In this document: in pieces, positions 1 through 64,000 of the stretch
How the letters are laid out: the number at the start of each line of letters is the position of its first letter
Position numbering within the stretch: the first letter of the stretch is position 1
NCBI GenBank assembly: GCA_903789495.1
Contig: CAIFEQ010000003.1
Coordinates: 1-64,000 of the forward strand
DNA from: an uncultured Erysipelotrichaceae bacterium
GTDB lineage: Bacteria > Bacillota_I > Bacilli_A > Erysipelotrichales > Erysipelotrichaceae
Direction of reading: 5' to 3'
DNA: 64,000 bases
Program-made: the position numbers and the translations under genes
Notes under the pieces: generated by a model
Databases searched by the model: none
Told to the model about the DNA's origin: nothing
Seen by the model: only the letters and a program-made list of their open reading frames with translations

Positions 1-55
1 GAGCAACTGATTTGTAATCAGTAGGTTGGAGGTTCGATTCCTCTAGTCGGCACCA
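1..55 (+). tRNA. tRNA-Thr (TGT), 5' end outside window
   Basis: The anticodon stem CTGAT/ATCAG encloses a TTTGTAA loop, giving anticodon TGT (Thr). The T-arm GGTTCGATTCC and a 3' acceptor strand AGTCGGC with discriminator A and encoded CCA follow. The acceptor 5' strand and part of the D-arm lie before base 1. Confidence 0.93.
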
Positions 56-66
56 TCTGTTAAAGC

Positions 67-151
67 GGAGAAGTAGCGAAGTGGCTAAACGCGTCTGACT
101 GTAAATCAGATCCCTCTGGGTTCGGTGGTTCGAAACCGCCCTTCTCCACCA
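67..151 (+). tRNA. tRNA-Tyr (GTA)
   Basis: Acceptor strands GGAGAAG (67-73) and CTTCTCC (141-147) pair fully. The anticodon loop CTGTAAA gives GTA (Tyr). A long variable arm makes it a class II tRNA of 85 nt, as expected for bacterial Tyr. CCA is encoded. Confidence 0.96.
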
Positions 152-208
152 TTGCTAACAAAATCCGGACAGCAATGTCCGGATTATGGTATACAGATCT
201 CACCACAT

Positions 209-284
209 GTCCCGGTAGCTCAGGTGGTAGAGCAACTGACTTTTAATCAGTGGGTCGAGAGTTCGAGTCTCTTCCGGGACACCA
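209..284 (+). tRNA. tRNA-Lys (TTT)
   Basis: Acceptor strands GTCCCGG (209-215) and CCGGGAC (274-280) pair. The loop CTTTTAA gives anticodon TTT (Lys). The gene is 76 nt including encoded CCA and lies in the same tRNA cluster. Confidence 0.96.
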
Positions 285-296
285 TCTTGTCTCTGT

Positions 297-370
297 GCGA
301 GTGTAGTTCAGTGGCAGAACGTCAGCCTTCCAAGCTGAATATGGGAGTTCGATTCTCCTCACTCGCTCCA
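297..370 (+). tRNA. tRNA-Gly (TCC)
   Basis: Acceptor strands GCGAGTG (297-303) and CACTCGC (360-366) pair. The loop CTTCCAA gives anticodon TCC (Gly). The discriminator is T and CCA is encoded. It is the last tRNA of the cluster; a terminator follows 13 nt later. Confidence 0.96.
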
Positions 371-382
371 CTGTGCAAGCGG

Positions 383-424
383 AAACAGTTCTGCAGGCAG
401 GAATGCCGGCAGAGCTGTTTTTTT
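383..424 (+). terminator. intrinsic terminator of the tRNA cluster
   Basis: An 11-bp stem AACAGTTCTGC / GCAGAGCTGTT (one G-U pair) is followed by a seven-T tract. Confidence 0.85.
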
Positions 425-441
425 CTGTGCGCCAGAGAACA

Positions 442-466
442 GAAAAAGCCGGCCATCCGGCCGGCT
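442..466 (-). terminator. intrinsic terminator of the class I aldolase gene
   Basis: On the minus strand an 8-bp stem AGCCGGCC/GGCCGGCT with a GGAT loop is followed by a T tract. It lies about 20 nt past the aldolase stop codon and faces the tRNA terminator. Confidence 0.85.
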
Positions 467-485
467 GGTACAGCATTCGTGAATG

Positions 486-1373
486 TCAGATGATGGAAGC
501 GTCGTAGATTTCCTGCACCGACTGCTTCAGGATGGCGTTGAACTCTTCATCCGACTGCTGGGCCCGCAGATCCTGGATCAGGGCTCTGGAGAACGAAGCG
601 ATCAGGCCATGGTTCTGAGCCAGCTTCTCGCAGGCTTCTTCATGCGAATAGCCGCCGGACAGGGCAACGACTCTGACGACATGCGGATCCGCCATGATGT
701 CCGTATAGAAATCCGGGACGGTCGGAATCGTCAGCTTGAACATGATCTTGGTGTCGGCCGGCAGTTCCGCCAGGTGCTTCTTGAATTCGGCCTTCATCAG
801 CTCTTCTGCCTTGGCCTTCTCCGGGCAGTGGATATCGACTTCCGGCTCCAGAATCGGGACCAGGTCATAGCCGACAATCTTCATGCCGATCTCAAACTGC
901 TGATCCACGATCTTCTTGATGCCGTCCGGATTGGCTTCCTTGATGACGGAACGCATCTTGGTGCCGAACATATGATGATCCACGGCACTCTTCAGGGTAT
1001 CATCCAGCGTCGGCATCGGTTTCATGACCTGCACGCCATCCGCCAGTTCTGCCAGGCCCTTGTCGACCTTCAGGAACGGGACGATGTGCTTGTTCTCCCA
1101 CAGATAGTCGCCCGAATACTTGCCTTCGATGCGGCTGTTCATGGTGCGCTCAAACAGGATGGCCGCAATCACATGATCGCTGGTGAAGGAAGGACTGGTG
1201 ATGATCCGGGTTCTCATCTGATGGATGAGATCGAACATTTCTTCCTCATTGGAATAGGCGCTGTCTTCGATGCCGTAGTTCCGAAGAGCCTTCGGCGTGC
1301 TTCCGCCGGACTGGTCCAGAGCGGCGATGAAGCCTTTGCCGCTCTGCATGATGGTCAATTGTTCCTTGTTCAT
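486..1373 (-). CDS. fda: class I fructose-bisphosphate aldolase
   Basis: A 295-residue cytoplasmic aldolase that splits fructose 1,6-bisphosphate into dihydroxyacetone phosphate and glyceraldehyde 3-phosphate by Schiff-base chemistry. The N-terminal [13 protein letters not shown] block and the MFKLTIP block are typical of the Gram-positive class I enzyme; K213 in the latter is the expected Schiff-base lysine. I start at MNKEQ rather than 18 nt upstream because AGGAGG sits 8 nt before that ATG. It has its own promoter, which overlaps the end of the upstream regulator gene, and its own terminator. A separate class II aldolase at 49021-49869 probably serves a dedicated pathway. Confidence 0.95.
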
Positions 1374-1396
1374 ACTGCAATTCCTCCTCAAGGTTT

Positions 1397-1425
1397 ATTA
1401 TAGAAGCTTTTCAAAGCGGACGTCA
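1397..1425 (-). promoter_or_regulatory. sigma-A-type promoter of fda
   Basis: A perfect -10 TATAAT (1397-1402) is preceded at 17 bp by a weak -35 TGACGT (1420-1425). The -35 contains the stop codon of the upstream regulator gene. Confidence 0.6.
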
Positions 1426-2538
1426 TCTGTTTTTCCGGGCACTTCGCCGCTGCCGGCGGACTTTGTTGAGATGCCGTTCAAAGTCGCCGGAATTCAGCAG
1501 TTCCGCAAGCACCAGCTGCTGGTGCAGCGGCACCGGACAGCTGTAGAAGCCGGCCTTCTTCACGTAGTCCTCGATGAGAGGCACCGGCATGACGAAATAG
1601 CCGGTCCGGATGCCGGGCGAAATGGTCTCCGTAAAGGTATTCACGTAGAGCACCCGCTGATCGGGATCCATGGCAAACAGGGTATCCTCTGGTTTCTGCA
1701 GACTGGAGAATTCACTGTCGTAATCATCCTCAATGATATAAGCCTCCCGCTCTGCGGCCCAGCGGATGTACTCCTGCCGCTTGGCTGCCGTAGCGGTGAT
1801 GCCGGACGGATAGCTGTTATACGGCGTGACATGCAGGACCCGGGCCGGGGTGCGTTCCAGCTCGGAACTCAGAATCCCGTCCGGCCCCAGTTTCAGCAGG
1901 TCCAGCCGCACGCCATGTGCCCGGTAGATCTTCCGGGTGCGTTCAAAGCAGGGATTCTCCACCCCGTAGATCTTCCCCGCTCCCAGCATCTGAATCAGGA
2001 TTGTCTCGCAGTAGCCGCTGCCGGCGCCGATGACAATCTGTTCCGGTGTGCAGGAAAGGCCGCGGCTGCGGGCCAGGTAGTCCGCCAGGGCCTGCCGCAG
2101 CTCCAGACAGCCCTGCGGTTCACTGCCGGCCATCAGCCGGTCGCCATAGACACTGATCACCCGCCGCAGCGTGCGGGCATAGACACTGAAGGGAAACTGC
2201 TCCGAGCCGTCGACATGACTCTCCATCTGCAGCAGCGGCTTCCGGCTGCTCACCGTTTCCGCCACCGTGAAGGTGTCCTGATCCTGGTAGACCACATAAA
2301 AGCCGCTGCGCTGCCGGGATTCGATATACCCTTCTTCCATCAGAATTCCGTAGGCATGTTCGACCGTGATGATGCTCAGACCCGTCTCCTCCGCCATCAG
2401 CCGCTTGGACGGCAGCCGCATGCCGGGGGTCAGAACATGGTGGACGATGTCATCCCGCAGCTGTTCATACAGCTGCAGATAGGCAAACTCCGCCTTGTCC
2501 GGGTCTACCTTGTATTTCATCTGAACCGCTGTTTCCAT
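1423..2538 (-). CDS. MocR/GntR-type regulator, truncated and lacking the PLP lysine
   Basis: Residues 1-80 form a GntR-family winged helix (PSKRLMAEETGLS, VEHAYGILMEEGYI). From about 115 an aminotransferase fold I-like domain follows, with HVTPYNSYPSG and EDDYDSEF blocks. MocR proteins usually run to about 450-480 residues and bind pyridoxal phosphate through a Lys in a TFSK-like block. Here that block reads TFTETISPG, with Glu304 (codon GAG, 1627-1629) in the Lys place. The protein stops at 371, so the C-terminal small domain is missing. It may be a PLP-independent regulator or a decaying gene. No good Shine-Dalgarno is visible before the first ATG; a Met six codons later is an alternative start. 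Confidence 0.8.
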   Translation of the reverse strand: METAVQMKYKVDPDKAEFAYLQLYEQLRDDIVHHVLTPGMRLPSKRLMAEETGLSIITVEHAYGILMEEGYIESRQRSGFYVVYQDQDTFTVAETVSSRKPLLQMESHVDGSEQFPFSVYARTLRRVISVYGDRLMAGSEPQGCLELRQALADYLARSRGLSCTPEQIVIGAGSGYCETILIQMLGAGKIYGVENPCFERTRKIYRAHGVRLDLLKLGPDGILSSELERTPARVLHVTPYNSYPSGITATAAKRQEYIRWAAEREAYIIEDDYDSEFSSLQKPEDTLFAMDPDQRVLYVNTFTETISPGIRTGYFVMPVPLIEDYVKKAGFYSCPVPLHQQLVLAELLNSGDFERHLNKVRRQRRSARKNR

Positions 2539-2589
2539 GAATTGAAACCAGATTTAATAATACCAATCAAAACAGCCGCCCGCAATGGC

Positions 2590-3879
2590 TCAGAGCACCG
2601 CCGCGCCGGTCGGACGCAGGGCAATCCGCACACAGCTGCCCTCGCCGAGGATCTGATCCATCCGCCACTGGAAGTAACCGGACATCTCCTGGGGCACAAA
2701 GGCTTCCACGGTCCCGCCGAAGCCGCCGCCCTGCATGCGCCAGGCGCCCTTTTCTTCCAGAACCAGGCTGCAGCAGGCACAGACCGCATCCGCTTCCTGA
2801 TGCCGGATCTGCCCCTCTGCATGCAGGTTCTGCAGGAAGGCGGCAGAAGAACTGCCGGATTCCCGGACCAGGGCAAAGAAGCGGTCCAGATCATGTTCCT
2901 GCAGGGCCAGGACTTCATCCTGCACCCGCCGGTTTTCCTGCACAAAGTGCGCCGCCCGCAGGAAGGTCCGATCGCCATACTGTCTGCGGATGGCAGGCGC
3001 CCTGAGGAGCAGATCGCTGGCACTGACCCCGCGCAGCTTGGATCTGCCAAACAGTGAGGCCGCTTCCTGCATCTCCCGGGGGATTGCGGCATAGGCCGCG
3101 GTCAGATCCTGATGCGAGCTGTGGCTGTCGATCACGAAGATGTCATAGCCTGCCCGGGCAAAGTCATAGTCAATCTGCTGAACCCGCGGCACCGCCGGAT
3201 CGGCAAAGTCCAGATAGAGCAGCCCGCCATAGGCGGATACCGCCTGATCCATCAGGCCGCTGGGCTTGCCGAACCAGCTGTTTTCCGCCTCTTTGGCAAT
3301 GTGGGCCATCTGCAGCGGCGTGAGTTCTCCCTTACAGAAGAGCGCATTGATCAGTTCCGCCAGCAGGACCTCAAAGGAAGCCGAAGAAGACAGGCCGGAT
3401 CCCTTCAGGACCTTGCTGGCAATGTAGGCATCAAAGCCCTGCACCGGCCAGCCGGCCTTCTGAATCCCGCTGACGACACCCTTGATCAGGGCCTTGGTCG
3501 TGCCTTTTTCACTGTCCTGGCGGACCAGATCGCTCAGGTCGACTTCCTGCAGGTAATAGCCTTCGGAATAGACATGAATCAGCGGACTGTAGTTCTGCGC
3601 CGCTGCCCCCAGGGCATCCAGATGCACCGCCGCCGCCAGCACACAGCCGTTCTGATGATCCGTATGATTGCCGCCGATCTCCAGCCGGCCTGGCGCACTG
3701 GCCATGACCACATTCTGCAGCGGCTGCTGGGTAAAGGTTTCCTGAAAGCCATGCAGGACATGCAGGCAGCGTTTCCTTAAACGCTCTGTCTCACTGCCGG
3801 TACAGCCGTAGATTTCCTCGATGCGGGCATCCTTTTCCCCGTTCTGCAGCTGCTGTTCCAGAATTCTGCTTTCCATCAT
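2590..3879 (-). CDS. galK: galactokinase
   Basis: A GHMP-family kinase that phosphorylates galactose to galactose 1-phosphate in the Leloir pathway. The family motifs are present in order: PGRLEIGGNHTDHQNG (sugar and ATP site), KGSGLSSSASFE (phosphate-binding loop) and GGFGGTVEAFVP (motif 3). The GGNHTDH variant and the roughly 40-residue N-terminal lead are as I recall them in a clostridial GalK branch. I use the ATG at 3879; a GTG three codons upstream is also in frame, but GAGG is correctly spaced only for the ATG. No galT or galE lies nearby, so the rest of the pathway must be elsewhere. It is followed by the MocR-like gene in the same direction. Confidence 0.92.
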   Translation of the reverse strand: MMESRILEQQLQNGEKDARIEEIYGCTGSETERLRKRCLHVLHGFQETFTQQPLQNVVMASAPGRLEIGGNHTDHQNGCVLAAAVHLDALGAAAQNYSPLIHVYSEGYYLQEVDLSDLVRQDSEKGTTKALIKGVVSGIQKAGWPVQGFDAYIASKVLKGSGLSSSASFEVLLAELINALFCKGELTPLQMAHIAKEAENSWFGKPSGLMDQAVSAYGGLLYLDFADPAVPRVQQIDYDFARAGYDIFVIDSHSSHQDLTAAYAAIPREMQEAASLFGRSKLRGVSASDLLLRAPAIRRQYGDRTFLRAAHFVQENRRVQDEVLALQEHDLDRFFALVRESGSSSAAFLQNLHAEGQIRHQEADAVCACCSLVLEEKGAWRMQGGGFGGTVEAFVPQEMSGYFQWRMDQILGEGSCVRIALRPTGAAVL

Positions 3880-3924
3880 CGCCTTCACCTCGGTATTTCT
3901 TCAGTCTCATTGTAACAGCCCCGA

Positions 3925-3949
3925 AGAAAAAACCGAGGGACTCGGTTTC
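3925..3949 (-). terminator. intrinsic terminator of feoB
   Basis: On the minus strand an 8-bp stem AAACCGAG/CTCGGTTT with a 3-nt loop runs into a T-rich tract between feoB and galK. Confidence 0.85.
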
Positions 3950-3963
3950 TCCTGACAGATTTT

Positions 3964-6315
3964 TCAGACCAGAGCGGTGGCGATCAGCCGCACGATCAGG
4001 GCTGCCACCCAGGCCACCACACACTGCATGACCACGATGGCCCCGGCCCAGCGGCCGCCCAGCTCACGGCGGATGGAAGAGATGGCCGCCACGCAGGGTG
4101 TATACAGCAGGCAGAAGACCAGCAGGGTCAGCGCATCGACGGTTGACAGTGCCGCGGTCAGTGCCTGGGTGCTGTCATAGAGCACCGAGATCGTGGCCAC
4201 CACACTCTCCTTGGCCATGAAGCCGGCAATCAGGGCTGTGGTGATCCGCCAGTCCGCAATGCCCAGCGGCCGGAAGACCGGCGTGATCCAGCCGGCAATG
4301 ATGGCCAGCAGGCTGGTCGAGGAATCCGTGACCAGATTGAACCTCGTATCAAAGTGCTGCAGGAACCAGATGATGATGCTGGCCGCAAAGATGATGGTAA
4401 AGGCGCGCTGCAGGAAGTCCTTGGCCTTGTCCCACATCAGCCGCAGGACATTCTTCCAGCCCGGCAGGCGGTAGTTGGGCAGTTCCATGACGAAGGGAAC
4501 CGCTTCCCCCTTGAACAGGGTATGCCGCATCAGATAGGCCATGAGAATGCCGACCGCAACGCCCAGAATATAGAGGCAGGTAATGACCAGACCGCCATGC
4601 CCCGGGAAGAACAGAGCCGTAAAGAAGGCATAGATCGGCAGCTTGGCGGTACAGCTCATGAACGGGATCAGCAGGATGGTCATCTTCCGGTCCCGCTCGG
4701 AAGGCAGGGTGCGGGTTGCCATGACACCCGGCACCGAACAGCCGAAGCCGATCAGCATCGGTACGATGCTGCGGCCGGACAGCCCGATCTTCCGCAGCAG
4801 CTTGTCCATGACAAAGGCAATCCGGGCCATGTACCCGGTATCTTCCAGCAGGGACAGGAACAGGAACAGCGTCACGATGATCGGCAGGAAGGAAATGACC
4901 GTACCGACACCGGTGATGATGCCGTCCACCACCAGGGAATGGATGACCGGGGCAACCCCGGCCTGGGTCATGACCAGATCCACCCAGTCATGGAAGGAGG
5001 AGACGGCCTGTTCCAGCAGACCCTGGAAATAGGCGCCGATCACATTGAAGGTCAGATAGAACACCAGACCCATGATCAGGATGAAGCAGGGAATGGCGGT
5101 ATAGCGGCCGGTCAGGACCCGGTCAATCTTTTTGGAGCGCTCGGTTTCCCGGCTTTCTTTCGGCTTGACGACGGTCTCGCTGACCAGCTTCTCGATGAAG
5201 GAGAAGCGCATGTCGGCGATGGCCGCGGAACGGTCCAGGCCGCGTTCATTCTCCATCTGGACAATGATATGCTCGATGGTTTCCTTCTCGTTCTGATCCA
5301 GGTGCAGGGCCGCTTCGATCTTCCGGTCCCCTTCCACCAGCTTGGTGGCCGCAAAACGCAGCGGGATGTCGGCCTTTTCGGCATGATCGCTGATCAGCAT
5401 CATGATGCTGTGGAGACAGCGGTGCACGGCTCCGCCATGATCCGCTTCGCCGCAGAAATCATCGCGGGCGGTGACCTCCTGATAGCGGGCGACATGAATG
5501 GCATGGTCGACCAGTTCGCTGATGCCCTCGCCCCGGGAAGCCGAGATGGGAATGACCGGGATCTGGAGAATTTCCTCCATGCGGTTGATGTCGATCGAAC
5601 CGCCGTTGCCCCGCACCTCATCCATCATGTTCAGGGCCAGGACCATCGGCTTCTGCAGTTCCATCAGCTGCATGGTCAGATACAGGTTGCGTTCGATGTT
5701 GGTCGCATCGACGATATCGATGATGCCGCGGGGATGGGCCTGCAGGATATATTCCCGGGAGACGATCTCTTCCTCGCTGTAGGGTGACAGCGAATAAATT
5801 CCCGGCAGATCCGTGACTTCCGTATCCGGGTGTCCTTTGATGACACCGGTCTTGCGGTCAACGGTCACGCCGGGAAAATTACCGACATGCTGGTTGGAAC
5901 CGGTCAGCTGGTTGAACAGGGTCGTCTTCCCGCAGTTCTGATTGCCCGCCAGGGCAAAGGTCAGAACCGTCCCCTCCGGCAGCGGATGGGCGGTTTTCCG
6001 GTTATGGTAGATGCCGTCTTCACCCAGGCCGGGATGGGACAGGGATTCGCTTAAAGGAACGGCCGGACGCTTCTGATGATCTTCTCTGGTGACATCCCGG
6101 ATCTCGATCCTGGCCGCATCATCCAGACGCAGCGTGAGCAGGTAGCCGTGGATGCGCAGTTCCATGGGATCCCCCATCGGCGCGTACTTTTCCAGGGTGA
6201 CTTCTGTTCCCGGTGTCAGACCCATGTCCAGGAAATGCTGCCGCAGAGCGCCCGACCCGCCGACCCTGGTGACGATGCCGGACTCGCCGATCTCCAGATT
6301 TCGAATCGTCTTCAT
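3964..6315 (-). CDS. feoB: ferrous iron transporter, FeoA-FeoB fusion
   Basis: A 783-residue inner-membrane Fe(II) transporter. Residues 1-75 are a complete SH3-like FeoA domain (HFLDMGLTPGTEV). After a linker of about 45 residues comes the FeoB G domain: G1 GNQNCGKT at 124-131, G3 DLPG at 169-172 and a G4 NMMD. The helical regulatory region and the membrane part follow, with Gate-like segments containing SVPGVMATR and SCTAKLPIY. FeoA and FeoB are more often separate genes; the fusion is known in other anaerobes. The start has AAGGAG 10 nt upstream. The gene is transcribed alone between an extended -10 promoter and a terminator. Confidence 0.95.
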   Translation of the reverse strand: MKTIRNLEIGESGIVTRVGGSGALRQHFLDMGLTPGTEVTLEKYAPMGDPMELRIHGYLLTLRLDDAARIEIRDVTREDHQKRPAVPLSESLSHPGLGEDGIYHNRKTAHPLPEGTVLTFALAGNQNCGKTTLFNQLTGSNQHVGNFPGVTVDRKTGVIKGHPDTEVTDLPGIYSLSPYSEEEIVSREYILQAHPRGIIDIVDATNIERNLYLTMQLMELQKPMVLALNMMDEVRGNGGSIDINRMEEILQIPVIPISASRGEGISELVDHAIHVARYQEVTARDDFCGEADHGGAVHRCLHSIMMLISDHAEKADIPLRFAATKLVEGDRKIEAALHLDQNEKETIEHIIVQMENERGLDRSAAIADMRFSFIEKLVSETVVKPKESRETERSKKIDRVLTGRYTAIPCFILIMGLVFYLTFNVIGAYFQGLLEQAVSSFHDWVDLVMTQAGVAPVIHSLVVDGIITGVGTVISFLPIIVTLFLFLSLLEDTGYMARIAFVMDKLLRKIGLSGRSIVPMLIGFGCSVPGVMATRTLPSERDRKMTILLIPFMSCTAKLPIYAFFTALFFPGHGGLVITCLYILGVAVGILMAYLMRHTLFKGEAVPFVMELPNYRLPGWKNVLRLMWDKAKDFLQRAFTIIFAASIIIWFLQHFDTRFNLVTDSSTSLLAIIAGWITPVFRPLGIADWRITTALIAGFMAKESVVATISVLYDSTQALTAALSTVDALTLLVFCLLYTPCVAAISSIRRELGGRWAGAIVVMQCVVAWVAALIVRLIATALV

Positions 6316-6340
6316 ACCATTAAACTCCTTGAACAGGAAA

Positions 6341-6349
6341 ATTCTAACA
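6341..6349 (-). promoter_or_regulatory. extended -10 promoter of feoB
   Basis: The minus strand reads TGTTAGAAT, a TGn extended -10 with TAGAAT, 26 nt before the feoB start codon. No good -35 and no obvious Fur-type dyad were found. Confidence 0.5.
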
Positions 6350-6380
6350 CGAACGTCGGTCAGAGAACTATATACTGCTG

Positions 6381-6404
6381 AAAAAAGCAGGTTCAGCCTG
6401 CTTT
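6381..6404 (-). terminator. terminator overlapping an MBL hydrolase stop codon
   Basis: On the minus strand an 8-bp stem AAAGCAGG/CCTGCTTT is followed by six T. The stop codon (6393-6395) sits in the hairpin loop. Confidence 0.85.
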
Positions 6405-7199
6405 ATGGATGCGTTCCGGGTCATAGACAATCTCGGCCCGGCCGAAGGCGGCATAGCACTTGGGTCTGGGATCGAAGCTCTTGCGGGCATTGGAAGGCAT
6501 GCCGACAATCGTGCCCCGGACCAGACCGTCCACCAGATCAATCAGATCCCCCAGCAGGCCCATGTTCAGCGGATTGTATTCGCGGATATGCACAGACTGG
6601 AAAACCTGGTAGGAGTGGCCGCCATAGAACTTCATGCGCCCGCCCTTCGCCACCAGCCATTTCTGCAGCGCGATCAAATGGGGCAGATATTCTTCCAGGG
6701 TGAGGGTGCCCGGCACCTGCAGCCAGACCCCGGCCCCGCTGCCGATCGCATCGCCGGTAAACAGCAGATTCCGCTTTTCATCCAGAAAGACCACCGAGCC
6801 CGGGGTATGCCCGCCGCAGGCACAGACGCTGATCCGATCATCGCCGAGATCGATCTGCGAATCGGTATCGATGTCGATGGTCTGGTGCAGATCATAGCTG
6901 ATTCCGCCCGTCATCTTCTGCAGAATCTCTTCCCCCATCGTGAATTCCTGATGGCTCATGTAGACGGCGGAAAACTCATCGATGTGATGCAGATGATCGA
7001 TATGGGCATGGGTCACCAGCAGGACCAGCGGTTTCTGCGTCAGCCGCCGGATGACCGGCGTGATCTTTTCCCCGGCCGTGATGCCGGTATCGATGACCGC
7101 GGCCCGGTCCCGGCCTTCCAGCACATACCAGGACGCACCCCAGTCATCCAGCACACACCATGCTTTTTCGCCGATTTCGGTAATCTGAAAGTCTGCCAT
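6393..7199 (-). CDS. MBL-fold metallo-hydrolase (glyoxalase II-like)
   Basis: A 268-residue metallo-beta-lactamase-fold enzyme. The metal-binding motif THAHIDHLHH lies at about residues 60-69. Further ligands are the His of CGGHTPGS (about 125) and the Asp of FTGDAIG (about 145). A late His lies in GGHSYQ. The layout resembles small hydrolases that act on thioesters, lactones or phosphoesters; the substrate cannot be read from sequence. It begins 27 nt after the beta-CASP gene, so the two are probably cotranscribed. An AAGGAG site precedes the ATG. Confidence 0.85.
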   Translation of the reverse strand: MADFQITEIGEKAWCVLDDWGASWYVLEGRDRAAVIDTGITAGEKITPVIRRLTQKPLVLLVTHAHIDHLHHIDEFSAVYMSHQEFTMGEEILQKMTGGISYDLHQTIDIDTDSQIDLGDDRISVCACGGHTPGSVVFLDEKRNLLFTGDAIGSGAGVWLQVPGTLTLEEYLPHLIALQKWLVAKGGRMKFYGGHSYQVFQSVHIREYNPLNMGLLGDLIDLVDGLVRGTIVGMPSNARKSFDPRPKCYAAFGRAEIVYDPERIHKAG

Positions 7200-7226
7200 A
7201 TCCTGCTCCTTTCCGAAGATCCCGGT

Positions 7227-8876
7227 TCAGTCTTCCCACTTCCGGATCAGATCTTCGATGTCTCCCTTCAGTTTCTTCTGATTGCGCTCCGAGCGGCCGC
7301 GGAACTTCTCCACCAGCTGCTGCAGCGCCTGCAGGCTGTCCAGCAGCTGCTGATAGGCACGCGGCTGCTTTTCTTTCTTCTGCTTCTCCGCCGCAGTTTT
7401 CTGCACCGGACTGCTCTGCTGCAGGACGGTTTCCGTTCTGGGCGGAATCTTTTCCGCACTGCCCTGGCTCAGCCACTGCGCCGCAGCCAGGTCATAGACC
7501 GCGCCGGAATAAGGGGCGTCGGCCGCATACTGCCTGTCCTGCAGCGTCCTGGCAAAAGAGGTACAGACCGCATCATCGCCATGGACGATGAAGACCTGCT
7601 TCGGCCGATCAGGCATCGTGCCCAGCCAGTTCAGCAGACCATCCCGGTCGGCATGCGCACTGACATTGTCCAGCTGTTCAATCTTGGCCTGAACAGAGAT
7701 CTTCTCCCCGAACAGGGTGACTTCATCAGCCCCGTCCAGAATCCGTCTGCCCAGACTGCCTTCCGCCTGATAGCCGCAGAAGACCACCGTGCACTCCGGA
7801 CGCCAGAGATTATGCTTCAGATGGTGCCGGATCCGGCCCGCTTCGCACATGCCGGAAGCGGAAAGGATGACCTTGTGCGACTGATACGTATTCAGCAGCT
7901 GGGATTCCTCGGTCGTGACACTGGTATGCAGTTCCGGAAACTGCAGGGGATTCTCCCCTTTCCGGATCAGCTTCATGGCCTCATCGTCATAGTAGCCCAG
8001 ATAGTCTCTGGCAAAGATCTGTGTGGCCTCTACCGCCAGGGGACTGTCCACCCAGACCTCGAAATCATCCGGAACGCGCATCCGCTTTTCCCGCAGAATG
8101 CGCCGGATCAGGTAGAGGATTTCCTGGGTGCGGCCGACGGCAAAGCAGGGAATGATCACATTGCCGCCCCGGCTGAAGGTATCCTGCATGATCCGGGTCA
8201 GTTCCGAAGCCGCATCTTCGACTTTCTCATGGAGCCGGTCCCCGTAGGTCGACTCCATGATCACATAGTCCCGGTCCTGCAGCGGGGTGGGATCTTTAAT
8301 GATCGGCTGATCATGATTGCCCACGTCGCCGGAGAACACCAGCGTCTTCGTCACGCCGCCCTCCTCGACCCGCAGATGGATTGAGGCCGAGCCCAGCATG
8401 TGCCCCATATCCTCGAAATGGGCCGTCACTCCGGGCAGCACCGTGAAGGATTCCCCGTATTCCTTCGGTACAAACTGTTTGCAGGCCTTCTGGGCATCCT
8501 GAATCGTGTAGACCGGAGTCTCTTCCGGCCGGCCCGCCCGTTTGTTCTTCTTGTTCTTCCATTCCGTTTCCTGTTCCTGGATGTGGGCGCTGTCCTGCAG
8601 CATCACCTGGCAGAGATCCGCCGTGGCACCGGTGGCATAGATCGGTCCCGTGAAGCCCTCCTGGACCAGCTTCGGCAGCATCCCGGAGTGATCGATATGG
8701 GCATGGGACAGCAGAACCGCCTGAATCTGTGCGGCCGGGACCGGCAGAGGCTGATTGACATACAGATCCTTCCCCTGCTCCATGCCATAGTCCAGGACAA
8801 TGTATTTTCCGCCGGCTTCCAGGACATGACAGCTGCCGGTCACTTCATGATCGGCTCCGATAAAATACAGTTTCAT
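7227..8876 (-). CDS. beta-CASP metallo-beta-lactamase (RNase-like)
   Basis: A 549-residue protein of the CPSF73-like beta-CASP family, in which bacterial members are mostly RNA-processing nucleases. The MBL part carries SHAHIDHSGM (about 57-66) and FSGDVGNHD. The beta-CASP part has AVGRTQEI and SASGMCEAG, and the C-terminal motifs include SAHADRDGL and VHGDD. After the core there is an extension of about 75 residues rich in Lys, Glu and Gln, probably coiled coil, which could bind RNA or a partner. It is led by a good promoter (TGGACA-N18-TAAAAT). RNase activity is inferred from the family. Confidence 0.88.
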   Translation of the reverse strand: MKLYFIGADHEVTGSCHVLEAGGKYIVLDYGMEQGKDLYVNQPLPVPAAQIQAVLLSHAHIDHSGMLPKLVQEGFTGPIYATGATADLCQVMLQDSAHIQEQETEWKNKKNKRAGRPEETPVYTIQDAQKACKQFVPKEYGESFTVLPGVTAHFEDMGHMLGSASIHLRVEEGGVTKTLVFSGDVGNHDQPIIKDPTPLQDRDYVIMESTYGDRLHEKVEDAASELTRIMQDTFSRGGNVIIPCFAVGRTQEILYLIRRILREKRMRVPDDFEVWVDSPLAVEATQIFARDYLGYYDDEAMKLIRKGENPLQFPELHTSVTTEESQLLNTYQSHKVILSASGMCEAGRIRHHLKHNLWRPECTVVFCGYQAEGSLGRRILDGADEVTLFGEKISVQAKIEQLDNVSAHADRDGLLNWLGTMPDRPKQVFIVHGDDAVCTSFARTLQDRQYAADAPYSGAVYDLAAAQWLSQGSAEKIPPRTETVLQQSSPVQKTAAEKQKKEKQPRAYQQLLDSLQALQQLVEKFRGRSERNQKKLKGDIEDLIRKWED

Positions 8877-8911
8877 ACGTTCGTTTCCTTTCAGAAGATC
8901 AGTACATGTCT

Positions 8912-8941
8912 ATTTTAGCGGTCCCCGCAGAAGCCTGTCCA
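8912..8941 (-). promoter_or_regulatory. promoter of the beta-CASP/MBL operon
   Basis: On the minus strand -35 TGGACA (8936-8941) and -10 TAAAAT (8912-8917) are 18 bp apart. It is back to back with the lipoprotein promoter. Confidence 0.7.
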
Positions 8942-8956
8942 TGGATGAGAGAGATT

Positions 8957-8972
8957 TGCTAAAATAGGCGCA
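8957..8972 (+). promoter_or_regulatory. extended -10 promoter giving a leaderless mRNA
   Basis: TG-C-TAAAAT has its -10 hexamer at 8960-8965. The expected transcription start, 7 nt past the hexamer, is base 8972, which is the A of the lipoprotein ATG. No Shine-Dalgarno lies in the few bases before the ATG. Confidence 0.6.
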
Positions 8973-9529
8973 TGAAACAGAAGAAAACAATCCTGGCGGC
9001 TCTGGCCCTGCTGGTCCTGACCGGCTGTCAGAGTACCGGTTCAACAGAAGCCGCAGCCGCTTCACCCGCCGCAACAGCAGTCCCGGCGGCAGAAAGCACC
9101 TCAGCAGCCGCTGTCTTTGCCCTGCATTCCGACAGCCTGGTCAACGGCGTCTGGGACGATGCGATTGCCAGCGTCGATGACGGCGAGGACATGAGTCCGG
9201 AACTGGACTGGCCGGCAGTGGACGGTGCGGCGGGCTATGCCGTGTACATGATCGATCCGGATGGCGGTGACTGGCTGCACTGGCTGGGCTGGACGAGCGA
9301 AACCGAGCTGGCCGCCGGCGCCGATATCGGCGACTACATCGGTCCCTATCCGCCCTCCGGCACGCATACCTATGTCGTCTATGTTTTCGCCCTGCAGACA
9401 CGGCCCGAAACCCTGCCGGGCAGCTTCGATGCCGCCGGCAATGCCATTAACGACATCCGCGCCCAGCTGGACAGCGCCGGCACGATCCTGGCCGAAGCCA
9501 GTCTCAGCGGCACCTACAGCAGAAAATAG
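8972..9529 (+). CDS. PEBP (YbhB/Raf kinase inhibitor-like) lipoprotein
   Basis: A 185-residue lipoprotein. A signal peptide with positively charged start and lipobox LTGC (Cys at 20) predicts attachment to the outer face of the membrane. An Ala/Ser/Thr-rich linker (about 21-48) follows, then a phosphatidylethanolamine-binding-protein fold. Family blocks include SPELDWPAV, MIDPDGGDWLHW and IGPYPPSGTHTYVVYVFAL. The ligand of bacterial PEBP proteins is mostly unknown. It is divergent from the beta-CASP operon. The start codon coincides with the predicted transcription start. Confidence 0.85.
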   Translation: MKQKKTILAALALLVLTGCQSTGSTEAAAASPAATAVPAAESTSAAAVFALHSDSLVNGVWDDAIASVDDGEDMSPELDWPAVDGAAGYAVYMIDPDGGDWLHWLGWTSETELAAGADIGDYIGPYPPSGTHTYVVYVFALQTRPETLPGSFDAAGNAINDIRAQLDSAGTILAEASLSGTYSRK

Positions 9530-9531
9530 AA

Positions 9532-9564
9532 ACGCGCTGTACCTGCCTGCATGGTACAGCGTGT
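9532..9564. terminator. probable bidirectional terminator between convergent genes
   Basis: The arms ACGCGCTGTACC and GGTACAGCGTGT form a 12-bp stem (one G-U). The flanks are only moderately T-rich on either strand, so efficiency is uncertain. Confidence 0.55.
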
Positions 9565-9574
9565 ATTGATCTTT

Positions 9575-10270
9575 TCATTCCTGAATCAGAACCTGCAGTT
9601 CCTGCTGCACGGGACAGATGCGCTCCCGGAAGGACCGGCAGCAGGCCAGGCTGCGCACCTGGTCAATGACGGCATAGCGTTTCCAGCAGTGCAGCGGCAC
9701 GATATGCCGGGCATCCGCTTTCTGCATGAATTCGACCACGCCCAGCTCCGGCCTCACCAGATGCGGATCAAAGGGAATGCAGGCCACATCGAAGACTTCC
9801 CCGGCCAGAAGATCCAGCTGCTGCAGATAGCACACCTGCAGCTGCCGGTCCTCCTCATCCCCATCCCAGTACCAGTCATTCAGATCACCCGCATGATAGA
9901 TCTTCCTGCCATCCACGGTACAGCAGAAGGCCACGCCCTGATCGTTGGAGGCCAGGGTGCGCAGCTGCAGATTGCCGAATGACTCCTGCAGGCCCGGCGT
10001 CAGGAAGCGGATGGCGCCGGATGCCTGCTTCGGAACGACTTCCCGGATATCCTCGGACAGCAGATACTGCGCCACCGGCACCCCGGTCTGCTGAGGCAGG
10101 GAAAAGATTTCGGAAGAATAATGGTCCCAGTGGATGTGGCTGTTGAGCACATAGAAAGGCTTGCCGGCAGAAATGGCTGGCAGAGTGCCGCCGTAATAAT
10201 CAAAGAGCAGCGTGGCCTGATCGGTTTCCGCCAGCACACAGCTGTGCCGGATGAAGGTGACTTTCAGCAT
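9575..10270 (-). CDS. MBL-fold metal-dependent hydrolase
   Basis: A 231-residue protein of the UlaG-like branch of the metallo-beta-lactamase superfamily. It opens with KVTFIRHSCVL, carries the metal motif NSHIHWDHYS (about 43-52) and has HAGDLNDW with a further ligand Asp. Such enzymes cleave lactones or phosphoesters, and the substrate here is unknown. It lies 12 nt after the VOC protein gene in the same operon. This is the third distinct MBL gene within 4 kb. Confidence 0.82.
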   Translation of the reverse strand: MLKVTFIRHSCVLAETDQATLLFDYYGGTLPAISAGKPFYVLNSHIHWDHYSSEIFSLPQQTGVPVAQYLLSEDIREVVPKQASGAIRFLTPGLQESFGNLQLRTLASNDQGVAFCCTVDGRKIYHAGDLNDWYWDGDEEDRQLQVCYLQQLDLLAGEVFDVACIPFDPHLVRPELGVVEFMQKADARHIVPLHCWKRYAVIDQVRSLACCRSFRERICPVQQELQVLIQE

Positions 10271-10282
10271 GGTTCCTCCTGC

Positions 10283-10654
10283 TCAGCGCTGCGGGATGAT
10301 TTCAATCCAGTAATCATCCGGATCATGGATGAAGTAGATGCCCATGGCCGGATTCTCATAGCAGATGCAGCCCATCTGTTCATGAAGGGCATGAGCCGCT
10401 GCCATGTCATCGGTACAGAAAGCCAGATGGAATTCATTGTCCCCCAGATCATAGTGATCCTTCTGCCAGTCCCGCAGCCAGGTCAGCTCCAGCTGATGCC
10501 GGGATTCCCCGTCGCCCAGAAAGACGATGATGAAGCTGCCGTCCGGCGCGGTGGTACGGCGGACTTCCTGCAGACCCAGCGCCTGCTGATAAAAGGTGAT
10601 GGAACGCTGCAGATCCGTGACATTGAAATTGTTATGGGCAAAGCGAAACTTCAT
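10283..10654 (-). CDS. VOC family protein (glyoxalase I-like)
   Basis: A 123-residue single vicinal-oxygen-chelate domain. It begins KFRFAHNNFNV, has the substrate-strand block RHQLELTW and ends with YFIHDPDDYWIEIIP, where the Glu near the end is the usual metal ligand. The arrangement resembles lactoylglutathione lyase. With the following MBL hydrolase it could form a glyoxalase I/II-like detoxification pair, but that is only inferred from gene order. A TATAAT -10 precedes it. Confidence 0.82.
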   Translation of the reverse strand: MKFRFAHNNFNVTDLQRSITFYQQALGLQEVRRTTAPDGSFIIVFLGDGESRHQLELTWLRDWQKDHYDLGDNEFHLAFCTDDMAAAHALHEQMGCICYENPAMGIYFIHDPDDYWIEIIPQR

Positions 10655-10693
10655 GTTGTTCTCCTCTTCCGGCCGCCAGAAGCGCTCTTTCAG

Positions 10694-10699
10694 ATTATA
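10694..10699 (-). promoter_or_regulatory. -10 box of the VOC/MBL operon
   Basis: Perfect TATAAT on the minus strand, about 40 nt before the VOC start codon. The -35 position is poor and lies next to the dyad at 10723-10738, which suggests regulated expression. Confidence 0.55.
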
Positions 10700-10722
10700 G
10701 CCCGCGGGAGGGCTGAAGGAAC

Positions 10723-10757
10723 TTCCGGTTTACCGGAAACGATTCTGTGGATAAGAT
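10723..10757 (+). promoter_or_regulatory. operator-like dyad and promoter of the COG4100 gene
   Basis: The inverted repeat TTCCGGTTTACCGGAA (10723-10738) has 7-bp arms and a 2-nt centre. It overlaps -35 TTTACC (10729-10734), which is 17 bp from -10 TAAGAT (10752-10757). A repressor bound here could act on both divergent promoters. Confidence 0.55.
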
Positions 10758-10784
10758 AGGATGCGGACTGAAAGGAAGCGGAAC

Positions 10785-12038
10785 ATGATTACTGAACAGA
10801 TTGACGAACGTCTTTTGAAGCTGGCGGAAGAATCTGACCGGGATCTGAAGGAAATCTATGAGCAGATCGATGCGGTCTGTCTGTATCACTCCGACCGGAT
10901 TCTTTCTGCTTTTCGGAAGAACTCGGTTTCCTACTCGGACTTTGCCGAGATCAACGGCTATGGCAACTATGATGAAGGCCGGGACAAGCTGGAACGGATC
11001 TTTGCAGAAGTGCTGGGCTGTGAGGATGCCCTGGTGCGGACGCAGATCATGAGCGGCACCAACGCCCTCTGGCTGACCTTCTCTGCTCTGCTCAGACACG
11101 GAGATACGCTGATCTCCCTGTCCGGCACCCCCTATGATTCCCTGCAGGAGATGATCGGCCTCTATGGAGATTCTTCACAGTCGCTGAAGAACCATGGCGT
11201 ACGCTATGAGCAGATCGATCTGGTCGACAACGACTTTGATCTGCCCCGGATCCGGGAACGCCTGGCCAGGCAGGATGTGCGTCTGGTGGAGATCCAGCGC
11301 TCGCGTGGCTACTCTTCCCGGCAGTCGCTGTCCATTGCCAGGATCGCCCGGGTCATCGAGACCATCCGCTCCGTCAACCAGGACGTCATCATCATGGTTG
11401 ACAACTGCTATGGCGAACTGGTCGAGAAACAGGAGCCGGGCCATGTCGGGGCAGATGTGGTCGTCGGTTCGCTGATGAAGAACCTCGGCGGCGGGATCGC
11501 CTCCTCGGGCGGCTATGTGGCCGGGCGGAAAGATCTGATCGGGATGGTGGCCGACCGGCTGACCGCGCCGGGCGTGGGCAAGGAACTGGGCGCCAACTTC
11601 AACCAGAACAGTGCCTTCTTCAAGGGCATCTTCATGGCTCCCAGTGCGGTGCGCGGGGCTCTGAAGACGGCGGTCTTCACCGCTTACATGCTGGAGAAGC
11701 TTGGCTATCAGAACGTCTCGCCGAAATGGAATGAACCGCGCACCGACATCATTCAGACCGTCGAACTGGGCAGCAAGCAGAACCTGGTGGCCTTTACCCA
11801 GGGCATGCAGGCGGCCTCGCCGGTGGACTCCTATGTCCGGGTCCTGCCCGCCCCGATGCCGGGCTATCCGTTTGACGAAGTCATGGCCTGCGGGGCCTTC
11901 ACCCAGGGCAGCACGATTGAACTGAGTGCCGATGCCCCGGTCGTACCGCCCTATACCCTGTATTCCCAGGGCGGCCTGACCCCGGAATACGGCCGGCTGT
12001 CGATCCTGCTGGCCCTGAACGGTCTGCTGCAGAAATAA
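10785..12038 (+). CDS. methionine gamma-lyase-like PLP enzyme (COG4100)
   Basis: A 417-residue fold-type I PLP enzyme of the 'aluminium resistance protein'/YnbB family, related to cystathionine gamma-synthase-type lyases. The PLP pocket is visible: MSGTNALWL phosphate loop, D206 in IIMVDNCYGE and the Schiff-base lysine K232 in GSLMKNLGGGIA. In Bacillota this gene often lies near the glutamine synthetase regulator; here it stands alone. The exact substrate is not established; a C-S lyase role is inferred. The chosen ATG has AAAGGAAG upstream; an earlier in-frame ATG at 10761 lies almost at the predicted transcription start. Confidence 0.88.
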   Translation: MITEQIDERLLKLAEESDRDLKEIYEQIDAVCLYHSDRILSAFRKNSVSYSDFAEINGYGNYDEGRDKLERIFAEVLGCEDALVRTQIMSGTNALWLTFSALLRHGDTLISLSGTPYDSLQEMIGLYGDSSQSLKNHGVRYEQIDLVDNDFDLPRIRERLARQDVRLVEIQRSRGYSSRQSLSIARIARVIETIRSVNQDVIIMVDNCYGELVEKQEPGHVGADVVVGSLMKNLGGGIASSGGYVAGRKDLIGMVADRLTAPGVGKELGANFNQNSAFFKGIFMAPSAVRGALKTAVFTAYMLEKLGYQNVSPKWNEPRTDIIQTVELGSKQNLVAFTQGMQAASPVDSYVRVLPAPMPGYPFDEVMACGAFTQGSTIELSADAPVVPPYTLYSQGGLTPEYGRLSILLALNGLLQK

Positions 12039-12039
12039 A

Positions 12040-12059
12040 GGGAAGCTCAGCAGCTTCCC
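12040..12059. terminator. hairpin between convergent genes
   Basis: GGGAAGCT and AGCTTCCC form an 8-bp stem with a CAGC loop. It includes the SDR stop codon. No strong T tract follows on either strand. Confidence 0.45.
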
Positions 12060-12793
12060 ATCTGTCCGCCATCGATGCGGAGAATCGTATTATTGATGAA
12101 ATCAGCCTCGTCTGAGATCAGGAACCTGACCAGGTGTGCCACCTCTTCCGGTTTCCCGTACCGCCGGACGAGGATTTTTTCGCATTCCTGCCGGAGGAAT
12201 TCCTCATCATAGCCGTCCAGTTCGGAGGCCGTGCCGATGAAGCCCGGGGCCACTGCGTTGACATGGATATCCGGGGCAAACTGCACCGCCAGATCATGGG
12301 TCAGGGAATTCAGGGCAGCTTTGGAGGCATCATAGTCGATGCTCATGGGATAGTAGGTATTCATCCCGTTGGTCGAAGAGATGTTGATGATGCGGCCATA
12401 GTGCTGCTCCAGCATGTGCTCCGAGACCCGCCGGGCACAGAAATAGGCCCCCAGAACATTGACATCCAGGGTGCGCCGGAACTCTTCGCTGCTCTTGCGG
12501 CGGAAGAGATTGGCGAGATCCACGCCCGCATTGTTGATGAGGATATCGATCCCGCCCAGCTGTTCTTCAGCCTGCCGGACCATCCGGTCCACCTGCTGCT
12601 CATCGGCCACATCGGCATGAATGGCCAGGGCACGGATGCCGCAGCGCTGCTGCAGATCCTGCTGCAGCTGTTCGGCCTGGGTGCGTGAATGCAGGTAGTT
12701 CAGCACCAGATCATAGCCGGCCTCGCCCAGCTCCTGGGCAATGGCATGCCCGATGCCGCGGGAGGCACCGGTAATCAGAACCGTTCTGCGCAT
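12047..12793 (-). CDS. SDR family oxidoreductase
   Basis: A 248-residue classical short-chain dehydrogenase. The dinucleotide site TGASRGIG is at 7-14, NNAG at about 87-90, and the active-site YDASK follows a Ser-rich ISSTNG block. The C-terminal VNAVAPGF and LRIDGGQ blocks are FabG-like. It is probably a 3-oxoacyl- or sugar-type reductase; the substrate cannot be given. It lies just downstream of efp, but the efp terminator fills the gap, so separate or leaky transcription is likely. Confidence 0.87.
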   Translation of the reverse strand: MRRTVLITGASRGIGHAIAQELGEAGYDLVLNYLHSRTQAEQLQQDLQQRCGIRALAIHADVADEQQVDRMVRQAEEQLGGIDILINNAGVDLANLFRRKSSEEFRRTLDVNVLGAYFCARRVSEHMLEQHYGRIINISSTNGMNTYYPMSIDYDASKAALNSLTHDLAVQFAPDIHVNAVAPGFIGTASELDGYDEEFLRQECEKILVRRYGKPEEVAHLVRFLISDEADFINNTILRIDGGQMGSC

Positions 12794-12796
12794 GGC

Positions 12797-12822
12797 AAAA
12801 AAGAGCCTGTCCTCAGGCTCTT
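12797..12822 (-). terminator. intrinsic terminator of efp
   Basis: On the minus strand a 9-bp stem AAGAGCCTG/CAGGCTCTT with a 4-nt loop runs into a six-T tract. The stem includes the last codons and stop of efp. Confidence 0.88.
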
Positions 12823-13370
12823 CCGGAATACTTGCCGTCCGCGGTGAAGACGACGATCTTTTCTCCCTGTTCGATGAACATCGGCACCTTCAGGGTCAGA
12901 CCGGTCTCGGTCGTCGCATCCTTGGACTGAGAAGACGGAGCACCCTTGATGGCCGGCGTGGTCTCGGTCACGGTGAGTTCCACCTTTTCCGGCATCATGA
13001 CGTCGAGCACTTCTCCCTCGAACATCATCAGCGAAACTTCCATGCCTTCGATCAGGTAATACTTGTTGTCCCCGATCTTGCTTTCGTCCAGCTCATAGGT
13101 CTCGAAGGTCTCCATATCCATGAAGTAGTAGGTATCCCCTGCCGCATAGGAATAGTTGACGGCCTTCTTCTCGATCATTGCCTGCTCAAACTTGGTATTG
13201 GCGTTGAAATTCCGCTCCTGAGTGGACCCGGTGCGCAGGTTCTTCATCTTGGTCTTGAGAATGGCCGCGCCCTTGCCCGGTTTGACATGCATGAAATCCA
13301 GCACCAGCCAGGGATCTCCATCCACCATCACGGTCAAGCCTGTTCTGAAATCACCAGCTTCAATAGCCAT
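12813..13370 (-). CDS. efp: elongation factor P
   Basis: A 185-residue translation factor that binds between the P and E sites and relieves stalling at polyproline. All three beta-barrel domains are present. The tip loop VKPGKGAAI places K33 where Bacillus subtilis has the modified Lys32. No modification enzyme gene is seen in the window. AAGGAGG lies before the ATG, and a TTGTAA-N18-TACAAT promoter lies upstream. The length is normal. Confidence 0.97.
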   Translation of the reverse strand: MAIEAGDFRTGLTVMVDGDPWLVLDFMHVKPGKGAAILKTKMKNLRTGSTQERNFNANTKFEQAMIEKKAVNYSYAAGDTYYFMDMETFETYELDESKIGDNKYYLIEGMEVSLMMFEGEVLDVMMPEKVELTVTETTPAIKGAPSSQSKDATTETGLTLKVPMFIEQGEKIVVFTADGKYSGRA

Positions 13371-13406
13371 AACTGACTGCCTCCTTTATCCTGTCGTAAC
13401 GCCGCT

Positions 13407-13436
13407 ATTGTATCAGCTTCAGACGTTTTTTTACAA
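13407..13436 (-). promoter_or_regulatory. promoter of efp
   Basis: -35 TTGTAA (13431-13436) and -10 TACAAT (13407-13412) on the minus strand are 18 bp apart, with the -10 about 37 nt before the efp ATG. Confidence 0.65.
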
Positions 13437-13446
13437 TACAGCCAGC

Positions 13447-14673
13447 TCAGAGAATCGAGCCTTTTTCCTCTTTGTGACTGCTGATATACCGGCTCCAGCG
13501 GATATAGCCGTAGGTCGTATTGGTAAAATAGCCCAGTTTCAGCACCAGCAGGACATACTGCCCCGAGAGGATGTTGATGATCGATTCCAGGGCGGCACAG
13601 ATATACCAGGCGATCCACTGTTCCCGCATCCGGAAGAAGATGAACAGGCCGTTGGCCACCCCGACCGCCGAGGCACAGGCATCCAGATAGGTCACGATGG
13701 TCTCCAGCGTCCGGTTGCCGCCGAGGAAGTCGGTCTGGATGTTCAGGCCGCTGATGAAATAGCCCAGCACCACCGTCCAGACCACGATGCCCAGGATGAC
13801 CAGCACTTCCTGCCAGCCCTTCAGCCGCCGCACGGCCGTCAGTTCGTCCGCTTCCTCATCCTTATGCTTGGACCAGTTGATATAGCTCAGAATGTCGATC
13901 GGCAGCCAGAAGAACAGCGTCGTCACCATCGTCGCAAAGCGGTACATCAGCACCAGGCACATGACGATCTCGGTGATCTCCACGGCCACCGAGACCAGGA
14001 AGTTATAGCGCGACTGCTTGGAGATCAGCAGTTCACAGAGAATGTTCAGGAAGGTATCCAGCAGGTACAGGAACATGATGACAATCCCGTTGACCCCGTT
14101 GGCGCTCTCCTCCGGAAACAGCACCGCCACGATGGTCGCCAGCACCATGATGGACAGGAACCAGCACTTCTCATAGGTACTGAAGGCCCTGGAGAAGGCC
14201 GTCATGATCCCCAGCGACAGCACCAGGATGCATAGTGAGGTCCCCAGGTTGAAGATGCTCATGGTCTGGTCGGCGGTCAGGGTCTGATAGGCCCTGTCCG
14301 CTTCTGCCTGCGTGGGATTCTCGTGGTCGAAGAACAGATGGGTGCCGTTGTCAGTGACATACTCATAGGCGGTTATGGTCTGCGTCTCCAGCTGTTCGTA
14401 TGCTTCATAGGTATAGGCGACGATCAGGTAATCTTCGCCATCCCGGTAGGTGACTTCACAGACCGCCGAGTCTTCATCATAGTCTTCCTGGGACAGATCC
14501 CGCGTCATGGTGCGGGTGCCAACATACTGCAGCTGCCCGTAGTCCTCCGTCACCCTGGAAGCCCCGGCCAGGAAGCAGATCACTGCCCCCACGGCCATGG
14601 CCACCAGCAGGATCTTCTCCAGCAGAAACAGCCGGGGATTCGGTTCCCTGTATTCCCTGATTCTCTTCAGCAT
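13447..14673 (-). CDS. pnuC: PnuC family nicotinamide riboside transporter with long N-terminal extension
   Basis: A 408-residue membrane protein. From about residue 165 on it matches the PnuC layout: TM segments, the FWLPIDILSYINWSKHK block, a charged loop with KGWQEVL, and the last half YLDACAS, REQWIAWY and YIRWSRY. PnuC carries nicotinamide riboside (or related vitamins) across the membrane by facilitated diffusion. Usual PnuC length is about 200-250. The extra 160 residues hold a TM helix (about 20-38), a polar segment rich in Tyr, Thr and acidic residues (about 45-138) and another TM helix. The role of that segment is unknown. The ATG has GGGAGAGGAA before it. Confidence 0.85.
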   Translation of the reverse strand: MLKRIREYREPNPRLFLLEKILLVAMAVGAVICFLAGASRVTEDYGQLQYVGTRTMTRDLSQEDYDEDSAVCEVTYRDGEDYLIVAYTYEAYEQLETQTITAYEYVTDNGTHLFFDHENPTQAEADRAYQTLTADQTMSIFNLGTSLCILVLSLGIMTAFSRAFSTYEKCWFLSIMVLATIVAVLFPEESANGVNGIVIMFLYLLDTFLNILCELLISKQSRYNFLVSVAVEITEIVMCLVLMYRFATMVTTLFFWLPIDILSYINWSKHKDEEADELTAVRRLKGWQEVLVILGIVVWTVVLGYFISGLNIQTDFLGGNRTLETIVTYLDACASAVGVANGLFIFFRMREQWIAWYICAALESIINILSGQYVLLVLKLGYFTNTTYGYIRWSRYISSHKEEKGSIL

Positions 14674-14701
14674 TTTCCTCTCCCTGCCGGATCATTCATG
14701 C

Positions 14702-14743
14702 AAAAACGCAAAGAATGCCTGTGTTCCGGCGGCCAGACATTCT
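14702..14743 (-). terminator. hairpin with T tract upstream of pnuC
   Basis: On the minus strand AGAATG-T-CTG pairs with CAG-G-CATTCT and is followed by TTGCGTTTTT. It either ends a transcript from the small ORF at 14793-14939 or acts as an attenuator in the pnuC leader. Confidence 0.55.
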
Positions 14744-14792
14744 CCGAAACGAAGTGATGCCATTTATGATCTTTCAGAAATGCCCTGCTGTA

Positions 14793-14939
14793 TCAGGGAG
14801 CCAGCCGGCACAGCGTGCACCAGGGCACCCAGGCCGGACAGAACAGAAAGCTGTCCCGGAGCGTCATCGGAAGACGGACTGACGCATCTGCCAGTCTGTT
14901 CAGGCGCCTGATCATTTCTTCTCTGTCTGCAGATGCCAT
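14793..14939 (-). CDS. possible small protein, 48 residues
   Basis: Not recognised. The ORF begins MASADREEMIRRLNRL and ends with an aromatic, Cys-containing tail (FCPAWVPWCTLCRLAP). The N-terminal half could be an amphipathic helix; the tail has three Cys in 13 residues. AGAGGG lies just before the ATG and an AGGAGG farther back. A hairpin with T tract follows its stop. No homology can be judged by eye, and it could be a chance ORF in the leader of pnuC. Confidence 0.3.
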   Translation of the reverse strand: MASADREEMIRRLNRLADASVRLPMTLRDSFLFCPAWVPWCTLCRLAP

Positions 14940-14966
14940 GTCCCTCTTTCCCTTGCCTCCTAATCC

Positions 14967-15014
14967 TAAAAATACCGGCATCGATTTGCAAGCGTTTCGG
15001 TAAAAATACCGGCA
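14967..15014. repeat. two direct copies of a 14-bp word, 34 bp apart
   Basis: TAAAAATACCGGCA occurs at 14967-14980 and again at 15001-15014. The 34-bp spacing is close to three helical turns. The pair lies upstream of the small ORF and in the region between it and the divergent FMN protein gene. Confidence 0.7.
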
Positions 15015-15170
15015 CGGTACAGGAAGGCTGCTTTCCGGTCCTGCAGTCCCGGTTACTAATAAATTTCTAAGTTTCTCATTAATTTGCTTATATCTTCCGT
15101 TTCCCGTGCTGCCCTGATAGATTGGGCACTGGAAGCGGAACCGCACAGGTGCCGCGAAGGAGGATAAGCA

Positions 15171-15566
15171 ATGCAGTTCAGCGAAAGCGTCAAGAATCTC
15201 TTAAAGTCCAGCATGTGGGATCTGGCTACCTGCTCTGACGGGCAGCCGAATGTGGTTCCGGTCGCCTTCAAGGATGTCACCCCGGACGGCAGACTGGTCG
15301 TCGGCGATGTCTTCCTGGAGACCACACTGAAGAACATCCAGGCCAACAACAAGGTGGCCATCTCGGTCTACGATGCCAAGACACTGGAAGGCTATCAGAT
15401 CAAGGGCACCGCAGAATATGTCAAAGAAGGCGCCATTGTCGACACCTTCAAGGCGGTTGTCGAGAAGGCCTTCAAAGGTGCCGGTACCGCCAAGGGTGCT
15501 CTGATCATCACGCCGGAGAAGGTCATTGTCACCACCCCGGGTCCGGACAACAAGAAGGTTCTCTGA
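15171..15566 (+). CDS. pyridoxamine 5'-phosphate oxidase-like FMN-binding protein
   Basis: A 131-residue single-domain split barrel. The pattern of a short N-terminal helix, LATCSDGQPNVVPVAFKDV, FLETTLKNIQANNKVAISVYD and YQIKGTAEYV is typical of small FMN proteins of the PNPOx-like/flavoredoxin group. These commonly act as flavin reductases or F420/FMN-binding proteins; the substrate is not predictable. A strong AAGGAGG precedes the ATG and a clear terminator follows. Confidence 0.85.
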   Translation: MQFSESVKNLLKSSMWDLATCSDGQPNVVPVAFKDVTPDGRLVVGDVFLETTLKNIQANNKVAISVYDAKTLEGYQIKGTAEYVKEGAIVDTFKAVVEKAFKGAGTAKGALIITPEKVIVTTPGPDNKKVL

Positions 15567-15591
15567 GTTCTGCCGCAGAGCAGAAAGAATG

Positions 15592-15623
15592 CCGATACAG
15601 AAAGAATCCGTATCGGTTTTTTT
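15592..15623 (+). terminator. intrinsic terminator of the FMN protein gene
   Basis: CCGATAC and GTATCGG form a 7-bp stem followed by seven T. Confidence 0.88.
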
Positions 15624-15656
15624 CGGATACGCAGAGCATGCATGCAGGCAATAAAT

Positions 15657-16490
15657 CTACTGTTCATGGGTCTGCAGGGGTTCAACGGGAAACAGGTATT
15701 TCATCAGCCGGCAGGTCTTCAGATGGATGATTTCTCTGACATACAAGGTATCCTTCATCTGCAGTCCCTGACTGTTCAGTACTGACAGGATCCGCTGACG
15801 TTTCAGCTGTGAAAGCAGGAAATCATGCTCAAGTTCCGTCGTATAGACTGCACACTTTCCCGGCTGGATGTACTGCATGTCTCCGTCCGAGAGCTGCAGT
15901 TCTTCTGCCCATCTGACAGAAATGGCAATGCCCGCCTGATAGGAGACCTGCCGGTCGAGAAAGACCGAGCGCGGAATGATCATAGAGAAGTCAGCAAACC
16001 CGATTTCATCTGCCGGCACCTGAGAAAAGCAGCGGTACAGATTGGGGTCCTTGTCATACTGGTAGAAATCTTCATAGCAGGAAGAAAACCAGAACGCTTC
16101 CGGCTGTTCCAGGCGGACCTGATCCAGATGCTCCCGGGCCTCCTGCAGTTCGTTCAGCAGTTCCTGATTTTTCCGGTTTTGCCGCTGCAGCCGGGTGATT
16201 TCCTCCTGCAGTCTGGAGTGATTATGCTGCAGAATGTTCTGACAGGCCTCCACATGCTCGGCTTCATAAAGCTGTCTGATCTCCGGGATGGAAAGATCCA
16301 TGCTGCGCCAGCGGCGGCATTCCACCACGGTTTCCACATCATAATCGGAATACATCCGATAATTGTTTTCCTTGTTGATCAGGGGATGAATCAGCCCGAC
16401 ACTTTCATAATGCCGCAGTGTCTCCTTGGTGACATTGCAGAAACGGGCAATGTCATGTGCCGTATATTTTTTCTCGGTACCCTTCGCCAT
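15657..16490 (-). CDS. MerR family transcriptional regulator
   Basis: A 277-residue regulator. Residues 8-75 are a MerR winged helix (YTAHDIARFCNVTKETLRHYESVGLI, NYRMYSDYD). A long coiled coil with many Gln, Glu and Arg (about 95-140) follows. A C-terminal domain of about 130 residues may be a GyrI-like effector-binding fold. I start at MAKG: the TATAAT -10 at 16507-16512 lies inside the longer reading frame, so the upstream ATG could not be on the transcript. It is divergent from an SDR gene whose promoter has the MerR-type 19-bp spacer. Confidence 0.87.
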   Translation of the reverse strand: MAKGTEKKYTAHDIARFCNVTKETLRHYESVGLIHPLINKENNYRMYSDYDVETVVECRRWRSMDLSIPEIRQLYEAEHVEACQNILQHNHSRLQEEITRLQRQNRKNQELLNELQEAREHLDQVRLEQPEAFWFSSCYEDFYQYDKDPNLYRCFSQVPADEIGFADFSMIIPRSVFLDRQVSYQAGIAISVRWAEELQLSDGDMQYIQPGKCAVYTTELEHDFLLSQLKRQRILSVLNSQGLQMKDTLYVREIIHLKTCRLMKYLFPVEPLQTHEQ

Positions 16491-16506
16491 TTTTCTCACC
16501 AGTCCA

Positions 16507-16550
16507 ATTATAAAGGGCATTGACTGCGTTCCGACCCCACGGTTTAGGCT
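16507..16550. promoter_or_regulatory. divergent promoters; MerR-type 19-bp spacer on the plus strand
   Basis: Plus strand: -35 TTGACT (16520-16525) and -10 TAGGCT (16545-16550) are separated by 19 bp, the long spacer that MerR proteins untwist. Minus strand: TATAAT (16507-16512) for the regulator gene. Confidence 0.65.
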
Positions 16551-16576
16551 GAAAACAAATCAGGAGGATAAACAGC

Positions 16577-17404
16577 ATGAAACGTTTGGAAGGAAAAACA
16601 GCCATGATTACAGGTGCTGCCGGCGGTACCGGCCGGGCCAGTGCGAAACTTTTTGCCGAGGAAGGCGCCCATGTCCTGGCCCTGGATGTCAATGAACCCT
16701 GGCTGAAGACCCTGGATGAGGAAGTGAAACAGGCAGGCGGCGACATCCTGGTCCGCAGATGTGATGTCACCGATCCGGCTCAGATCAAAGAAGCTGTCGA
16801 GGCTGCCGTGGCAAAATGGGGTACCATCGATGTCCTGTTCAACAATGTCGGCGGCACCCCGAAGGATGACGGCGATGTCCTGTCCATTACCCCGGAAAAG
16901 TGGCAGTTTGCCGTGAAACTGAATGCGGAAAGCCCGCTGTGGTGCACGCAGGCTGTTCTGCCCTACATGATCAGGCAGAAACACGGTTCCATCATCTTCA
17001 CTGAAACCGGAGCCGCAGAAATGGGAGACCTGCAGACCTCGGCCTATGCCATTGCCAAAGGCTCCGTCAATGTGCTGTACAAGTATGTGGCTACCCAGTA
17101 TGGCCGCCTGGGTATCCGTTCCAATATGATCATCCCGGGTCTGGTCATGAACGAAAAGATGCAGCAGGTACCGATTGAATACCTGCAGGGTGCCATCGAT
17201 CAGGCCACACTGGGGGTGGCAGGCTATCCCATTGACCTGGCCAGAGCCGCCCTGTTCTTCGCATCCGATGAGTCTTCCTACATCACCGGGGCCAGACTGG
17301 CCTGTGATGGCGGCATGAGCTGTCACATGCCGACCTATCTGGATACCCTGCGCGGCGCCGCCTCTGTCGAGGCCAGCACCCGCAAGGCTGCCGACAGCAG
17401 GTAA
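16577..17404 (+). CDS. SDR family oxidoreductase, Thr in the catalytic Ser place
   Basis: A 275-residue short-chain dehydrogenase. TGAAGGTG at 12-19, NNVG at 89-92 and YAIAK with Y157 and K161 are present. The residue 13 before the Tyr, normally Ser, is T144. The family resemblance includes steroid- and polyol-type dehydrogenases, but no substrate can be assigned. A Ser/Thr change may keep activity, since a hydroxyl remains. Its promoter has MerR-like geometry and faces the MerR gene, so induction by the MerR effector is likely. It is followed by a strong terminator and so is probably monocistronic. Confidence 0.87.
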   Translation: MKRLEGKTAMITGAAGGTGRASAKLFAEEGAHVLALDVNEPWLKTLDEEVKQAGGDILVRRCDVTDPAQIKEAVEAAVAKWGTIDVLFNNVGGTPKDDGDVLSITPEKWQFAVKLNAESPLWCTQAVLPYMIRQKHGSIIFTETGAAEMGDLQTSAYAIAKGSVNVLYKYVATQYGRLGIRSNMIIPGLVMNEKMQQVPIEYLQGAIDQATLGVAGYPIDLARAALFFASDESSYITGARLACDGGMSCHMPTYLDTLRGAASVEASTRKAADSR

Positions 17405-17419
17405 TTTCCGTTTCTGCCT

Positions 17420-17448
17420 GTCCCGCCGCCGGGCGGGACTTTTCTTTT
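17420..17448 (+). terminator. intrinsic terminator of the SDR gene
   Basis: GTCCCGCC and GGCGGGAC form an 8-bp GC-rich stem with a GCCG loop, followed by TTTTCTTTT. Confidence 0.92.
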
Positions 17449-17529
17449 CCTGCGGAACAGAAAACCGCCAGAATCAGCGGCTGACCATATTTCTGTCTGA
17501 CTGCCCTGGCAGAACATTCTGACCCTGAG

Positions 17530-18201
17530 TTATCGGGTGCGTCCATTATGCTCAAATATCTCTTTGATATGAATCTGTTTATATCCTTCGCCTGGTGCTG
17601 TATCAGACAAGGTAAACTGATCGCCAAGCCAGGCTCCTCCCTCAGGATACATACGTCCGAAGCCTAACAGGGACGGAAAGCCTGATGCGCCGCCATCGGC
17701 GTCTGCGTGATATTTTTCATGCTGGTCCACATATTCTTTTTTTGTTTCATTGATGACGTATCTGAACCAGACACCTTCCCGATGAAAACAGCCTTCTTCA
17801 GGGTTTTCAAAAGCAAGCCCGTATTCTTCCATTTCATCCGTATCCCCGTAGATCTGATAGACGCGGTATGCATTCATGACCATGTCTCTGGCTTTCCTGA
17901 ACTGTTTATCGATGTTCTGCATCTTCTCGTACTGATAGTCAGTCAGACAGCTGTAGCCGCTTGCAGCGGCTTTCCGATACAGATCGGATATGACAGGAAT
18001 TTCCTGGCCTGGTTCAAGGGCTTCATCGCCAAGCCAGACGATCTTATCTCCTTTCCAGTCCGTTTCCATCAGTTCAAATAAAGCCATCAGAAAAGGATTT
18101 CCCTCCCATGAGGTTTCATATCGCTTGCTGCCGCACTGGAAATCGTGGGGAGAAATGCGTTCGTTCTTGTCGACGTTGCACCACTCGTAATATTCACCCA
18201 T
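17530..18201 (-). CDS. hypothetical protein (family with N-terminal MGEYY, PHDF block)
   Basis: 223 residues, no signal peptide or membrane helix. The opening MGEYYEWCNVDKNERISPHDFQCG resembles a scattered family of uncharacterised bacterial proteins that begin with MGxYY and carry a PHDF block; I know no function for it. The rest is rich in Tyr, Glu and Asp with few low-complexity parts. It stands alone between a plus-strand terminator and the ABC operon terminator. AGGAG precedes the ATG. A 19-bp dyad sits beside its -10 box, so it is probably regulated. Confidence 0.7.
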   Translation of the reverse strand: MGEYYEWCNVDKNERISPHDFQCGSKRYETSWEGNPFLMALFELMETDWKGDKIVWLGDEALEPGQEIPVISDLYRKAAASGYSCLTDYQYEKMQNIDKQFRKARDMVMNAYRVYQIYGDTDEMEEYGLAFENPEEGCFHREGVWFRYVINETKKEYVDQHEKYHADADGGASGFPSLLGFGRMYPEGGAWLGDQFTLSDTAPGEGYKQIHIKEIFEHNGRTR

Positions 18202-18221
18202 AACTGTCTCCTGCTGACATC

Positions 18222-18247
18222 AGTATACCGGAGAATCAGATTCTCCG
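18222..18247 (-). promoter_or_regulatory. -10 box and dyad operator upstream of the hypothetical gene
   Basis: -10 TATACT (18222-18227) on the minus strand is followed upstream by CGGAGAAT-CAG-ATTCTCCG (18229-18247), a perfect dyad with 8-bp arms filling the spacer. The -35 is weak. Confidence 0.6.
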
Positions 18248-18347
18248 AAACATTCCGGAACAGGAGGTTCCCGGCAGCGGCTGAAGCCTGGGTGTTCATA
18301 TCATTTTCCATCAGCCTGCGTGATGTGCCAGACACGCCCTTCGGTCA

Positions 18348-18382
18348 TAAAAAGCCCCATGCAGAGGAGTCTGCACAGGGCC
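18348..18382 (-). terminator. intrinsic terminator of ABC exporter operon 1
   Basis: On the minus strand GCCC-TG-TGCAGA pairs with TCTGCA-TG-GGGC, followed by TTTTTAT, about 60 nt past the last gene. Confidence 0.75.
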
Positions 18383-18440
18383 AGGGCATCTTTCTGCCAT
18401 CTCTGCCGATGACATCCAGACACCTTTTTCTGCTGCGATA

Positions 18441-20456
18441 TCAGTAAGCCAGTTCCGGCTTCTTGCCGGTATAGAGCTGATAGTATCTGCCCTTGAGGGC
18501 CAGCAGTTCTTCGTGACTGCCCGACTCAACGATACGGCCCTGCTCCAGCACAATGATCACATCACTGTTGCGGATGGTGGACAGACGGTGGGCAATGATG
18601 AAGCTGGTCCGGCCGGCCATGAGCTGATCCATGCCGCTCTGGACGATCTTCTCGGTCCGGGTATCGATCGAACTGGTCGCTTCATCCAGAATCAGCACCG
18701 GCGGGTTCTCAATGGCAGCCCGGGCAATGGCGATCAGCTGCCGCTGCCCCTGAGACAGGTTCGCACCGTTGCCTCTGAGCATGGTGTTATAGCCATCCGG
18801 CAGACGTCTGATGAAGCCGTCCGCATTGGCCAGTTTGGCGGCCGCCACCACTTCTTCATCCGTGGCATCCAGCTTGCCATAGCGGATATTGTCCGCCACG
18901 GTGCCGGTGAACAGGTTGGTTTCCTGCAGCACAATGCCCAGGGAACGCCGCAGATCCGGCTTGCAGATCTTCTTGATGTTGATGTTGTCGTAGCGGATCT
19001 TGCCATCCTGGATGTCGTAGAAACGGTTGATCAGGTTCGTGATGGTCGTCTTGCCGGCGCCGGTGGAACCGACCAGAGCGATCTTCTGACCAGGCCTGGC
19101 GTGCAGTGAGATGTCATACAGAATCTGCTTGTCCGGGGTATAGCTGAAGTTGACGTGCTCGAACGTCACATCCCCTTCCAGAGGCACGTAGGTTGTGGTG
19201 CCGTTGGAGCGGTGATAGTGCTTCCAGGCCCAGCGGCCGGTTCTTTCCTTCGACTCCGTCAGACCCTGCACGACCTTATCCTGCAGATCCTGCGAGAGTT
19301 CCGTGCCGTCTTCGGCCACATCCGGAACCTCTGCCTTGGATCCGCTGGCCTCGGTGACGTTGACCAGCGTGACATAGCCTTCATCCTTCTCCGACTCGGC
19401 ATCCGCCAGGTTGAAGATCCGTTCGGCACCGGCCAGAGCGGAGACGATGGCATTTGCCTGCATGGAGATCTGGTTGATCGGCATGCTGAAGTTCTTGTTG
19501 AAGGTCAGGAAGGAGGCCAGCGCCCCGACCGTGAAGCCCGTGTACTGATTGATGGCGATGATGCCGCCGAGAATCGCACAGATCACATAGCTGGCATTGC
19601 CCAGCTGGGCATTGATCGGACCGATGATGTTGGAGAAGGCATTGGCCTTGTAGGCACTCTGGTACAGATCCTCATTCAGGGCATTGAACTGTTCCGTGAT
19701 GGCCTCTTCATGGTTGAAGACCTTGACGACCTTTTCGCCGGTCATGGTCTCTTCAATGAAGCCATCCAGGGTGCCCAGGGCTTTCTGCTGGGCGATGAAG
19801 CCCCGGCTGGAGGCGGCCATGACCTTGCGGGAGACCACGACGATGACCGCCGTCATGGCCAGGGTGACCAGGGTCAGCGGAACATCCAGCATGAACATGG
19901 AGAGCAGCACCGAAACAATCGTGATGCCGCTGTTGATCATCTGCGGAATGGACTGGCTGATCATCTGCCGCAGGGTATCGATATCGTTGGTATAGACCGA
20001 CATGATGTCGCCATGCGCATGGGTATCGAAATAGCTGATCGGCAGGGTTTCCATATGGGCAAACAGCTCATTCCGGATCTTCTTCAGAGTCCCCTGCGTG
20101 ATGTAGGTCATCGTGACGGACTGCGTCAGGGCAGCCGCCACGCCGATGCCGTAGAAGATCGCCACCCGGCGGATTGCCGCCGCCAGGGAGGAATAGTCAA
20201 CCGTCTGACCGGCCTGAGCCGCTTCGGTCAGCGGCGTGATATAGCTGTCAATCAGGGTTCTGGTAAACAGCGTGCCCTGGACATTGGCCAGCACCGACAG
20301 GACGATGCAGGCCAGCACCAGGATCATCTGCGGACCATAGGAGGCCGTCAGAATCTTCATGATGCGCTTGAAGAGTTTCTTCGGATCCTTGACCGGCGCA
20401 CTGGGTGCACCGTGCTGATGGGGATCCGAAACTTTTCTTACCTTTTCTTCTGCCAT
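18441..20456 (-). CDS. ABC exporter subunit, canonical ATP site (heterodimer 1)
   Basis: A 671-residue half transporter: six TM helices (about 30-330), then an NBD. The Walker A is GSTGAGKTT, the signature LSQGQ, the Walker B VLILDEATSS with the catalytic Glu, and the H-loop IIAHRLST. Between the two domains is an insertion of about 60 residues (about 365-425) containing GYVTLVNV and RTGRWAWKHYH, also present in the paralogue at 40389-42311. It pairs with the subunit encoded 15 nt upstream, whose own ATP site is degenerate. Probable role: drug or lipid efflux. Confidence 0.9.
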   Translation of the reverse strand: MAEEKVRKVSDPHQHGAPSAPVKDPKKLFKRIMKILTASYGPQMILVLACIVLSVLANVQGTLFTRTLIDSYITPLTEAAQAGQTVDYSSLAAAIRRVAIFYGIGVAAALTQSVTMTYITQGTLKKIRNELFAHMETLPISYFDTHAHGDIMSVYTNDIDTLRQMISQSIPQMINSGITIVSVLLSMFMLDVPLTLVTLAMTAVIVVVSRKVMAASSRGFIAQQKALGTLDGFIEETMTGEKVVKVFNHEEAITEQFNALNEDLYQSAYKANAFSNIIGPINAQLGNASYVICAILGGIIAINQYTGFTVGALASFLTFNKNFSMPINQISMQANAIVSALAGAERIFNLADAESEKDEGYVTLVNVTEASGSKAEVPDVAEDGTELSQDLQDKVVQGLTESKERTGRWAWKHYHRSNGTTTYVPLEGDVTFEHVNFSYTPDKQILYDISLHARPGQKIALVGSTGAGKTTITNLINRFYDIQDGKIRYDNINIKKICKPDLRRSLGIVLQETNLFTGTVADNIRYGKLDATDEEVVAAAKLANADGFIRRLPDGYNTMLRGNGANLSQGQRQLIAIARAAIENPPVLILDEATSSIDTRTEKIVQSGMDQLMAGRTSFIIAHRLSTIRNSDVIIVLEQGRIVESGSHEELLALKGRYYQLYTGKKPELAY

Positions 20457-20471
20457 GTTACCGTCCTCCTT

Positions 20472-22223
20472 TCATTCCTTGGCATCAAAGTCTGCCGCGT
20501 CGTTGCCAAGTCCGGTCTGGGAATCATAGATATCCCGGTAGATGGCATTGCTCTCCAGCAGCGCTTCATGCGTATCGAAGCCATCGATCTGTCCTTCGTT
20601 CAGGACAATGATCCGGTCACAGTCCTGCACCGAGGAGACCCGCTGTGAGATGATCAGCTTGGTTGCGCCCGGGATGTCTTCCCGGAAGGACTTCCGGATC
20701 TTGGCATCGGTTGTCGTATCGCAGGCTGAGGTCGAATCATCCAGGATCAGCACCTTGGGCTTCTTCAGCAGGGCCCGGGCAATGCACAGACGCTGTTTCT
20801 GCCCGCCCGAGACGTTGGTGCCGCCCTGGGTGATCATGGTGTTATAGCCCTCCGGCATGCGGTCGATGAACTCATCGGCACAGGCCATCCGGCAGGCTTC
20901 CTGACACTCTTCATCCGTGGCATCCGGATTGCCCCAGCGCAGGTTCTCATAGATCGTGCCGGTAAACAGCACGTTGTTCTGCAGCACGACGGAGACCGCA
21001 TCCCGCAGAGCCTTGACATCATAGTCCCGGACATCGATCCCGCCGACCTTCACGCTGCCCTGGGTCACGTCATACAGACGGCTGATCAGGTTGACCATTG
21101 AAGACTTGGAAGAACCGGTGGCCCCGATGATGCCGATCGATTCGCCGGAATGAATATCCAGGTTGATGTCTTTCAGCACCGGCTCGGCAGAATTTTTGTT
21201 ATAGGCAAACCAGACATGGTCGAACTGCACCCGGCCGTCCGGGATTTCCATGACCGGATGTTCCGGATTGACGATGTCGGGCTTTTCTTCGATGACTTCC
21301 ACAATCCGTCTGGCACTGGCTGAGGACATGGAGATCATGACGAAGACCATCGACAGCATCATCAGGCTCATCAGGATATTCATGCAGTAGGTCAGCAGGC
21401 TCATCAGTGCTCCGGTGGTCAGTTCGCTGCCGACAATCAGATGCGCACCGGTCCAGCTGATCAGCAGGATGACGGTATAGATCGTGGCCTGCGCGATCGG
21501 CATGTTCCCGGCCAGCTTCAGCTCAGCCTTGACGAACATCAGGTAGATGTTGTTGGCAGCCTTCTGAAAGCGGCTGATCTCATAGTCCTCCCGGACAAAG
21601 GCCTTGACGGCCCGGATGGCCGAGACATTCTCCTGCACGCTTTCGTTCAGGCTGTCGTACTTCTCAAAGACCTTCTGGAAGTAGCGGTTGGCACTGCGCA
21701 TCATGAAGAACATGACCACGCCCAGTACGATGACGGCAATCAGATAGATGGAAGCGATCCGCGGACTGAGCATGTAGCTCAGGCACATGGCTACGATCAT
21801 GGACATCGGTGCCCGGACCGCCGTCCGCAGGATCATCTGATAGGCATTCTGGATATTGGTCACGTCCGTCGTCATCCGGGTGACCAGACTGGAGGGCGAG
21901 AATTTATCAATATTCGAGAACGAGTACTTCTGAATGCTGTCGTTCATCGCCTGACGTACGTTCTTCGCCAGACCGGCCGAAGCCTTGGCCCCGAAGACAC
22001 CGCCGCCGATGCCGCAGAACAGTCCCAGCAGGGCAATGATCACCATCCGGCCGCCGGTACTGACGATGTAGGAGACATCGCCGGCATAGATGCCCCTGTC
22101 GACGATGAATCCCATATAGACCGGGATCAGCATCTCACAGATGACCTCGCCGATCATGAACAGCGGGGTCACGATGGATGCCATCTTATATTCTTTCAGC
22201 TGCTTTAACAGTGTTTTCAGCAT
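20472..22223 (-). CDS. ABC exporter subunit, degenerate ATP site (heterodimer 1)
   Basis: A 583-residue half transporter starting at MLKTLLKQL; GGAAGGA lies 6 nt before this ATG. Six TM helices are followed by an NBD with GATGSSKSS in the Walker A, VSGGQ signature, and LILDDSTSA, where Asp replaces the catalytic Glu. The H-loop reads ISQRVSS, with Gln for His. These changes are typical of the non-catalytic partner in heterodimeric exporters such as TM287/288. It overlaps the marR-like gene by 38 nt, so translation is probably coupled. Confidence 0.9.
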   Translation of the reverse strand: MLKTLLKQLKEYKMASIVTPLFMIGEVICEMLIPVYMGFIVDRGIYAGDVSYIVSTGGRMVIIALLGLFCGIGGGVFGAKASAGLAKNVRQAMNDSIQKYSFSNIDKFSPSSLVTRMTTDVTNIQNAYQMILRTAVRAPMSMIVAMCLSYMLSPRIASIYLIAVIVLGVVMFFMMRSANRYFQKVFEKYDSLNESVQENVSAIRAVKAFVREDYEISRFQKAANNIYLMFVKAELKLAGNMPIAQATIYTVILLISWTGAHLIVGSELTTGALMSLLTYCMNILMSLMMLSMVFVMISMSSASARRIVEVIEEKPDIVNPEHPVMEIPDGRVQFDHVWFAYNKNSAEPVLKDINLDIHSGESIGIIGATGSSKSSMVNLISRLYDVTQGSVKVGGIDVRDYDVKALRDAVSVVLQNNVLFTGTIYENLRWGNPDATDEECQEACRMACADEFIDRMPEGYNTMITQGGTNVSGGQKQRLCIARALLKKPKVLILDDSTSACDTTTDAKIRKSFREDIPGATKLIISQRVSSVQDCDRIIVLNEGQIDGFDTHEALLESNAIYRDIYDSQTGLGNDAADFDAKE

Positions 22224-22788
22224 CTGCATTCCTTCCTTTCCTGATTGGATGCTCCGGATTCCGGCCGTTTTTCCTTTCCCGGCGCTGGATCTCCGCAGCC
22301 AGATTCTCATGGACCTTCATCAGCAGGGTGCGCAGTTCTTTCTGCTCTTCCGGACTGAAGTCCCGCACCAGCATCCGGTCCTTTTCCTGTTTGATGCTGT
22401 GCTGGCTGTCCAGCACCTTCTGACCGGCCGTATCCAGCACAATGTAGCGGTAGCGCCGGTTCGTGCTGACCACCTCCTGCCGGATCAGCCCCGCATCCTG
22501 CATCCGCCGCAGGACCCCGCTGGCCGTCGGCGCACTGACATGCAGGCCCTGAGCCAGCTCCTTCTGGGTCACGCTGTGATCGCGGTGATGATCCAGGTAG
22601 TGCAGCACGGACATCTGCGTATATGTCACGTTGCTGTCCTTCAGTTCCTGCTGCATGATGGCTTCAAACTGTTCATGGATCACCCGGAACTGAAAGCCGA
22701 TCGGTGCCTCCGAGAACTGCCGGCAGCTTTCCTTCACGCCCGGGAATTCTTTTCTGCCCCGCCGCGGTGTCGTGATGTCCTTGTTCAT
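22186..22788 (-). CDS. MarR family regulator of ABC exporter 1
   Basis: A 200-residue MarR protein. The winged helix spans about 60-125 (VTQKELAQGLHVSAPTASGVLRRMQDAGLI), flanked by dimerisation helices. The C-terminal tail of about 35 residues is basic and lies over the start of the exporter gene. AAGGAGG precedes the ATG. It is first in a three-gene operon and lies 47 nt from a dyad matching its likely operator, so autorepression with drug-dependent release is likely. Confidence 0.9.
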   Translation of the reverse strand: MNKDITTPRRGRKEFPGVKESCRQFSEAPIGFQFRVIHEQFEAIMQQELKDSNVTYTQMSVLHYLDHHRDHSVTQKELAQGLHVSAPTASGVLRRMQDAGLIRQEVVSTNRRYRYIVLDTAGQKVLDSQHSIKQEKDRMLVRDFSPEEQKELRTLLMKVHENLAAEIQRRERKNGRNPEHPIRKGRNADAENTVKAAERI

Positions 22789-22834
22789 GTTTCTCAGCCT
22801 CCTTCCGGATGAATTGACGCTTCACGTTCTTAAC

Positions 22835-22898
22835 GTTTAGCATGCTAAACATAATCACACACAAGGCCGATTATAGTTAGCCTGCTAAACATTGTCAA
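22835..22898 (-). promoter_or_regulatory. consensus promoter with two MarR operators
   Basis: -35 TTGACA (22893-22898) and -10 TATAAT (22870-22875), both perfect, are 17 bp apart. Operator 1, GTTTAGCATGCTAAAC (22835-22850), is a perfect 16-bp palindrome downstream of the start site. Operator 2 (22875-22890) matches it at 13 of 16 positions and fills the -10/-35 spacer. The centres are 40 bp apart. Confidence 0.82.
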
Positions 22899-22990
22899 CA
22901 GATTTCCGTCGTCTGCCGACGGAAAATTTATTAAAGAACCGTTTTGCGGTCACGACAGCGGCAGCGGGCAGATGACCGGAAAAACTGAGT

Positions 22991-23055
22991 TTCAATAAAC
23001 AATTATCGTATTTCGATAATTTTTTATTGAATTTCGGATATCTTCCCTGTATCAT
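22991..23055 (+). promoter_or_regulatory. promoter with long nested dyad before the DUF2975 operon
   Basis: Outer arms TTCAATAAA (22991-22999) and TTTATTGAA (23023-23031) enclose inner arms AATTATCG and CGATAATT. The right arm runs into -35 TTGAAT (23027-23032), which is 17 bp from -10 TATCAT (23050-23055). This looks like the operator for the small HTH protein of the operon. Confidence 0.65.
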
Positions 23056-23096
23056 GTCAGAGGAAACAGAACCTGTTCCGGGAAGGAAGGATGTCT

Positions 23097-23585
23097 ATGA
23101 ACAGAAACTGGAATCAGTTTGCCAGCCGGCTGCTGGATGTGCTGCTGGTGATCGTATGTGCCGCAGAGATTCTGATGCCCTTTATTCTGAAAGATCTGCT
23201 GCAGCTGCATGGCTGGCGTCTGCTGCAGGGCACGGCAAGTCAGGAAGCGGTTGCCATCTCGGAACCGGAATATGCGGTGGTGCTGGTCCTGACCATGCTG
23301 TGCGGACTCTTCAGCATCCTGATCCTGATCGAACTGCGGCGGATCATGAAGACCGTGCGGGAGGGGCACTGCTTTGTCGAGGCCAATGTCATCAGCCTGC
23401 ACCGGATGGGCTGCTATGCCCTGACGCTGGCCGGACTCATCCTGCTGCGCTGTCTGCTCTGTTTCACCCTGACTATGGCCGTCTGCTGTGTGGTCTTCCT
23501 GATCGGCGGCAGCTTCTGCTTCGTGCTGGAACAGGTCTTCCGGCAGGCCGTGCATTACAAGGAAGAAGACGATCTGACGATCTGA
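23097..23585 (+). CDS. DUF2975 membrane protein
   Basis: 162 residues with four predicted TM helices (about 10-30, 58-80, 105-125 and 130-150). The size, helix spacing and the following YozG-like HTH gene identify the DUF2975/YoaS-type pair. Function is unknown. Two ATGs lie 6 nt apart; the second (used here) has GAAGG at normal distance. The three genes at 23097-25313 are tightly packed and probably one operon. Confidence 0.82.
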   Translation: MNRNWNQFASRLLDVLLVIVCAAEILMPFILKDLLQLHGWRLLQGTASQEAVAISEPEYAVVLVLTMLCGLFSILILIELRRIMKTVREGHCFVEANVISLHRMGCYALTLAGLILLRCLLCFTLTMAVCCVVFLIGGSFCFVLEQVFRQAVHYKEEDDLTI

Positions 23586-23595
23586 GGGTATGGCC

Positions 23596-23820
23596 ATGAT
23601 AGAAATCACACTCGATGTCATGATGGCCCGCCGCAAGAAAGGCCTCATGGAACTGGCAGACGAGATCGGGATCACTCCCGCCAATCTGTCGATCCTCAAG
23701 AACAACAAAGCCAAAGCGGTCCGGCTGGAAACGCTGGAACGGCTCTGTCAGGCTCTGGACTGTCAGCCCGGCGACCTGATCCGCTATCTGCCTGAGGAAC
23801 AGGAGGAGGAAACGAAATGA
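23596..23820 (+). CDS. small Cro/CI-type HTH regulator (YozG-like)
   Basis: 74 residues, nearly all one helix-turn-helix domain (MARRKKGLMELADEIGITPANLSILKNNK, then ETLERLCQALDCQPGDLI). This is the HTH_26/YozG layout that accompanies DUF2975 genes. The ATG at 23596 is preferred to the one at 23590 because GAGGG is 7 nt before it. The end overlaps the next gene by 4 nt (ATGA). It probably binds the nested dyad upstream of the operon. Confidence 0.87.
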   Translation: MIEITLDVMMARRKKGLMELADEIGITPANLSILKNNKAKAVRLETLERLCQALDCQPGDLIRYLPEEQEEETK

Positions 23821-25313
23821 ACGCCATGGAAGAAACTCTGAAACCCGGCCAGCCGGCCGAAAGAACTGCCGGCATAGCTGAAAAACAGGCCGCCAGGGCC
23901 AGAGAAAGAGAAAAGCAGGCAAGGGCTTTCCGGCAGTTCGGTCCCCCTGCCCTGCTGTTCGGCGTCTTCTTTGCCTGGTGTGTCTATGAAAATGAGGCCG
24001 GCATTGCCTATACCGCCGCCATGCTGGCAGGTCTGACGCTGCACCGGCGGTTACTGGATGAGCGGCAGATTCTGGCCTGTCAGGACCGTTTCGGCATCTT
24101 CCTGCAGGCCTCTCTGGTCCTGGCAAGCATTGCCATCTGGACGTCCGACAGCGAAGTCCTGCACCTGCTGGACGGTCTGCTGATCGTCTTCCTGGGCGCC
24201 GTCTATCTGCTGCATACCAGCGGCCGGGAAGAACAGCAGGATATCTTCCGGCAGCTCAGCCGGATCCTGCAGGTGGTCTTCATCCCGCTGAACACGTTCC
24301 TGGATGCCTTCCGGGATGCGTTCAGTGCCCGGCAGCTGTATCGGGCCAGCCGGAACCTGAGCGAACAGGAGCGCTATGAAGAAGCCGTCCGGAACGGCCT
24401 GGTGATTGCCTTTCCGCTGCTGCTGATCATCCTGTTTCTGCTCTCCTCCGCCGATCTGGTCTTCCGGAATCTGACCCGGCATCTCTTTCAGAACCTGACC
24501 CTTGAGCTGGGATACGGTGAGATCTTTCAGATCATCTTCCTGTTTCTGGCCGGCTGGCTGACCTCCTATACGCTCTGGAAGAATCTGCCGGCAACTGTCA
24601 AACCGGCCGAAGGCGGCGGAAGTCTGAAGAATTCTGTTACGGCCGTCACCTTCCTGCTGCCGATCGATCTGGTCTATCTGCTGTTTTCCGTCATCCAGCT
24701 GGTCTGCGTCATCGGCCGGCACGGTCTGCCGGCCGGAGTGACCTATGCGGAGTATGTGCATCAGGGCTTCTTCCAGCTCTGCGTGGTTGCGGTGATCAAC
24801 CTGATCCTGGTGGATCTGGTCAGCACGCGGTTTGAACGCACCAGGGTGCTGAAGACCCTGCTGTCGGTCACCTGCCTGACCACCTATATCATGATTGCCT
24901 CGGCTGCCATCCGCATGCAGCTGTACATCGAAGCCTTCCAGCTGACCTTCCTGCGCCTGTTTGTACTCTGGTTCCTGCTGGTGCTGGCGGTGTGCCTGAG
25001 TCTGATGATTCTGAGGATTCAGAGATCGGACTATCCCCTGATGCGCCGGCTGACCGCTGCCGTAACCATACTCTACCTGGCCTTTGCCCTTCTGCACCCG
25101 GATTACTGGATTGCCCGCTATGACCTGGCGGCGGCTGCACCGGTCGATCAGGAATATCTGGTCCAGCTGTCGGATGATGCCGTGCCGGTTCTGGCCGAAG
25201 ATCCCGACCTGCTGAAACGGCACCGTCTGTACCGGGGGTATGGTGAGCAGAGCAGTCTGCGCTCCTTCAATCTCTCCGTCTGGATTGCTCAGCAGTACGA
25301 TATTGACGAGTGA
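23817..25313 (+). CDS. DUF4153/DUF4173 multi-pass membrane protein
   Basis: 498 residues. A charged N-terminal segment (1-38, rich in Lys, Arg, Glu and Ala) is followed by about twelve TM helices. The block TYAEYVHQGFFQL (about 300-312) is the DUF4173 hallmark. A soluble tail of about 70 residues follows the last helix. Function is not known. GGAGGAGG lies before the ATG and the start overlaps the HTH gene stop, so translation is coupled. Confidence 0.83.
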   Translation: MNAMEETLKPGQPAERTAGIAEKQAARAREREKQARAFRQFGPPALLFGVFFAWCVYENEAGIAYTAAMLAGLTLHRRLLDERQILACQDRFGIFLQASLVLASIAIWTSDSEVLHLLDGLLIVFLGAVYLLHTSGREEQQDIFRQLSRILQVVFIPLNTFLDAFRDAFSARQLYRASRNLSEQERYEEAVRNGLVIAFPLLLIILFLLSSADLVFRNLTRHLFQNLTLELGYGEIFQIIFLFLAGWLTSYTLWKNLPATVKPAEGGGSLKNSVTAVTFLLPIDLVYLLFSVIQLVCVIGRHGLPAGVTYAEYVHQGFFQLCVVAVINLILVDLVSTRFERTRVLKTLLSVTCLTTYIMIASAAIRMQLYIEAFQLTFLRLFVLWFLLVLAVCLSLMILRIQRSDYPLMRRLTAAVTILYLAFALLHPDYWIARYDLAAAAPVDQEYLVQLSDDAVPVLAEDPDLLKRHRLYRGYGEQSSLRSFNLSVWIAQQYDIDE

Positions 25314-25340
25314 TCATTGTTCTGAATCATGCCGGCATGA

Positions 25341-25381
25341 AAAAGATGTCATCTGCTGTGACAGCACGGATGACATCTTTT
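25341..25381. terminator. bidirectional terminator
   Basis: AAAAGATGTCAT (25341-25352) and ATGACATCTTTT (25370-25381) form a 12-bp stem that gives a T tract on both strands between convergent genes. Confidence 0.9.
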
Positions 25382-25392
25382 ATATCAGCGGG

Positions 25393-26058
25393 TTACGGCA
25401 CGATCCGGGTTTCCACATCTACCGCACCGGCATACTGCCGGAAAGCCTGACTGGCTTTCTGAAGCAGCTGTTCCAGATCGATTCCGGCCTCAAAACAGTA
25501 GATGACCGACAGAATCTCGCGGTGTCCCTCCGTGACCATGGCCCGGCGGGAATCCGACATGGAGGAACCGAAGATGCCCTGCTCATCCGCCAGCACCAGC
25601 ATGTTCTCCATATCCAGAAACTCCTTGCCGATGCCGTCATACCCTTCGCCCGGTCCGCCTTTCCGCAGCCGGATCGGTCCCTGGATCTGACGCAGATCAT
25701 AGGAACCCACGGAAAGACCGCTTTCCAGCGAGATCAGATTGTTCACATCCACGACCGAATTGACGTGATACAGACTGTCGCCCCGGCGCACTCTGCGCAG
25801 CAGGGCTTCGGAAGAAACACGCCAGCGGCCGGGATTTCTGCCGAAGGCCTTGTAGGCCAGCCGGCTGCCCCGGATACCGGGGATCTCACTCCATTCCTTA
25901 CCGGCAATCTTCTCCTGTATCTCCGGCAGCACTGTACTGTCCAGCATCTGCCAGAAGTGCTCATCCGATGCCCGGACGTCTGCCGAAAACTGCAGACAGC
26001 CCAGCCGGATGTCCGGGTATACCGTCAGTAAATCTCTGTCGATTGAAATTTCCTGCAT
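25393..26058 (-). CDS. B3/B4 tRNA-binding domain protein
   Basis: 221 residues corresponding to the B3/B4 domain of the phenylalanyl-tRNA synthetase beta chain as a free-standing protein (COG3382). Typical blocks are AFGRNPGRWRVSSEALLRRV, NSVVDVNNLISLESGLSVG and GPIRLRKGGPGEGY. In the synthetase this domain edits mischarged Tyr; the role of free-standing forms is unclear. AAGGAG precedes the ATG. It appears to be a single gene. Confidence 0.85.
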   Translation of the reverse strand: MQEISIDRDLLTVYPDIRLGCLQFSADVRASDEHFWQMLDSTVLPEIQEKIAGKEWSEIPGIRGSRLAYKAFGRNPGRWRVSSEALLRRVRRGDSLYHVNSVVDVNNLISLESGLSVGSYDLRQIQGPIRLRKGGPGEGYDGIGKEFLDMENMLVLADEQGIFGSSMSDSRRAMVTEGHREILSVIYCFEAGIDLEQLLQKASQAFRQYAGAVDVETRIVP

Positions 26059-26097
26059 GACTGCTTCTCCTTTTCAGCTGAAACAGACTAAGCTGCC

Positions 26098-26748
26098 TCA
26101 GCCGATCCTGTAATGCCCCACTATGGTACCCCAGGTTTCCAGCACATCTTCTTCATAGCTGACCTGGGCCGGACTGTAATGATGGAGCACAAACGGAATG
26201 CCCTTCCGATTGCGGTGATCCGAAATGATCCCGATATGATTCTCCCAGATCACGATATCCCCGGCCTGCCAGGCCGCCGGATCGGATAAATCGGTCGTCA
26301 GGGCAGCCGCGTGCCGGCTGAACCAGACCTGCAGGTTGACCACCCGGCGGAAATCAATGTTGGGATCCGGGGTGGCAATCCCATAGGCTTCCGGGGCACT
26401 CTGAATATCCGCGCTGACCAGTTCCATCAGGTCATAGCCGGTTCCCAGACAGGCCTGGGCCACCACATCCACGCAGGTTCCATAGCCATCATCCGGATAG
26501 CCGCCTGCGTAGTATTGACTCTTGTACTGCGGTTCGCTGGCCAGGTAGGCCCGGGCGCTTTCCAGCATGTCGGTCTGATCATCCACCCCATCCCCGTCGG
26601 TATCCTTCGGACTGACATAGGTGGTGATGCCGAAATCCGCATCCGTATACTGGCAGTGCGGGATGACACTGTACCGGTACAGCAGAAACAGCCCTGCAAA
26701 TACGCAGAGCCCGGCAGTCAGAACGATGATTCCGGTTTTCTTCTTCAA
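26098..26748 (-). CDS. DUF1287 (YijF-like) membrane-anchored protein
   Basis: 216 residues with one N-terminal TM helix or uncleaved signal (about 5-27). The outer domain matches DUF1287: DTDGDGVDDQTDML (Ca-binding-like loop), YGTCVDVVAQA with a conserved Cys, NLQVWFSRHA and ENHIGIISDHRN with a His. The Cys/His arrangement resembles NlpC/P60-like amidases, so a cell-wall or amide-hydrolysing role is possible but unproven. It overlaps the upstream membrane gene by 4 nt (ATGA). Confidence 0.8.
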   Translation of the reverse strand: MKKKTGIIVLTAGLCVFAGLFLLYRYSVIPHCQYTDADFGITTYVSPKDTDGDGVDDQTDMLESARAYLASEPQYKSQYYAGGYPDDGYGTCVDVVAQACLGTGYDLMELVSADIQSAPEAYGIATPDPNIDFRRVVNLQVWFSRHAAALTTDLSDPAAWQAGDIVIWENHIGIISDHRNRKGIPFVLHHYSPAQVSYEEDVLETWGTIVGHYRIG

Positions 26749-27497
26749 AGCGGTTCCTTTCCGCTTCCTGCTGCACCGGTGCCGTCTGCCGGCGCATTGT
26801 CATCGGTCTTTTCTGTATCTTCCGCTCTGCCCCTCAGCCAGCGGCCGCCGAAGAACAGGGCAGGAAACAGCAGCGCCAGCTTGAACGTGCCAAAGAGAAA
26901 GCCTTTATAGGAAGATGCCAGAGACGAACCGGTCAGGCTGTACCAGAGGTACAGCACCGGACCGACAAAAGCCGATGCCAGCAGCAGGATGCTGGGAACA
27001 GACCAGTAACGGCGGATCAGCCATCGGGCACCGGCCAGTCTTTTCGATGCCAGCAGCAGGGAAAACAGGCCGAAGACCGCGAAGGCCGCAATGATCAGCG
27101 GATTGACCACCCACTCATAGATGGCTCCGGTTCTGACCAGCGACCACCACACCACTAGATAAGCACCGGCCAGCAGGAAGGAAAAGACAGACAGGACGAT
27201 GCCGGCTTTGCGGCACCGTACCAGTATGCCGATGGCCAGGTAGAGACAGCCGAAGATCAGGATGCCATAGGCCATCATTTCGGCCGCCGCCGCTGCCACG
27301 ATGGCTACCAGGGCAAAGAGCACAAACCAGCCATAGATAGGATCATTAGCAGAATGATCTTCAGGGAAGATGGAATGCGCTGCCGTATGCATGCCCACGA
27401 TGGCTATGATGGCAAGGACAGTCAGGATAATGCCAAAGGCCAGAAAACACCGGCCGGAAATCACCGCATCTTTTTCCTCGTAAACTTTCCTCTTCAT
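26745..27497 (-). CDS. hypothetical multi-pass membrane protein
   Basis: 250 residues, not assigned to a family. About six TM helices are visible (roughly 17-38, 57-90, 97-118, 130-150, 168-190 and 203-222), followed by a hydrophilic tail rich in Gly, Asp and Ala. Translationally coupled to the DUF1287 gene, so the two products may act together at the membrane. GGGAG lies before the ATG. Confidence 0.65.
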   Translation of the reverse strand: MKRKVYEEKDAVISGRCFLAFGIILTVLAIIAIVGMHTAAHSIFPEDHSANDPIYGWFVLFALVAIVAAAAAEMMAYGILIFGCLYLAIGILVRCRKAGIVLSVFSFLLAGAYLVVWWSLVRTGAIYEWVVNPLIIAAFAVFGLFSLLLASKRLAGARWLIRRYWSVPSILLLASAFVGPVLYLWYSLTGSSLASSYKGFLFGTFKLALLFPALFFGGRWLRGRAEDTEKTDDNAPADGTGAAGSGKEPL

Positions 27498-27680
27498 GGT
27501 TTTCTCCCGTTTTTTCCCGAAACAGGAAACTGCACTGCCGGGCAGGGCACCTCATCTGTCTGAAGTCCCCTGTTATTTTCATATCATATTCCGGACAATC
27601 CTGCCGCTTTCCGCAGAAATTTAACAGAAAAGCAGGAATACCGTTTACCTCCTGTTCAGATCCCGGCCTGCCGGCAGCCG

Positions 27681-27711
27681 AAAACCAGCTCTGCAGAACA
27701 TGCAGAGCTGG
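27681..27711 (-). terminator. terminator of the flavin-oxidoreductase operon
   Basis: CCAGCTCTGC and GCAGAGCTGG form a 10-bp stem, followed on the minus strand by TTTTC. The rest of the gap 27498-27755 shows no gene. Confidence 0.65.
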
Positions 27712-27755
27712 CAGAAAAACAGCTGTCCATCCGTGTTGCCTGCCGGTGAGGAAGC

Positions 27756-28412
27756 CTATTTCTGATGATCATGCCGGCGCACAAAGTTCGTCACAAAGGA
27801 TGACTCAGTATCCGGAACAGGGATGCCGTTCTTCCTTCCTTCTGCAAAACACTGCATCATCCAGATCATGTTACGGGCCAGATTCCGCATGGTCTGCAGG
27901 CCTTCTTCATCCTGTTCAGCCTCTTGTGCATACAGGCCATGGACATTGTTCCAGTATGTCGAACCGGCGATCGGCATCTGGGCAATGCTGAAGTATTTGT
28001 TCAGTGCATCCAGAGCAGCCGTGGTACCGCCGCGGCGGGCGACCGCTACCGCTGCCCCCGGTTTGAAGGCAAAAGCCGGATAGATTTCGTCTGTCCCATT
28101 GCTGTAGAACGCCCGGTCCAGGAAAGAGAAGATCCGGCCGCTGGGATGCGCAAAATAGGTCGGGGTGGCAAAGACAAAACCATCCGCCTGGTATGCCTTT
28201 TCGACAAAGGCATTGACTCCGTCCTCCCGGAAGACACAGCGGCCCGTCTTCTGACACTGATTGCACTGCAGACAGTCGGCGATCGGCTTCCCGCCAAGCT
28301 GAATGACCTCGGTTTCCACACCCTGCCCGGCAAAGATGCGGATCATCTCTTCCAGAGCCCGCATCGTGGTGCCGTGTGTATGTGAGCTTCCGTTGACCAG
28401 CAAGACTCTCAT
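27756..28412 (-). CDS. flavodoxin-like NAD(P)H-dependent oxidoreductase
   Basis: 218 residues with the flavodoxin fold of the NADPH-dependent FMN reductase/iron-sulfur flavoprotein group. MRVLLVNGSSHTHGTT is the FMN phosphate loop, and ATPTYFAHPSG is the isoalloxazine-side loop. A CLQCNQCQKTGRC block (about 47-59) resembles the Cys cluster of iron-sulfur flavoproteins. Two adjacent ATGs exist; the second has GAGG at better distance. It is last in the operon with the VOC and old-yellow-enzyme-like genes and may pass electrons within that pathway. Confidence 0.85.
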   Translation of the reverse strand: MRVLLVNGSSHTHGTTMRALEEMIRIFAGQGVETEVIQLGGKPIADCLQCNQCQKTGRCVFREDGVNAFVEKAYQADGFVFATPTYFAHPSGRIFSFLDRAFYSNGTDEIYPAFAFKPGAAVAVARRGGTTAALDALNKYFSIAQMPIAGSTYWNNVHGLYAQEAEQDEEGLQTMRNLARNMIWMMQCFAEGRKNGIPVPDTESSFVTNFVRRHDHQK

Positions 28413-28425
28413 CATGACCTCTTTC

Positions 28426-28902
28426 CTAAGCTTCCTGAAAGGTGACCAGTTCAATCACCGAACCCCAGGGTGTTTCCGTATACAGCCAGCCCTGGGTCGG
28501 GCTGGTGCCATTTCTGACCGCTTCAATGTACGCAGCAGATTCATACAGTCTGCCGCCGGCAGCCAGGATGTCCAAGGCTGCCTGCTGCAGATTGTCCACA
28601 TAAACGGCAAAGTGCTGCAGACCATAGTCATAGGTATGAGCGGAGGAACGGTGTTTCACACCGTCATAGCAGAACAGTTCCACATTCACACGGCCGCCGA
28701 GGTTCATCACCCGTCTGGCCGTCACGCGGCCGCCTGCCGGCATCCCGAAGCGCTGTTCGTGGACCGCTCCGGTCAGAGGCTCCTGGCTGCGGGTCAGACC
28801 CTTGCAGACAACCTGGCCGGCAAATGCCCGGGCAAAGAAGGCAGAAGCCTGATCCAGATCCGGCACCGTCAAAGCAACGTGATCAATCGTTCTGATTTTC
28901 AT
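28426..28902 (-). CDS. VOC family protein
   Basis: 158 residues, one vicinal-oxygen-chelate unit pair: KIRTIDHVALTVPDLDQASAFF at the start, a central LQHFAVYVD with the second metal-ligand His, and a C-terminal WGSVIELVTF with the last ligand Glu. Members include dioxygenases, glyoxalases and isomerases. No Shine-Dalgarno is seen; the ATG is 9 nt after the upstream stop, so translation is likely coupled. Confidence 0.8.
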   Translation of the reverse strand: MKIRTIDHVALTVPDLDQASAFFARAFAGQVVCKGLTRSQEPLTGAVHEQRFGMPAGGRVTARRVMNLGGRVNVELFCYDGVKHRSSAHTYDYGLQHFAVYVDNLQQAALDILAAGGRLYESAAYIEAVRNGTSPTQGWLYTETPWGSVIELVTFQEA

Positions 28903-28911
28903 GCGGATCGA

Positions 28912-30858
28912 TCAGAAGACACCACTGATTTTCCGAACGGTATCCCAGGCTTCATGCATGCACTGATAGAGCTTTCTGCCTTTTACGGCATCACCGATCA
29001 CGTAGGTTTCCGGGCAGACATGTTTCAGTTCTTCCACGATTCCGGTTCTTGCCTTCAGGCCAAGCGCCGCAATGACCGTATCGGCAGGGACTCTTTCTTC
29101 CTGTCCTTTATGGGTAAAGACAACCGAATCCGGATTGATTCTGGTAACCTTGGCCTCGGTGATGATCGTGGCATTGGCTGCAGCCAGTTCTCCTTTGATG
29201 GCGATCTGCGACAGCGGTTCATCCTGGTTGACAATCTCCGGCAGCATCTCGAGTATCGTCACTTCTCTGCCTGCTCTGGCCAGGCCAAGGGCAGTTTCCG
29301 AACCGACCAGCCCGCCGCCGATGATCACGGTCCGCCCCTTCACGCTGTCCTGATCCAGCAGGGCTTTTTCCGCCGTGATCGTATTTTCGATGCCGGGGAT
29401 CGGCGGCACCATATAGTCCGAACCGACGGCCAGGATGACCGCATCAGGCTTCAGGGAAGCCAGCAGTTCCGGCGTTGCTTCGGTCTTCATCAGAATCCGG
29501 ATATCGGCCTTTTTCACCTGGCGTTCCAGCCACAGCAGATCCCCGCGGGCCCCGCGCTTGAATGCCGGCTCCGAAGCTTCCAGGAAATGCCCGCCAAGTC
29601 GGTCCGAACGCTCAATCAGGGTTACATCGTGACCATACAGTCTGGCGACCCGGGCCGCCTCCATGCCGGCCATCCCGCCGCCGACCACGACGATGTTCTT
29701 CCGGTCTTTTTCCGCCACCGGTACGATCTGATATTCCCGTTCCTGTCCGGCCTGAGGATTCACCTCGCAGCGGATCGGGCATCCGCGGAAGAACAGCGAA
29801 ATGCAGCCTTCATGGCCGCGCATGCAGGGACGGATGTCTTCCAGACGGCCTTCCCGGATCTTCTGCGGCATATAGGGATCGGCCAGCAGCGGGCGGGCAA
29901 AAGCAACCAGATCGGCCTCATCACGTTCCAGTGCCTGTTCAGCCGTTTCCGCCGTCAGGGCGTTGACCGTTACCACCTTGCATTTGGTCACGGCTTTCTT
30001 CATGGCCGCAGCCAGATTCACAATGGCATGTTCCGGTCTGTACATCGGCGAAATCATCCAGGTTGCCATGGTTTCGTAGTTGCCGACCGATACGTGAATA
30101 TAATCGATATAATCTTCAAACATTCTGCCGAAGGCACAGGCATCTTCGATAGTCATGCCGCCTTCGACCTTTTCTTCCCCGCTGATGCGGAAGCCGACCA
30201 GGAAGTCATTGCCGACCTTGGCTCTGACCTTCTTCAGGATGTTCAGGGCAAATCTGGCCCGGTTCTCCCGGCTGCCGCCGTACTCATCGGTCCGCCTGTT
30301 GGTGTACTGACTAAGGAATTCACAGATCAGGTAGCCATGAGCACCATGAATTTCCACGCCATCAAAGCCGGCCTGTCTGGCTCTTCTGGCCGCTTCTGCA
30401 AAAGCATCTTCAATGGCGACAATTTCATCGTGTTCCAAGGCCCTCGGCAGGCGGCCGACAAATTTGCTGGCCACGGCAGAGGGTGCCAGGGCTTCCTGCC
30501 CGGGTACTGCCGCTGCATTGGCCTGCAGGCCGCCATGCGAAAGCTGCAGAATGGCCAGGGCACCATTGCGCTTGATGGCCTCCGCCAGCCGGTATTTGCC
30601 GGCAATGAGCTGGTCGCTGTACAGCCCGCTGGACGCCAGAGAAGAACGGGACGCGATCTGATCGACAAAGGTGTTTTCGACCACGATGGCGGCGGCGCCG
30701 CCCTTGGCTCTTTCAGCATAGTAATCGCACATCTCCTGGGTGGTATCCCCGAGCGGGGTCGAAAGTCTGGTTTCCATGGCCGCCATCATGATGCGGTTCT
30801 TAAAGGTGCAGGGGCCAACCTGAAGCGGCGTCATAATGACGTTTTCTGCAGTGTTCAT
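28912..30858 (-). CDS. NADH:flavin oxidoreductase, 2,4-dienoyl-CoA reductase-like, variant Fe-S motif
   Basis: 648 residues. An old-yellow-enzyme TIM barrel (1-340; HGAHGYL at 171-177) is followed by an Fe-S motif and an FAD/NAD domain (VVGGGMAGMEAA at about 391-402 and a second GGGLVGSE). Relatives reduce activated C=C bonds: dienoyl-CoA reductase FadH, BaiCD/BaiH bile acid enzymes, enoate reductases. The canonical C-x2-C-x3-C-x11-C becomes C345-x6-C352-x7-C360-x3-C364: the second Cys is Gly348 and an extra Cys appears at 360. The start has AAGGAG; a longer frame upstream overlaps the promoter. First gene of a three-gene operon. Confidence 0.9.
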   Translation of the reverse strand: MNTAENVIMTPLQVGPCTFKNRIMMAAMETRLSTPLGDTTQEMCDYYAERAKGGAAAIVVENTFVDQIASRSSLASSGLYSDQLIAGKYRLAEAIKRNGALAILQLSHGGLQANAAAVPGQEALAPSAVASKFVGRLPRALEHDEIVAIEDAFAEAARRARQAGFDGVEIHGAHGYLICEFLSQYTNRRTDEYGGSRENRARFALNILKKVRAKVGNDFLVGFRISGEEKVEGGMTIEDACAFGRMFEDYIDYIHVSVGNYETMATWMISPMYRPEHAIVNLAAAMKKAVTKCKVVTVNALTAETAEQALERDEADLVAFARPLLADPYMPQKIREGRLEDIRPCMRGHEGCISLFFRGCPIRCEVNPQAGQEREYQIVPVAEKDRKNIVVVGGGMAGMEAARVARLYGHDVTLIERSDRLGGHFLEASEPAFKRGARGDLLWLERQVKKADIRILMKTEATPELLASLKPDAVILAVGSDYMVPPIPGIENTITAEKALLDQDSVKGRTVIIGGGLVGSETALGLARAGREVTILEMLPEIVNQDEPLSQIAIKGELAAANATIITEAKVTRINPDSVVFTHKGQEERVPADTVIAALGLKARTGIVEELKHVCPETYVIGDAVKGRKLYQCMHEAWDTVRKISGVF

Positions 30859-30950
30859 CTTTTTCTCCTTCTTTGCTGCGCATTCCTTCGTGTGATCGGA
30901 ATCAGCTAAATACATGATAGTAATCCGCTGTCCGGCTTTGTCAATAAAAA

Positions 30951-31074
30951 TTCTCATATTTTCTCATTAAATCTTACTAAAACGAGAATATTATCAGTCA
31001 GTCTGGAGAATTGCTGAAAATTCATTGCATTATGACGGAATCAGAATGATAATTTCAGGTGAGAATCTGAGAAA
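30951..31074. promoter_or_regulatory. divergent control region with five TGAGAA-type boxes
   Basis: TTCTCAT occurs at 30951 and 30961, exactly 10 bp apart. CGAGAAT is at 30983, TGAGAAT at 31060 and TGAGAAA at 31068. Promoter for the regulator: TTGCAT (31025-31030)-N17-GATAAT (31048-31053). On the minus strand TTGACA lies about 19 bp before TATCAT for the oxidoreductase operon. No -24/-12 sigma-54 promoter was found. Confidence 0.55.
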
Positions 31075-31087
31075 AAGGAGTATTACC

Positions 31088-33109
31088 ATGAACCTTCAGG
31101 CCCCCTTTGACCGGAAAGCCACAGAAAAAGCCTGGCAGTACTACATCCATGATCGGCACGCCCTGCCAGCGCAGATCGACGGCGTACGCCCTTTCATTGT
31201 CGATTCCTGGCGGCGTTCCCTGAACAGCAGCCGGATCAGCAGGTCCCGGCCTCTGAAACTGTCCGAAGCAAAGCTGCAGTCCCTCCTGCAGGAAAATGCC
31301 CTGCTGATGCAGATTGCCTATCCTTATCTTCTGCATTTTTATCAGTGGATTGATAATTCTCACCTGCAGATCACGCTGGCAGATAAAAACGGCTTTCAGA
31401 TCGGCAGAATTGATTCGCATGATCTGACGGCATCTGCTTCTTCCGACAGTGCAGGGTCTTCCTTCCAGGCATTCCAGCTGGACAACGGCACGGATTTTTC
31501 AGAAGCCGCTGCCGGTACAAACGGCATCGGCACTTCCCTGGCCATGCAGCAGCCGGTCATGATCTTCGGCGCGGAGCATTTCCAGTCCCGGTATCATGAT
31601 CTGGCCTGCTATGCTTCCCCGCTCTATGATCCGGCAGGCAGTCTGCTTGGCAGTATCAATATCACAGGGCCCCTGGAAGACTGGGATCCGCTGATCCTGT
31701 GCGTTCTGAAGACTGCCGTCAGCGGCATTGAGAAGGAATTTGAGCTGACCAGAAAGAATGAGCTGCTGGATACCCTGGTGGAATCCTGCGGACAGGGCGT
31801 GATCATGCTGGATGCCCGGGAACACATTCTCTACTGCAACCAGGATGCCGCTCAGCTGCTTCATGCACCGCACGGCCGTCTGACCGGACAGCCGATTGAC
31901 AGGCTGATCCGGACAGACCGGCTGCCAGAAGCCCTCCGGCACTTTGCCCGGCCCCTGACCGATGAGGACTGTACGCTTTACAGTGCCGATGGCCAGCCTG
32001 TCGAAGTCAATCTGACCATCCGGACGGCCGGTCAGGATCCGCATGGCCTGCACAGTATCCTGATCCTGCTCCGTTCACAGAAGGATGTCCATCTGCTGAC
32101 TACGAAACTGGCCGGCTTCACTGCACAGGGCAGCTTTGAGTCCTTTGTCGGAAATTCTCATGGTCTGCAGATGGTCACTGCCATGGGAAAGCTGGCTGCG
32201 GAACGCTCGGTTTCGGTTCTGCTGCTCGGTGAAAAAGGAACCGGCAAGCATATGCTGGCCCAGGCCATTCACAATGAAGGGCCGCAGCCGGAGATGCCTT
32301 TTGTGGAGCTGAACTGTGCCTCCACTCCCACCCCGCTGATGTCGTCTGAGCTCTTCGGAAATGAGGATGAAGAGACCGGTCTGAAGATTCCAGGACGAAT
32401 CCAGCTGGCCGACGGCGGCACGCTGTATCTGGATGAAATCGGCGCTCTGCCGGAACCCCTGCAGAAAAGGCTGGTACAGGTTCTGCAGGATGCGGACAAT
32501 CCGGAAAAGTCGGTCTCTCGATTCCGGCTGATCGCCTCTTCCTCAGCGAATCTGCTGTCTCTGATCCGCAAAGGTGCCTTCCGCGAAGATCTTTACTATC
32601 GGCTGAATGCCCTGACCATCACCATTCCACCGCTGCGTGAGCGGAAGGAAGATATCCCCGTTTTGGCAGAATACTTTTCCCGTCAGATGACCGGTCATCC
32701 GGTACGGCTCGAAGCCGAAGCCAGTGCAGCTCTAGAAGCTTATTCCTGGCCTGGCAATACGCGGGAACTGGAGGAAACCATCCGGCTGTCCATTCACTCT
32801 GCTGCCCAAGAGAGCCTCGCCATTACGGATCTGCCTGTGCAGATTAGCAGTTTCTATTACACCACGCTCATGCTTCAGGAACAGTCTGCCGGCAGCGCAG
32901 CAGACAGGCAGTCTGATGCCGCTCCTGACTCCGGGACAGATACATCGGCTTCTGATGCTATGGCATATTATCAGCTGAGTCAGGCACTGAAGCAAGCTGA
33001 CGGTAACGTGCAGAAAGCTGCTGACATTCTGAACATGCCGCGCAGTTCTCTCTACCGGCGTCTGCGCAGACTGCATATCCGGCCCAAGGATTACCGTCGA
33101 AAGCTGTGA
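31088..33109 (+). CDS. AAA+ transcriptional activator of the AcoR type, lacking GAFTGA
   Basis: 673 residues. A GAF-like sensor with SWRRS and AAGTNGIGTSLA covers about 30-215, a PAS domain about 225-330, an AAA+ domain about 350-590 and a Fis-type HTH at 630-665 (NVQKAADILNMPRSSLYRRLRR). Walker A is GEKGTGKH (381-388) and Walker B TLYLDEIG (445-452). Between ELFG (421-424) and GR (436-437), where sigma-54 activators carry GAFTGA, the sequence is NEDEETGLKIP: the loop is missing and 3 residues shorter. It faces the flavin-oxidoreductase operon and probably regulates it by a sigma-54-independent route. AAGGAG precedes the ATG. Confidence 0.88.
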   Translation: MNLQAPFDRKATEKAWQYYIHDRHALPAQIDGVRPFIVDSWRRSLNSSRISRSRPLKLSEAKLQSLLQENALLMQIAYPYLLHFYQWIDNSHLQITLADKNGFQIGRIDSHDLTASASSDSAGSSFQAFQLDNGTDFSEAAAGTNGIGTSLAMQQPVMIFGAEHFQSRYHDLACYASPLYDPAGSLLGSINITGPLEDWDPLILCVLKTAVSGIEKEFELTRKNELLDTLVESCGQGVIMLDAREHILYCNQDAAQLLHAPHGRLTGQPIDRLIRTDRLPEALRHFARPLTDEDCTLYSADGQPVEVNLTIRTAGQDPHGLHSILILLRSQKDVHLLTTKLAGFTAQGSFESFVGNSHGLQMVTAMGKLAAERSVSVLLLGEKGTGKHMLAQAIHNEGPQPEMPFVELNCASTPTPLMSSELFGNEDEETGLKIPGRIQLADGGTLYLDEIGALPEPLQKRLVQVLQDADNPEKSVSRFRLIASSSANLLSLIRKGAFREDLYYRLNALTITIPPLRERKEDIPVLAEYFSRQMTGHPVRLEAEASAALEAYSWPGNTRELEETIRLSIHSAAQESLAITDLPVQISSFYYTTLMLQEQSAGSAADRQSDAAPDSGTDTSASDAMAYYQLSQALKQADGNVQKAADILNMPRSSLYRRLRRLHIRPKDYRRKL

Positions 33110-33394
33110 CAGACGAAAGCGGCGCTTCAGATCAAAACAGTTGAACGTCTGGCATTTCACCATGCGTGTATAGCACCCGGAGTGTTCAGGAAACATCTGC
33201 CTGCTGCCCGACAGCAGGAGCGGCGAAGAGGAACTTTTTGCAGTTGTCTGGCCGGCTTGCTTTCATGATTCACGCATGTCTGTTTTTTCAGACACTGACT
33301 ATTCCTTTCAGCCGGATTTTCATGCGCAGATTTGTTACGGAAATTTCTGCACGAAATGACCTCCTGAGACGGCCTTCTTTGCTTTACAGATATT
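33110..33394. other. non-coding gap
   Basis: Between the AAA+ gene and the dipeptidase promoter. One short hairpin (CCTGCTG/CAGCAGG near 33200) is visible without a T tract. Short ORFs on both strands lack ribosome sites. Nothing else was recognised. Confidence 0.5.
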
Positions 33395-33424
33395 TTGCGT
33401 TCAGATAAAATTCTGTTATATAAA
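33395..33424 (+). promoter_or_regulatory. promoter of the dipeptidase gene, very short leader
   Basis: -35 TTGCGT (33395-33400), then TATATA (33417-33422) at 16 bp, or TATAAA at 18 bp. The predicted start site is only about 6-8 nt before the ATG at 33437, leaving room for a GGGG only. Confidence 0.55.
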
Positions 33425-33436
33425 CGGGGCATTTTC

Positions 33437-34858
33437 ATGCAGTTCAATGCGGAAGTCGATTCCTATCGCAATGACATGATCAGGGACACCTGCAGCCTGA
33501 TCCATATTCCCAGCGTCTATACACCTTCCGACAAAGCCGGCGAGCCTTTTGGGCACGGGATCCGGCAGGCCCTGGATTTCTGTCTGCAGAGAGCCGCGGA
33601 AATGGGCTTCCGGACTGTTAATCTGGATGGCTACTGCGGCTATGCGGAATATGGCGAAGGCAGTTCCTGTGTGATGGCCATGAGCCATCTGGATATTGTC
33701 GATCCAGGCAGCGGCTGGACCCATGAGCCATATGGTGCGGACATCGAGAACGGACGCATCTACGGCCGCGGTGCCCTGGACAACAAGGGACCGGCCATGG
33801 CCCTGCTGTATGCCTTAAAGGCCATCAAGGATACCGGCATCAGCCTGGGCAGACCCGTGCGGATCTTCTTCGGCACCGATGAAGAAGGCGGCGACGGATC
33901 CAACATCATCGATATGTACCGGGATGTGCAGGTCTATCTGGAAAAAGAAAAGATGCCGCTGATGGGATTTACGGTTGAGTCCGTCTTCCCGGCTGTGTAT
34001 GCGGAAAAGGGACTGCTGTTTCTGCGTTTTTCCAGTCCCGTTCCTCTTTCTTCCGGAAAGGTACAGCTGGTCTCGCTGAACGGCGGCGAATCCATCAATA
34101 CCGCAGCCGGCAAGTGCACCCTGACCCTGAAGGCTGAGGATCCTCAGGAAGTATCCCGCCGCCTCGAGGCTTACGCGGATGCCCATGACATGGCCCTGCA
34201 GATTCATACCTTTGACGATCTGATCGTTGTGGATGTGATCGGCCACTCCCAGCATTCCGGCTTCGGTGTCCCGCAGGAGAATGCCAACCTGAGCGCCCTG
34301 GAGCTGCTGGGCGAGACCGGTCTGTTTGAACCGGACGTCAGCCAGGACTGGCAGCATTTCCATTCCGCCTTCGCTGATCAGTACGGCCGCGGCCTGGGCA
34401 TTGAGCAGGAGGATACCTTCTCCGGCAGGCTGACGACGGTGCCCGGGATCCTGCGCTGCGACGGACGCAGTCTGCAGGTGCTGATGGATGTCCGCTATCC
34501 GGTGACCTGCAACTATGAGCAGATGATCGAAAAACTGCAGAAACGTGCCGCTGGCAGAAACGGCCGCCTGGAAGTGCTCAACCACCTGCAGCCGCTCTAC
34601 TATTCTCCCAAGGATCATTTCGTCATCCGGACGCTGATGAATGCCTATCGGGAAATCACCGGTGATGAGGAGCATGAACCGGTGACCCTGGGCGGTTCCA
34701 CCTATGCCAAAGCCATCCCCAACATCATCCCCTTCGGACCGCTGCTGCCCGGCAGAGAACCGGTCGCCCACGTGGCGGATGAATATGTCTACACCCGCGA
34801 TCTGGTGCTCATGAGCCGGATCTATGCCAAGGCACTCTATGATCTGAGCAACGAATAA
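33437..34858 (+). CDS. M20 family metallo-dipeptidase (Sapep/PepV-like)
   Basis: 473 residues, cytoplasmic, expected to cleave dipeptides with Mn or Zn. The metal and catalytic blocks are present: MSHLDIVDPG (His ligand and catalytic Asp), YGRGALDNKGPA (bridging Asp), FGTDEEGG (catalytic and ligand Glu) and the late VAHVADEYV with the last His. The lid domain lies at about 190-330. I start at MQFNAE; the longer frame begins within the promoter. It lies between an AAA+ regulator and convergent peptidase/permease genes, consistent with peptide use. Confidence 0.9.
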   Translation: MQFNAEVDSYRNDMIRDTCSLIHIPSVYTPSDKAGEPFGHGIRQALDFCLQRAAEMGFRTVNLDGYCGYAEYGEGSSCVMAMSHLDIVDPGSGWTHEPYGADIENGRIYGRGALDNKGPAMALLYALKAIKDTGISLGRPVRIFFGTDEEGGDGSNIIDMYRDVQVYLEKEKMPLMGFTVESVFPAVYAEKGLLFLRFSSPVPLSSGKVQLVSLNGGESINTAAGKCTLTLKAEDPQEVSRRLEAYADAHDMALQIHTFDDLIVVDVIGHSQHSGFGVPQENANLSALELLGETGLFEPDVSQDWQHFHSAFADQYGRGLGIEQEDTFSGRLTTVPGILRCDGRSLQVLMDVRYPVTCNYEQMIEKLQKRAAGRNGRLEVLNHLQPLYYSPKDHFVIRTLMNAYREITGDEEHEPVTLGGSTYAKAIPNIIPFGPLLPGREPVAHVADEYVYTRDLVLMSRIYAKALYDLSNE

Positions 34859-34880
34859 ACGGCCGCCGGCCGTTTTTTTA
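34859..34880 (+). terminator. intrinsic terminator of the dipeptidase gene
   Basis: ACGGCC/GGCCGT stem with a GCC loop and seven T. Confidence 0.87.
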
Positions 34881-34897
34881 TCGGCTCAGGTAACAGA

Positions 34898-34932
34898 AAA
34901 GCCTGCTTTCCGCAGGGGAGAGCAGGCTTTCT
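34898..34932 (-). terminator. terminator of the permease/aminopeptidase operon
   Basis: AAGCCTGCT and AGCAGGCTT form a 9-bp stem; the minus-strand reading ends in TTTTCTG. It may also act on the plus strand. Confidence 0.7.
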
Positions 34933-34989
34933 GCCGGTCTGGGAACCGGATATACAGCTCTGGAGAAAAATCTCAAGTATGTCAGCAGG

Positions 34990-36375
34990 TCAGTTCATGT
35001 GCTCCAGGAAGGCCACATAGCCCTTCAGAGCTTCATACAGGTCAGCCTTGGAGATGACCTCATACGGTGCATGCATGTTCTGGACCGCAATGCCGGCATC
35101 GATGACATTCATGTTGTAGTTGCCCATGATGAAGGCGATGGTTCCGCCGCCGCCCTGGTCAACCTTGCCCAGTTCAGCCGTCTGGAAGCAGACCTTCTGC
35201 TCATCGAAGACACGGCGGATCTTGGCCATGTATTCGGCATTGGCATCGTTGGAACCTGCCTTGCCGGCGCGGCCCGTGTACTTGTTGATGACCAGGCCCT
35301 GGCCCAGATAGCAGCAGTTGTTCTTCTCCATGACGGAAGGATAGTTCGGATCAAAGCCGGCACTGACATCGCTCGACAGCATGGTGCTGGCAGCGATGGC
35401 GCGGCGGACAGCCAGGTCAGAGTCGCTGCCCATCAGGTGCAGCAGCTCGGCCATGGTGTTCTCGAAGAACCGGGATTCCATGCCGGTGGCACCGACGGAG
35501 CCGATCTCTTCCTTGTCCACCAGCAGGCAGCAGGCTGTCCGCTTGATCTCAGCAGGCAGTTCCAGCATCGCCTTGTAGCTGGGGAAGGCACAGACCCGGT
35601 CATCGTGGCCATAGGCCATGATCAGGGAGCGGTCGAAGCCAAGGTCTCTGGCTTTGCCGGCCGGGACGACTTCGATTTCCGCCGAGAGGAAGTCTTCCTC
35701 TTCTATGTTGTACTGTTCCTTCAGGATCCGCAGAATGTTGGCCTTGACGGCATCCTTCTCCGTATCCTTCAGCGGCATGGAGCCGATCAGGACATTGAGG
35801 TCTTCGCCTTCGACAACATGGGCGCCGTCCTTCTTCAGCTGGTCGGCAGCCAGGTGGATCAGCAGATCCGAGACCCCGAAGACGGGATCGTCCTCATTCT
35901 CGCCCAGACGGACCGTGACCTTGGTGCCGTCCTTGCGGCAGATGACGCCATGCAGCGCCAGCGGCCGGGCGGTCCACTGATACTTCTTGATGCCGCCATA
36001 GTAATGGGTTTCCAGCAGTGCCATGTCCGTATCTTCATAGAGCGGATTCTGCTTGAGGTCGAGACGCGGGCTGTCGATATGGGCACCCAGGATATTCATG
36101 CCCTTCTCTAGCGGGTCCGTGCCGAGCTGGAACATGACAATGCCCTTGCCCATGTTGGACCGGTAGAGCTTGTCGCCGGCCTTCGGCGCCTTGCCGCTGG
36201 CAATCAGTTCGTCGAGATTCTGATAGCCGGCCTTTTCGATTTCCGCAATGGCGTAGTCGTTGGCTTCCCGTTCGGTCTTGGCATCGCTCAGGAAGTTCTC
36301 ATACTCCTTCGCGAAGGACATGACTTTCTTCAGTTCTGCCTCATCGTAGTTCTTCCAGGCATTCTTCCGATACAT
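34990..36375 (-). CDS. M18 family aminopeptidase
   Basis: 461 residues, a cytoplasmic metallo-aminopeptidase that preferentially removes acidic N-terminal residues in characterised relatives. Metal-site blocks are present: GAHIDSPRLDLK (first His and Asp), VDKEEIGSVGATG (catalytic and ligand Glu), YGHDDRVCAF (bridging Asp) and VQNMHAPYE (last His). The length is normal. It lies 21 nt after the YjeM permease in the same operon, suggesting use of imported amino acids or peptides. Confidence 0.93.
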   Translation of the reverse strand: MYRKNAWKNYDEAELKKVMSFAKEYENFLSDAKTEREANDYAIAEIEKAGYQNLDELIASGKAPKAGDKLYRSNMGKGIVMFQLGTDPLEKGMNILGAHIDSPRLDLKQNPLYEDTDMALLETHYYGGIKKYQWTARPLALHGVICRKDGTKVTVRLGENEDDPVFGVSDLLIHLAADQLKKDGAHVVEGEDLNVLIGSMPLKDTEKDAVKANILRILKEQYNIEEEDFLSAEIEVVPAGKARDLGFDRSLIMAYGHDDRVCAFPSYKAMLELPAEIKRTACCLLVDKEEIGSVGATGMESRFFENTMAELLHLMGSDSDLAVRRAIAASTMLSSDVSAGFDPNYPSVMEKNNCCYLGQGLVINKYTGRAGKAGSNDANAEYMAKIRRVFDEQKVCFQTAELGKVDQGGGGTIAFIMGNYNMNVIDAGIAVQNMHAPYEVISKADLYEALKGYVAFLEHMN

Positions 36376-36396
36376 TCTGCGTATTCCTCCTTCTGT

Positions 36397-37950
36397 TCAG
36401 TGATTGGCTGCGCTGGTGCCGATTTCTCCTTCAATGGGGTCGACGACAGCGGGCTTATTCTTGAGATAGCGGACTTCATATCTGTGATAGAGGACCAGGG
36501 CGGCAATCGAGAAGACCACCGGACCCAGGATCGACCACACTGTGGTCATCATATCACCGTCAATCGCCGGCTGGATGATCGCGAAGACATTCGCGAAGCC
36601 CAGGGTGAAGGTGACGACGAAGGTCCAGAACTTGATGGCGCCTTCGGACTTGTACTGCACGAACGGACGCTCAATGTTGTCCAGCTTCTTGAACTTCGGG
36701 AAGGAAGCGCTGATGAACATATAGGGGATCGTCATGGCAACGTTGCACATGGCCGTCAGGATTTCGAAGAACTTGCCCATGGCGCTGCCGCCGAAGCTGA
36801 CCAGCAGGATCATGGCGACGACGATGGTGCACTGAATCTTCATGGCATTGACCGGCATGCCGTCACTCTCACGGCATTCACCCATCTTGCCCGGCCAGAG
36901 TTCCTTCGGCGTGCCCTGAATCAGCTGCTTCAGCGGCGAATAGGTCAGGGTGAAGAAGGCACCCAGCAGGCTCAGCAGCATGGACAGGCCATAGAGATGA
37001 GCAATGATGCGGCCGCAGGTTGCCTGGACAGCAGCCGAGGCACCGAAGGCAGCGGCTAAGGCTTCGCCGAAGTGCGCGATGATGGCATAGGAGCAGTTGC
37101 CCAGATGGACAGCCGGATCACCCATGACTTCCGACCAGTTGGTGAAAGAACCGACCAGCAGAATCAGCAGGGAGTAGCCGATCACGACAACCACAGAGGC
37201 GATCAGGATGCCCTTCGGGAAGTTCTTCTTGGGATCTTCGGTCTTGTCGACCAGACCGCCGACGGCTTCCAGTCCGCCATAGGCGAACAGGGCATAGACC
37301 ATGAAGGCCAGCGTCAGGATCATGTTCCCGTTATAGGCCGGGTTGACCGAGGTGGTCAGGGAAGAGACACCGTTGAACGGCTCGGCGAACTCACCATGGT
37401 TGATGATCAGGATGAGGATCGAACCGAACAGCACGGCGATGTTCGTAGCCACGCAGGCCTTGCCGCCGATGGCTGTGACTTTCTGAATCTTATCGAGACC
37501 CTTGGTGCTGATCCAGGTCGTCAGGATGATGAACACGCAGGCCAGGGTGCCCAGCAGACGGCTGCCGGACAGACCGAACAGGCTCCAGGATGCCGTGGTA
37601 TCAGCTCCGAAGACGGCGTTGCTGAACGGGACCCAGAGACCCGAGCTCACATTGACCATCCAGATGACATAGGAGGTGTACCACATGAAGGTACCGACGA
37701 AGGCGTACTTAGGTCCGACCGACTTCTCCATCCAGGAGTAGATGCCGCCCTTCTCGTCCTTGAACGCAGAGCCGAACTCCGCGACCATGAAGGCGTACGG
37801 GATGAAGAAGGTAATGCCGGCGATCATGAACCAGGGGATGGAGGCGTAGCCCATCTTGTAGAAGGCACGCGGGATGTTGTTGAAGCCGTAGACGGACGTG
37901 AAGATCATTAAGATCAGGGCCGTCAGGGACAGTTTCTGTGACTTTTCCAT
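36397..37950 (-). CDS. yjeM: APC superfamily amino acid permease (YjeM-like)
   Basis: 517 residues with about 12-13 TM helices. The N-terminal SLTALILMIFTSVYGFNNIP and EFGSAFKDEKGGIYSWME blocks match the glutamate/GABA-antiporter (GadC) side of the APC superfamily, closest to YjeM. Substrate is not proven; an amino acid/product exchanger is likely. AAGGAG precedes the ATG. It is first in an operon with the M18 aminopeptidase and lies downstream of an AAA+ regulator gene in the same direction. Confidence 0.88.
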   Translation of the reverse strand: MEKSQKLSLTALILMIFTSVYGFNNIPRAFYKMGYASIPWFMIAGITFFIPYAFMVAEFGSAFKDEKGGIYSWMEKSVGPKYAFVGTFMWYTSYVIWMVNVSSGLWVPFSNAVFGADTTASWSLFGLSGSRLLGTLACVFIILTTWISTKGLDKIQKVTAIGGKACVATNIAVLFGSILILIINHGEFAEPFNGVSSLTTSVNPAYNGNMILTLAFMVYALFAYGGLEAVGGLVDKTEDPKKNFPKGILIASVVVVIGYSLLILLVGSFTNWSEVMGDPAVHLGNCSYAIIAHFGEALAAAFGASAAVQATCGRIIAHLYGLSMLLSLLGAFFTLTYSPLKQLIQGTPKELWPGKMGECRESDGMPVNAMKIQCTIVVAMILLVSFGGSAMGKFFEILTAMCNVAMTIPYMFISASFPKFKKLDNIERPFVQYKSEGAIKFWTFVVTFTLGFANVFAIIQPAIDGDMMTTVWSILGPVVFSIAALVLYHRYEVRYLKNKPAVVDPIEGEIGTSAANH

Positions 37951-38066
37951 GTTAGATTTCTCTCCTTCACTGTATTGCTGGTAATGAATTATGGTCTTCG
38001 GAAGTTGTCCTTACTGGTGCTTCTTCCGAACGGCTGGGTGATGCTTTCTTCGATCAGGACACCCTC

Positions 38067-38111
38067 ATAATAGTCAAGTTGAAAGCGTTGTCAAATCGCA
38101 TATTTGTGCCA
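38067..38111 (-). promoter_or_regulatory. promoter and possible operator of the yjeM operon
   Basis: -35 TTGACA (38089-38094) and -10 TATTAT (38067-38072) are 16 bp apart. Just upstream is GCATATTTGTGC (38098-38109), an imperfect dyad that may bind the neighbouring AAA+ regulator. The leader to the ATG is about 110 nt with no clear fold. Confidence 0.62.
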
Positions 38112-38154
38112 TATTTTTACAATTTAAGCTGTTATTGATTTATTGAAATCCGGC

Positions 38155-38213
38155 AAAATAAAAATCGAGTCATTTGTGATTTATCGGACTTTTAATAAGT
38201 CAGAAATGACTCG
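38155..38213 (-). terminator. terminator of the TyrR-like regulator gene
   Basis: CGAGTCATTT (38166-38175) and AAATGACTCG (38204-38213) form a 10-bp stem. Its loop contains a second hairpin, GACTT/AAGTC. The minus strand then reads ATTTTTATTTT. Confidence 0.8.
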
Positions 38214-38232
38214 AAAAATTTTTTTAATTTTT

Positions 38233-39189
38233 TTATTTTTTCTTCTTGTGGGAGCGTCCGATCCCGTATTCCCGCATCATGCGGGAGGCCCGGGTCTGGG
38301 TGATATGCAGACCCTTGGCAATCTGATAGGAACTGCCCCAGCGGGCATAGGCCGCTTCCATGATCTGGCGCTTATAGGCATCCACCGCTTCATCAAAGTC
38401 GGCCGGCAGTTCGCTCAGCGTATCCGATCGGGCGGCGGTGATGGTTTCCGGCAGATCGGCCCGGCCGATCTCTTCCTCCCGGGAGATGATCACGGCCCGC
38501 TCCACCACGTTCTCCAGCTCACTGATGTTGCCGGGCCAGTCATACTGCCTGAGCAGGGCTTTGGCCCGGGCCGAGAAATGTTTCTGCATGCCATAGCGCT
38601 TGTTATAGCGCTGCAGGAACTGATTCACGATCTCATCAAAGTCCTCATGCCGGCGGCGCAGCGGGGGAATGTCGAATTCGATGACCCGCAGACTGTAGTA
38701 GAGATCTTCCCGGAACTTGCCCAGCGGGATCTGCTTCTCCAGAGGCAGTGAGGTCGAAGAGATGATCTGTACGCTGGCCGTATGCAGGGTCGAGGTGCCC
38801 CAGCCCCGGTATGTATGCATGGACAGCAATTCCATCACACCGTTCTGCGCATCCATCGGCAGGGCGCCGATCTCATCAATATAAAGAATGCCGCCCTCGG
38901 CTGCCGCCACGGCACCGGGATCGTCGGGATCATCGCCGAACATCATCCGCCCGGCCTGATCGGCCGGAACGGAGAGACAGTGGAAGACCACATACGGACC
39001 CTTGGAACGGTGCGAGGTCTGGTGAATATAGCGGGCCAGGCGGGACTTGCCGCTGCCCCGCTCGCCGGTCAGCAGAATGGCCGAGTCAAAATTGGCAATC
39101 CGTTCAATGGTTGTCCTGATTTCCTGCATGGCTTCACTGCGAAAGACAATCGACTCTTCCGCCGCGGGCTGCTGAACCATTTCCTTCAT
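38233..39189 (-). CDS. AAA+ regulator, TyrR/PspF-like, lacking GAFTGA
   Basis: 318 residues with no sensor domain: an AAA+ ATPase followed by a TyrR-like HTH (YQIAKGLHITQTRASRMMREYGI) and a Lys-rich end. Walker A is GERGSGKS and Walker B ILYIDEIG. Between them the usual ELFG...GAFTGA stretch reads MMFGDDPDDPGAVAAAEGG, so the sigma-54 contact loop is absent, as in TyrR proteins that work with the main sigma factor. The ATG at 39189 has AAGGG at 8 nt; an ATG two codons earlier is possible. The next operon downstream (yjeM and aminopeptidase) is its likely target. Confidence 0.87.
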   Translation of the reverse strand: MKEMVQQPAAEESIVFRSEAMQEIRTTIERIANFDSAILLTGERGSGKSRLARYIHQTSHRSKGPYVVFHCLSVPADQAGRMMFGDDPDDPGAVAAAEGGILYIDEIGALPMDAQNGVMELLSMHTYRGWGTSTLHTASVQIISSTSLPLEKQIPLGKFREDLYYSLRVIEFDIPPLRRRHEDFDEIVNQFLQRYNKRYGMQKHFSARAKALLRQYDWPGNISELENVVERAVIISREEEIGRADLPETITAARSDTLSELPADFDEAVDAYKRQIMEAAYARWGSSYQIAKGLHITQTRASRMMREYGIGRSHKKKK

Positions 39190-39314
39190 GAACATTTCCC
39201 TTACTGTTCTTATTTTAACATGCTTCCCCTTTCCGGCCAGCCCGTCTCCGGCGGCCCGGCAGGACCCTCAGGAAGATCCGTTTTTCTTCTTTTCCGGGAA
39301 AATGCAGAAGGCTG

Positions 39315-39344
39315 TTGACATTCCTTCCGGTCCGTCACTAGAAT
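39315..39344 (+). promoter_or_regulatory. promoter of yitT
   Basis: -35 TTGACA (39315-39320), 18-bp spacer, -10 TAGAAT (39339-39344). Predicted start near 39351 gives an 84-nt leader. Confidence 0.72.
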
Positions 39345-39365
39345 GTTGGCTGTCTTCAGGTCAGG

Positions 39366-39410
39366 AAAGCGGTCTAGGTTTCCCCGGACGGGGCAGCGGC
39401 TGCTTTTTTT
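39366..39410 (+). terminator. intrinsic terminator inside the yitT leader (candidate attenuator)
   Basis: AAAGCGGTC (39366-39374) pairs with GGCTGCTTT (39398-39406), 9 bp with two G-U. The loop holds an inner CCCC/GGGG hairpin. Seven T follow (39404-39410). It lies after the promoter and 24 nt before the ATG, so it must be bypassed for expression. It does not match a riboswitch class I can recognise. Confidence 0.68.
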
Positions 39411-39434
39411 CGGGTAGGAAATGGAGGCATTCAC

Positions 39435-40280
39435 ATGAAAAACCGGATGAAGAAAAACCTGTATATCATCTGCGGCACCGTCATCGTCGCACTCGGCGTG
39501 GAGTTCTTTGTCTATCCCCTGCATATTCTGGCCGGCGGCAGTGCCGGCATTGCCGTCGCGCTGTATCCTCTGCTGCATATCAATCAGACCCTGATGGCCA
39601 ACATCTTCGTGATGGGCTTTCTGGTGCTGGGACTGTTTGTGCTGGGCCGGGAATTCTTCATGAGCAGCGTCCTGTCATCGGTGCTGTTCACGGTGCTGAC
39701 CACCCTGCTGTCCCCGTACGTCACGGCCCCGGACATCTCTCCGGCCATGTCGGCCTTCTATGCCGGTCTGATGTCCGGCACCGGTATCGGCCTGGTCATG
39801 CGGGCCGGCGGTTCTACCGGCGGAACGGATGTGCCGGAACTGATCCTGCACAAGATCACCGGCATCAAGCTGCCCACTATCGTGCTGCTGTTTGAAGGCA
39901 GCATCGTTCTTCTGGGCGTGTTCTCCTATGGCATCGAAGCTGCCCTGACCGGCCTGATCGCGGTCATGGTCTCTTCCTATACCATGGGCCGGATCCTGAC
40001 CATGAACGGTGCCCCCTCCAAGTCGGTACAGATCGTTTCCGAGCATCACAAGGAAATCGGCGAAGCCATTCAGACCGAACTCAACCGCGGCATGACGCTG
40101 ATTCCGGCAGCCGGCGGCTATCATGGCGAAGCCAGAGAGATCCTGCTGGTCGTTGTAGCCAACAGCCAGTACGGGACGCTGATCGACATCATCAACCGCA
40201 TCGACCCGCATGCCTTCGTGATCACCATCGACGCTTCCGACATGCATGGCCAGGGCTTTACCTACCCGGCCGCCAGCTGA
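39435..40280 (+). CDS. YitT family membrane protein
   Basis: 281 residues: five or six TM helices (about 8-190) and a C-terminal DUF2179 cytoplasmic domain (about 195-275). Typical blocks are YPLHILAGGSAGIAV, RAGGSTGGTDV and GRILTMNGAPSKSVQIVSEH. Function of the family is not firmly known. GGAGG lies 7 nt before the ATG. Expression appears controlled by a terminator in its leader. Confidence 0.88.
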   Translation: MKNRMKKNLYIICGTVIVALGVEFFVYPLHILAGGSAGIAVALYPLLHINQTLMANIFVMGFLVLGLFVLGREFFMSSVLSSVLFTVLTTLLSPYVTAPDISPAMSAFYAGLMSGTGIGLVMRAGGSTGGTDVPELILHKITGIKLPTIVLLFEGSIVLLGVFSYGIEAALTGLIAVMVSSYTMGRILTMNGAPSKSVQIVSEHHKEIGEAIQTELNRGMTLIPAAGGYHGEAREILLVVVANSQYGTLIDIINRIDPHAFVITIDASDMHGQGFTYPAAS

Positions 40281-40304
40281 ATCACTTTCGTCTTTCATCC
40301 GTTC

Positions 40305-40327
40305 AGCGGGATCAGGTCCCGCTTTTC
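40305..40327 (+). terminator. intrinsic terminator of yitT
   Basis: AGCGGGA and TCCCGCT form a 7-bp stem followed by TTTCTTC. Confidence 0.78.
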
Positions 40328-40341
40328 TTCTGCCGGCCAAT

Positions 40342-40377
40342 AAAAAGCCCCCGCTGCCGCAGGAGCAGAAAGGGCTT
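40342..40377 (-). terminator. intrinsic terminator of ABC exporter operon 2
   Basis: On the minus strand AAGCCC pairs with GGGCTT around an inner CTGC/GCAG hairpin, followed by TTTTTA. Confidence 0.72.
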
Positions 40378-40388
40378 CGGGGGGAACG

Positions 40389-42311
40389 TTATTCGAGTTC
40401 GAAGGCACCGGTATAGAGCTGGTAGTAGGGACCCTTCTTGGCGATCAGATCCTCGTGGCTGCCGCGCTCGATGATGCGGCCGTGATCCAGGACCATGATC
40501 ACATCGGAGTTGCGGACCGTCGACAGACGGTGGGCGATGACGAAGACCGTGCGGCCTTTCATCAGGTTGTCCATGCCGCTCTGCACCAGGGATTCGGTCC
40601 GGGTGTCGATGGAAGAGGTTGCCTCATCCAGGATCATGACCGGCGGATCGGAGACAGCAGCCCGGGCAATGGAGAGCAGCTGCCGCTGGCCCTGGGAAAG
40701 ACCGGCGCCGCCGCCTTTCAGCACGGTGTTGTACCCGTCCGGCAGCATCCGGATGAAGCTGTCCGCATTGGCCAGCTTGGCCGCTTCGATGCACTGTTCA
40801 TCGGTGGCGTCCGGATTGCCGAAACGGATATTCTCCATGACGGTATCCGTGAAGAGGCTGACATCCTGCAGGACCATGCCCAGGGAACGGCGCAGATCCT
40901 GCTTTTTGATCTTGTTGATGTTGATGCCGTCGTAGCGGATCTTGCCGTCCTCGATGTCGTAGAAGCGGTTGATCAGGTTGGTGATGGTTGTCTTGCCGGC
41001 GCCGGTGGCACCGACAAAGGCCACCTTCTGACCCGGTCTGGCATACAGGGTAATGTCATGCAGGACCATCTTGTCCGGGGTATACCCGAAGTCGACATGA
41101 TCCATCACGATATCCCCGGCCAGCTTCGTATAAGTGATCGTCCCGTCATGATGCGGATGCTTCCAGGCCCACTGGCCGGTTCTTTCGCTGCACTCTTCCA
41201 GGGTGCCGTCTTCCTTTTCCCGGCAGTTGACCAGGGTGACATAGCCGTCATCGACCTCCGGCTCTTCATCCATGAAGGCGAAGATCCGGGTCGCACCGGC
41301 CAGGGCCATGATGATGGAATTCACCTGGCTGGAGACCTGGGAAAGCGGGTTGAGGAAGGAACGCGTCAGGGTCAGGAAGGAAGCGATCATGCCCAGGGTC
41401 AGGACGTTCTGGCCGCTGAGCACGCCGTAGTTGGCGGTGCCGGAAATGGCCATATAGCCGCCCAGGATGGCAATCAGGACATAGATGCCGTAGCTGATGG
41501 CATTGAGGATCGGCATCATGGCGTTGGACTGCGCATTGGCCGAAGAGGAACTCTGCCGCCAGGCCTCGTTCTTCGCCAGCAGGCCGTCGATGGACTGCTG
41601 TTCATGGTTGAAGACCTTGATCACCTTCTGGCCGTTGATCATCTCTTCCACATAGCCGTCCAGAGCACCGAGATCCGCCTGCTGCCTGGTGAAGCTGCGG
41701 CTGGAAGAAGAGGCAATCTTCCGGATGACCAGCAGCATCGGGATGAGCAGCACCGCCACGGCCAGGGTCAGCCAGACGCTGATGTACAGCATGCAGCACA
41801 GCACGGCGATCATGGTGACCAGCGAGGAGAAGATCTGGGGCAGGGACTGGGCAATCATCTGCCGCAGCGTGTCCGTATCGTTCGTATAGATGCTCATGAT
41901 GTCGCCATGGCTGTGGGTGTCAAAGTAGCGCACCGGCAGCTTTTCCATCTTTTCGAACATCTCATTCCGGATATCCCGCAGGGTACCCTGGGCAATGCTG
42001 ACCGAGACCCGGTTATAGACCAGGGTGCCGATGACGCCGGCCAGGAAGATGCCGGCAAGGACGCTCAGCAGATGCACCAGACCGGAGTAGTCCGGATCCG
42101 TGCTGCCCACCAGGGGCATGATGTAGTCATCAATCAGGGTTTCGATGAACATCGAGGAAGCAGCCGAGGCGATGGCCGACAGGATGATGCACACCGCCAC
42201 CAGGACCATGCTCCGGCGGTATTTCCCCATATAGGTCAGCAGACGCTTCATGGTTCCCGTACTCATGTGGCTGCTGCTCTGTTTCTTTTCTGTTACTGCG
42301 GCTTCAGTCAT
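40389..42311 (-). CDS. ABC exporter subunit, canonical ATP site (heterodimer 2)
   Basis: 640 residues, starting at MTEAAV (GGGAGG 8 nt upstream). Six TM helices, then an NBD with GATGAGKTT, LSQGQ, VMILDEATSS and IAHRLST. The TMD-NBD linker has an insertion of about 45 residues (GYVTLVNC, RTGQWAWKHPHHD) matching that of the first exporter. It overlaps the partner gene by 8 nt. Clearly a paralogue of the gene at 18441-20456; drug or lipid export is the likely role. Confidence 0.9.
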   Translation of the reverse strand: MTEAAVTEKKQSSSHMSTGTMKRLLTYMGKYRRSMVLVAVCIILSAIASAASSMFIETLIDDYIMPLVGSTDPDYSGLVHLLSVLAGIFLAGVIGTLVYNRVSVSIAQGTLRDIRNEMFEKMEKLPVRYFDTHSHGDIMSIYTNDTDTLRQMIAQSLPQIFSSLVTMIAVLCCMLYISVWLTLAVAVLLIPMLLVIRKIASSSSRSFTRQQADLGALDGYVEEMINGQKVIKVFNHEQQSIDGLLAKNEAWRQSSSSANAQSNAMMPILNAISYGIYVLIAILGGYMAISGTANYGVLSGQNVLTLGMIASFLTLTRSFLNPLSQVSSQVNSIIMALAGATRIFAFMDEEPEVDDGYVTLVNCREKEDGTLEECSERTGQWAWKHPHHDGTITYTKLAGDIVMDHVDFGYTPDKMVLHDITLYARPGQKVAFVGATGAGKTTITNLINRFYDIEDGKIRYDGININKIKKQDLRRSLGMVLQDVSLFTDTVMENIRFGNPDATDEQCIEAAKLANADSFIRMLPDGYNTVLKGGGAGLSQGQRQLLSIARAAVSDPPVMILDEATSSIDTRTESLVQSGMDNLMKGRTVFVIAHRLSTVRNSDVIMVLDHGRIIERGSHEDLIAKKGPYYQLYTGAFELE

Positions 42312-44073
42312 TGCTGTCGCCTCCCTTCTGCTGTGATTCATACACTTCCCGGTAAATCTGGCTGCTCTTCAGCAGTTCGTCATGCGTACCAACCGCGGAG
42401 ATCTTCCCGGCATCCATGACGATGATCTGATCGGCATTCTGCACCGAGCTGATCCGCTGAGCGATGATGATCTTGGTCGTCTGCGGCAGTTCTTCGGCAA
42501 AGGCCTTCTGGATCAGGGCGTCGGTCTTGGTATCCACGGCGCTGGTCGAGTCATCCAGGATCAGGACCTTGGGGTTCTTGAGCAGGGCCCGGGCGATGCA
42601 CAGACGCTGTTTCTGGCCGCCCGAGACGTTGGTGCCGCCCTGCTCGATCCAGGTATCATAGCCATCCGGCATCTGCTGGATGAACTCATCGGCCTGGGCC
42701 TGCTGGCAGGCAGTCCGCATCTCTTCGTCCGTTGCCTGTTCATTGCCCCAGCGCAGGTTGTCCTTGATGGTGCCGGAGAACAGTTCGTTCTTCTGCAGGA
42801 CCATCGAAACGGAATCCCGCAGCACGGTCAGATCATACTTCCGCACATCCACTCCGCCTAAGGACAGCGACCCTTCACTGACGTCATAGAGACGGGGAAT
42901 CAGCTGCACCAGAGAAGACTTGGAGGAACCGGTGCCGCCGATGATGCCGATCGTCTGGCCGCTTTCAATCCGCAGATTGATGTCATCCAGGACCTTCCGG
43001 TGCTCCGGATCGCTGGATTCCGTCGAACCGCCATAGGAGAAACTGACGTGATCGAAGACAATGCTGCCATCCGCAACCTCCATGACCGGATTCTGCGGAT
43101 TGGCGATATCGGTCTTTTCTTCCAGCAGTTCGGCAATCCGTTCCGCCGAGCTCTTGGCAATGGTGATCATGGCAAAGACCATGGACAGGATCATCAGGCT
43201 CATCAGGATCTGAATGGAATAGGTCAGCAGAGCCGTCAGGTTGCCGGTCGTCAGACCCACGGCCGGGTTGTTCCCGCTGGCCACGATGGATCTGGCCCCG
43301 ATCCAGGCGATCAGGATCGTGCAGACATACATGCAGACCTGCATGGACGGAGCATTCAGGGCAATCAGCTTCTCGCCCCGGCAGTAGCCCTCATAGATTT
43401 CCTGCGAGATCTTCTTGAATTTGGAAGTCTGGCCTTCCTCCTGGTTGAAGCTCTTCACGACCCGGATGCCCCGGACATTTTCCTGCACGGTATTGTTCAG
43501 GGTGTCATACGTCCGGAAGACCCTGGCGAAGATGGGATTGACCTTGGTGACAATCAGGATCAGGATAGCGGCCAGGATCGGAATCACGACGAGGAAGATC
43601 AGGGAGATCTGCTTATTGATGGAGAAGCAGATGCAGACGCACACGATCAGCATGACGGGACCTCTGACCGCGATGCGGATCATCATCTGGAAGGCCGTCT
43701 GCACATTGGTGACGTCGGTCGTCAGCCGGGTCACGATCGAAGCCGCCGAGAAGCGGTCAATGTTCGAGAAGGCAAAGGTCTGCACATTGCGGTACATGTC
43801 TTCCCGCAGATTCGCCGCAAAGCCGGTGGCGGCATAAGCGGCCTTATATGCGGCGGTCTTGGCTATGCACAGTTCCAGTCCTGCCAGCAGCAGGATGGCA
43901 ATGCCGTACTTCCAGACCATGTTCATATTCCCGCCCGTGATGCCGTAATCGATCAGATCCGACATGCACAGCGGAATCAGAATTTCCATTACAACCTCCA
44001 GTACCGAAAGAACCATGGTCAGAATGGCTTCTTTCTTGTACTGGCGCATCGAATGCGTCAGGGTTTTGATCAT
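42304..44073 (-). CDS. ABC exporter subunit, degenerate ATP site (heterodimer 2)
   Basis: 589 residues. Six TM helices, then an NBD with GGTGSSKSS, VSGGQ and LILDDSTSA (Asp for the catalytic Glu), and an H-loop ISSVQ preceded by IAQRISS (Gln for His). As in the first exporter it should form the non-hydrolysing site with its partner. It overlaps both neighbours, by 4 nt with the MarR gene and 8 nt with the partner, so all three are translationally coupled. Confidence 0.9.
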   Translation of the reverse strand: MIKTLTHSMRQYKKEAILTMVLSVLEVVMEILIPLCMSDLIDYGITGGNMNMVWKYGIAILLLAGLELCIAKTAAYKAAYAATGFAANLREDMYRNVQTFAFSNIDRFSAASIVTRLTTDVTNVQTAFQMMIRIAVRGPVMLIVCVCICFSINKQISLIFLVVIPILAAILILIVTKVNPIFARVFRTYDTLNNTVQENVRGIRVVKSFNQEEGQTSKFKKISQEIYEGYCRGEKLIALNAPSMQVCMYVCTILIAWIGARSIVASGNNPAVGLTTGNLTALLTYSIQILMSLMILSMVFAMITIAKSSAERIAELLEEKTDIANPQNPVMEVADGSIVFDHVSFSYGGSTESSDPEHRKVLDDINLRIESGQTIGIIGGTGSSKSSLVQLIPRLYDVSEGSLSLGGVDVRKYDLTVLRDSVSMVLQKNELFSGTIKDNLRWGNEQATDEEMRTACQQAQADEFIQQMPDGYDTWIEQGGTNVSGGQKQRLCIARALLKNPKVLILDDSTSAVDTKTDALIQKAFAEELPQTTKIIIAQRISSVQNADQIIVMDAGKISAVGTHDELLKSSQIYREVYESQQKGGDSND

Positions 44074-44537
44074 TTCAATCCCTTCTTTCTTTTTTCTGCA
44101 TCTGACTGCTGACCCAGATAGTCATTCAGCCGGATCAGCAGGCGGACCAGTTCCTGCCCTTCCTGCCTGCTGAAGCAGGCCAGGATGTCCTTTTCGTTTT
44201 CTTCAATGGAAGCCTGCAGGACTTCGGCAACCTGATCGGCCTTTTCCGTCAGCTGCACATTCTTGATGCGCCTGTCGTGCTCATCCTGCCAGCAGCGCAC
44301 AAACCCATCCCGCTCCATCCGGCTGATGATGCCGACGATGGTCGGATGGGTGACACCCAGCCAGCCTTCGATTTCCTTCTGGGTCGCCTGGCCGCCGGCA
44401 TCTTCCAGACAGGCAAGCACCCTTGACTGGGCGAAGGTCATTCCATATTCCTTCAGCACGAAATTCCCGCTGGCTTCGATCTTGTCGTTGATCTGCTTGA
44501 GCAGATAGCCGATATGTACCTGTTCAGGTTTCTTCAT
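44070..44537 (-). CDS. MarR family regulator of ABC exporter 2
   Basis: 155 residues starting at MKKPEQVHIGYLL (AAGGTGA at 5 nt; an upstream ATG lacks a site). The winged helix lies at about 50-110 (ATQKEIEGWLGVTHPTIVGIISRMERDGFV). The protein is shorter than the first MarR and its recognition helix differs, in line with a different operator. The ATGA overlap with the exporter gene marks it as operon leader. Confidence 0.9.
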   Translation of the reverse strand: MKKPEQVHIGYLLKQINDKIEASGNFVLKEYGMTFAQSRVLACLEDAGGQATQKEIEGWLGVTHPTIVGIISRMERDGFVRCWQDEHDRRIKNVQLTEKADQVAEVLQASIEENEKDILACFSRQEGQELVRLLIRLNDYLGQQSDAEKRKKGLK

Positions 44538-44554
44538 GTCGTTCACCTTCATTT

Positions 44555-44611
44555 CTGTAGCTTGCTACATGTTGCAAGCTACAGTTTAGTGTGCATATGG
44601 GGATTTGTCAA
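44555..44611 (-). promoter_or_regulatory. promoter and operator of MarR/ABC operon 2
   Basis: CTGTAGCTTGC (44555-44565) and GCAAGCTACAG (44574-44584) are 11-bp perfect inverted arms, with an inner TGTAGC/GCTACA dyad. -35 TTGACA (44606-44611), 17-bp spacer, -10 TAAACT (44583-44588). The operator covers the start site. Confidence 0.8.
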
Positions 44612-44641
44612 TAAGGCACGCAGGAAAAACAGACCGAAAAG

Positions 44642-44686
44642 AAAAAGCTGTGGTTCTGCCGTGTGATTTCACGGATGAACCACAGC
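44642..44686 (-). terminator. terminator of the importer operon
   Basis: GCTGTGGTT (44647-44655) and AACCACAGC (44678-44686) with an inner CCGTG/CACGG hairpin; the minus strand then reads TTTTTC. Confidence 0.88.
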
Positions 44687-44764
44687 CCCTGCCTGCTGGG
44701 ATGCAGGCAGATTTACTGCTCTAACACTCTGTTCTTCTGCAGGATTTTTCAGCTGTTTGGAAGA

Positions 44765-45880
44765 TCAGGCACCGTAATGGGCTTCCCAGATCTCATTCCA
44801 TTTGTCATAGATTTCCTGCGCATGTTCCTGGACCCACGTCGGATCCCAGTCCACCAGCGGCAGGTCATCATAGGAAGGCATGCCTTCAATCTCATACGTC
44901 ACCGTCGAGTTGGCCGGACGGAAGGCCTGGGTTTCTTCCATCAGCTTGGTCTGGTATTCCGCCGAGCAGATGTAGTCCACGACCGCGTGTGCGCCATCGA
45001 GGTTCGGCGCATCCTTGACCACGGCGCTGCCGATGAAGCAGGCAAGGTTATAGTCTTCCGGATACACCGCGACAATGTTCATGCCGTCATGCTGATTGGC
45101 AAGCGCATCGTCTTCATAGTAAACCGAGACGGCCCATTCGCCATCCGCTGTTGCGGTCGGCAGGTTGGAACCGTACTGACCGTCCATGGCCGTGATGATC
45201 CCTTCGACAAAGTCCCAGGCTTCATCGCTCATCGGATCCCCGTTGCCGGCGCCATACAGCCAGCAGACCAGATTGCGGAACGACGAGGACGAGGTGTTCG
45301 GATTCATGTTGCCGACCAGTCCGACCAGTTCTTCCTGTGTCAGATCGCTGATGCTGCTGACTTCGACGCCCAGTTCATCCATCAGGTCCGGGTTGTACAT
45401 CAGCACATTAACGGCAATGGTGAAGTAATTGTAGATGTGATAGTCATCTACCTTGTAGCATTCGTCCAGATAGATGTTGTCATAGACCTGGAAATACTCG
45501 TGATACTTTGTACCGTCCATCTCGCCGAGGGCACCGAAGAAGACATCCGCCTGTGGGTTAGACGATTCGGCATCCAGACGGGTAATCAGGGTGCCGGTAT
45601 TGTCGTTGACGAAGTTCAGCGTGACATCCGGATACGCTTCCGCAAAAGCCTCTTCGATGATGCTGGTCTGCTGCTCCGGCTGGGTCGTATAGATCGTAAT
45701 GTCGCCGCTGAGGTCATAGTCACGCCAGGTGAATTCCCCGGAATCCGTGCTGGCGGCTGTGCTTGCCGATGCAGTCGATGTCGCTGCGGTGGTGGTGGCG
45801 GCAGTGCTGCCGCTCGAGCAGCCAGCCAGTGCGACAGATGCGCTGAGGCATACCAGTAATGTTGATAATTCTTTTTTCAT
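44765..45880 (-). CDS. AfuA/FbpA-type solute-binding lipoprotein
   Basis: 371 residues. Signal peptide with lipobox LAGC (Cys21), then a Ser/Thr/Ala-rich linker to about residue 50. The binding domain starts ITIYTTQPEQQTS, with GALGEMDG and YYEDDALANQ blocks as in the class of binding proteins that includes ferric iron (FbpA), hexose phosphate (AfuA) and phosphonate (PhnS) receptors. The neighbouring sugar-phosphate genes favour an organophosphate ligand over iron, but this is inference. GGAGG precedes the ATG. Last gene of the importer operon. Confidence 0.85.
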   Translation of the reverse strand: MKKELSTLLVCLSASVALAGCSSGSTAATTTAATSTASASTAASTDSGEFTWRDYDLSGDITIYTTQPEQQTSIIEEAFAEAYPDVTLNFVNDNTGTLITRLDAESSNPQADVFFGALGEMDGTKYHEYFQVYDNIYLDECYKVDDYHIYNYFTIAVNVLMYNPDLMDELGVEVSSISDLTQEELVGLVGNMNPNTSSSSFRNLVCWLYGAGNGDPMSDEAWDFVEGIITAMDGQYGSNLPTATADGEWAVSVYYEDDALANQHDGMNIVAVYPEDYNLACFIGSAVVKDAPNLDGAHAVVDYICSAEYQTKLMEETQAFRPANSTVTYEIEGMPSYDDLPLVDWDPTWVQEHAQEIYDKWNEIWEAHYGA

Positions 45881-45920
45881 ACTTTCCTCCCTGTTTGATT
45901 GCAGTATTGCAGAGTGTTTT

Positions 45921-47573
45921 TTACAGTTTGATATCCTCTTCTTTCGAGAGAGAGACATACAGGAACAGTGACAGAATGACGAACAGTGTTTCCACCGTCG
46001 CATAGGCAGAACCGACGCCGTAGAGAGAACTCATGGTCTTGTAGGTTCCTACGGTGAGAGTAATGGTGCTGTTGTTGTAAAGAATCAGACTGGAGGCAAC
46101 CTCGGTGATGATGGAGGTCCAGCTCAGGATGGCTCCGGACAGAATGCCGTTCTTCATCATGGGAATCGTGATCCGGATGAAGGTCTTCATCTTGGAAGCG
46201 CCCAGGTTGCGGGAAGCTTCTTCGGTATACAGCGGAATCTGCTGAAGCGCGGCGATCGAGGACCGCAGCGTATTGGGCAGATTCCGGATTGTCAGGGCGA
46301 CCATCATGATGAACAGCGTACCGGTCAGCGAGATTCTGCCATTGAAGGACAGCGCCAGAGCGACACCGACCACGAGGCCGGGGATGACATACGGTGCCAT
46401 GGCAATGCCGTCCAGAATGTTTGCTAGGACCGTCTTGCGGCGCACCACCAGGTAGGAGATGATCACGGCCAGGACAACCACGAACAGGATGGTGCATACC
46501 CCCAGCACCAGCGTGTTCCTGACGGCCAGGTCGAGCTGTTTCCGTGTCCAGGCATAGACATAGTTGCCAAAGCCATAGCCAGGCTGACGGGTGGAGTTTT
46601 TGAAATTGCAGAAACTCAAGTAGATGATGTAAGCCTGCGGCATCAGGGCAAAGACGATGATGCCGTAGCAAAAGAAATGCATGAAGAAGTTCTTGAAGCC
46701 GTGTGCCTGTCTGGGCACAATATGCCGCGTGGCATTGATGTGGAACTTAAAGCGGCTGGTCAGCAGCTTCTGCAGCAGCATGATGGCCAGAGTCACCAGC
46801 ACGGAGATCACGGAAATGGCGGAAGACATGCCTGAGCTGCCGCCCGCATTTTCCGAAGTGTACTGCTCATAGATCCGCAGCGGGAAGGTATCGTAGCCGC
46901 GGCCGATGACCAGCGGGGTGCCGAAATCCGAGATCGAGCGCAGGAACGAGATCAGAAAGGCGGCCAGCAGAGTCGGCATGACCAGCGGCAGGGTCACCTT
47001 CATCACTCTCCTGAACCCGGAGATTCCCATGTTCTCCGAGGCTTCCAGAAGCGACGCATCGATGTTGCGGAAGGCGCCGTTCATGTAAAGCACGACCAGC
47101 GGATACATGCGGGAAACCTGCACCAGGACAATCCCCTTGAAACCATAGATACTGCCCAGTGTGATGCCGAAGGTCTGTTTCAGGAACTGGGTGACGACAC
47201 CGCCCCGGCCGAACAGAAAGATCCAGGCATAAGCGCCGATGAACGGCGCGGAAAGGCCGCACAGCAGACAGCCGATGAAGAGAGCTCTTCTCCCCTTCAG
47301 CCGGAAGAAGGAATAGAAATAGGAGAAGAGAATGCCGATGGCGGTGGTAATGACGGACGTGGTCAGCGCCACCCGGAAGGAGTTGCCGACGGTGCTGTAG
47401 TAATACGGAGTGGAAAAGAATTTCCGGAAATACTCCAGGGTGAAGGAGCCATCCTCCGCCTGAAAGGCCAGGATCAGAAGCCGGGTCATCGGATAGACGG
47501 TGAAAAGAACCAGAACCGCCAGCAGAGCCAGGCTCAGGACCAACCAGAGATCCGGTTTTCTGGCCTGTGTCAT
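45921..47573 (-). CDS. ABC importer permease, two permease domains fused
   Basis: 550 residues with about 12 TM helices in two homologous halves (about 15-275 and 305-540), each with its EAA-like ATPase-contact loop: EASENMGISGFRRVMKVTLP in the first and EEASRNLGASKMKTFIRITIP in the second. Such fused permeases are found in FbpB/AfuB-type importers. It overlaps the ATPase gene by 4 nt and is 40 nt before the binding protein gene. Confidence 0.9.
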   Translation of the reverse strand: MTQARKPDLWLVLSLALLAVLVLFTVYPMTRLLILAFQAEDGSFTLEYFRKFFSTPYYYSTVGNSFRVALTTSVITTAIGILFSYFYSFFRLKGRRALFIGCLLCGLSAPFIGAYAWIFLFGRGGVVTQFLKQTFGITLGSIYGFKGIVLVQVSRMYPLVVLYMNGAFRNIDASLLEASENMGISGFRRVMKVTLPLVMPTLLAAFLISFLRSISDFGTPLVIGRGYDTFPLRIYEQYTSENAGGSSGMSSAISVISVLVTLAIMLLQKLLTSRFKFHINATRHIVPRQAHGFKNFFMHFFCYGIIVFALMPQAYIIYLSFCNFKNSTRQPGYGFGNYVYAWTRKQLDLAVRNTLVLGVCTILFVVVLAVIISYLVVRRKTVLANILDGIAMAPYVIPGLVVGVALALSFNGRISLTGTLFIMMVALTIRNLPNTLRSSIAALQQIPLYTEEASRNLGASKMKTFIRITIPMMKNGILSGAILSWTSIITEVASSLILYNNSTITLTVGTYKTMSSLYGVGSAYATVETLFVILSLFLYVSLSKEEDIKL

Positions 47574-48703
47574 GATCCTTCCTCCCCGGGAATCATGTTA
47601 TTGACACCGGTCATGAGGCTCTCTTTCGTCTCGGTATCGAAAAGATTGACTTTTTCCGCATTCAGCTTCAGACGGATCTGCGATCCCGGCTGGATGTTGC
47701 TGCCAATCGAGGATTCCCGCACAATGCGTGCTTCCTCGCCGGTATCCAGCCGGACGATATAATGCGTCATCTGACCGAGGAAGGTGCTGCTCAGCACTTC
47801 GGCGCTGATGCCCTCTTCACTTTCTCCGTCTGTCAGAATCAGTTCTTCCGGGCGGGCACTGATGCTTACTTTCTGTGTGTGCCGGCATTCCGGCCGCACC
47901 GTGCTGATCGGTACGGCATAGCCGTCGCCGAATACCAGACGGCAGCCGTTCTGATCAGCCTGCAGCTCGCCTTCCAGAAAATTCGTACGGCCGATGAAGC
48001 CGGCCACGAAGACATTGGACGGCCGCTGATAAATATCTTCCGGTGTTCCGACATGCTGGATGACCCCGGCATTCATGACGGCGATGCGGTCGGAGATGGC
48101 CATGGCTTCTTCCTGATCATGCGTGACATACACCGTCGTGATCCCGACATTCTGCTGAATATCCCGGATCACCTGCCGCATTTCAATGCGCAGCTTGGCA
48201 TCCAGGTTGGACAGCGGTTCATCCATCAGAAGCACATCCGGACTGATCACCAGGGCCCGGGCCAGTGCCACCCGCTGCTGCTGACCGCCCGAGAGTTCCT
48301 CCGGCATGCGGTCGGCATACTGTGTGATCTGCATGAGCTCCAGATATTTATCGGAAAGTTCCCGGATCTGCTGTTTGCTGAATTTCCGCCCGGGACTGGT
48401 GAGTCCGTATTCCACGTTTTTCCGGACATTCATGTGCGGAAACAGGGCATAGTTCTGAAACACCATGCCGGTGTTGCGCTCTCCCGGGTCCATGTCATTG
48501 ATGCGACGGTCATTGAAATAGAAATCACCGCCTTCTATGCTGTTGAATCCGGCGATCATCCGCAGCAGTGTCGTCTTGCCGCAGCCGGAAGGACCAAGCA
48601 AGGTAAAGAATTCACCGTCCCTGATCTTCAGTGACAGATCAGGAATCACAGTGTTGTCGCCATATTTTTTCAAGGCATGGCTGATGGTAATGGATACACT
48701 CAT
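47570..48703 (-). CDS. ABC importer ATPase (PotA/FbpC/AfuC type)
   Basis: 377 residues. Walker A GPSGCGKTT, Q-loop FQNYALFPHM, signature LSGGQQQR, Walker B LLMDEPLSNLD and H-loop VTHDQEEA form a normal importer ATPase. A TOBE-type domain follows from about residue 240. I start at MSVSITISHAL, which has AGGAG 9 nt upstream; the longer frame has none. First gene of the importer operon. Confidence 0.92.
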   Translation of the reverse strand: MSVSITISHALKKYGDNTVIPDLSLKIRDGEFFTLLGPSGCGKTTLLRMIAGFNSIEGGDFYFNDRRINDMDPGERNTGMVFQNYALFPHMNVRKNVEYGLTSPGRKFSKQQIRELSDKYLELMQITQYADRMPEELSGGQQQRVALARALVISPDVLLMDEPLSNLDAKLRIEMRQVIRDIQQNVGITTVYVTHDQEEAMAISDRIAVMNAGVIQHVGTPEDIYQRPSNVFVAGFIGRTNFLEGELQADQNGCRLVFGDGYAVPISTVRPECRHTQKVSISARPEELILTDGESEEGISAEVLSSTFLGQMTHYIVRLDTGEEARIVRESSIGSNIQPGSQIRLKLNAEKVNLFDTETKESLMTGVNNMIPGEEGS

Positions 48704-49020
48704 ATCAGATTTCTCCTGCTGTGGTTCATACGGTTTTCTGTTCATCGACTGCTGCCGGCTGCTGCATTCACATGCCATCTGAACCATTCAGCAAAAGCAG
48801 AATTTCTGAATCAGAACAGATACTTGTGAATTATTGTCAAAAACTATCAAGTTCTATGTTCTATATACCATTTCAATCAATAAAAATCAACGAATGGACT
48901 CTCAGTTGAGGACTGCCTCAAGATATAAAGCATATTCATGTAATATTGATCATTACCGATCACATCTTTTCCGGAGAGCAGAACCGTCCTTCTGAAACAT
49001 CAGAGGCTTTGGTTTCCGGC
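48704..49020 (-). promoter_or_regulatory. importer operon promoter and 317-nt gap
   Basis: On the minus strand -35 TTGATT (48885-48890), 17-bp spacer and -10 TATATA (48862-48867) give a leader of about 150 nt. No clear terminator for the aldolase gene is seen in 48945-49020, so read-through from the aldolase operon into the importer is possible. No gene was found here. Confidence 0.6.
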
Positions 49021-49869
49021 TCAGGCTTTTCCTTCGCAGCCAAGCAGATGGATCTTTCCCTTGACGTATTCCGTCACCAGCTTCATGCCGGCTGCCGTAT
49101 ATTTCTTGGGATCGAAGACCTGATCATCTTCCTGCAGATAGGTACGGATGCCCTTTGTATAGGCAATGCGCAGATCGGTAGCGTAATTGACCTTGCAGAT
49201 GCCGCGCCGCACACATTCGGCCACCACGTCTTCAGGGACACCGGACGTTCCATGCATGACAAGCGGAATGGCAACGACTTCTCTGACTTTTGAAAGCCGT
49301 TCGACATCAATCTTCGGCTCCGTCTTATAGACGCCGTGTGCTGTCCCGATTGCAACAGCCAGCGAGTCTGCTCCCGTACGGACAGCGAATTCCGCTGCTG
49401 CATCCGGATCGGTATAACGGTCTTCTGCCGGCACTGCTGCATTTCCCTTGCCGCCGATAACACCCAGTTCTGTTTCCACAGGAATCCCGCGGGCATGGGC
49501 GGCATCGACGACGGCCTTGCTCAGTCTTATGTTTTCCTCAAACGGCTGTGCGGATCCATCGATCATAACCGACGTATACCCGGCATCCATGGCCTTTTCT
49601 GCCAGTTCAAAGCTGTTGCCATGGTCCAGATGCAGAACGACGGGAACAGAAACATAATCCGATGCTGCTTTGGCAATCCCTGCATAAACAGCTGGCGGTG
49701 CGAACTTCAGCGTACCTGGCGTGGTCTCCAGAATGACCGGTGCCTTCATCTCTTCCGCAGCCGCCAGAATGGCCAGGGCCATTTCCATATTTTCAAAATT
49801 GAAAGCCCCGATGGCATACCCGTTTTTCTGGGCATCAAGCAGAAGTCCCTTTGAACTGACCAGTACCAT
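49021..49869 (-). CDS. class II ketose-bisphosphate aldolase (KbaY/FbaA-like)
   Basis: 282 residues, Zn-dependent. The metal and catalytic residues are visible: D82 and H83 in LHLDHG, H178 in GTAHG, H206 in MHGTSGVP, with the GICKVNYATDLR substrate loop. Relatives cleave tagatose or fructose bisphosphates to dihydroxyacetone phosphate and an aldehyde phosphate. Since the cell also has the class I enzyme at 486-1373, this one probably serves the local pathway with the PfkB kinase just upstream. Last gene of a three-gene operon. Confidence 0.9.
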   Translation of the reverse strand: MVLVSSKGLLLDAQKNGYAIGAFNFENMEMALAILAAAEEMKAPVILETTPGTLKFAPPAVYAGIAKAASDYVSVPVVLHLDHGNSFELAEKAMDAGYTSVMIDGSAQPFEENIRLSKAVVDAAHARGIPVETELGVIGGKGNAAVPAEDRYTDPDAAAEFAVRTGADSLAVAIGTAHGVYKTEPKIDVERLSKVREVVAIPLVMHGTSGVPEDVVAECVRRGICKVNYATDLRIAYTKGIRTYLQEDDQVFDPKKYTAAGMKLVTEYVKGKIHLLGCEGKA

Positions 49870-49892
49870 TTTGATTTCTCCTTTTCCTGAAA

Positions 49893-50825
49893 TTATTCAA
49901 TTCTTTCAACAGGGATCTTTTTCAGCAGATCCTCATACTGTTCCTTTGTACAGAGAAGAGTCCCTTCCCGCAGGAGGGAGCCATGTGCAGCAGCCACAGC
50001 TGAGCGCAAAAGCTCACTGCCGTCGGCACTGTCCAGCCAGGCGGCACACATCCCGGCCACCATGGAATCGCCAGCTCCCTGGAACCCCAGTACCCTGATG
50101 TCCAGTCCCGGTGAATACCAGGCACCGCTTTCCTCGACATACAGAGCGCCGTCACCACCCATCGATACACAGACGCCATGTACGCCCCGGGCAATCATGT
50201 CACGGCATGCATGCAGGATTTCTTCCCGGTTCTCCAGTGGATGTCCGGTGTATTCTCCCAGCTCCAGAAGGTTGGGCTTGACCAGCGTCGGCCCGGCTTT
50301 GAGGCCTTCCCGCAGCAGGCGGCCCGAGGCGTCCAGGACAGAAGCAATGCCGCGGCCTTTTGCCAGGGTGATCATCCGGGCATAGATATCAGTGGGAATG
50401 CCAGGCGGCACGCTGCCATCCACGACCAGCATGTCGGCTCCGTTCAGTTCCTGGGCAAACAGTTCCATGACGGCTTCCGCATCCTGCTCAGTCAGCTGCG
50501 GACCGCGGCAGTTGATTTCCGTCATCTGCATCGCGGTACGATCAAAGACCTTCGTATTGACACGCAGATCATGGTTCAGGCTGACACTCACAAACGGAAT
50601 GCCCAGTGAAGCGAGGAATTCCTGCACCGGCCTGCCGCGGCGGGTAAATTCGAATCCCACCGCCTTGCTGGGCACGCCCAGATGCTGCAGCACCACATTG
50701 ACATTGATCCCTTTTCCGGAAACATCCTCTCTGACTTCTTCAACGCTGTTATGCCCGCCGGGGATCAGTTTTTCCAGAGTTAAAGTCCGGTCAATGCATG
50801 GATTCAGGGTAACAACAAGAATCAT
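49893..50825 (-). CDS. PfkB family 1-phosphofructokinase-like kinase
   Basis: 310 residues. TLNPCIDRT at the start, GKGINVNVVLQHLG (31-50 region, PfkB signature 1) and GFQGAGDSMVAG (signature 2 with the catalytic Asp) place it with FruK/LacC, which phosphorylate ketose monophosphates to bisphosphates. This fits the aldolase gene 23 nt downstream. It overlaps the dehydrogenase gene by 4 nt. The precise sugar phosphate is unknown. Confidence 0.9.
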   Translation of the reverse strand: MILVVTLNPCIDRTLTLEKLIPGGHNSVEEVREDVSGKGINVNVVLQHLGVPSKAVGFEFTRRGRPVQEFLASLGIPFVSVSLNHDLRVNTKVFDRTAMQMTEINCRGPQLTEQDAEAVMELFAQELNGADMLVVDGSVPPGIPTDIYARMITLAKGRGIASVLDASGRLLREGLKAGPTLVKPNLLELGEYTGHPLENREEILHACRDMIARGVHGVCVSMGGDGALYVEESGAWYSPGLDIRVLGFQGAGDSMVAGMCAAWLDSADGSELLRSAVAAAHGSLLREGTLLCTKEQYEDLLKKIPVERIE

Positions 50826-51886
50826 TCTGATTTTCCTTTCAGAACGGACGGATTCTGCAGGAACCGGGGGATCTCACCGTTGAAGTACCGTTCAATCTGA
50901 GTCAGTACCATGGCAGGGCTGTCTTCAAAGGCGTTTACGGTTACGCCGCCCTGATGGGTCGTAAGCGTGACATTGTCCAGGCTCAGCAGCGGGGAATCAG
51001 GCGGCAGCGGCTCTTCATCAAAGACATCCAGCGCCGCCCCCATGATGCGCCCTTCCTGCAGGGCTTCGGTCAGCGCATCCATGTCAATCAGCCGGGAACG
51101 CGCCGTATTGACCAGGATCGCTGTTTTCTTCATATGCGAGATGCTTTCCCGGTTGATGATTTCCTTCGTGGATTCTGCCAGCCGCATATGCAGGGTGATG
51201 ATATCCGCCCGCTCAAACAGCTCATTCTTGTCTTCGATGTATTCGACTCCGTCGACCTCGATCTTTTCCCGCGGTTCCAGCGGTGAATAGGCGATCACCT
51301 TGGAGCCAAAGCCATGGATCAGTTTTCTGGCCACCAGCGAACCGATGTTTCCATAGCCGACAATGCCGACCACCTTGGACTGCATTTCATAGATTTTCCC
51401 GGAATTCGGGAAGGTTTCCCGCCAGACTTTGTCTTTGGTCAGGGCCGCTGAACAGCGGGCAATGTTGCGGTTTTCCGCCAGCATCAGTCCGACCGTCAGC
51501 TCCGCCACAGCATTGGCATTGTGCGCAGGATTGCAGATGACGGGAACACCGTGCGCGGTTGCCGCCTCGATATCCAGATTCTCGTGTCCGCCTCGGTTGG
51601 AAGCGACAATCTTCAGGTTTCCGGCAAGATCGAACACCTCTGCCGGCACCGGTGCCATATGAACCTGGAGGACATCCGTATCGGGAAGTTCATCCAGAAT
51701 CTCCTGCGGCAGCGGTGCACAGCGGCTTCCCTTCTGTTCCATATTCATCTGGTAGACGCGGAATTCATCGTAGGTTTTCGGACCGAAATACATGCATTTC
51801 ACTTCATCGTACCGGTCGAACCCTTTTGCACCGTTTGCCATTGCTTCAGGCGTAATCAAAATATCTCCTATGCATAAGAGCTTCAT
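50822..51886 (-). CDS. D-isomer-specific 2-hydroxyacid dehydrogenase
   Basis: 354 residues of the PGDH-like family. The NAD site VVGIVGYGNIGS lies at about 171-182. The catalytic Arg is in VNTARSRLID, Glu in DEEPLPPDSPLL and His in TTHQGG. The N-terminal substrate half is divergent from serine-pathway PGDH. Possible roles are oxidation of a sugar acid or phosphoglycerate-like intermediate. It leads the operon with the PfkB kinase and aldolase. AGGAGG precedes the ATG. Confidence 0.88.
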   Translation of the reverse strand: MKLLCIGDILITPEAMANGAKGFDRYDEVKCMYFGPKTYDEFRVYQMNMEQKGSRCAPLPQEILDELPDTDVLQVHMAPVPAEVFDLAGNLKIVASNRGGHENLDIEAATAHGVPVICNPAHNANAVAELTVGLMLAENRNIARCSAALTKDKVWRETFPNSGKIYEMQSKVVGIVGYGNIGSLVARKLIHGFGSKVIAYSPLEPREKIEVDGVEYIEDKNELFERADIITLHMRLAESTKEIINRESISHMKKTAILVNTARSRLIDMDALTEALQEGRIMGAALDVFDEEPLPPDSPLLSLDNVTLTTHQGGVTVNAFEDSPAMVLTQIERYFNGEIPRFLQNPSVLKGKSE

Positions 51887-51931
51887 GGAATTATTCCTCC
51901 TGGTCGTGCAGCAATCGATATATCCGACACT

Positions 51932-52079
51932 TTTATACTATTGACCCGGCAGAATCGATTTCAAGCAAGAACGAGCAAAAGTGAAAAGAAATCATCTGAG
52001 AGCAGAAAATACAGCACGGTCGATCATCTTTCATCATCCTGACAGTCCAAAACGTGACTTTTCGGCAATCCGTCTATAA
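51932..52079. promoter_or_regulatory. divergent control region with candidate DeoR operator
   Basis: Minus strand: -10 TATAAA (51932-51937). Plus strand: TATAAT (52074-52079) with poor -35. CAGAATCGAT (51950-51959) is the reverse complement of the 10-bp word at the deoR-like promoter and covers the minus-strand -35 region. Confidence 0.5.
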
Positions 52080-52139
52080 TGAAAGTGCAGCAATCACCAC
52101 AGAAAAACGTGGTCTTATCCGATCTAAGAGGTTTCTTTC

Positions 52140-53666
52140 ATGAACTATTACATCGGAATAGACAACGGTGGCACCGTCGTAAAAGCTTCCATATTCGATC
52201 AAAATGGAACAGAACTGGCGAGCGCATCCCAGACTGTAAAACTGGCGATCCCGCAGCCCGGATGGGCGCAGCGGGATGCCGGGGAACTTTACCAGGCAAA
52301 CTGTGAGGTCTGCCGGAAAATCATTACCGATTCCCGTATTGATCCGGCTGCCATTTCTGCTGTCTGCGTCACCGGGCATGGCAAAGGCCTGTACCTCTGC
52401 GATGCACAGGGCAGGCCGACCGCACCGGGGATTCTTTCCACCGATACACGTGCTCTGGCGATCTGCCAGCGCTGGAAGGCAGACGGCACGGAACAGAAAG
52501 CTTTCAGAATCTCGCATCAGTCGGTACTCTGCAGTCAGCCGGCCTGTCTTCTGACCTGGCTGAAGGAAAACTGTCCCGAGGTGCTGGCACGCACGCGATA
52601 TGTTTTTGAATGCAAGGATTATATCCGCTACTGCCTAACCGGCAGTGCCCGTGCGGAGTACAGCGAAATTTCTTCTTCCAACGTGATCTGTCTGGATACG
52701 AAACAGTATGATCTGCGGCTGTTCCGGCTGTTCGGCATCGAAGACTGCCGGGATAAATTCCCGGATCTCTGCGGCTCGACGGAAATTGCCGGCAGAATTA
52801 CCCAGGAAGCCGCCCGCCTTACGGGCATCCCGGCCGGCACTCCGGTAGTCGGGGGCACGATGGACATCATTGCCAGTGCGCTCGGTCTGGGCGTAACAGA
52901 TGACCGGTATCTCTGCAGTGTTGCCGGCACCTGGTGCATCAATCTGTATATGAGCCGGAACCAGATTCTGGATGGCAGCGTGATGATCAACTCCAGTTCT
53001 GCCGTGGAAGGTCTGTATATCATCGAGGAAAGCAGCCCGACCGGCACTGTCAATATGAACTGGCTGATCCGGAATCTGCTGCCGGAAGTACAGAAAAATC
53101 TCCCGGCAGGCTGTACTGATATCTATGCCTACATCAACCGGGAGATTGCGTCCGTTCCTGCTGAAGCCGTCAATCCCATCTTTCTGCCTTTCATTGCGGC
53201 CAGCAGCGGTCATCCGGATGCCAGCGGCTGCTTCATCGGCATCCGCAGCGATCACACACGTGCCAATCTGCTGCGCAGTGTCTATGAAGGGACTGTCTTT
53301 TCGCACCGCAGCCACATTGAAAAATTACTGCAGGCCCGAGGAAACAATCCGCCTGCCGCCCTGCGGGCAGCCGGGGGTTCCTCACATTCCGATATCTGGG
53401 TGCAGATGCTGGCGGATGCGGTACAGCTGCCTGTTCAGCGTACTACGGCACGTGAGGCCGGTACGCTGGGCTGTGCGATTCTGGCGGCAGCCGGAACGGG
53501 TGCCTATCCGGATATTCCCGATGCGGCAGCTGCCATGACGACCCTGCTGCCGGAAGTGTTGCCGGATCCTGGCAGAAAGGATCTGTATGATCAGAAATAT
53601 GCCCTGTACCAGTGTGCTGAAAAAAGCCTGTATCCCTTCTGGGACAGGCTGCGGGCGATGAAATAG
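52140..53666 (+). CDS. FGGY family carbohydrate kinase
   Basis: 508 residues. IGIDNGGTVVKASIFD is the first phosphate loop of the actin-like fold, VTGHGKGLYL the substrate strand, GGTMDIIAS and AAGGSSHSDIWVQMLAD the second ATP-binding half with the FGGY signature. Closest by pattern to L-xylulose/erythritol-type kinases, which phosphorylate a ketose or polyol. It is divergent from the dehydrogenase/PfkB/aldolase operon and convergent with the DeoR gene (9-nt gap, no terminator seen). AAGAGG precedes the ATG. Confidence 0.88.
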   Translation: MNYYIGIDNGGTVVKASIFDQNGTELASASQTVKLAIPQPGWAQRDAGELYQANCEVCRKIITDSRIDPAAISAVCVTGHGKGLYLCDAQGRPTAPGILSTDTRALAICQRWKADGTEQKAFRISHQSVLCSQPACLLTWLKENCPEVLARTRYVFECKDYIRYCLTGSARAEYSEISSSNVICLDTKQYDLRLFRLFGIEDCRDKFPDLCGSTEIAGRITQEAARLTGIPAGTPVVGGTMDIIASALGLGVTDDRYLCSVAGTWCINLYMSRNQILDGSVMINSSSAVEGLYIIEESSPTGTVNMNWLIRNLLPEVQKNLPAGCTDIYAYINREIASVPAEAVNPIFLPFIAASSGHPDASGCFIGIRSDHTRANLLRSVYEGTVFSHRSHIEKLLQARGNNPPAALRAAGGSSHSDIWVQMLADAVQLPVQRTTAREAGTLGCAILAAAGTGAYPDIPDAAAAMTTLLPEVLPDPGRKDLYDQKYALYQCAEKSLYPFWDRLRAMK

Positions 53667-53675
53667 AGGATGACG

Positions 53676-54443
53676 TTACTGCAGCTGCGAAGCAGACGTG
53701 ATAAGACGGCTGCCGAGCCGTTTCGTCAGTTCCTCATCGGCCGGTACGGAATCCATGATTACATAATCCATATCTTCCAGACTGGCCAGCGACCAGAGGA
53801 AGTTCTTGCCAACCTTGGTCGTATCACAGAGCAGGACACGCCGGGAAGAGCGTTTGAGCATCTGATGGCAGACCTCAACGCTCTTTCCTTCTGCACCGGT
53901 GATGCCATATTCCGAAGAAATGCCGCTGCAGGACATGAAGCAGATGTCGGCATGGAACTGTTCCACGCCCGACAGGGCCAGACTGCCGGTGACCAGGCGG
54001 TTCTCATAGACCTGGCCGCCCAGCAGGAACAGCTTCGCATTGGTGTGTTCCATGATCTGCTGGGAAACTTCCAGACCGTTGGTAATGATGGTGATCTGCT
54101 TGAACTCCGCTATATACGGAACCAGCGGCAGCAGGGTCGTGCTTTCACTGAGAAAACAGGAAGAACCCTCGTTGATCAGCTTGGAAGCAATGCGGCAGAT
54201 TGCCTCTTTCTTATCGCTGTTTTCCTTGATCCGCACAAAGGACGGCGGATCTTTCTCCAGGGATGACGGCAGCATGGCGCCGCCCCATACCCGCTGCAGC
54301 AGGCCCAGTTTCTCCATGTTGGCCAGGTCACGGCGCACAGTCGCCTCACTGATGAAGAGTTTCTTCTGCAGATAGCCGACCGTCACGCTCTGTCGCTCCT
54401 GCAGGATGGCGTAGATCTCACTGTATCGTTCCTTCTGAAACAT
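53676..54443 (-). CDS. DeoR/GlpR family transcriptional repressor
   Basis: 255 residues. N-terminal DeoR winged helix (RYSEIYAILQERQSVTVGYLQKKLFISEATVRRDLANMEKLGLL) followed by the sugar-phosphate-sensing DeoRC domain (FLSESTTLLPLVPYIA, ITNGLEVSQQI, GGQVYENRLVTGSLAL). Family members are usually released by phosphorylated sugars, which suits the kinases nearby. AGGAG precedes the ATG. The proposed operator lies at its own start site, implying autorepression. Confidence 0.92.
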   Translation of the reverse strand: MFQKERYSEIYAILQERQSVTVGYLQKKLFISEATVRRDLANMEKLGLLQRVWGGAMLPSSLEKDPPSFVRIKENSDKKEAICRIASKLINEGSSCFLSESTTLLPLVPYIAEFKQITIITNGLEVSQQIMEHTNAKLFLLGGQVYENRLVTGSLALSGVEQFHADICFMSCSGISSEYGITGAEGKSVEVCHQMLKRSSRRVLLCDTTKVGKNFLWSLASLEDMDYVIMDSVPADEELTKRLGSRLITSASQLQ

Positions 54444-54459
54444 GATGATCTCCTGAATG

Positions 54460-54502
54460 ATCGATTCTGATTTTATCGTATTGTTCTCGCGGGAATTGTC
54501 AA
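54460..54502 (-). promoter_or_regulatory. deoR-like promoter with proposed operator
   Basis: -35 TTGACA (54497-54502), 16-bp spacer, -10 TACGAT (54475-54480). ATCGATTCTG (54460-54469) straddles the predicted start site. The divergent phosphodiesterase gene shares this 135-bp gap, with TATGAT as its possible -10. Confidence 0.6.
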
Positions 54503-54578
54503 CGTTTCGAAAATCCGGCCGTTCAGATCACACACATTTTGTCACCTGATGCTATGATTTCTGCAGCCAGAGGGACTT

Positions 54579-55904
54579 ATGAAAAAGAGACTGCTTGTCA
54601 TATCTGCAGATGCAATGGTGACGGAAGATCTTCCCATACTGTCTGGCATGACAAATTTCCGAAAATACCTGGCCGGCGGGGTCTCCGTCAGCCGGGTCCG
54701 CAGCATTTATCCGACCCTGACCTATCCGGCCCATGTTTCGATCCTGACCGGCTGTCTGCCCCATAAGACCGGCATCACGAACAATCATGTCTTTTCTGCC
54801 GATCTGACATGCCGGCGCTGGGAATGGGATGCCAGACGGATTCAGGTGTCCGATATCTTCACCGCCGCGAAGAAAAAAGGCTACTCGACGGCATCCATTC
54901 TCTGGCCGGTGACCGGAAATCATCCGGACATCGATTATCTGATCAATGAATACTGGCTGCCGGAACCTGGTGAGACCCTGGAAAGCGCCTTCCGGAAAGA
55001 AGGCTCCTCAGATGAGATTCTCAGGATTCTCCGGAACAAGGTGAAGTATCTGTCGCCGGACTGGCGGCAGGGCGGAGCGGATCATTTTGCGGTGCATCCG
55101 CTGTTCGATGAGTTCGGGGTGCAGTGTGCCTGTAAGATCATCCGCAGTCATGCCCCGGAAGTCCTTTTTGTGCATACTTCGCCGCTGGACAATATCCGTC
55201 ACCGGTATGGTGTGTTCAGTGATCATCTGGTGGCAGAGATCCGGCGCGTTGACAGACAGATCGGTTCACTCTGCCGAGCCCTGGAAGAGGCCGGGGTTCT
55301 GGAAAAGACCAATATTGTCCTGCTCAGCGACCACGGACAGCTGAATACGGTCCGCAGCATCAATATCAATGTCCTGCTGCGGCGCGAACATCTGCTGGAT
55401 GTCAAAGCAGATGGTACGCTGGCCGATGACTGGAAAGCCTGCTGCATCGAGGCCGGCATGTGTGCCTATGTCTATCTGCAGGATCCGCAGAACAAGCAGC
55501 TGTATGAGCGGATCTTCCGCTTCCTGAACCGGCTGAAAGAGGAAGGTGTCTATGGGATTTCCGAGGTGATGCCGACCGAAGAAGCAGACCAAAGAGAAGG
55601 ACTGAGCGGCAGTTTTTCCTTCGTCCTGGAAACAGACGGCTATACTGCGTTTTCCAATGCCTGTACCGGTCCGGTTGCCACGACTGGCAGTCTGCCCGAA
55701 GATTACCATTATCTGCACGGGAAACATGGCTATCTGCCGGATAAAGGACCGCAGCCGGTCTTCGTAGCCCGTGGGCCGGATTTCCAGGAGAATACACAGG
55801 TTCCTTTCTGTCGGCTGATTGATGAGGCACCGACGTTTGCGCGTCTGCTGGGTGTGGATCTGCCGGAGGCAGAAGGCACGTGTATTGCCGGACTGCTGAA
55901 ATGA
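54579..55904 (+). CDS. alkaline phosphatase superfamily phosphodiesterase (NPP-like)
   Basis: 441 residues, no signal peptide, so cytoplasmic. The NPP metal site is visible: D11 in ISADAM, nucleophile T48 in PTLTYPAHVSILTG, D204 and H208 in SPLDNIRHRYG, D251-H252 in LLSDHGQ and a late His in HGKHGYLP. Members hydrolyse nucleotide pyrophosphates, phosphodiesters or, in PhnA, phosphonoacetate. An intracellular form next to an organophosphate-type importer suggests it opens an imported phosphoester; this is inference. It is divergent from the DeoR gene. Confidence 0.87.
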   Translation: MKKRLLVISADAMVTEDLPILSGMTNFRKYLAGGVSVSRVRSIYPTLTYPAHVSILTGCLPHKTGITNNHVFSADLTCRRWEWDARRIQVSDIFTAAKKKGYSTASILWPVTGNHPDIDYLINEYWLPEPGETLESAFRKEGSSDEILRILRNKVKYLSPDWRQGGADHFAVHPLFDEFGVQCACKIIRSHAPEVLFVHTSPLDNIRHRYGVFSDHLVAEIRRVDRQIGSLCRALEEAGVLEKTNIVLLSDHGQLNTVRSININVLLRREHLLDVKADGTLADDWKACCIEAGMCAYVYLQDPQNKQLYERIFRFLNRLKEEGVYGISEVMPTEEADQREGLSGSFSFVLETDGYTAFSNACTGPVATTGSLPEDYHYLHGKHGYLPDKGPQPVFVARGPDFQENTQVPFCRLIDEAPTFARLLGVDLPEAEGTCIAGLLK

Positions 55905-56010
55905 ATGCCCGTATGGCAAAAATCGAAGCCTTACGCAGTTAACACCCATACTTATGTTGTACATGCATTCATGCCTGCAGGAATCATGAATCGTTGTTCG
56001 GATATTCAGC

Positions 56011-56035
56011 AAAACAGCCCCTGCCGGGCTGTTTT
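56011..56035. terminator. bidirectional terminator
   Basis: AAAACAGCCC and GGGCTGTTTT form a 10-bp stem with a 5-nt loop between the convergent phosphodiesterase and LysR genes, giving T tracts on both strands. Confidence 0.88.
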
Positions 56036-56934
56036 CAGATTTCATTGTAGAGAACGGCGATTTCCTTGAGCATGTTCTGATACTTGAAGTCCTTTGGATA
56101 GATGATATTGATCTGCCGGTTCATGGACAGATTCTCTATCGGCAGGGCAACGATGGATTTCCTGCGCAGTTCGCTCTGGCAGGCACTTTTGGCCAGGACG
56201 GATACGCCATAGCCGCGGGTCACCAGATTCTTGATGGTCGCAATGTTGTCGACTTCCAGCACAACATGGAAGGCATCGATGGAGATGCCGCGGGCTTCCA
56301 GGGAAGCCATGAACAGATCGCGGGTACCGGAATTGGGAAGCCTCAGAATCAGCTTTTCCTTCTCCACGTCTTCCACCCGGACCACATCCTTCCTGGTCAG
56401 CGGATGATCGGGCCAGACCACCAGCACCAGCGAGTCCGTATCCAGCTGAATGCTGGCCAGACCCGGATCGGGCAGACTGCCGTCCATGATGGCAAAGTCA
56501 ATTTCATAATTCTTCAGCTGTTCCCGCAGAACCTGGGCGGTATTGGTCATCAGCTTCATCGAAACTCCGTTATGCTCGCTGACATAGCGGGCAAAGACTT
56601 CTGATATCTTATTGGCTTCCACCGTATGGGTAATGCCCACATTCATCCGCCGGATACCGGAGGCATCATCCTTCAGATTATCCAGCAGGTTGCGGTACAG
56701 CGAAATCATCGCCCGGCTTGCCGCAACGACTTTTTCCCCTTCGCGCGTCAGGATCAGATGCGTGCCGACGCGCTCAAAGAGCTTGACATTCAGCTCCTCT
56801 TCCAGGGCATGGATATGCTGGCTGACAGCCGGCTGCGACAGATTGAGGGCCTTGGCAGCGGCCGTATAGCTGCCTGTCTCCACGACCTTGAGCAGCGTAT
56901 AGATTTTTGCATCAAGCATTCCCGTATTCATCAT
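56035..56934 (-). CDS. LysR family transcriptional regulator
   Basis: 299 residues. N-terminal HTH (TYTAAAKALNLSQPAVSQHIHALEEELNVKLFER) and a two-lobed effector domain (FAIMDGSLPDP, LVVWPDHPL, VTRGYGVSVLAKSA). The gene starts 3 nt after the MATE stop codon, so both are on one transcript and translation is probably coupled; the usual divergent LysR arrangement is absent. Its effector is unknown. Confidence 0.9.
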   Translation of the reverse strand: MMNTGMLDAKIYTLLKVVETGSYTAAAKALNLSQPAVSQHIHALEEELNVKLFERVGTHLILTREGEKVVAASRAMISLYRNLLDNLKDDASGIRRMNVGITHTVEANKISEVFARYVSEHNGVSMKLMTNTAQVLREQLKNYEIDFAIMDGSLPDPGLASIQLDTDSLVLVVWPDHPLTRKDVVRVEDVEKEKLILRLPNSGTRDLFMASLEARGISIDAFHVVLEVDNIATIKNLVTRGYGVSVLAKSACQSELRRKSIVALPIENLSMNRQINIIYPKDFKYQNMLKEIAVLYNEI

Positions 56935-56937
56935 CAG

Positions 56938-58326
56938 CTATCTGAAGTGTAGGCGATTTTCCCCCTCGATCAAACAGCTGACATGCCCTTTCAGCATGGA
57001 TATGGCCCTGAGAAAGCAGATGACATCCGTGGTCGGTGTGGCGGCGACGGCTCCATAGACCGGATTGACTGCGCTGAACAGGAACATCAGCGGAATATCC
57101 ACCACACCTTTTCTGAGCAGGGCCAGCTGGAAGGATTTCTTACCTTCCCCGACGGCCTGGAAGAAGGAAATGACCGCATAGGCAAAGGCCGAGAACGGGC
57201 CGCCCAGGCACAGGATCCTCAGGTAGACAGCCCCGGCCGCAATGCTTTCCGGACTGGCCAGGAAGATGCTGATCAGCTGCCGGCTGAAGACCAGGCTCAC
57301 GGTCATGGCCGCCAGGGACAGGCTGATAGACATCGTCATGGACGTCCGCAGCACCTGTTTCATGCGCTGATAGTTCCGGCGAGAATAGTTATAGGCAATC
57401 AGTGGCAGAACGCCCTGACTCATGCCGCGCACGATGGAATGAGAAATCATATTGACTTTCTTTGCCACGCCGATGCCTGCCTGGAAAGCCAGACCGGCTT
57501 TCGCTGTGATGGCATCCAGCACGGCATAGGAGATGTTCTCGCACAGAGTCATGATGCATGCCGGCAGACCGGTGGACAGGATTTCCCGTGCACAGCTGCT
57601 CAGATCATCGTCAAAATGAATCTGAAAGGTCAGAATGGAATGATACCTGTGTCGGCAGGCCCGGATATAGAACACATAGTAGAAGAACGAGACCATGTTC
57701 GAGCACAGGGTGGCCAGGGCAACCGCTGTCACTTCCTGCCCCGCCGGCATCAGCACAAACATGAAAAGCGGATCCAGCACGATGTTGAGCACACCGCCGA
57801 TCATCATGCCAAGCGAAGCATGAAAGGATCTGCCTTCGGCTCTTACCAGATATGCCAGCATGGAGGCCAGTGAGGTGAACAGACCGCCGGCCGCGACGGT
57901 GATCGTCAGATAGCGGATCGCTTCCCGGGCCACTGCGGGATGAATGCCACCCAGGGCACGGATGAATGGCATGCGGAACACATAGGCCGCCAGACTGTAC
58001 AGTGCCGTCAGCAGAATGCATCCGTACAGGGCCAGGCCGGAGGCGTTCTCCGCCCTTCTCGTTCTGCCGCTGCCCAGAGCCCGGGAGATGGTGGAAGAGC
58101 CGCCGACGCCGAACAGATTGGCCGCCGCGGAAAGAAACAGGAAGGCAGGCATGCAGATGGTGACCGCCGCAACGGATACATCCCGGCCTGCCAGACCGAT
58201 GAAGAAGGTATCGGCCATGTTGTAGATGACCAGGATGATCTGTGTCATGACGGTCGGAACAGCCAGTCTGAGAATCGCCTGAGAAACCGGCATGCGCTCA
58301 AACAGAAACCGTTTATCTTCCTGCAT
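56938..58326 (-). CDS. MATE family efflux transporter
   Basis: 462 residues with 12 TM helices in two MATE repeats (PTVMTQIILVIYNMADTFFIG at the start, GVGGSSTISRALG, and AYNYSRRNYQRMKQV in the second half). It resembles the MepA branch of cation-coupled multidrug exporters. The ATG at 58326 is preceded by GGGAAGGGGG. It leads a two-gene operon with the LysR gene. The promoter lies in the AT-rich gap upstream. Confidence 0.9.
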   Translation of the reverse strand: MQEDKRFLFERMPVSQAILRLAVPTVMTQIILVIYNMADTFFIGLAGRDVSVAAVTICMPAFLFLSAAANLFGVGGSSTISRALGSGRTRRAENASGLALYGCILLTALYSLAAYVFRMPFIRALGGIHPAVAREAIRYLTITVAAGGLFTSLASMLAYLVRAEGRSFHASLGMMIGGVLNIVLDPLFMFVLMPAGQEVTAVALATLCSNMVSFFYYVFYIRACRHRYHSILTFQIHFDDDLSSCAREILSTGLPACIMTLCENISYAVLDAITAKAGLAFQAGIGVAKKVNMISHSIVRGMSQGVLPLIAYNYSRRNYQRMKQVLRTSMTMSISLSLAAMTVSLVFSRQLISIFLASPESIAAGAVYLRILCLGGPFSAFAYAVISFFQAVGEGKKSFQLALLRKGVVDIPLMFLFSAVNPVYGAVAATPTTDVICFLRAISMLKGHVSCLIEGENRLHFR

Positions 58327-58640
58327 AAGGCCTGACCCCCTTCCCTGTTTTACTTAGACTTTACATTTAATTAACTTTTATGGAAAATATTTCTTATGAT
58401 ATATCTAAAAGAATTTCTTATGAATTATCATGTTTATGCGGTTTTCCGCACTTTAATAGTCAATTTCGGCATCATTTCAGTATGATTCCCATCAAAAAAT
58501 CTTTGGGAAACAGAAGATTATTTTATATAAAGACCATCTCCTTTCTCATTTGGAGAATGATCCCGCTCTTCCGCCAAACTTTAAATACGAGAAGAATTCA
58601 GAATTCCTGATCTACAGTCACATCCCCTTTCAGCCGAAAA
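58327..58640. other. AT-rich non-coding gap upstream of the MATE gene
   Basis: Much richer in A and T than its surroundings. It holds two direct copies of TTTCTTATGA (58390-58399 and 58414-58423, 24 bp apart) and no convincing gene. A 76-codon plus-strand ORF lacks a ribosome site and is probably chance. It may be the control region of the MATE/LysR operon. Confidence 0.5.
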
Positions 58641-58642
58641 TG

Positions 58643-58684
58643 AAAAAACGAGAATGGTCATACCAGTTCCGGTCTTCCATTCTC
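58643..58684 (-). terminator. terminator of the alcohol dehydrogenase operon
   Basis: GAGAATGG (58650-58657) and CCATTCTC (58677-58684) form an 8-bp stem; the minus strand reads on into GTTTTTTC. Confidence 0.8.
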
Positions 58685-58695
58685 ATTTTCTTTTT

Positions 58696-59223
58696 TTACT
58701 TCTGGCTGCTGTGATTTTTATCCCCTTCCAGCACTGCCACGACTTCGCCGATGTACATCCGGTGAGCTTCTTCGTCCGGGTCATAGAACAGCTCAGCAAT
58801 CTCGGCCGGGATCTGCTGCTTATCCAGTGTCTGCTGATACAGCTTGCGGCAGGCAAAGGTCAGTTCTGCCTCCCGGTAGGACACATAGCCATCCTCGCTG
58901 AACGGGGTCAGCTGTGTCCCCTTCAGCCGGTCGCCATTCCGGCCGGACCGGCTGCCCATCTGCAGCAGATCCTGACGTCTTTCTTCCGGGAAGAAGCTGA
59001 CCGTAAAGCGGTCACTGTCATTCAGAATCTGATACGTATAGCGCAGCGGATTGATGTAGACGGTGATGATCGGCTTTCCCTGGCCGGGAGCGCCCCAGAT
59101 TGTTCCCATGCTGCCCCAGCTGATGGTCATCGAGTTGAAGTTCTCCGGTGTCCCGGCGGTAACGATGGCCCAGCGCTGATCAAAGAGATTGAAGATGTCG
59201 GTGCGGAACGCTCTGACGTTCAT
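58696..59223 (-). CDS. flavin reductase-like FMN-binding protein
   Basis: 175 residues with a split-barrel FMN fold: NSMTISWGSMGTIWGAPG, TVYINPLRYTYQILN and FTVSFFPEERR match the flavin reductase-like domain of the small anaerobe type. The substrate or partner is unknown. I start at MNVRAF, which has GAGGA 8 nt upstream. It lies 10 nt after the acetyltransferase gene at the end of a three-gene operon. Confidence 0.84.
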   Translation of the reverse strand: MNVRAFRTDIFNLFDQRWAIVTAGTPENFNSMTISWGSMGTIWGAPGQGKPIITVYINPLRYTYQILNDSDRFTVSFFPEERRQDLLQMGSRSGRNGDRLKGTQLTPFSEDGYVSYREAELTFACRKLYQQTLDKQQIPAEIAELFYDPDEEAHRMYIGEVVAVLEGDKNHSSQK

Positions 59224-59233
59224 GATTTCTTCC

Positions 59234-59797
59234 TCAGAGATCATTTTCCAGTTTCCGGATCAGTTTGGCCGGGACGCCGCCCACCAGTGTATTGTCCGGT
59301 ACATCCCTGGTCACCACGGCTCCGGCCGCGACCACAACATTTTTCCCGATGGTCACCCCGGGCAGGATTGTCACATTCCCGCCGATCCAGACATCATTTC
59401 CGATCGTGACCGGCTTGGCGATGCCCAGGTGCTTCCGGCGGCCGGCCGGAGTCAGGGGATGATTGACGGTGCTGATCATGGTATTGGGACCGATCATGAC
59501 ATGACTGCCGATATGCACCGGCGCAATGTCCAGGATGGTCACATGATAATTGGCCAGAAAGTCATCCCCGACGAAGATGTTCTTCCCGTAATCACAGGTA
59601 AAGCCTGGCAGGACATAGACCTCTTCTCCGACCCCGCCGAAGAACTCTTTCAGAATGGCATAGCGGCCTTCGGTATCGGCCGCATCGCAGGCATCCAGCC
59701 TGGCACAACCTCTGACGGCCTGCATCTTCCGGGCATCAACTTCCGGATCATGGAAGTCATAGGGAAGACCGGCATCCAGTTTTTCAATCTCGCGCAT
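59234..59797 (-). CDS. maltose/galactoside O-acetyltransferase family protein
   Basis: 187 residues. An N-terminal Mac domain (about 5-55) is followed by a left-handed beta helix of hexapeptide repeats (IGSHVMIGPNTMI, IGNDVWIGGNVTILPGVTIGKNVVVAAGAVV). The catalytic His is in STVNHPL. It transfers acetyl from acetyl-CoA to a sugar hydroxyl. The start MREIEKL has GGAGG; a longer frame runs into the dehydrogenase gene. Its role beside an alcohol dehydrogenase is unclear. Confidence 0.9.
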   Translation of the reverse strand: MREIEKLDAGLPYDFHDPEVDARKMQAVRGCARLDACDAADTEGRYAILKEFFGGVGEEVYVLPGFTCDYGKNIFVGDDFLANYHVTILDIAPVHIGSHVMIGPNTMISTVNHPLTPAGRRKHLGIAKPVTIGNDVWIGGNVTILPGVTIGKNVVVAAGAVVTRDVPDNTLVGGVPAKLIRKLENDL

Positions 59798-59816
59798 CTC
59801 TGTCCTCCCTGCTTGT

Positions 59817-60980
59817 TCAGCGGTACGACTGCTCGTAGATGGCCAGATAGTCCGCATCGCTGAGCGGCAGCGGATCGGCGGTGATATCGCCGCCGAGCAC
59901 CTCATGCACACGCTGCGGATACTTCTTCAGTTCTTCCTTCGTGATCCCGGCATCGCTCATGCGCAGGTCGGCACAGCCGACCGAGGCAATCAGGTCATCC
60001 ATGGCTTTGATGAAGTCCTTGCCGGAGGTCGGATGTTCCACCCCCATGGCTCTGGCCATCTTGATCATCGGTTCTTCGGCAGCCTTTCTTTCGGCAAAGA
60101 AATCGAAGTAGGCATGGGAGATCATGATCAGGCCGGCCCCATGGACCAGCTCGGTATGGTAGCCGCCCATGACATGTTCCATCGTGTGCTGGGACGTGCA
60201 CAGCATATAATACCCGGCCAGAGAATTGGCCAGAGCCATATAGGCCCGGGCTTCCCTGTTGGACCCGTCTTTGTACGCAATGGGCAGATAGCGGGCCACC
60301 AGTTCGATGGCCTTGAGGGCAAACATCTCGCCGATCGGATGTTCCTTCGTGTTGATGACGGATTCCGCGGCGTGATAGAACGCATCCATGCCCTGATAGG
60401 CGGTAAAGCGCGGCGGTACGCTCATCATCAGATTGGCATCCACCACCGACAGCGTCGGGAACATGGACGGGAAGAAGATTCCCGTCTTCTCCTGTGCCTG
60501 GACATTCGTGATGACGGCAGCCATGTCCACTTCCGAACCGGTCCCGGCGGTTGTCGTGACCGCTACGATCGGCGCTGCGGCATGGGCCGGCTGTTTCTTG
60601 CCGCCGGAGACGGAGGGACTGTAATCCCAGAGATCTCCCGCATTGGTCATCATCAGGGCAATGCACTTGGCGCAGTCCATCACCGAACCGCCGCCCAGTG
60701 CCACGACGAAGTCGCAGCCGGTTTCTTTTGCCATTCTGGCCCCGTCCATGACGTTTTTCTTTGTCGGATTGGGATGCACCTGGTCAAACAGTTCATAGTC
60801 CCGGCCGGCCAGCGCCAGTTCCTGTTTCAGAGCATCCAGATAGCCAAACTGCTTGGCGGAAGTGCCGTTGGTGGTGATGATCAAGGCCTTGCTGCCGGGA
60901 AGCTTTTCCTCATGCAGGGTCTGCAGACGGCCGGGGCCGAACAGCACCCGGGTCGGAATATCGTAGTCAAAACTGTACAT
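59817..60980 (-). CDS. iron-containing alcohol dehydrogenase
   Basis: 387 residues of the group III Fe-dependent family (BdhA/YqhD side). The NAD(P) block ALGGGSVMDCAK and VTTAGTGSEVDM are present. Metal ligands fit the Asp/His pattern, with AFYHAAES and HTMEHVMGGYH carrying His residues. It reduces aldehydes to alcohols using NAD(P)H. AAGGAG precedes the ATG. It leads a three-gene operon and is divergent from an AraC regulator that probably controls it. Confidence 0.92.
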   Translation of the reverse strand: MYSFDYDIPTRVLFGPGRLQTLHEEKLPGSKALIITTNGTSAKQFGYLDALKQELALAGRDYELFDQVHPNPTKKNVMDGARMAKETGCDFVVALGGGSVMDCAKCIALMMTNAGDLWDYSPSVSGGKKQPAHAAAPIVAVTTTAGTGSEVDMAAVITNVQAQEKTGIFFPSMFPTLSVVDANLMMSVPPRFTAYQGMDAFYHAAESVINTKEHPIGEMFALKAIELVARYLPIAYKDGSNREARAYMALANSLAGYYMLCTSQHTMEHVMGGYHTELVHGAGLIMISHAYFDFFAERKAAEEPMIKMARAMGVEHPTSGKDFIKAMDDLIASVGCADLRMSDAGITKEELKKYPQRVHEVLGGDITADPLPLSDADYLAIYEQSYR

Positions 60981-61089
60981 GGTAATCTCCTTTCTGCAAC
61001 ACCCTCAGCGTAATGGGATCCGGCTGCGGATTCAGTACCGTTTATTAATCATTTCAGTGGTATATTTTAACCTGAAAGGAAGAGAAACT

Positions 61090-62046
61090 ATGATCAGTCC
61101 TGATTACCGGAAACCCTTTGATGCCGCGGTGGAGAAACTGTCCAGTCAGTTCGCCGACCTGGACTGGGACTTCCGGCCCACGCCGACCATGGGAAAGACG
61201 GAACTGATCTCCCAGTGGCTGGGAGATCCTTCGGAAGACATCATGGTCGTCTGCTTCAAGGGCAGAAAGTACATCGAGAAGTACCACCGGCAGGATTTCT
61301 TTTTCATCAATTTTGTCTGTCAGAACGGCTATGATGTGCTGAGTTCCAAGTTTGACAACCACCTGCACCTGAATGAAGGAGACTGCTACATCGGCCAGCC
61401 CTTCAGCGGCTATGCCCTGAAGATCGACAGCCATCAGGATGTGGTGATGATCGGCCTGCATATCCGCAAGGAACTCTTCTACCAGTACTATCTGTATCCC
61501 CTGGCAAGAGATACCTCGCTGTTTCATTTCTTCCTGGATCCGCATACGAACCAGTTCTCGGATGAGTACATCCGGCTGCACATTCCGGCCGAAGATCCGC
61601 TCTGGGCCCAGCTGTTCCAGATGGTGATCGAGTATGCGGACAGGAAAGAGGATACCCAGGAAGTGCTGCGGCCCATGATGCTGGCGCTGACCCTGCAGCT
61701 GGCGCGGATCTACCGCAGCAGTGCCTCTGTCACTTCAGAGAACATCTCCCTGCCCATGCAGATGACGGCCTACATCGAATCCCATTCCGACAGCGTCACC
61801 CTGAAGAGCCTGGCGGAGCATTTCCGCTATCATCCCAACTACGTCTCCCGCTACCTGCACCAGCAGACCGGGAAGACCTTTTCCGCCCTGCTGCTGGAAA
61901 AGCGCATGGAGAAGGCGGCTCTGCTGCTGAGAAACACCGATCTCAGCATCGAAAAAATTGCTGAGATGCTGGGTTACAGCAACAGCAGCAATTTCTACAA
62001 AGCCTTCCGGCAGTATTATCATACGTCGCCCCGGGATTTTGTCTGA
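61090..62046 (+). CDS. AraC family transcriptional regulator
   Basis: 318 residues. An N-terminal cupin-like sensor region (about 30-190) is followed by a double HTH AraC domain at about 222-316 (LKSLAEHFRYHPNYVSRYLHQQTGKTFSALL, IEKIAEMLGYSNSSNFYKAFRQYYHTSPRDF). AAAGGAAG lies before the chosen ATG; the longer frame begins inside the divergent gene. The 109-bp gap to the alcohol dehydrogenase contains TATATT as a possible -10 for this gene. Confidence 0.9.
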   Translation: MISPDYRKPFDAAVEKLSSQFADLDWDFRPTPTMGKTELISQWLGDPSEDIMVVCFKGRKYIEKYHRQDFFFINFVCQNGYDVLSSKFDNHLHLNEGDCYIGQPFSGYALKIDSHQDVVMIGLHIRKELFYQYYLYPLARDTSLFHFFLDPHTNQFSDEYIRLHIPAEDPLWAQLFQMVIEYADRKEDTQEVLRPMMLALTLQLARIYRSSASVTSENISLPMQMTAYIESHSDSVTLKSLAEHFRYHPNYVSRYLHQQTGKTFSALLLEKRMEKAALLLRNTDLSIEKIAEMLGYSNSSNFYKAFRQYYHTSPRDFV

Positions 62047-62070
62047 GGTCCCCGGGCGGCGTTATCACCT

Positions 62071-62973
62071 TTACTTGTTTCCGGCCGGAACCTGGGCGGG
62101 ATGCCGTTCCTCGTGCATCTTGGCCGCCTGCATGCCTAGCACCAGGGCCACGCCGATCAGGCAGGCCAGGAAGCTGAAGTTTGCCAGGCTCAGCGGCGCC
62201 TGCGGCACATCCAGGGTCGTCGGACCCATGACCACGGCATAGACCGAACCGATCATCATGCCGAGGATGAAGTAAATCATCTGCGTCCGGTAGCGCGACA
62301 GCCCGGCCTGGATCAGTTTCACGACGCTGGCCGCCCCGGCCACGATGCCCAGGACGAACATCAGCAGCGCCGGCAGGCAGTCGAAGTTCAGCTGCATCAG
62401 ATCTCTGAGGGAACTCATGATCGGCACATAGGCGCCGAAGATCAGCAGCATCGTGGATCCGGAGATTCCCGGCAGGAACATGGCACTGACCGCGATCATG
62501 CCGATGACAAACAGCTCAATGGCAAGCACCGGGCTGAAGGCCGACAGATCCATGGAAGACGTGCTGACCTGCGTATTCAGGACGGTGACGCCGACGACCA
62601 GGAGAATGCCCAGTACCAGGTATGCCAGGCCTTTCTTCCAGGGCCGGATGGTCTCTGCCTCATCGTAGCAGACCACCGGGAGAGCCCCGACAATGAAGCC
62701 GATGAACAGAGAACTGACAAAGTGAATATGCTGTTCAAATGCGGCATTCAGAATCATCACCGCAAGACCCATGCCGATGACCCAGCCGATGCCGAGTTTC
62801 AGCAGGTACTTCAGCCCCTTCAGCTTTTCTTCCTTATTTCCGAAGACCAGCTGATTGATGGAGCCGATGAACTGATCATAGAATCCCATGATAAAGGCGA
62901 CTGTGCCGCCCGAAACACCGGGGGCACTGTCCGCCAGTGCCATACAGAATCCATCTGCTGCTTCCTTTAACAT
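62071..62973 (-). CDS. DUF368 undecaprenyl-phosphate translocase (PopT-like)
   Basis: 300 residues, about eight or nine TM helices. The paired loops ADSAPGVSGGT (near the start) and LPGISGSTMLL (middle) are the DUF368 hallmark and form the inverted repeat. DUF368 proteins were shown in other bacteria to return undecaprenyl phosphate to the inner face of the membrane for wall synthesis. The ATG at 62973 has GGGAGGA; the earlier ATG at 63018 lacks a site. A probable response-regulator binding site lies upstream. Confidence 0.88.
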   Translation of the reverse strand: MLKEAADGFCMALADSAPGVSGGTVAFIMGFYDQFIGSINQLVFGNKEEKLKGLKYLLKLGIGWVIGMGLAVMILNAAFEQHIHFVSSLFIGFIVGALPVVCYDEAETIRPWKKGLAYLVLGILLVVGVTVLNTQVSTSSMDLSAFSPVLAIELFVIGMIAVSAMFLPGISGSTMLLIFGAYVPIMSSLRDLMQLNFDCLPALLMFVLGIVAGAASVVKLIQAGLSRYRTQMIYFILGMMIGSVYAVVMGPTTLDVPQAPLSLANFSFLACLIGVALVLGMQAAKMHEERHPAQVPAGNK

Positions 62974-63074
62974 CCAAATTCCTCCCGAGACTGTCGTTCT
63001 GCTTTCTGCGATGGCCATCCGGATGTGCTTTTCATCCGAACCAACCAGATCCTAGCAGGCGGAAATGAACAGTC

Positions 63075-63103
63075 TGTCAAGGAATCTTAAATAAATTCTA
63101 AAT
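63075..63103 (-). promoter_or_regulatory. DUF368 promoter with response-regulator-type direct repeats
   Basis: -35 TTGACA (63075-63080) on the minus strand. Immediately upstream lie TCTTAAAT (63085-63092) and TTCTAAAT (63096-63103), plus-strand reading, 11 bp apart, the geometry used by PhoB/OmpR-type regulators. The -10 is less clear (TGCTAGGAT at a long spacing). Confidence 0.55.
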
Positions 63104-63133
63104 TCTGTCTGACTTTTTCTTCACATTAGGCGG

Positions 63134-63156
63134 GAAAAAGCGCCTCTGCAGCGCTT
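63134..63156 (-). terminator. terminator overlapping the response regulator stop
   Basis: AAGCGC and GCGCTT form the stem and TTTTT follows on the minus strand. The hairpin starts within the stop codon. Confidence 0.75.
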
Positions 63157-63877
63157 ATTTCGGATCCTTGTTCAGCCGGTAGCCGGCACCCCAGACCGTT
63201 TCCAGGATCTTCGGATTCTGGGGATCCTCTTCGATCTTTTCCCGCAGCCGGTTGATGTGCACCATGACGGTCGAGGTGTCCCCGACATAGTCGTAGCCCC
63301 AGATCTTCTCCATCAGCTGTTCCCGGCTGAAGACGATATTGGGATGCTGGGCCAGGAACTTCAGCAGTTCAAATTCCCGGTTGGCCAGGTGGATCTCCTG
63401 GTCTTTTCGGAAGACCCGCCAGCTGTCGGGCTGAATACGCAGATCCCCGATCTGGATTTCCGGCACCGCTTCCGCTGCCGTCCTGTCCCGCTGACTTTCC
63501 TTGAGTCGGCGGTACTGGCGCAGGTTGGCCTGCACCCGGGCGGTCAGTTCCATGGGATCAAAAGGCTTGGGGATATAGTCATCCGCACCCGTATTGAAGC
63601 CCCGCACCTTGTCCACCGATTCATTGCGGGCGGTCACCATCAGGATGGGCAGATCATAGCGCTCCCGGATTTCCCGGCAGATCTCATAGCCGTTCTTCCC
63701 CGGCAGCATCACATCGAGGAGCACGAGGTCGCAGGGATGTTCCTCCATATAGGACAGCACCCCTTTCCCGTCCGTCAGCACCACGGTATCATAGCCGGCC
63801 GACTGCAGATAGGTCTCCTCGATCATGCTGATATCCGCATCATCTTCCACGATCAGGATTCTGTCCTTCTTGCTCAT
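63155..63877 (-). CDS. OmpR/PhoB family response regulator (VanR-like)
   Basis: 240 residues. Receiver domain with E11, D12 and phospho-acceptor D55 (LLDVMLPG), conserved Thr in VTARN and Lys in KPFD. The winged-helix effector domain lies at about 140-236 (ANREFELLKFLAQHPNIVFSREQLMEKIWG, STVMVHINRLREKIE). The start overlaps the sensor kinase gene by 38 nt. The direct repeats before the DUF368 gene are a likely target. Confidence 0.94.
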   Translation of the reverse strand: MSKKDRILIVEDDADISMIEETYLQSAGYDTVVLTDGKGVLSYMEEHPCDLVLLDVMLPGKNGYEICREIRERYDLPILMVTARNESVDKVRGFNTGADDYIPKPFDPMELTARVQANLRQYRRLKESQRDRTAAEAVPEIQIGDLRIQPDSWRVFRKDQEIHLANREFELLKFLAQHPNIVFSREQLMEKIWGYDYVGDTSTVMVHINRLREKIEEDPQNPKILETVWGAGYRLNKDPK

Positions 63878-64000
63878 GCTCTTCCGCCTCCTTCAGCGTG
63901 ATCCTGACAGCCAGTCCGCCAAAGCCCTCATGATGACTGTCCATATCGGCACTGACCTGGCCGCCCATGGCGGCACAGAGATGTCTGACAATATAGAGAC
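63840..64000 (-). CDS. sensor histidine kinase, C-terminal end only
   Basis: The last 52 codons, open to the right edge of the window. LYIVRHLCAAMGGQVSADM is the end of the HATPase_c domain (G2 box region), followed by FGGLAVRITL. The stop TGA is at 63840-63842, inside the response regulator gene, so the pair is translationally coupled. Confidence 0.9.
   Translation of the reverse strand, partial: LYIVRHLCAAMGGQVSADMDSHHEGFGGLAVRITLKEAEEHEQEGQNPDRGR

Follow-up and report, generated by a model that had tools for sequence, protein, structure and literature searches.

The protein encoded at positions 31,088–33,109 of the 64,000-nt stretch of DNA analysed here (the window), from a gut-type Erysipelotrichaceae bacterium, is very probably a sigma-54-independent, DhaR-like activator that works through sigma-A RNA polymerase on the divergent OYE/BaiCD-like reductase operon. 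GAFTGA-less, sigma-70-dependent relatives have been published (TyrR, DhaR, HupR, VpsR and Caulobacter NtrC), so this kind of regulator is already known, and the regulator is well supported as a new example of it. The loop-less family, its target and its candidate operator appear to be undescribed, and a search of the papers available found no mention of GAFTGA together with Erysipelotrichaceae.

Results

An enhancer-binding-type AAA+ regulator without the GAFTGA loop

The reading frame of the regulator is open throughout, and a ribosome site, AAAAAGGAG, is found just 5' of its ATG. Pfam searches detected GAF, PAS and Sigma54_activat domains (134 bits for the last), followed by an AAA lid and a Fis-type helix-turn-helix (Table 1). 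As the initial annotation had stated, Walker A and Walker B are intact in the alignment, and both arginine fingers and sensor II (WPGNTREL) are also in place, which gives the protein the complete PF00158 AAA+ core of the sigma-54-dependent enhancer-binding proteins (EBPs). In the predicted structure (mean pLDDT 82), the AAA+ part superposes on FleQ with a Z score of 27.6.

GAFTGA in the L1 loop, a feature of functional sigma-54-dependent EBPs, is missing, and the protein instead has what is typical of GAFTGA-less EBP relatives, an EBP-type AAA+ domain with L1 deleted or replaced. The FleQ segment FGHEKGAFTGAITSRAGRF aligns with FGNEDE-ETGL--KIPGRI in the regulator, from which the central phenylalanine of the motif is absent. 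The distance from FG to GGT is 23 residues in the regulator and in E. coli DhaR and 26 residues in FleQ, so the replacement is three residues shorter, as first noted from the sequence. GAFTGA is also missing in all three orthologues described below, whose loops are 2, 5 and 8 residues shorter than that of FleQ, and its absence from the regulator is therefore not due to chance. An AAA+ ring without the GAFTGA loop should no longer remodel sigma-54, as is established for the family, and the same should hold for the ring of the regulator.

Table 1 Features of the regulator gene, the intergenic region and the divergent operon
Feature	Position in the window	Strand	Basis
NADPH-dependent FMN reductase-like flavoprotein, probable third gene of target operon	27756..28454	-	Pfam
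Glyoxalase/VOC-fold protein, probable second gene of target operon	28426..28902	-	Pfam
OYE/BaiCD-like flavin oxidoreductase, probable target (648 aa from ATG at 30858)	28912..30858	-	Domain and family models, conserved pairing
Sigma-A-like predicted promoter of divergent reductase gene, TTGACA-16-TACTAT	30917..30944	-	Promoter scan
Candidate operator AATCTTACTAAAACGAGAAT, 11/14 match to common inverted repeat	30970..30989		Repeat comparison
DhaR-like regulator (N-terminal GAF and PAS sensor, AAA+ without GAFTGA, Fis-type HTH; 673 aa)	31088..33109	+	ORF, Pfam, family model, structure
GAF domain (residues 126–207)	31463..31708	+	Pfam
PAS domain (residues 226–315)	31763..32032	+	Pfam
AAA+ sigma-54 interaction domain PF00158 (Sigma54_activat, residues 354–511)	32147..32620	+	Pfam
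Walker A GEKGTGKH, intact	32228..32251	+	Alignment
L1 loop position, GNEDEETGLKIPGR replacing the GAFTGA stretch, 3 residues shorter than FleQ	32357..32398	+	Alignment
Walker B TLYLDE, intact in window copy, degenerate in three orthologues	32420..32437	+	Alignment
Arginine fingers FREDLYYRLN, both present, second one gone from orthologues	32579..32608	+	Alignment
Fis-type helix-turn-helix (HTH_8, residues 630–661)	32975..33070	+	Pfam

Relationship to DhaR and other known regulators

The nearest named family model was DhaR, which matched residues 31–669 with 303 bits, below its cut-off of 551. The sensor part of the predicted structure (residues 33–331) has the GAF-PAS fold of DhaR(N) and superposes on that of E. 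coli DhaR with a Z score of 23.9. By its architecture and its sensor fold, the regulator is better described as DhaR-like than simply as AcoR-type, the label of the initial annotation.

E. coli DhaR (b1201) has the same domain order over its full length, carries an equally long segment in place of the GAFTGA stretch, and is likewise divergent from the operon that it controls, dhaKLM in that organism. The two proteins are only 25% identical, however, the target here is a flavin reductase, and Walker B and the arginine fingers are degenerate in DhaR but intact in the regulator. The search for the dihydroxyacetone kinase gene (Dak1) returned none in the four regulator-bearing draft genomes and matches in the controls; as far as these drafts go, the regulator is therefore not DhaR itself. 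AcoR-type sigma-54 activators of Clostridia and Deltaproteobacteria (e.g., Desulfofundulus, L067) resemble it over the full length (~28–32% identity) and share its plan of sensor, AAA+ and HTH, but they keep GAFTGA in a loop four residues longer.

TyrR and VpsR, also GAFTGA-less EBP relatives (PMC3162934, PMC10274813), were further points of comparison, and VpsR has been reported to regulate sigma-70 promoters (PMC10274813). Francke and colleagues describe TyrR, DhaR and HupR as EBP paralogues in which small deletions removed the sigma-54 contact and which became sigma-70 dependent; they put the number of homologues with a deviating motif at around 110, some of them from species that lack sigma-54 (PMC3162934). 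The NtrC proteins of Caulobacter and Rhodobacter capsulatus lack GAFTGA too and act at sigma-70 promoters, and in Caulobacter NtrC the Walker A and B residues are required (PMC10274813). Both NtrC proteins differ from the regulator in being two-component response regulators with a receiver domain and no GAF-PAS sensor. TyrR and VpsR have sensor domains and targets other than those of the regulator.

Conserved pairing with a flavin oxidoreductase

Searches of the genus, family and order identified three orthologues that are 37–40% identical to the regulator; named copies are those of a goat-cecum Erysipelotrichaceae genome, of Traorella massiliensis and of a Solobacterium genome. A contig scan with the single sequence had returned no relatives, whereas the alignment-based scan did find them; a plasmid similarity search gave short matches only, mostly to flavin oxidoreductases. 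All three orthologues are divergent from a flavin oxidoreductase 63–74% identical to the product of 28912–30858, and each of the four genomes retains both the HTH and the reductase pairing. Of the 315 genomes of the order, 4 carry the regulator, and these belong to the five in which a close reductase occurs (p = 1e-8); in G079, the remaining one, the reductase gene has no regulator of this kind next to it. This conserved pairing, in four of the five genomes, makes the reductase the likely target.

The reductase scored 475 bits against the BaiCD family model, under the BaiCD cut-off. In both the reductase and its close relatives, the iron-sulfur cysteine motif reads CMRGHEGC. The arrangement usual for iron-sulfur enzymes of this family, C-x2-C-x3-C, contains one more cysteine, and one cluster ligand may thus be replaced in this reductase.

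Intergenic promoters and a candidate operator

The promoter scan predicted a sigma-A-like promoter for the divergent reductase gene, in agreement with the promoter type proposed initially. The -24/-12 promoter whose presence upstream of the target operon would have spoken for sigma-54 was looked for and was absent from the intergenic region of the window (best match 7/10). The best matches in the four intergenic regions were 6–7/10, and those in several rpoN-positive genomes of the genus were 9–10/10.

The four intergenic regions have in common the inverted repeat ATTCTCA-N6-TGAGAAT, which is exact in G137, matches at 13 of 14 positions in G157, is degenerate in the window (11/14) and is near absent in G018 (9/14). 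When the best palindrome was sought de novo, the same repeat came up; one of 200 shuffled sets scored as high, and none of 200 did so when G018 was left out and three loci were used. As G137 and G157 are similar DNA, these regions amount to fewer than four independent cases. In G137, the intergenic site is the sole exact match to the repeat in the whole genome. The repeat adjoins the predicted sigma-A-like promoters on their upstream side. In G137 and G157, where the promoters read TTG-17-TATAAT, its centre precedes the predicted start of the reductase transcript by 57.5 bases; in the window it lies at -69.5. Further half-sites are found next to the start of the regulator gene itself.

Sigma-54 in the genome and in the genus

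The genome that contains the window (2.1 Mb, 95% complete, 60 contigs) was searched for rpoN, as the initial annotation had proposed, with the sigma-54 DNA-binding family PF04552. No rpoN was found in this draft, in which a gene could have been missed because of its incompleteness and its number of contigs; E. coli, B. subtilis, Caulobacter and Bacteroides, used as controls, all gave matches. The genome encodes three EBP-like proteins scoring above 100 bits, and all three lack GAFTGA (31088–33109, 38233–39195 and one on another contig).

Among 60 sampled genomes of the genus, 8 had an rpoN match. GAFTGA EBPs and rpoN occurred together in 7 of them, GAFTGA EBPs alone in 2, rpoN alone in 1 and neither in 50, which shows that GAFTGA EBPs track rpoN within the genus (Fisher p = 7e-7). 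G018, which carries one of the loop-less orthologues, has rpoN, and the loss of the loop is thus not simply tied to the loss of sigma-54. G157 (99% complete, 9 contigs) has a loop-less orthologue and no convincing rpoN. Its weak rpoN matches were discounted, as they comprise five copies with identical scores, in 324-aa frames that cover part of the domain only; they are probably an insertion-sequence protein.

Two genomes without detected rpoN, G031 and G063, encode GAFTGA-like activators (GYYTGA at L018 and GAFTGA at L036, respectively), both on short contigs, so that contamination or incompleteness is possible. Where rpoN occurs in this mostly rpoN-less genus, it adjoins one GAFTGA activator near a common transporter operon (L153, L154, L155). 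On the rpoN side of this pair, G040 and G013 have different neighbouring genes, an arrangement that suggests a mobile cassette comprising the sigma factor, the activator and its target.

The second EBP-like protein of the window's genome (38233–39195, minus strand) is a 320-aa AAA+ regulator that has no sensor domain and weakly matches the HTH_50 helix-turn-helix family. Its second arginine finger and its sensor II arginine are replaced by serine, and genes for an amino-acid permease and an M18 aminopeptidase follow downstream of it on the same strand. The third (L053, contig C2, 8154–10058; 634 aa) has a degenerate Walker A, GPQGVERD, and adjoins genes resembling those of sugar-acid breakdown. 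Degenerate proteins like it are encoded by at least five further genomes of the genus (L022–L025, L027, L044).

Trees and loss of AAA+ residues

A tree of the GAFTGA-less activators, which had been suggested as a check, was built. In full-length trees, the window protein grouped with the three loop-less orthologues at 99% SH-aLRT, DhaR was unplaced, and the full-length relatives outside this four-protein group retain GAFTGA. The AAA+ tree, built with the loop columns removed, placed the window protein, the three orthologues and E. coli DhaR together (99/91) on long branches. We did not take this grouping as proof, since long branches meet in it and the full-length trees leave DhaR unplaced. 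With the placement of DhaR uncertain, one and two losses of the loop are not separable.

In the orthologues, Walker B reads LVE or LDH for LDE and the second arginine finger is lost, so that only the window copy has a full ATPase site. This distribution of residues, on long branches, suggests that the loop may have been lost first and the ATPase later.

Discussion

The absence of a detected rpoN, the absence of a -24/-12 element and the lack of GAFTGA in all three EBP-like proteins of the genome give good support to the view, already put forward in the initial annotation, that the regulator has left sigma-54 control. In the mechanism that we propose, the GAF-PAS module would sense a small molecule, possibly the substrate or product of the reductase. 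The regulator would bind the inverted repeat around position 30979, as its conservation at related loci suggests, and, by analogy with DhaR and TyrR, the bound protein would help sigma-A RNA polymerase to start the divergent reductase operon. Nucleotide binding probably serves assembly or switching, and the hydrolysis site is complete in the sequence of the window copy. Activation rather than repression is what the position of the repeat, taken by itself, would suggest.

The regulator may instead act at sigma-A promoters mainly as a repressor of the reductase operon, of its own gene or of both, released by its ligand and comparable to TyrR at some promoters. The site between the divergent genes and the half-sites beside the regulator's own start would fit such a role, and Caulobacter NtrC, which also lacks GAFTGA, acts as a repressor at some promoters, perhaps through competition with other activators (PMC10274813). 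However, the repeat in the window, in G137 and in G157 precedes the -35 element of the best reductase promoter and does not cover its -10 or start, and we regard repression as the main function as unlikely. Continued dependence on sigma-54 would require an rpoN gene in the 5% of the genome that the assembly lacks and a loop in which ETG keeps the contact. The draft state of the genome and the rpoN matches elsewhere in the genus leave some room for this, but the motif has lost its central phenylalanine and three residues of length, and changes of this kind in the GAFTGA loop mostly abolish activity (PMC3162934). Together with the lack of a -24/-12 element and the near-complete G157, in which a loop-less orthologue occurs without a convincing rpoN, this makes sigma-54 dependence very improbable. 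That the gene is nonfunctional and decaying toward loss might be read from the progressive loss of AAA+ residues and the long branches among the orthologues. It is extremely improbable given an open frame of 673 aa, a window copy that retains all catalytic AAA+ residues, and the HTH and reductase pairing retained in all four genomes.

A sigma-54-independent activator of the reductase operon offers a clean comparative case of an EBP relative without sigma-54, with four orthologues, one target, one candidate operator, and genomes with and without rpoN. It would let one ask what the AAA+ ring does after the sigma-54 contact is gone. The case is also a warning for annotation, as the label 'sigma-54-dependent' tends to be given to such proteins even where the genome lacks sigma-54. 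Tentatively, the window protein may be a natural intermediate, one that has lost the sigma-54 loop and uses a working ATPase at a sigma-A promoter, and whose orthologues then lost the ATPase. If this possible reading is true, the family would show the order of steps from an enhancer-binding protein to an ordinary activator.
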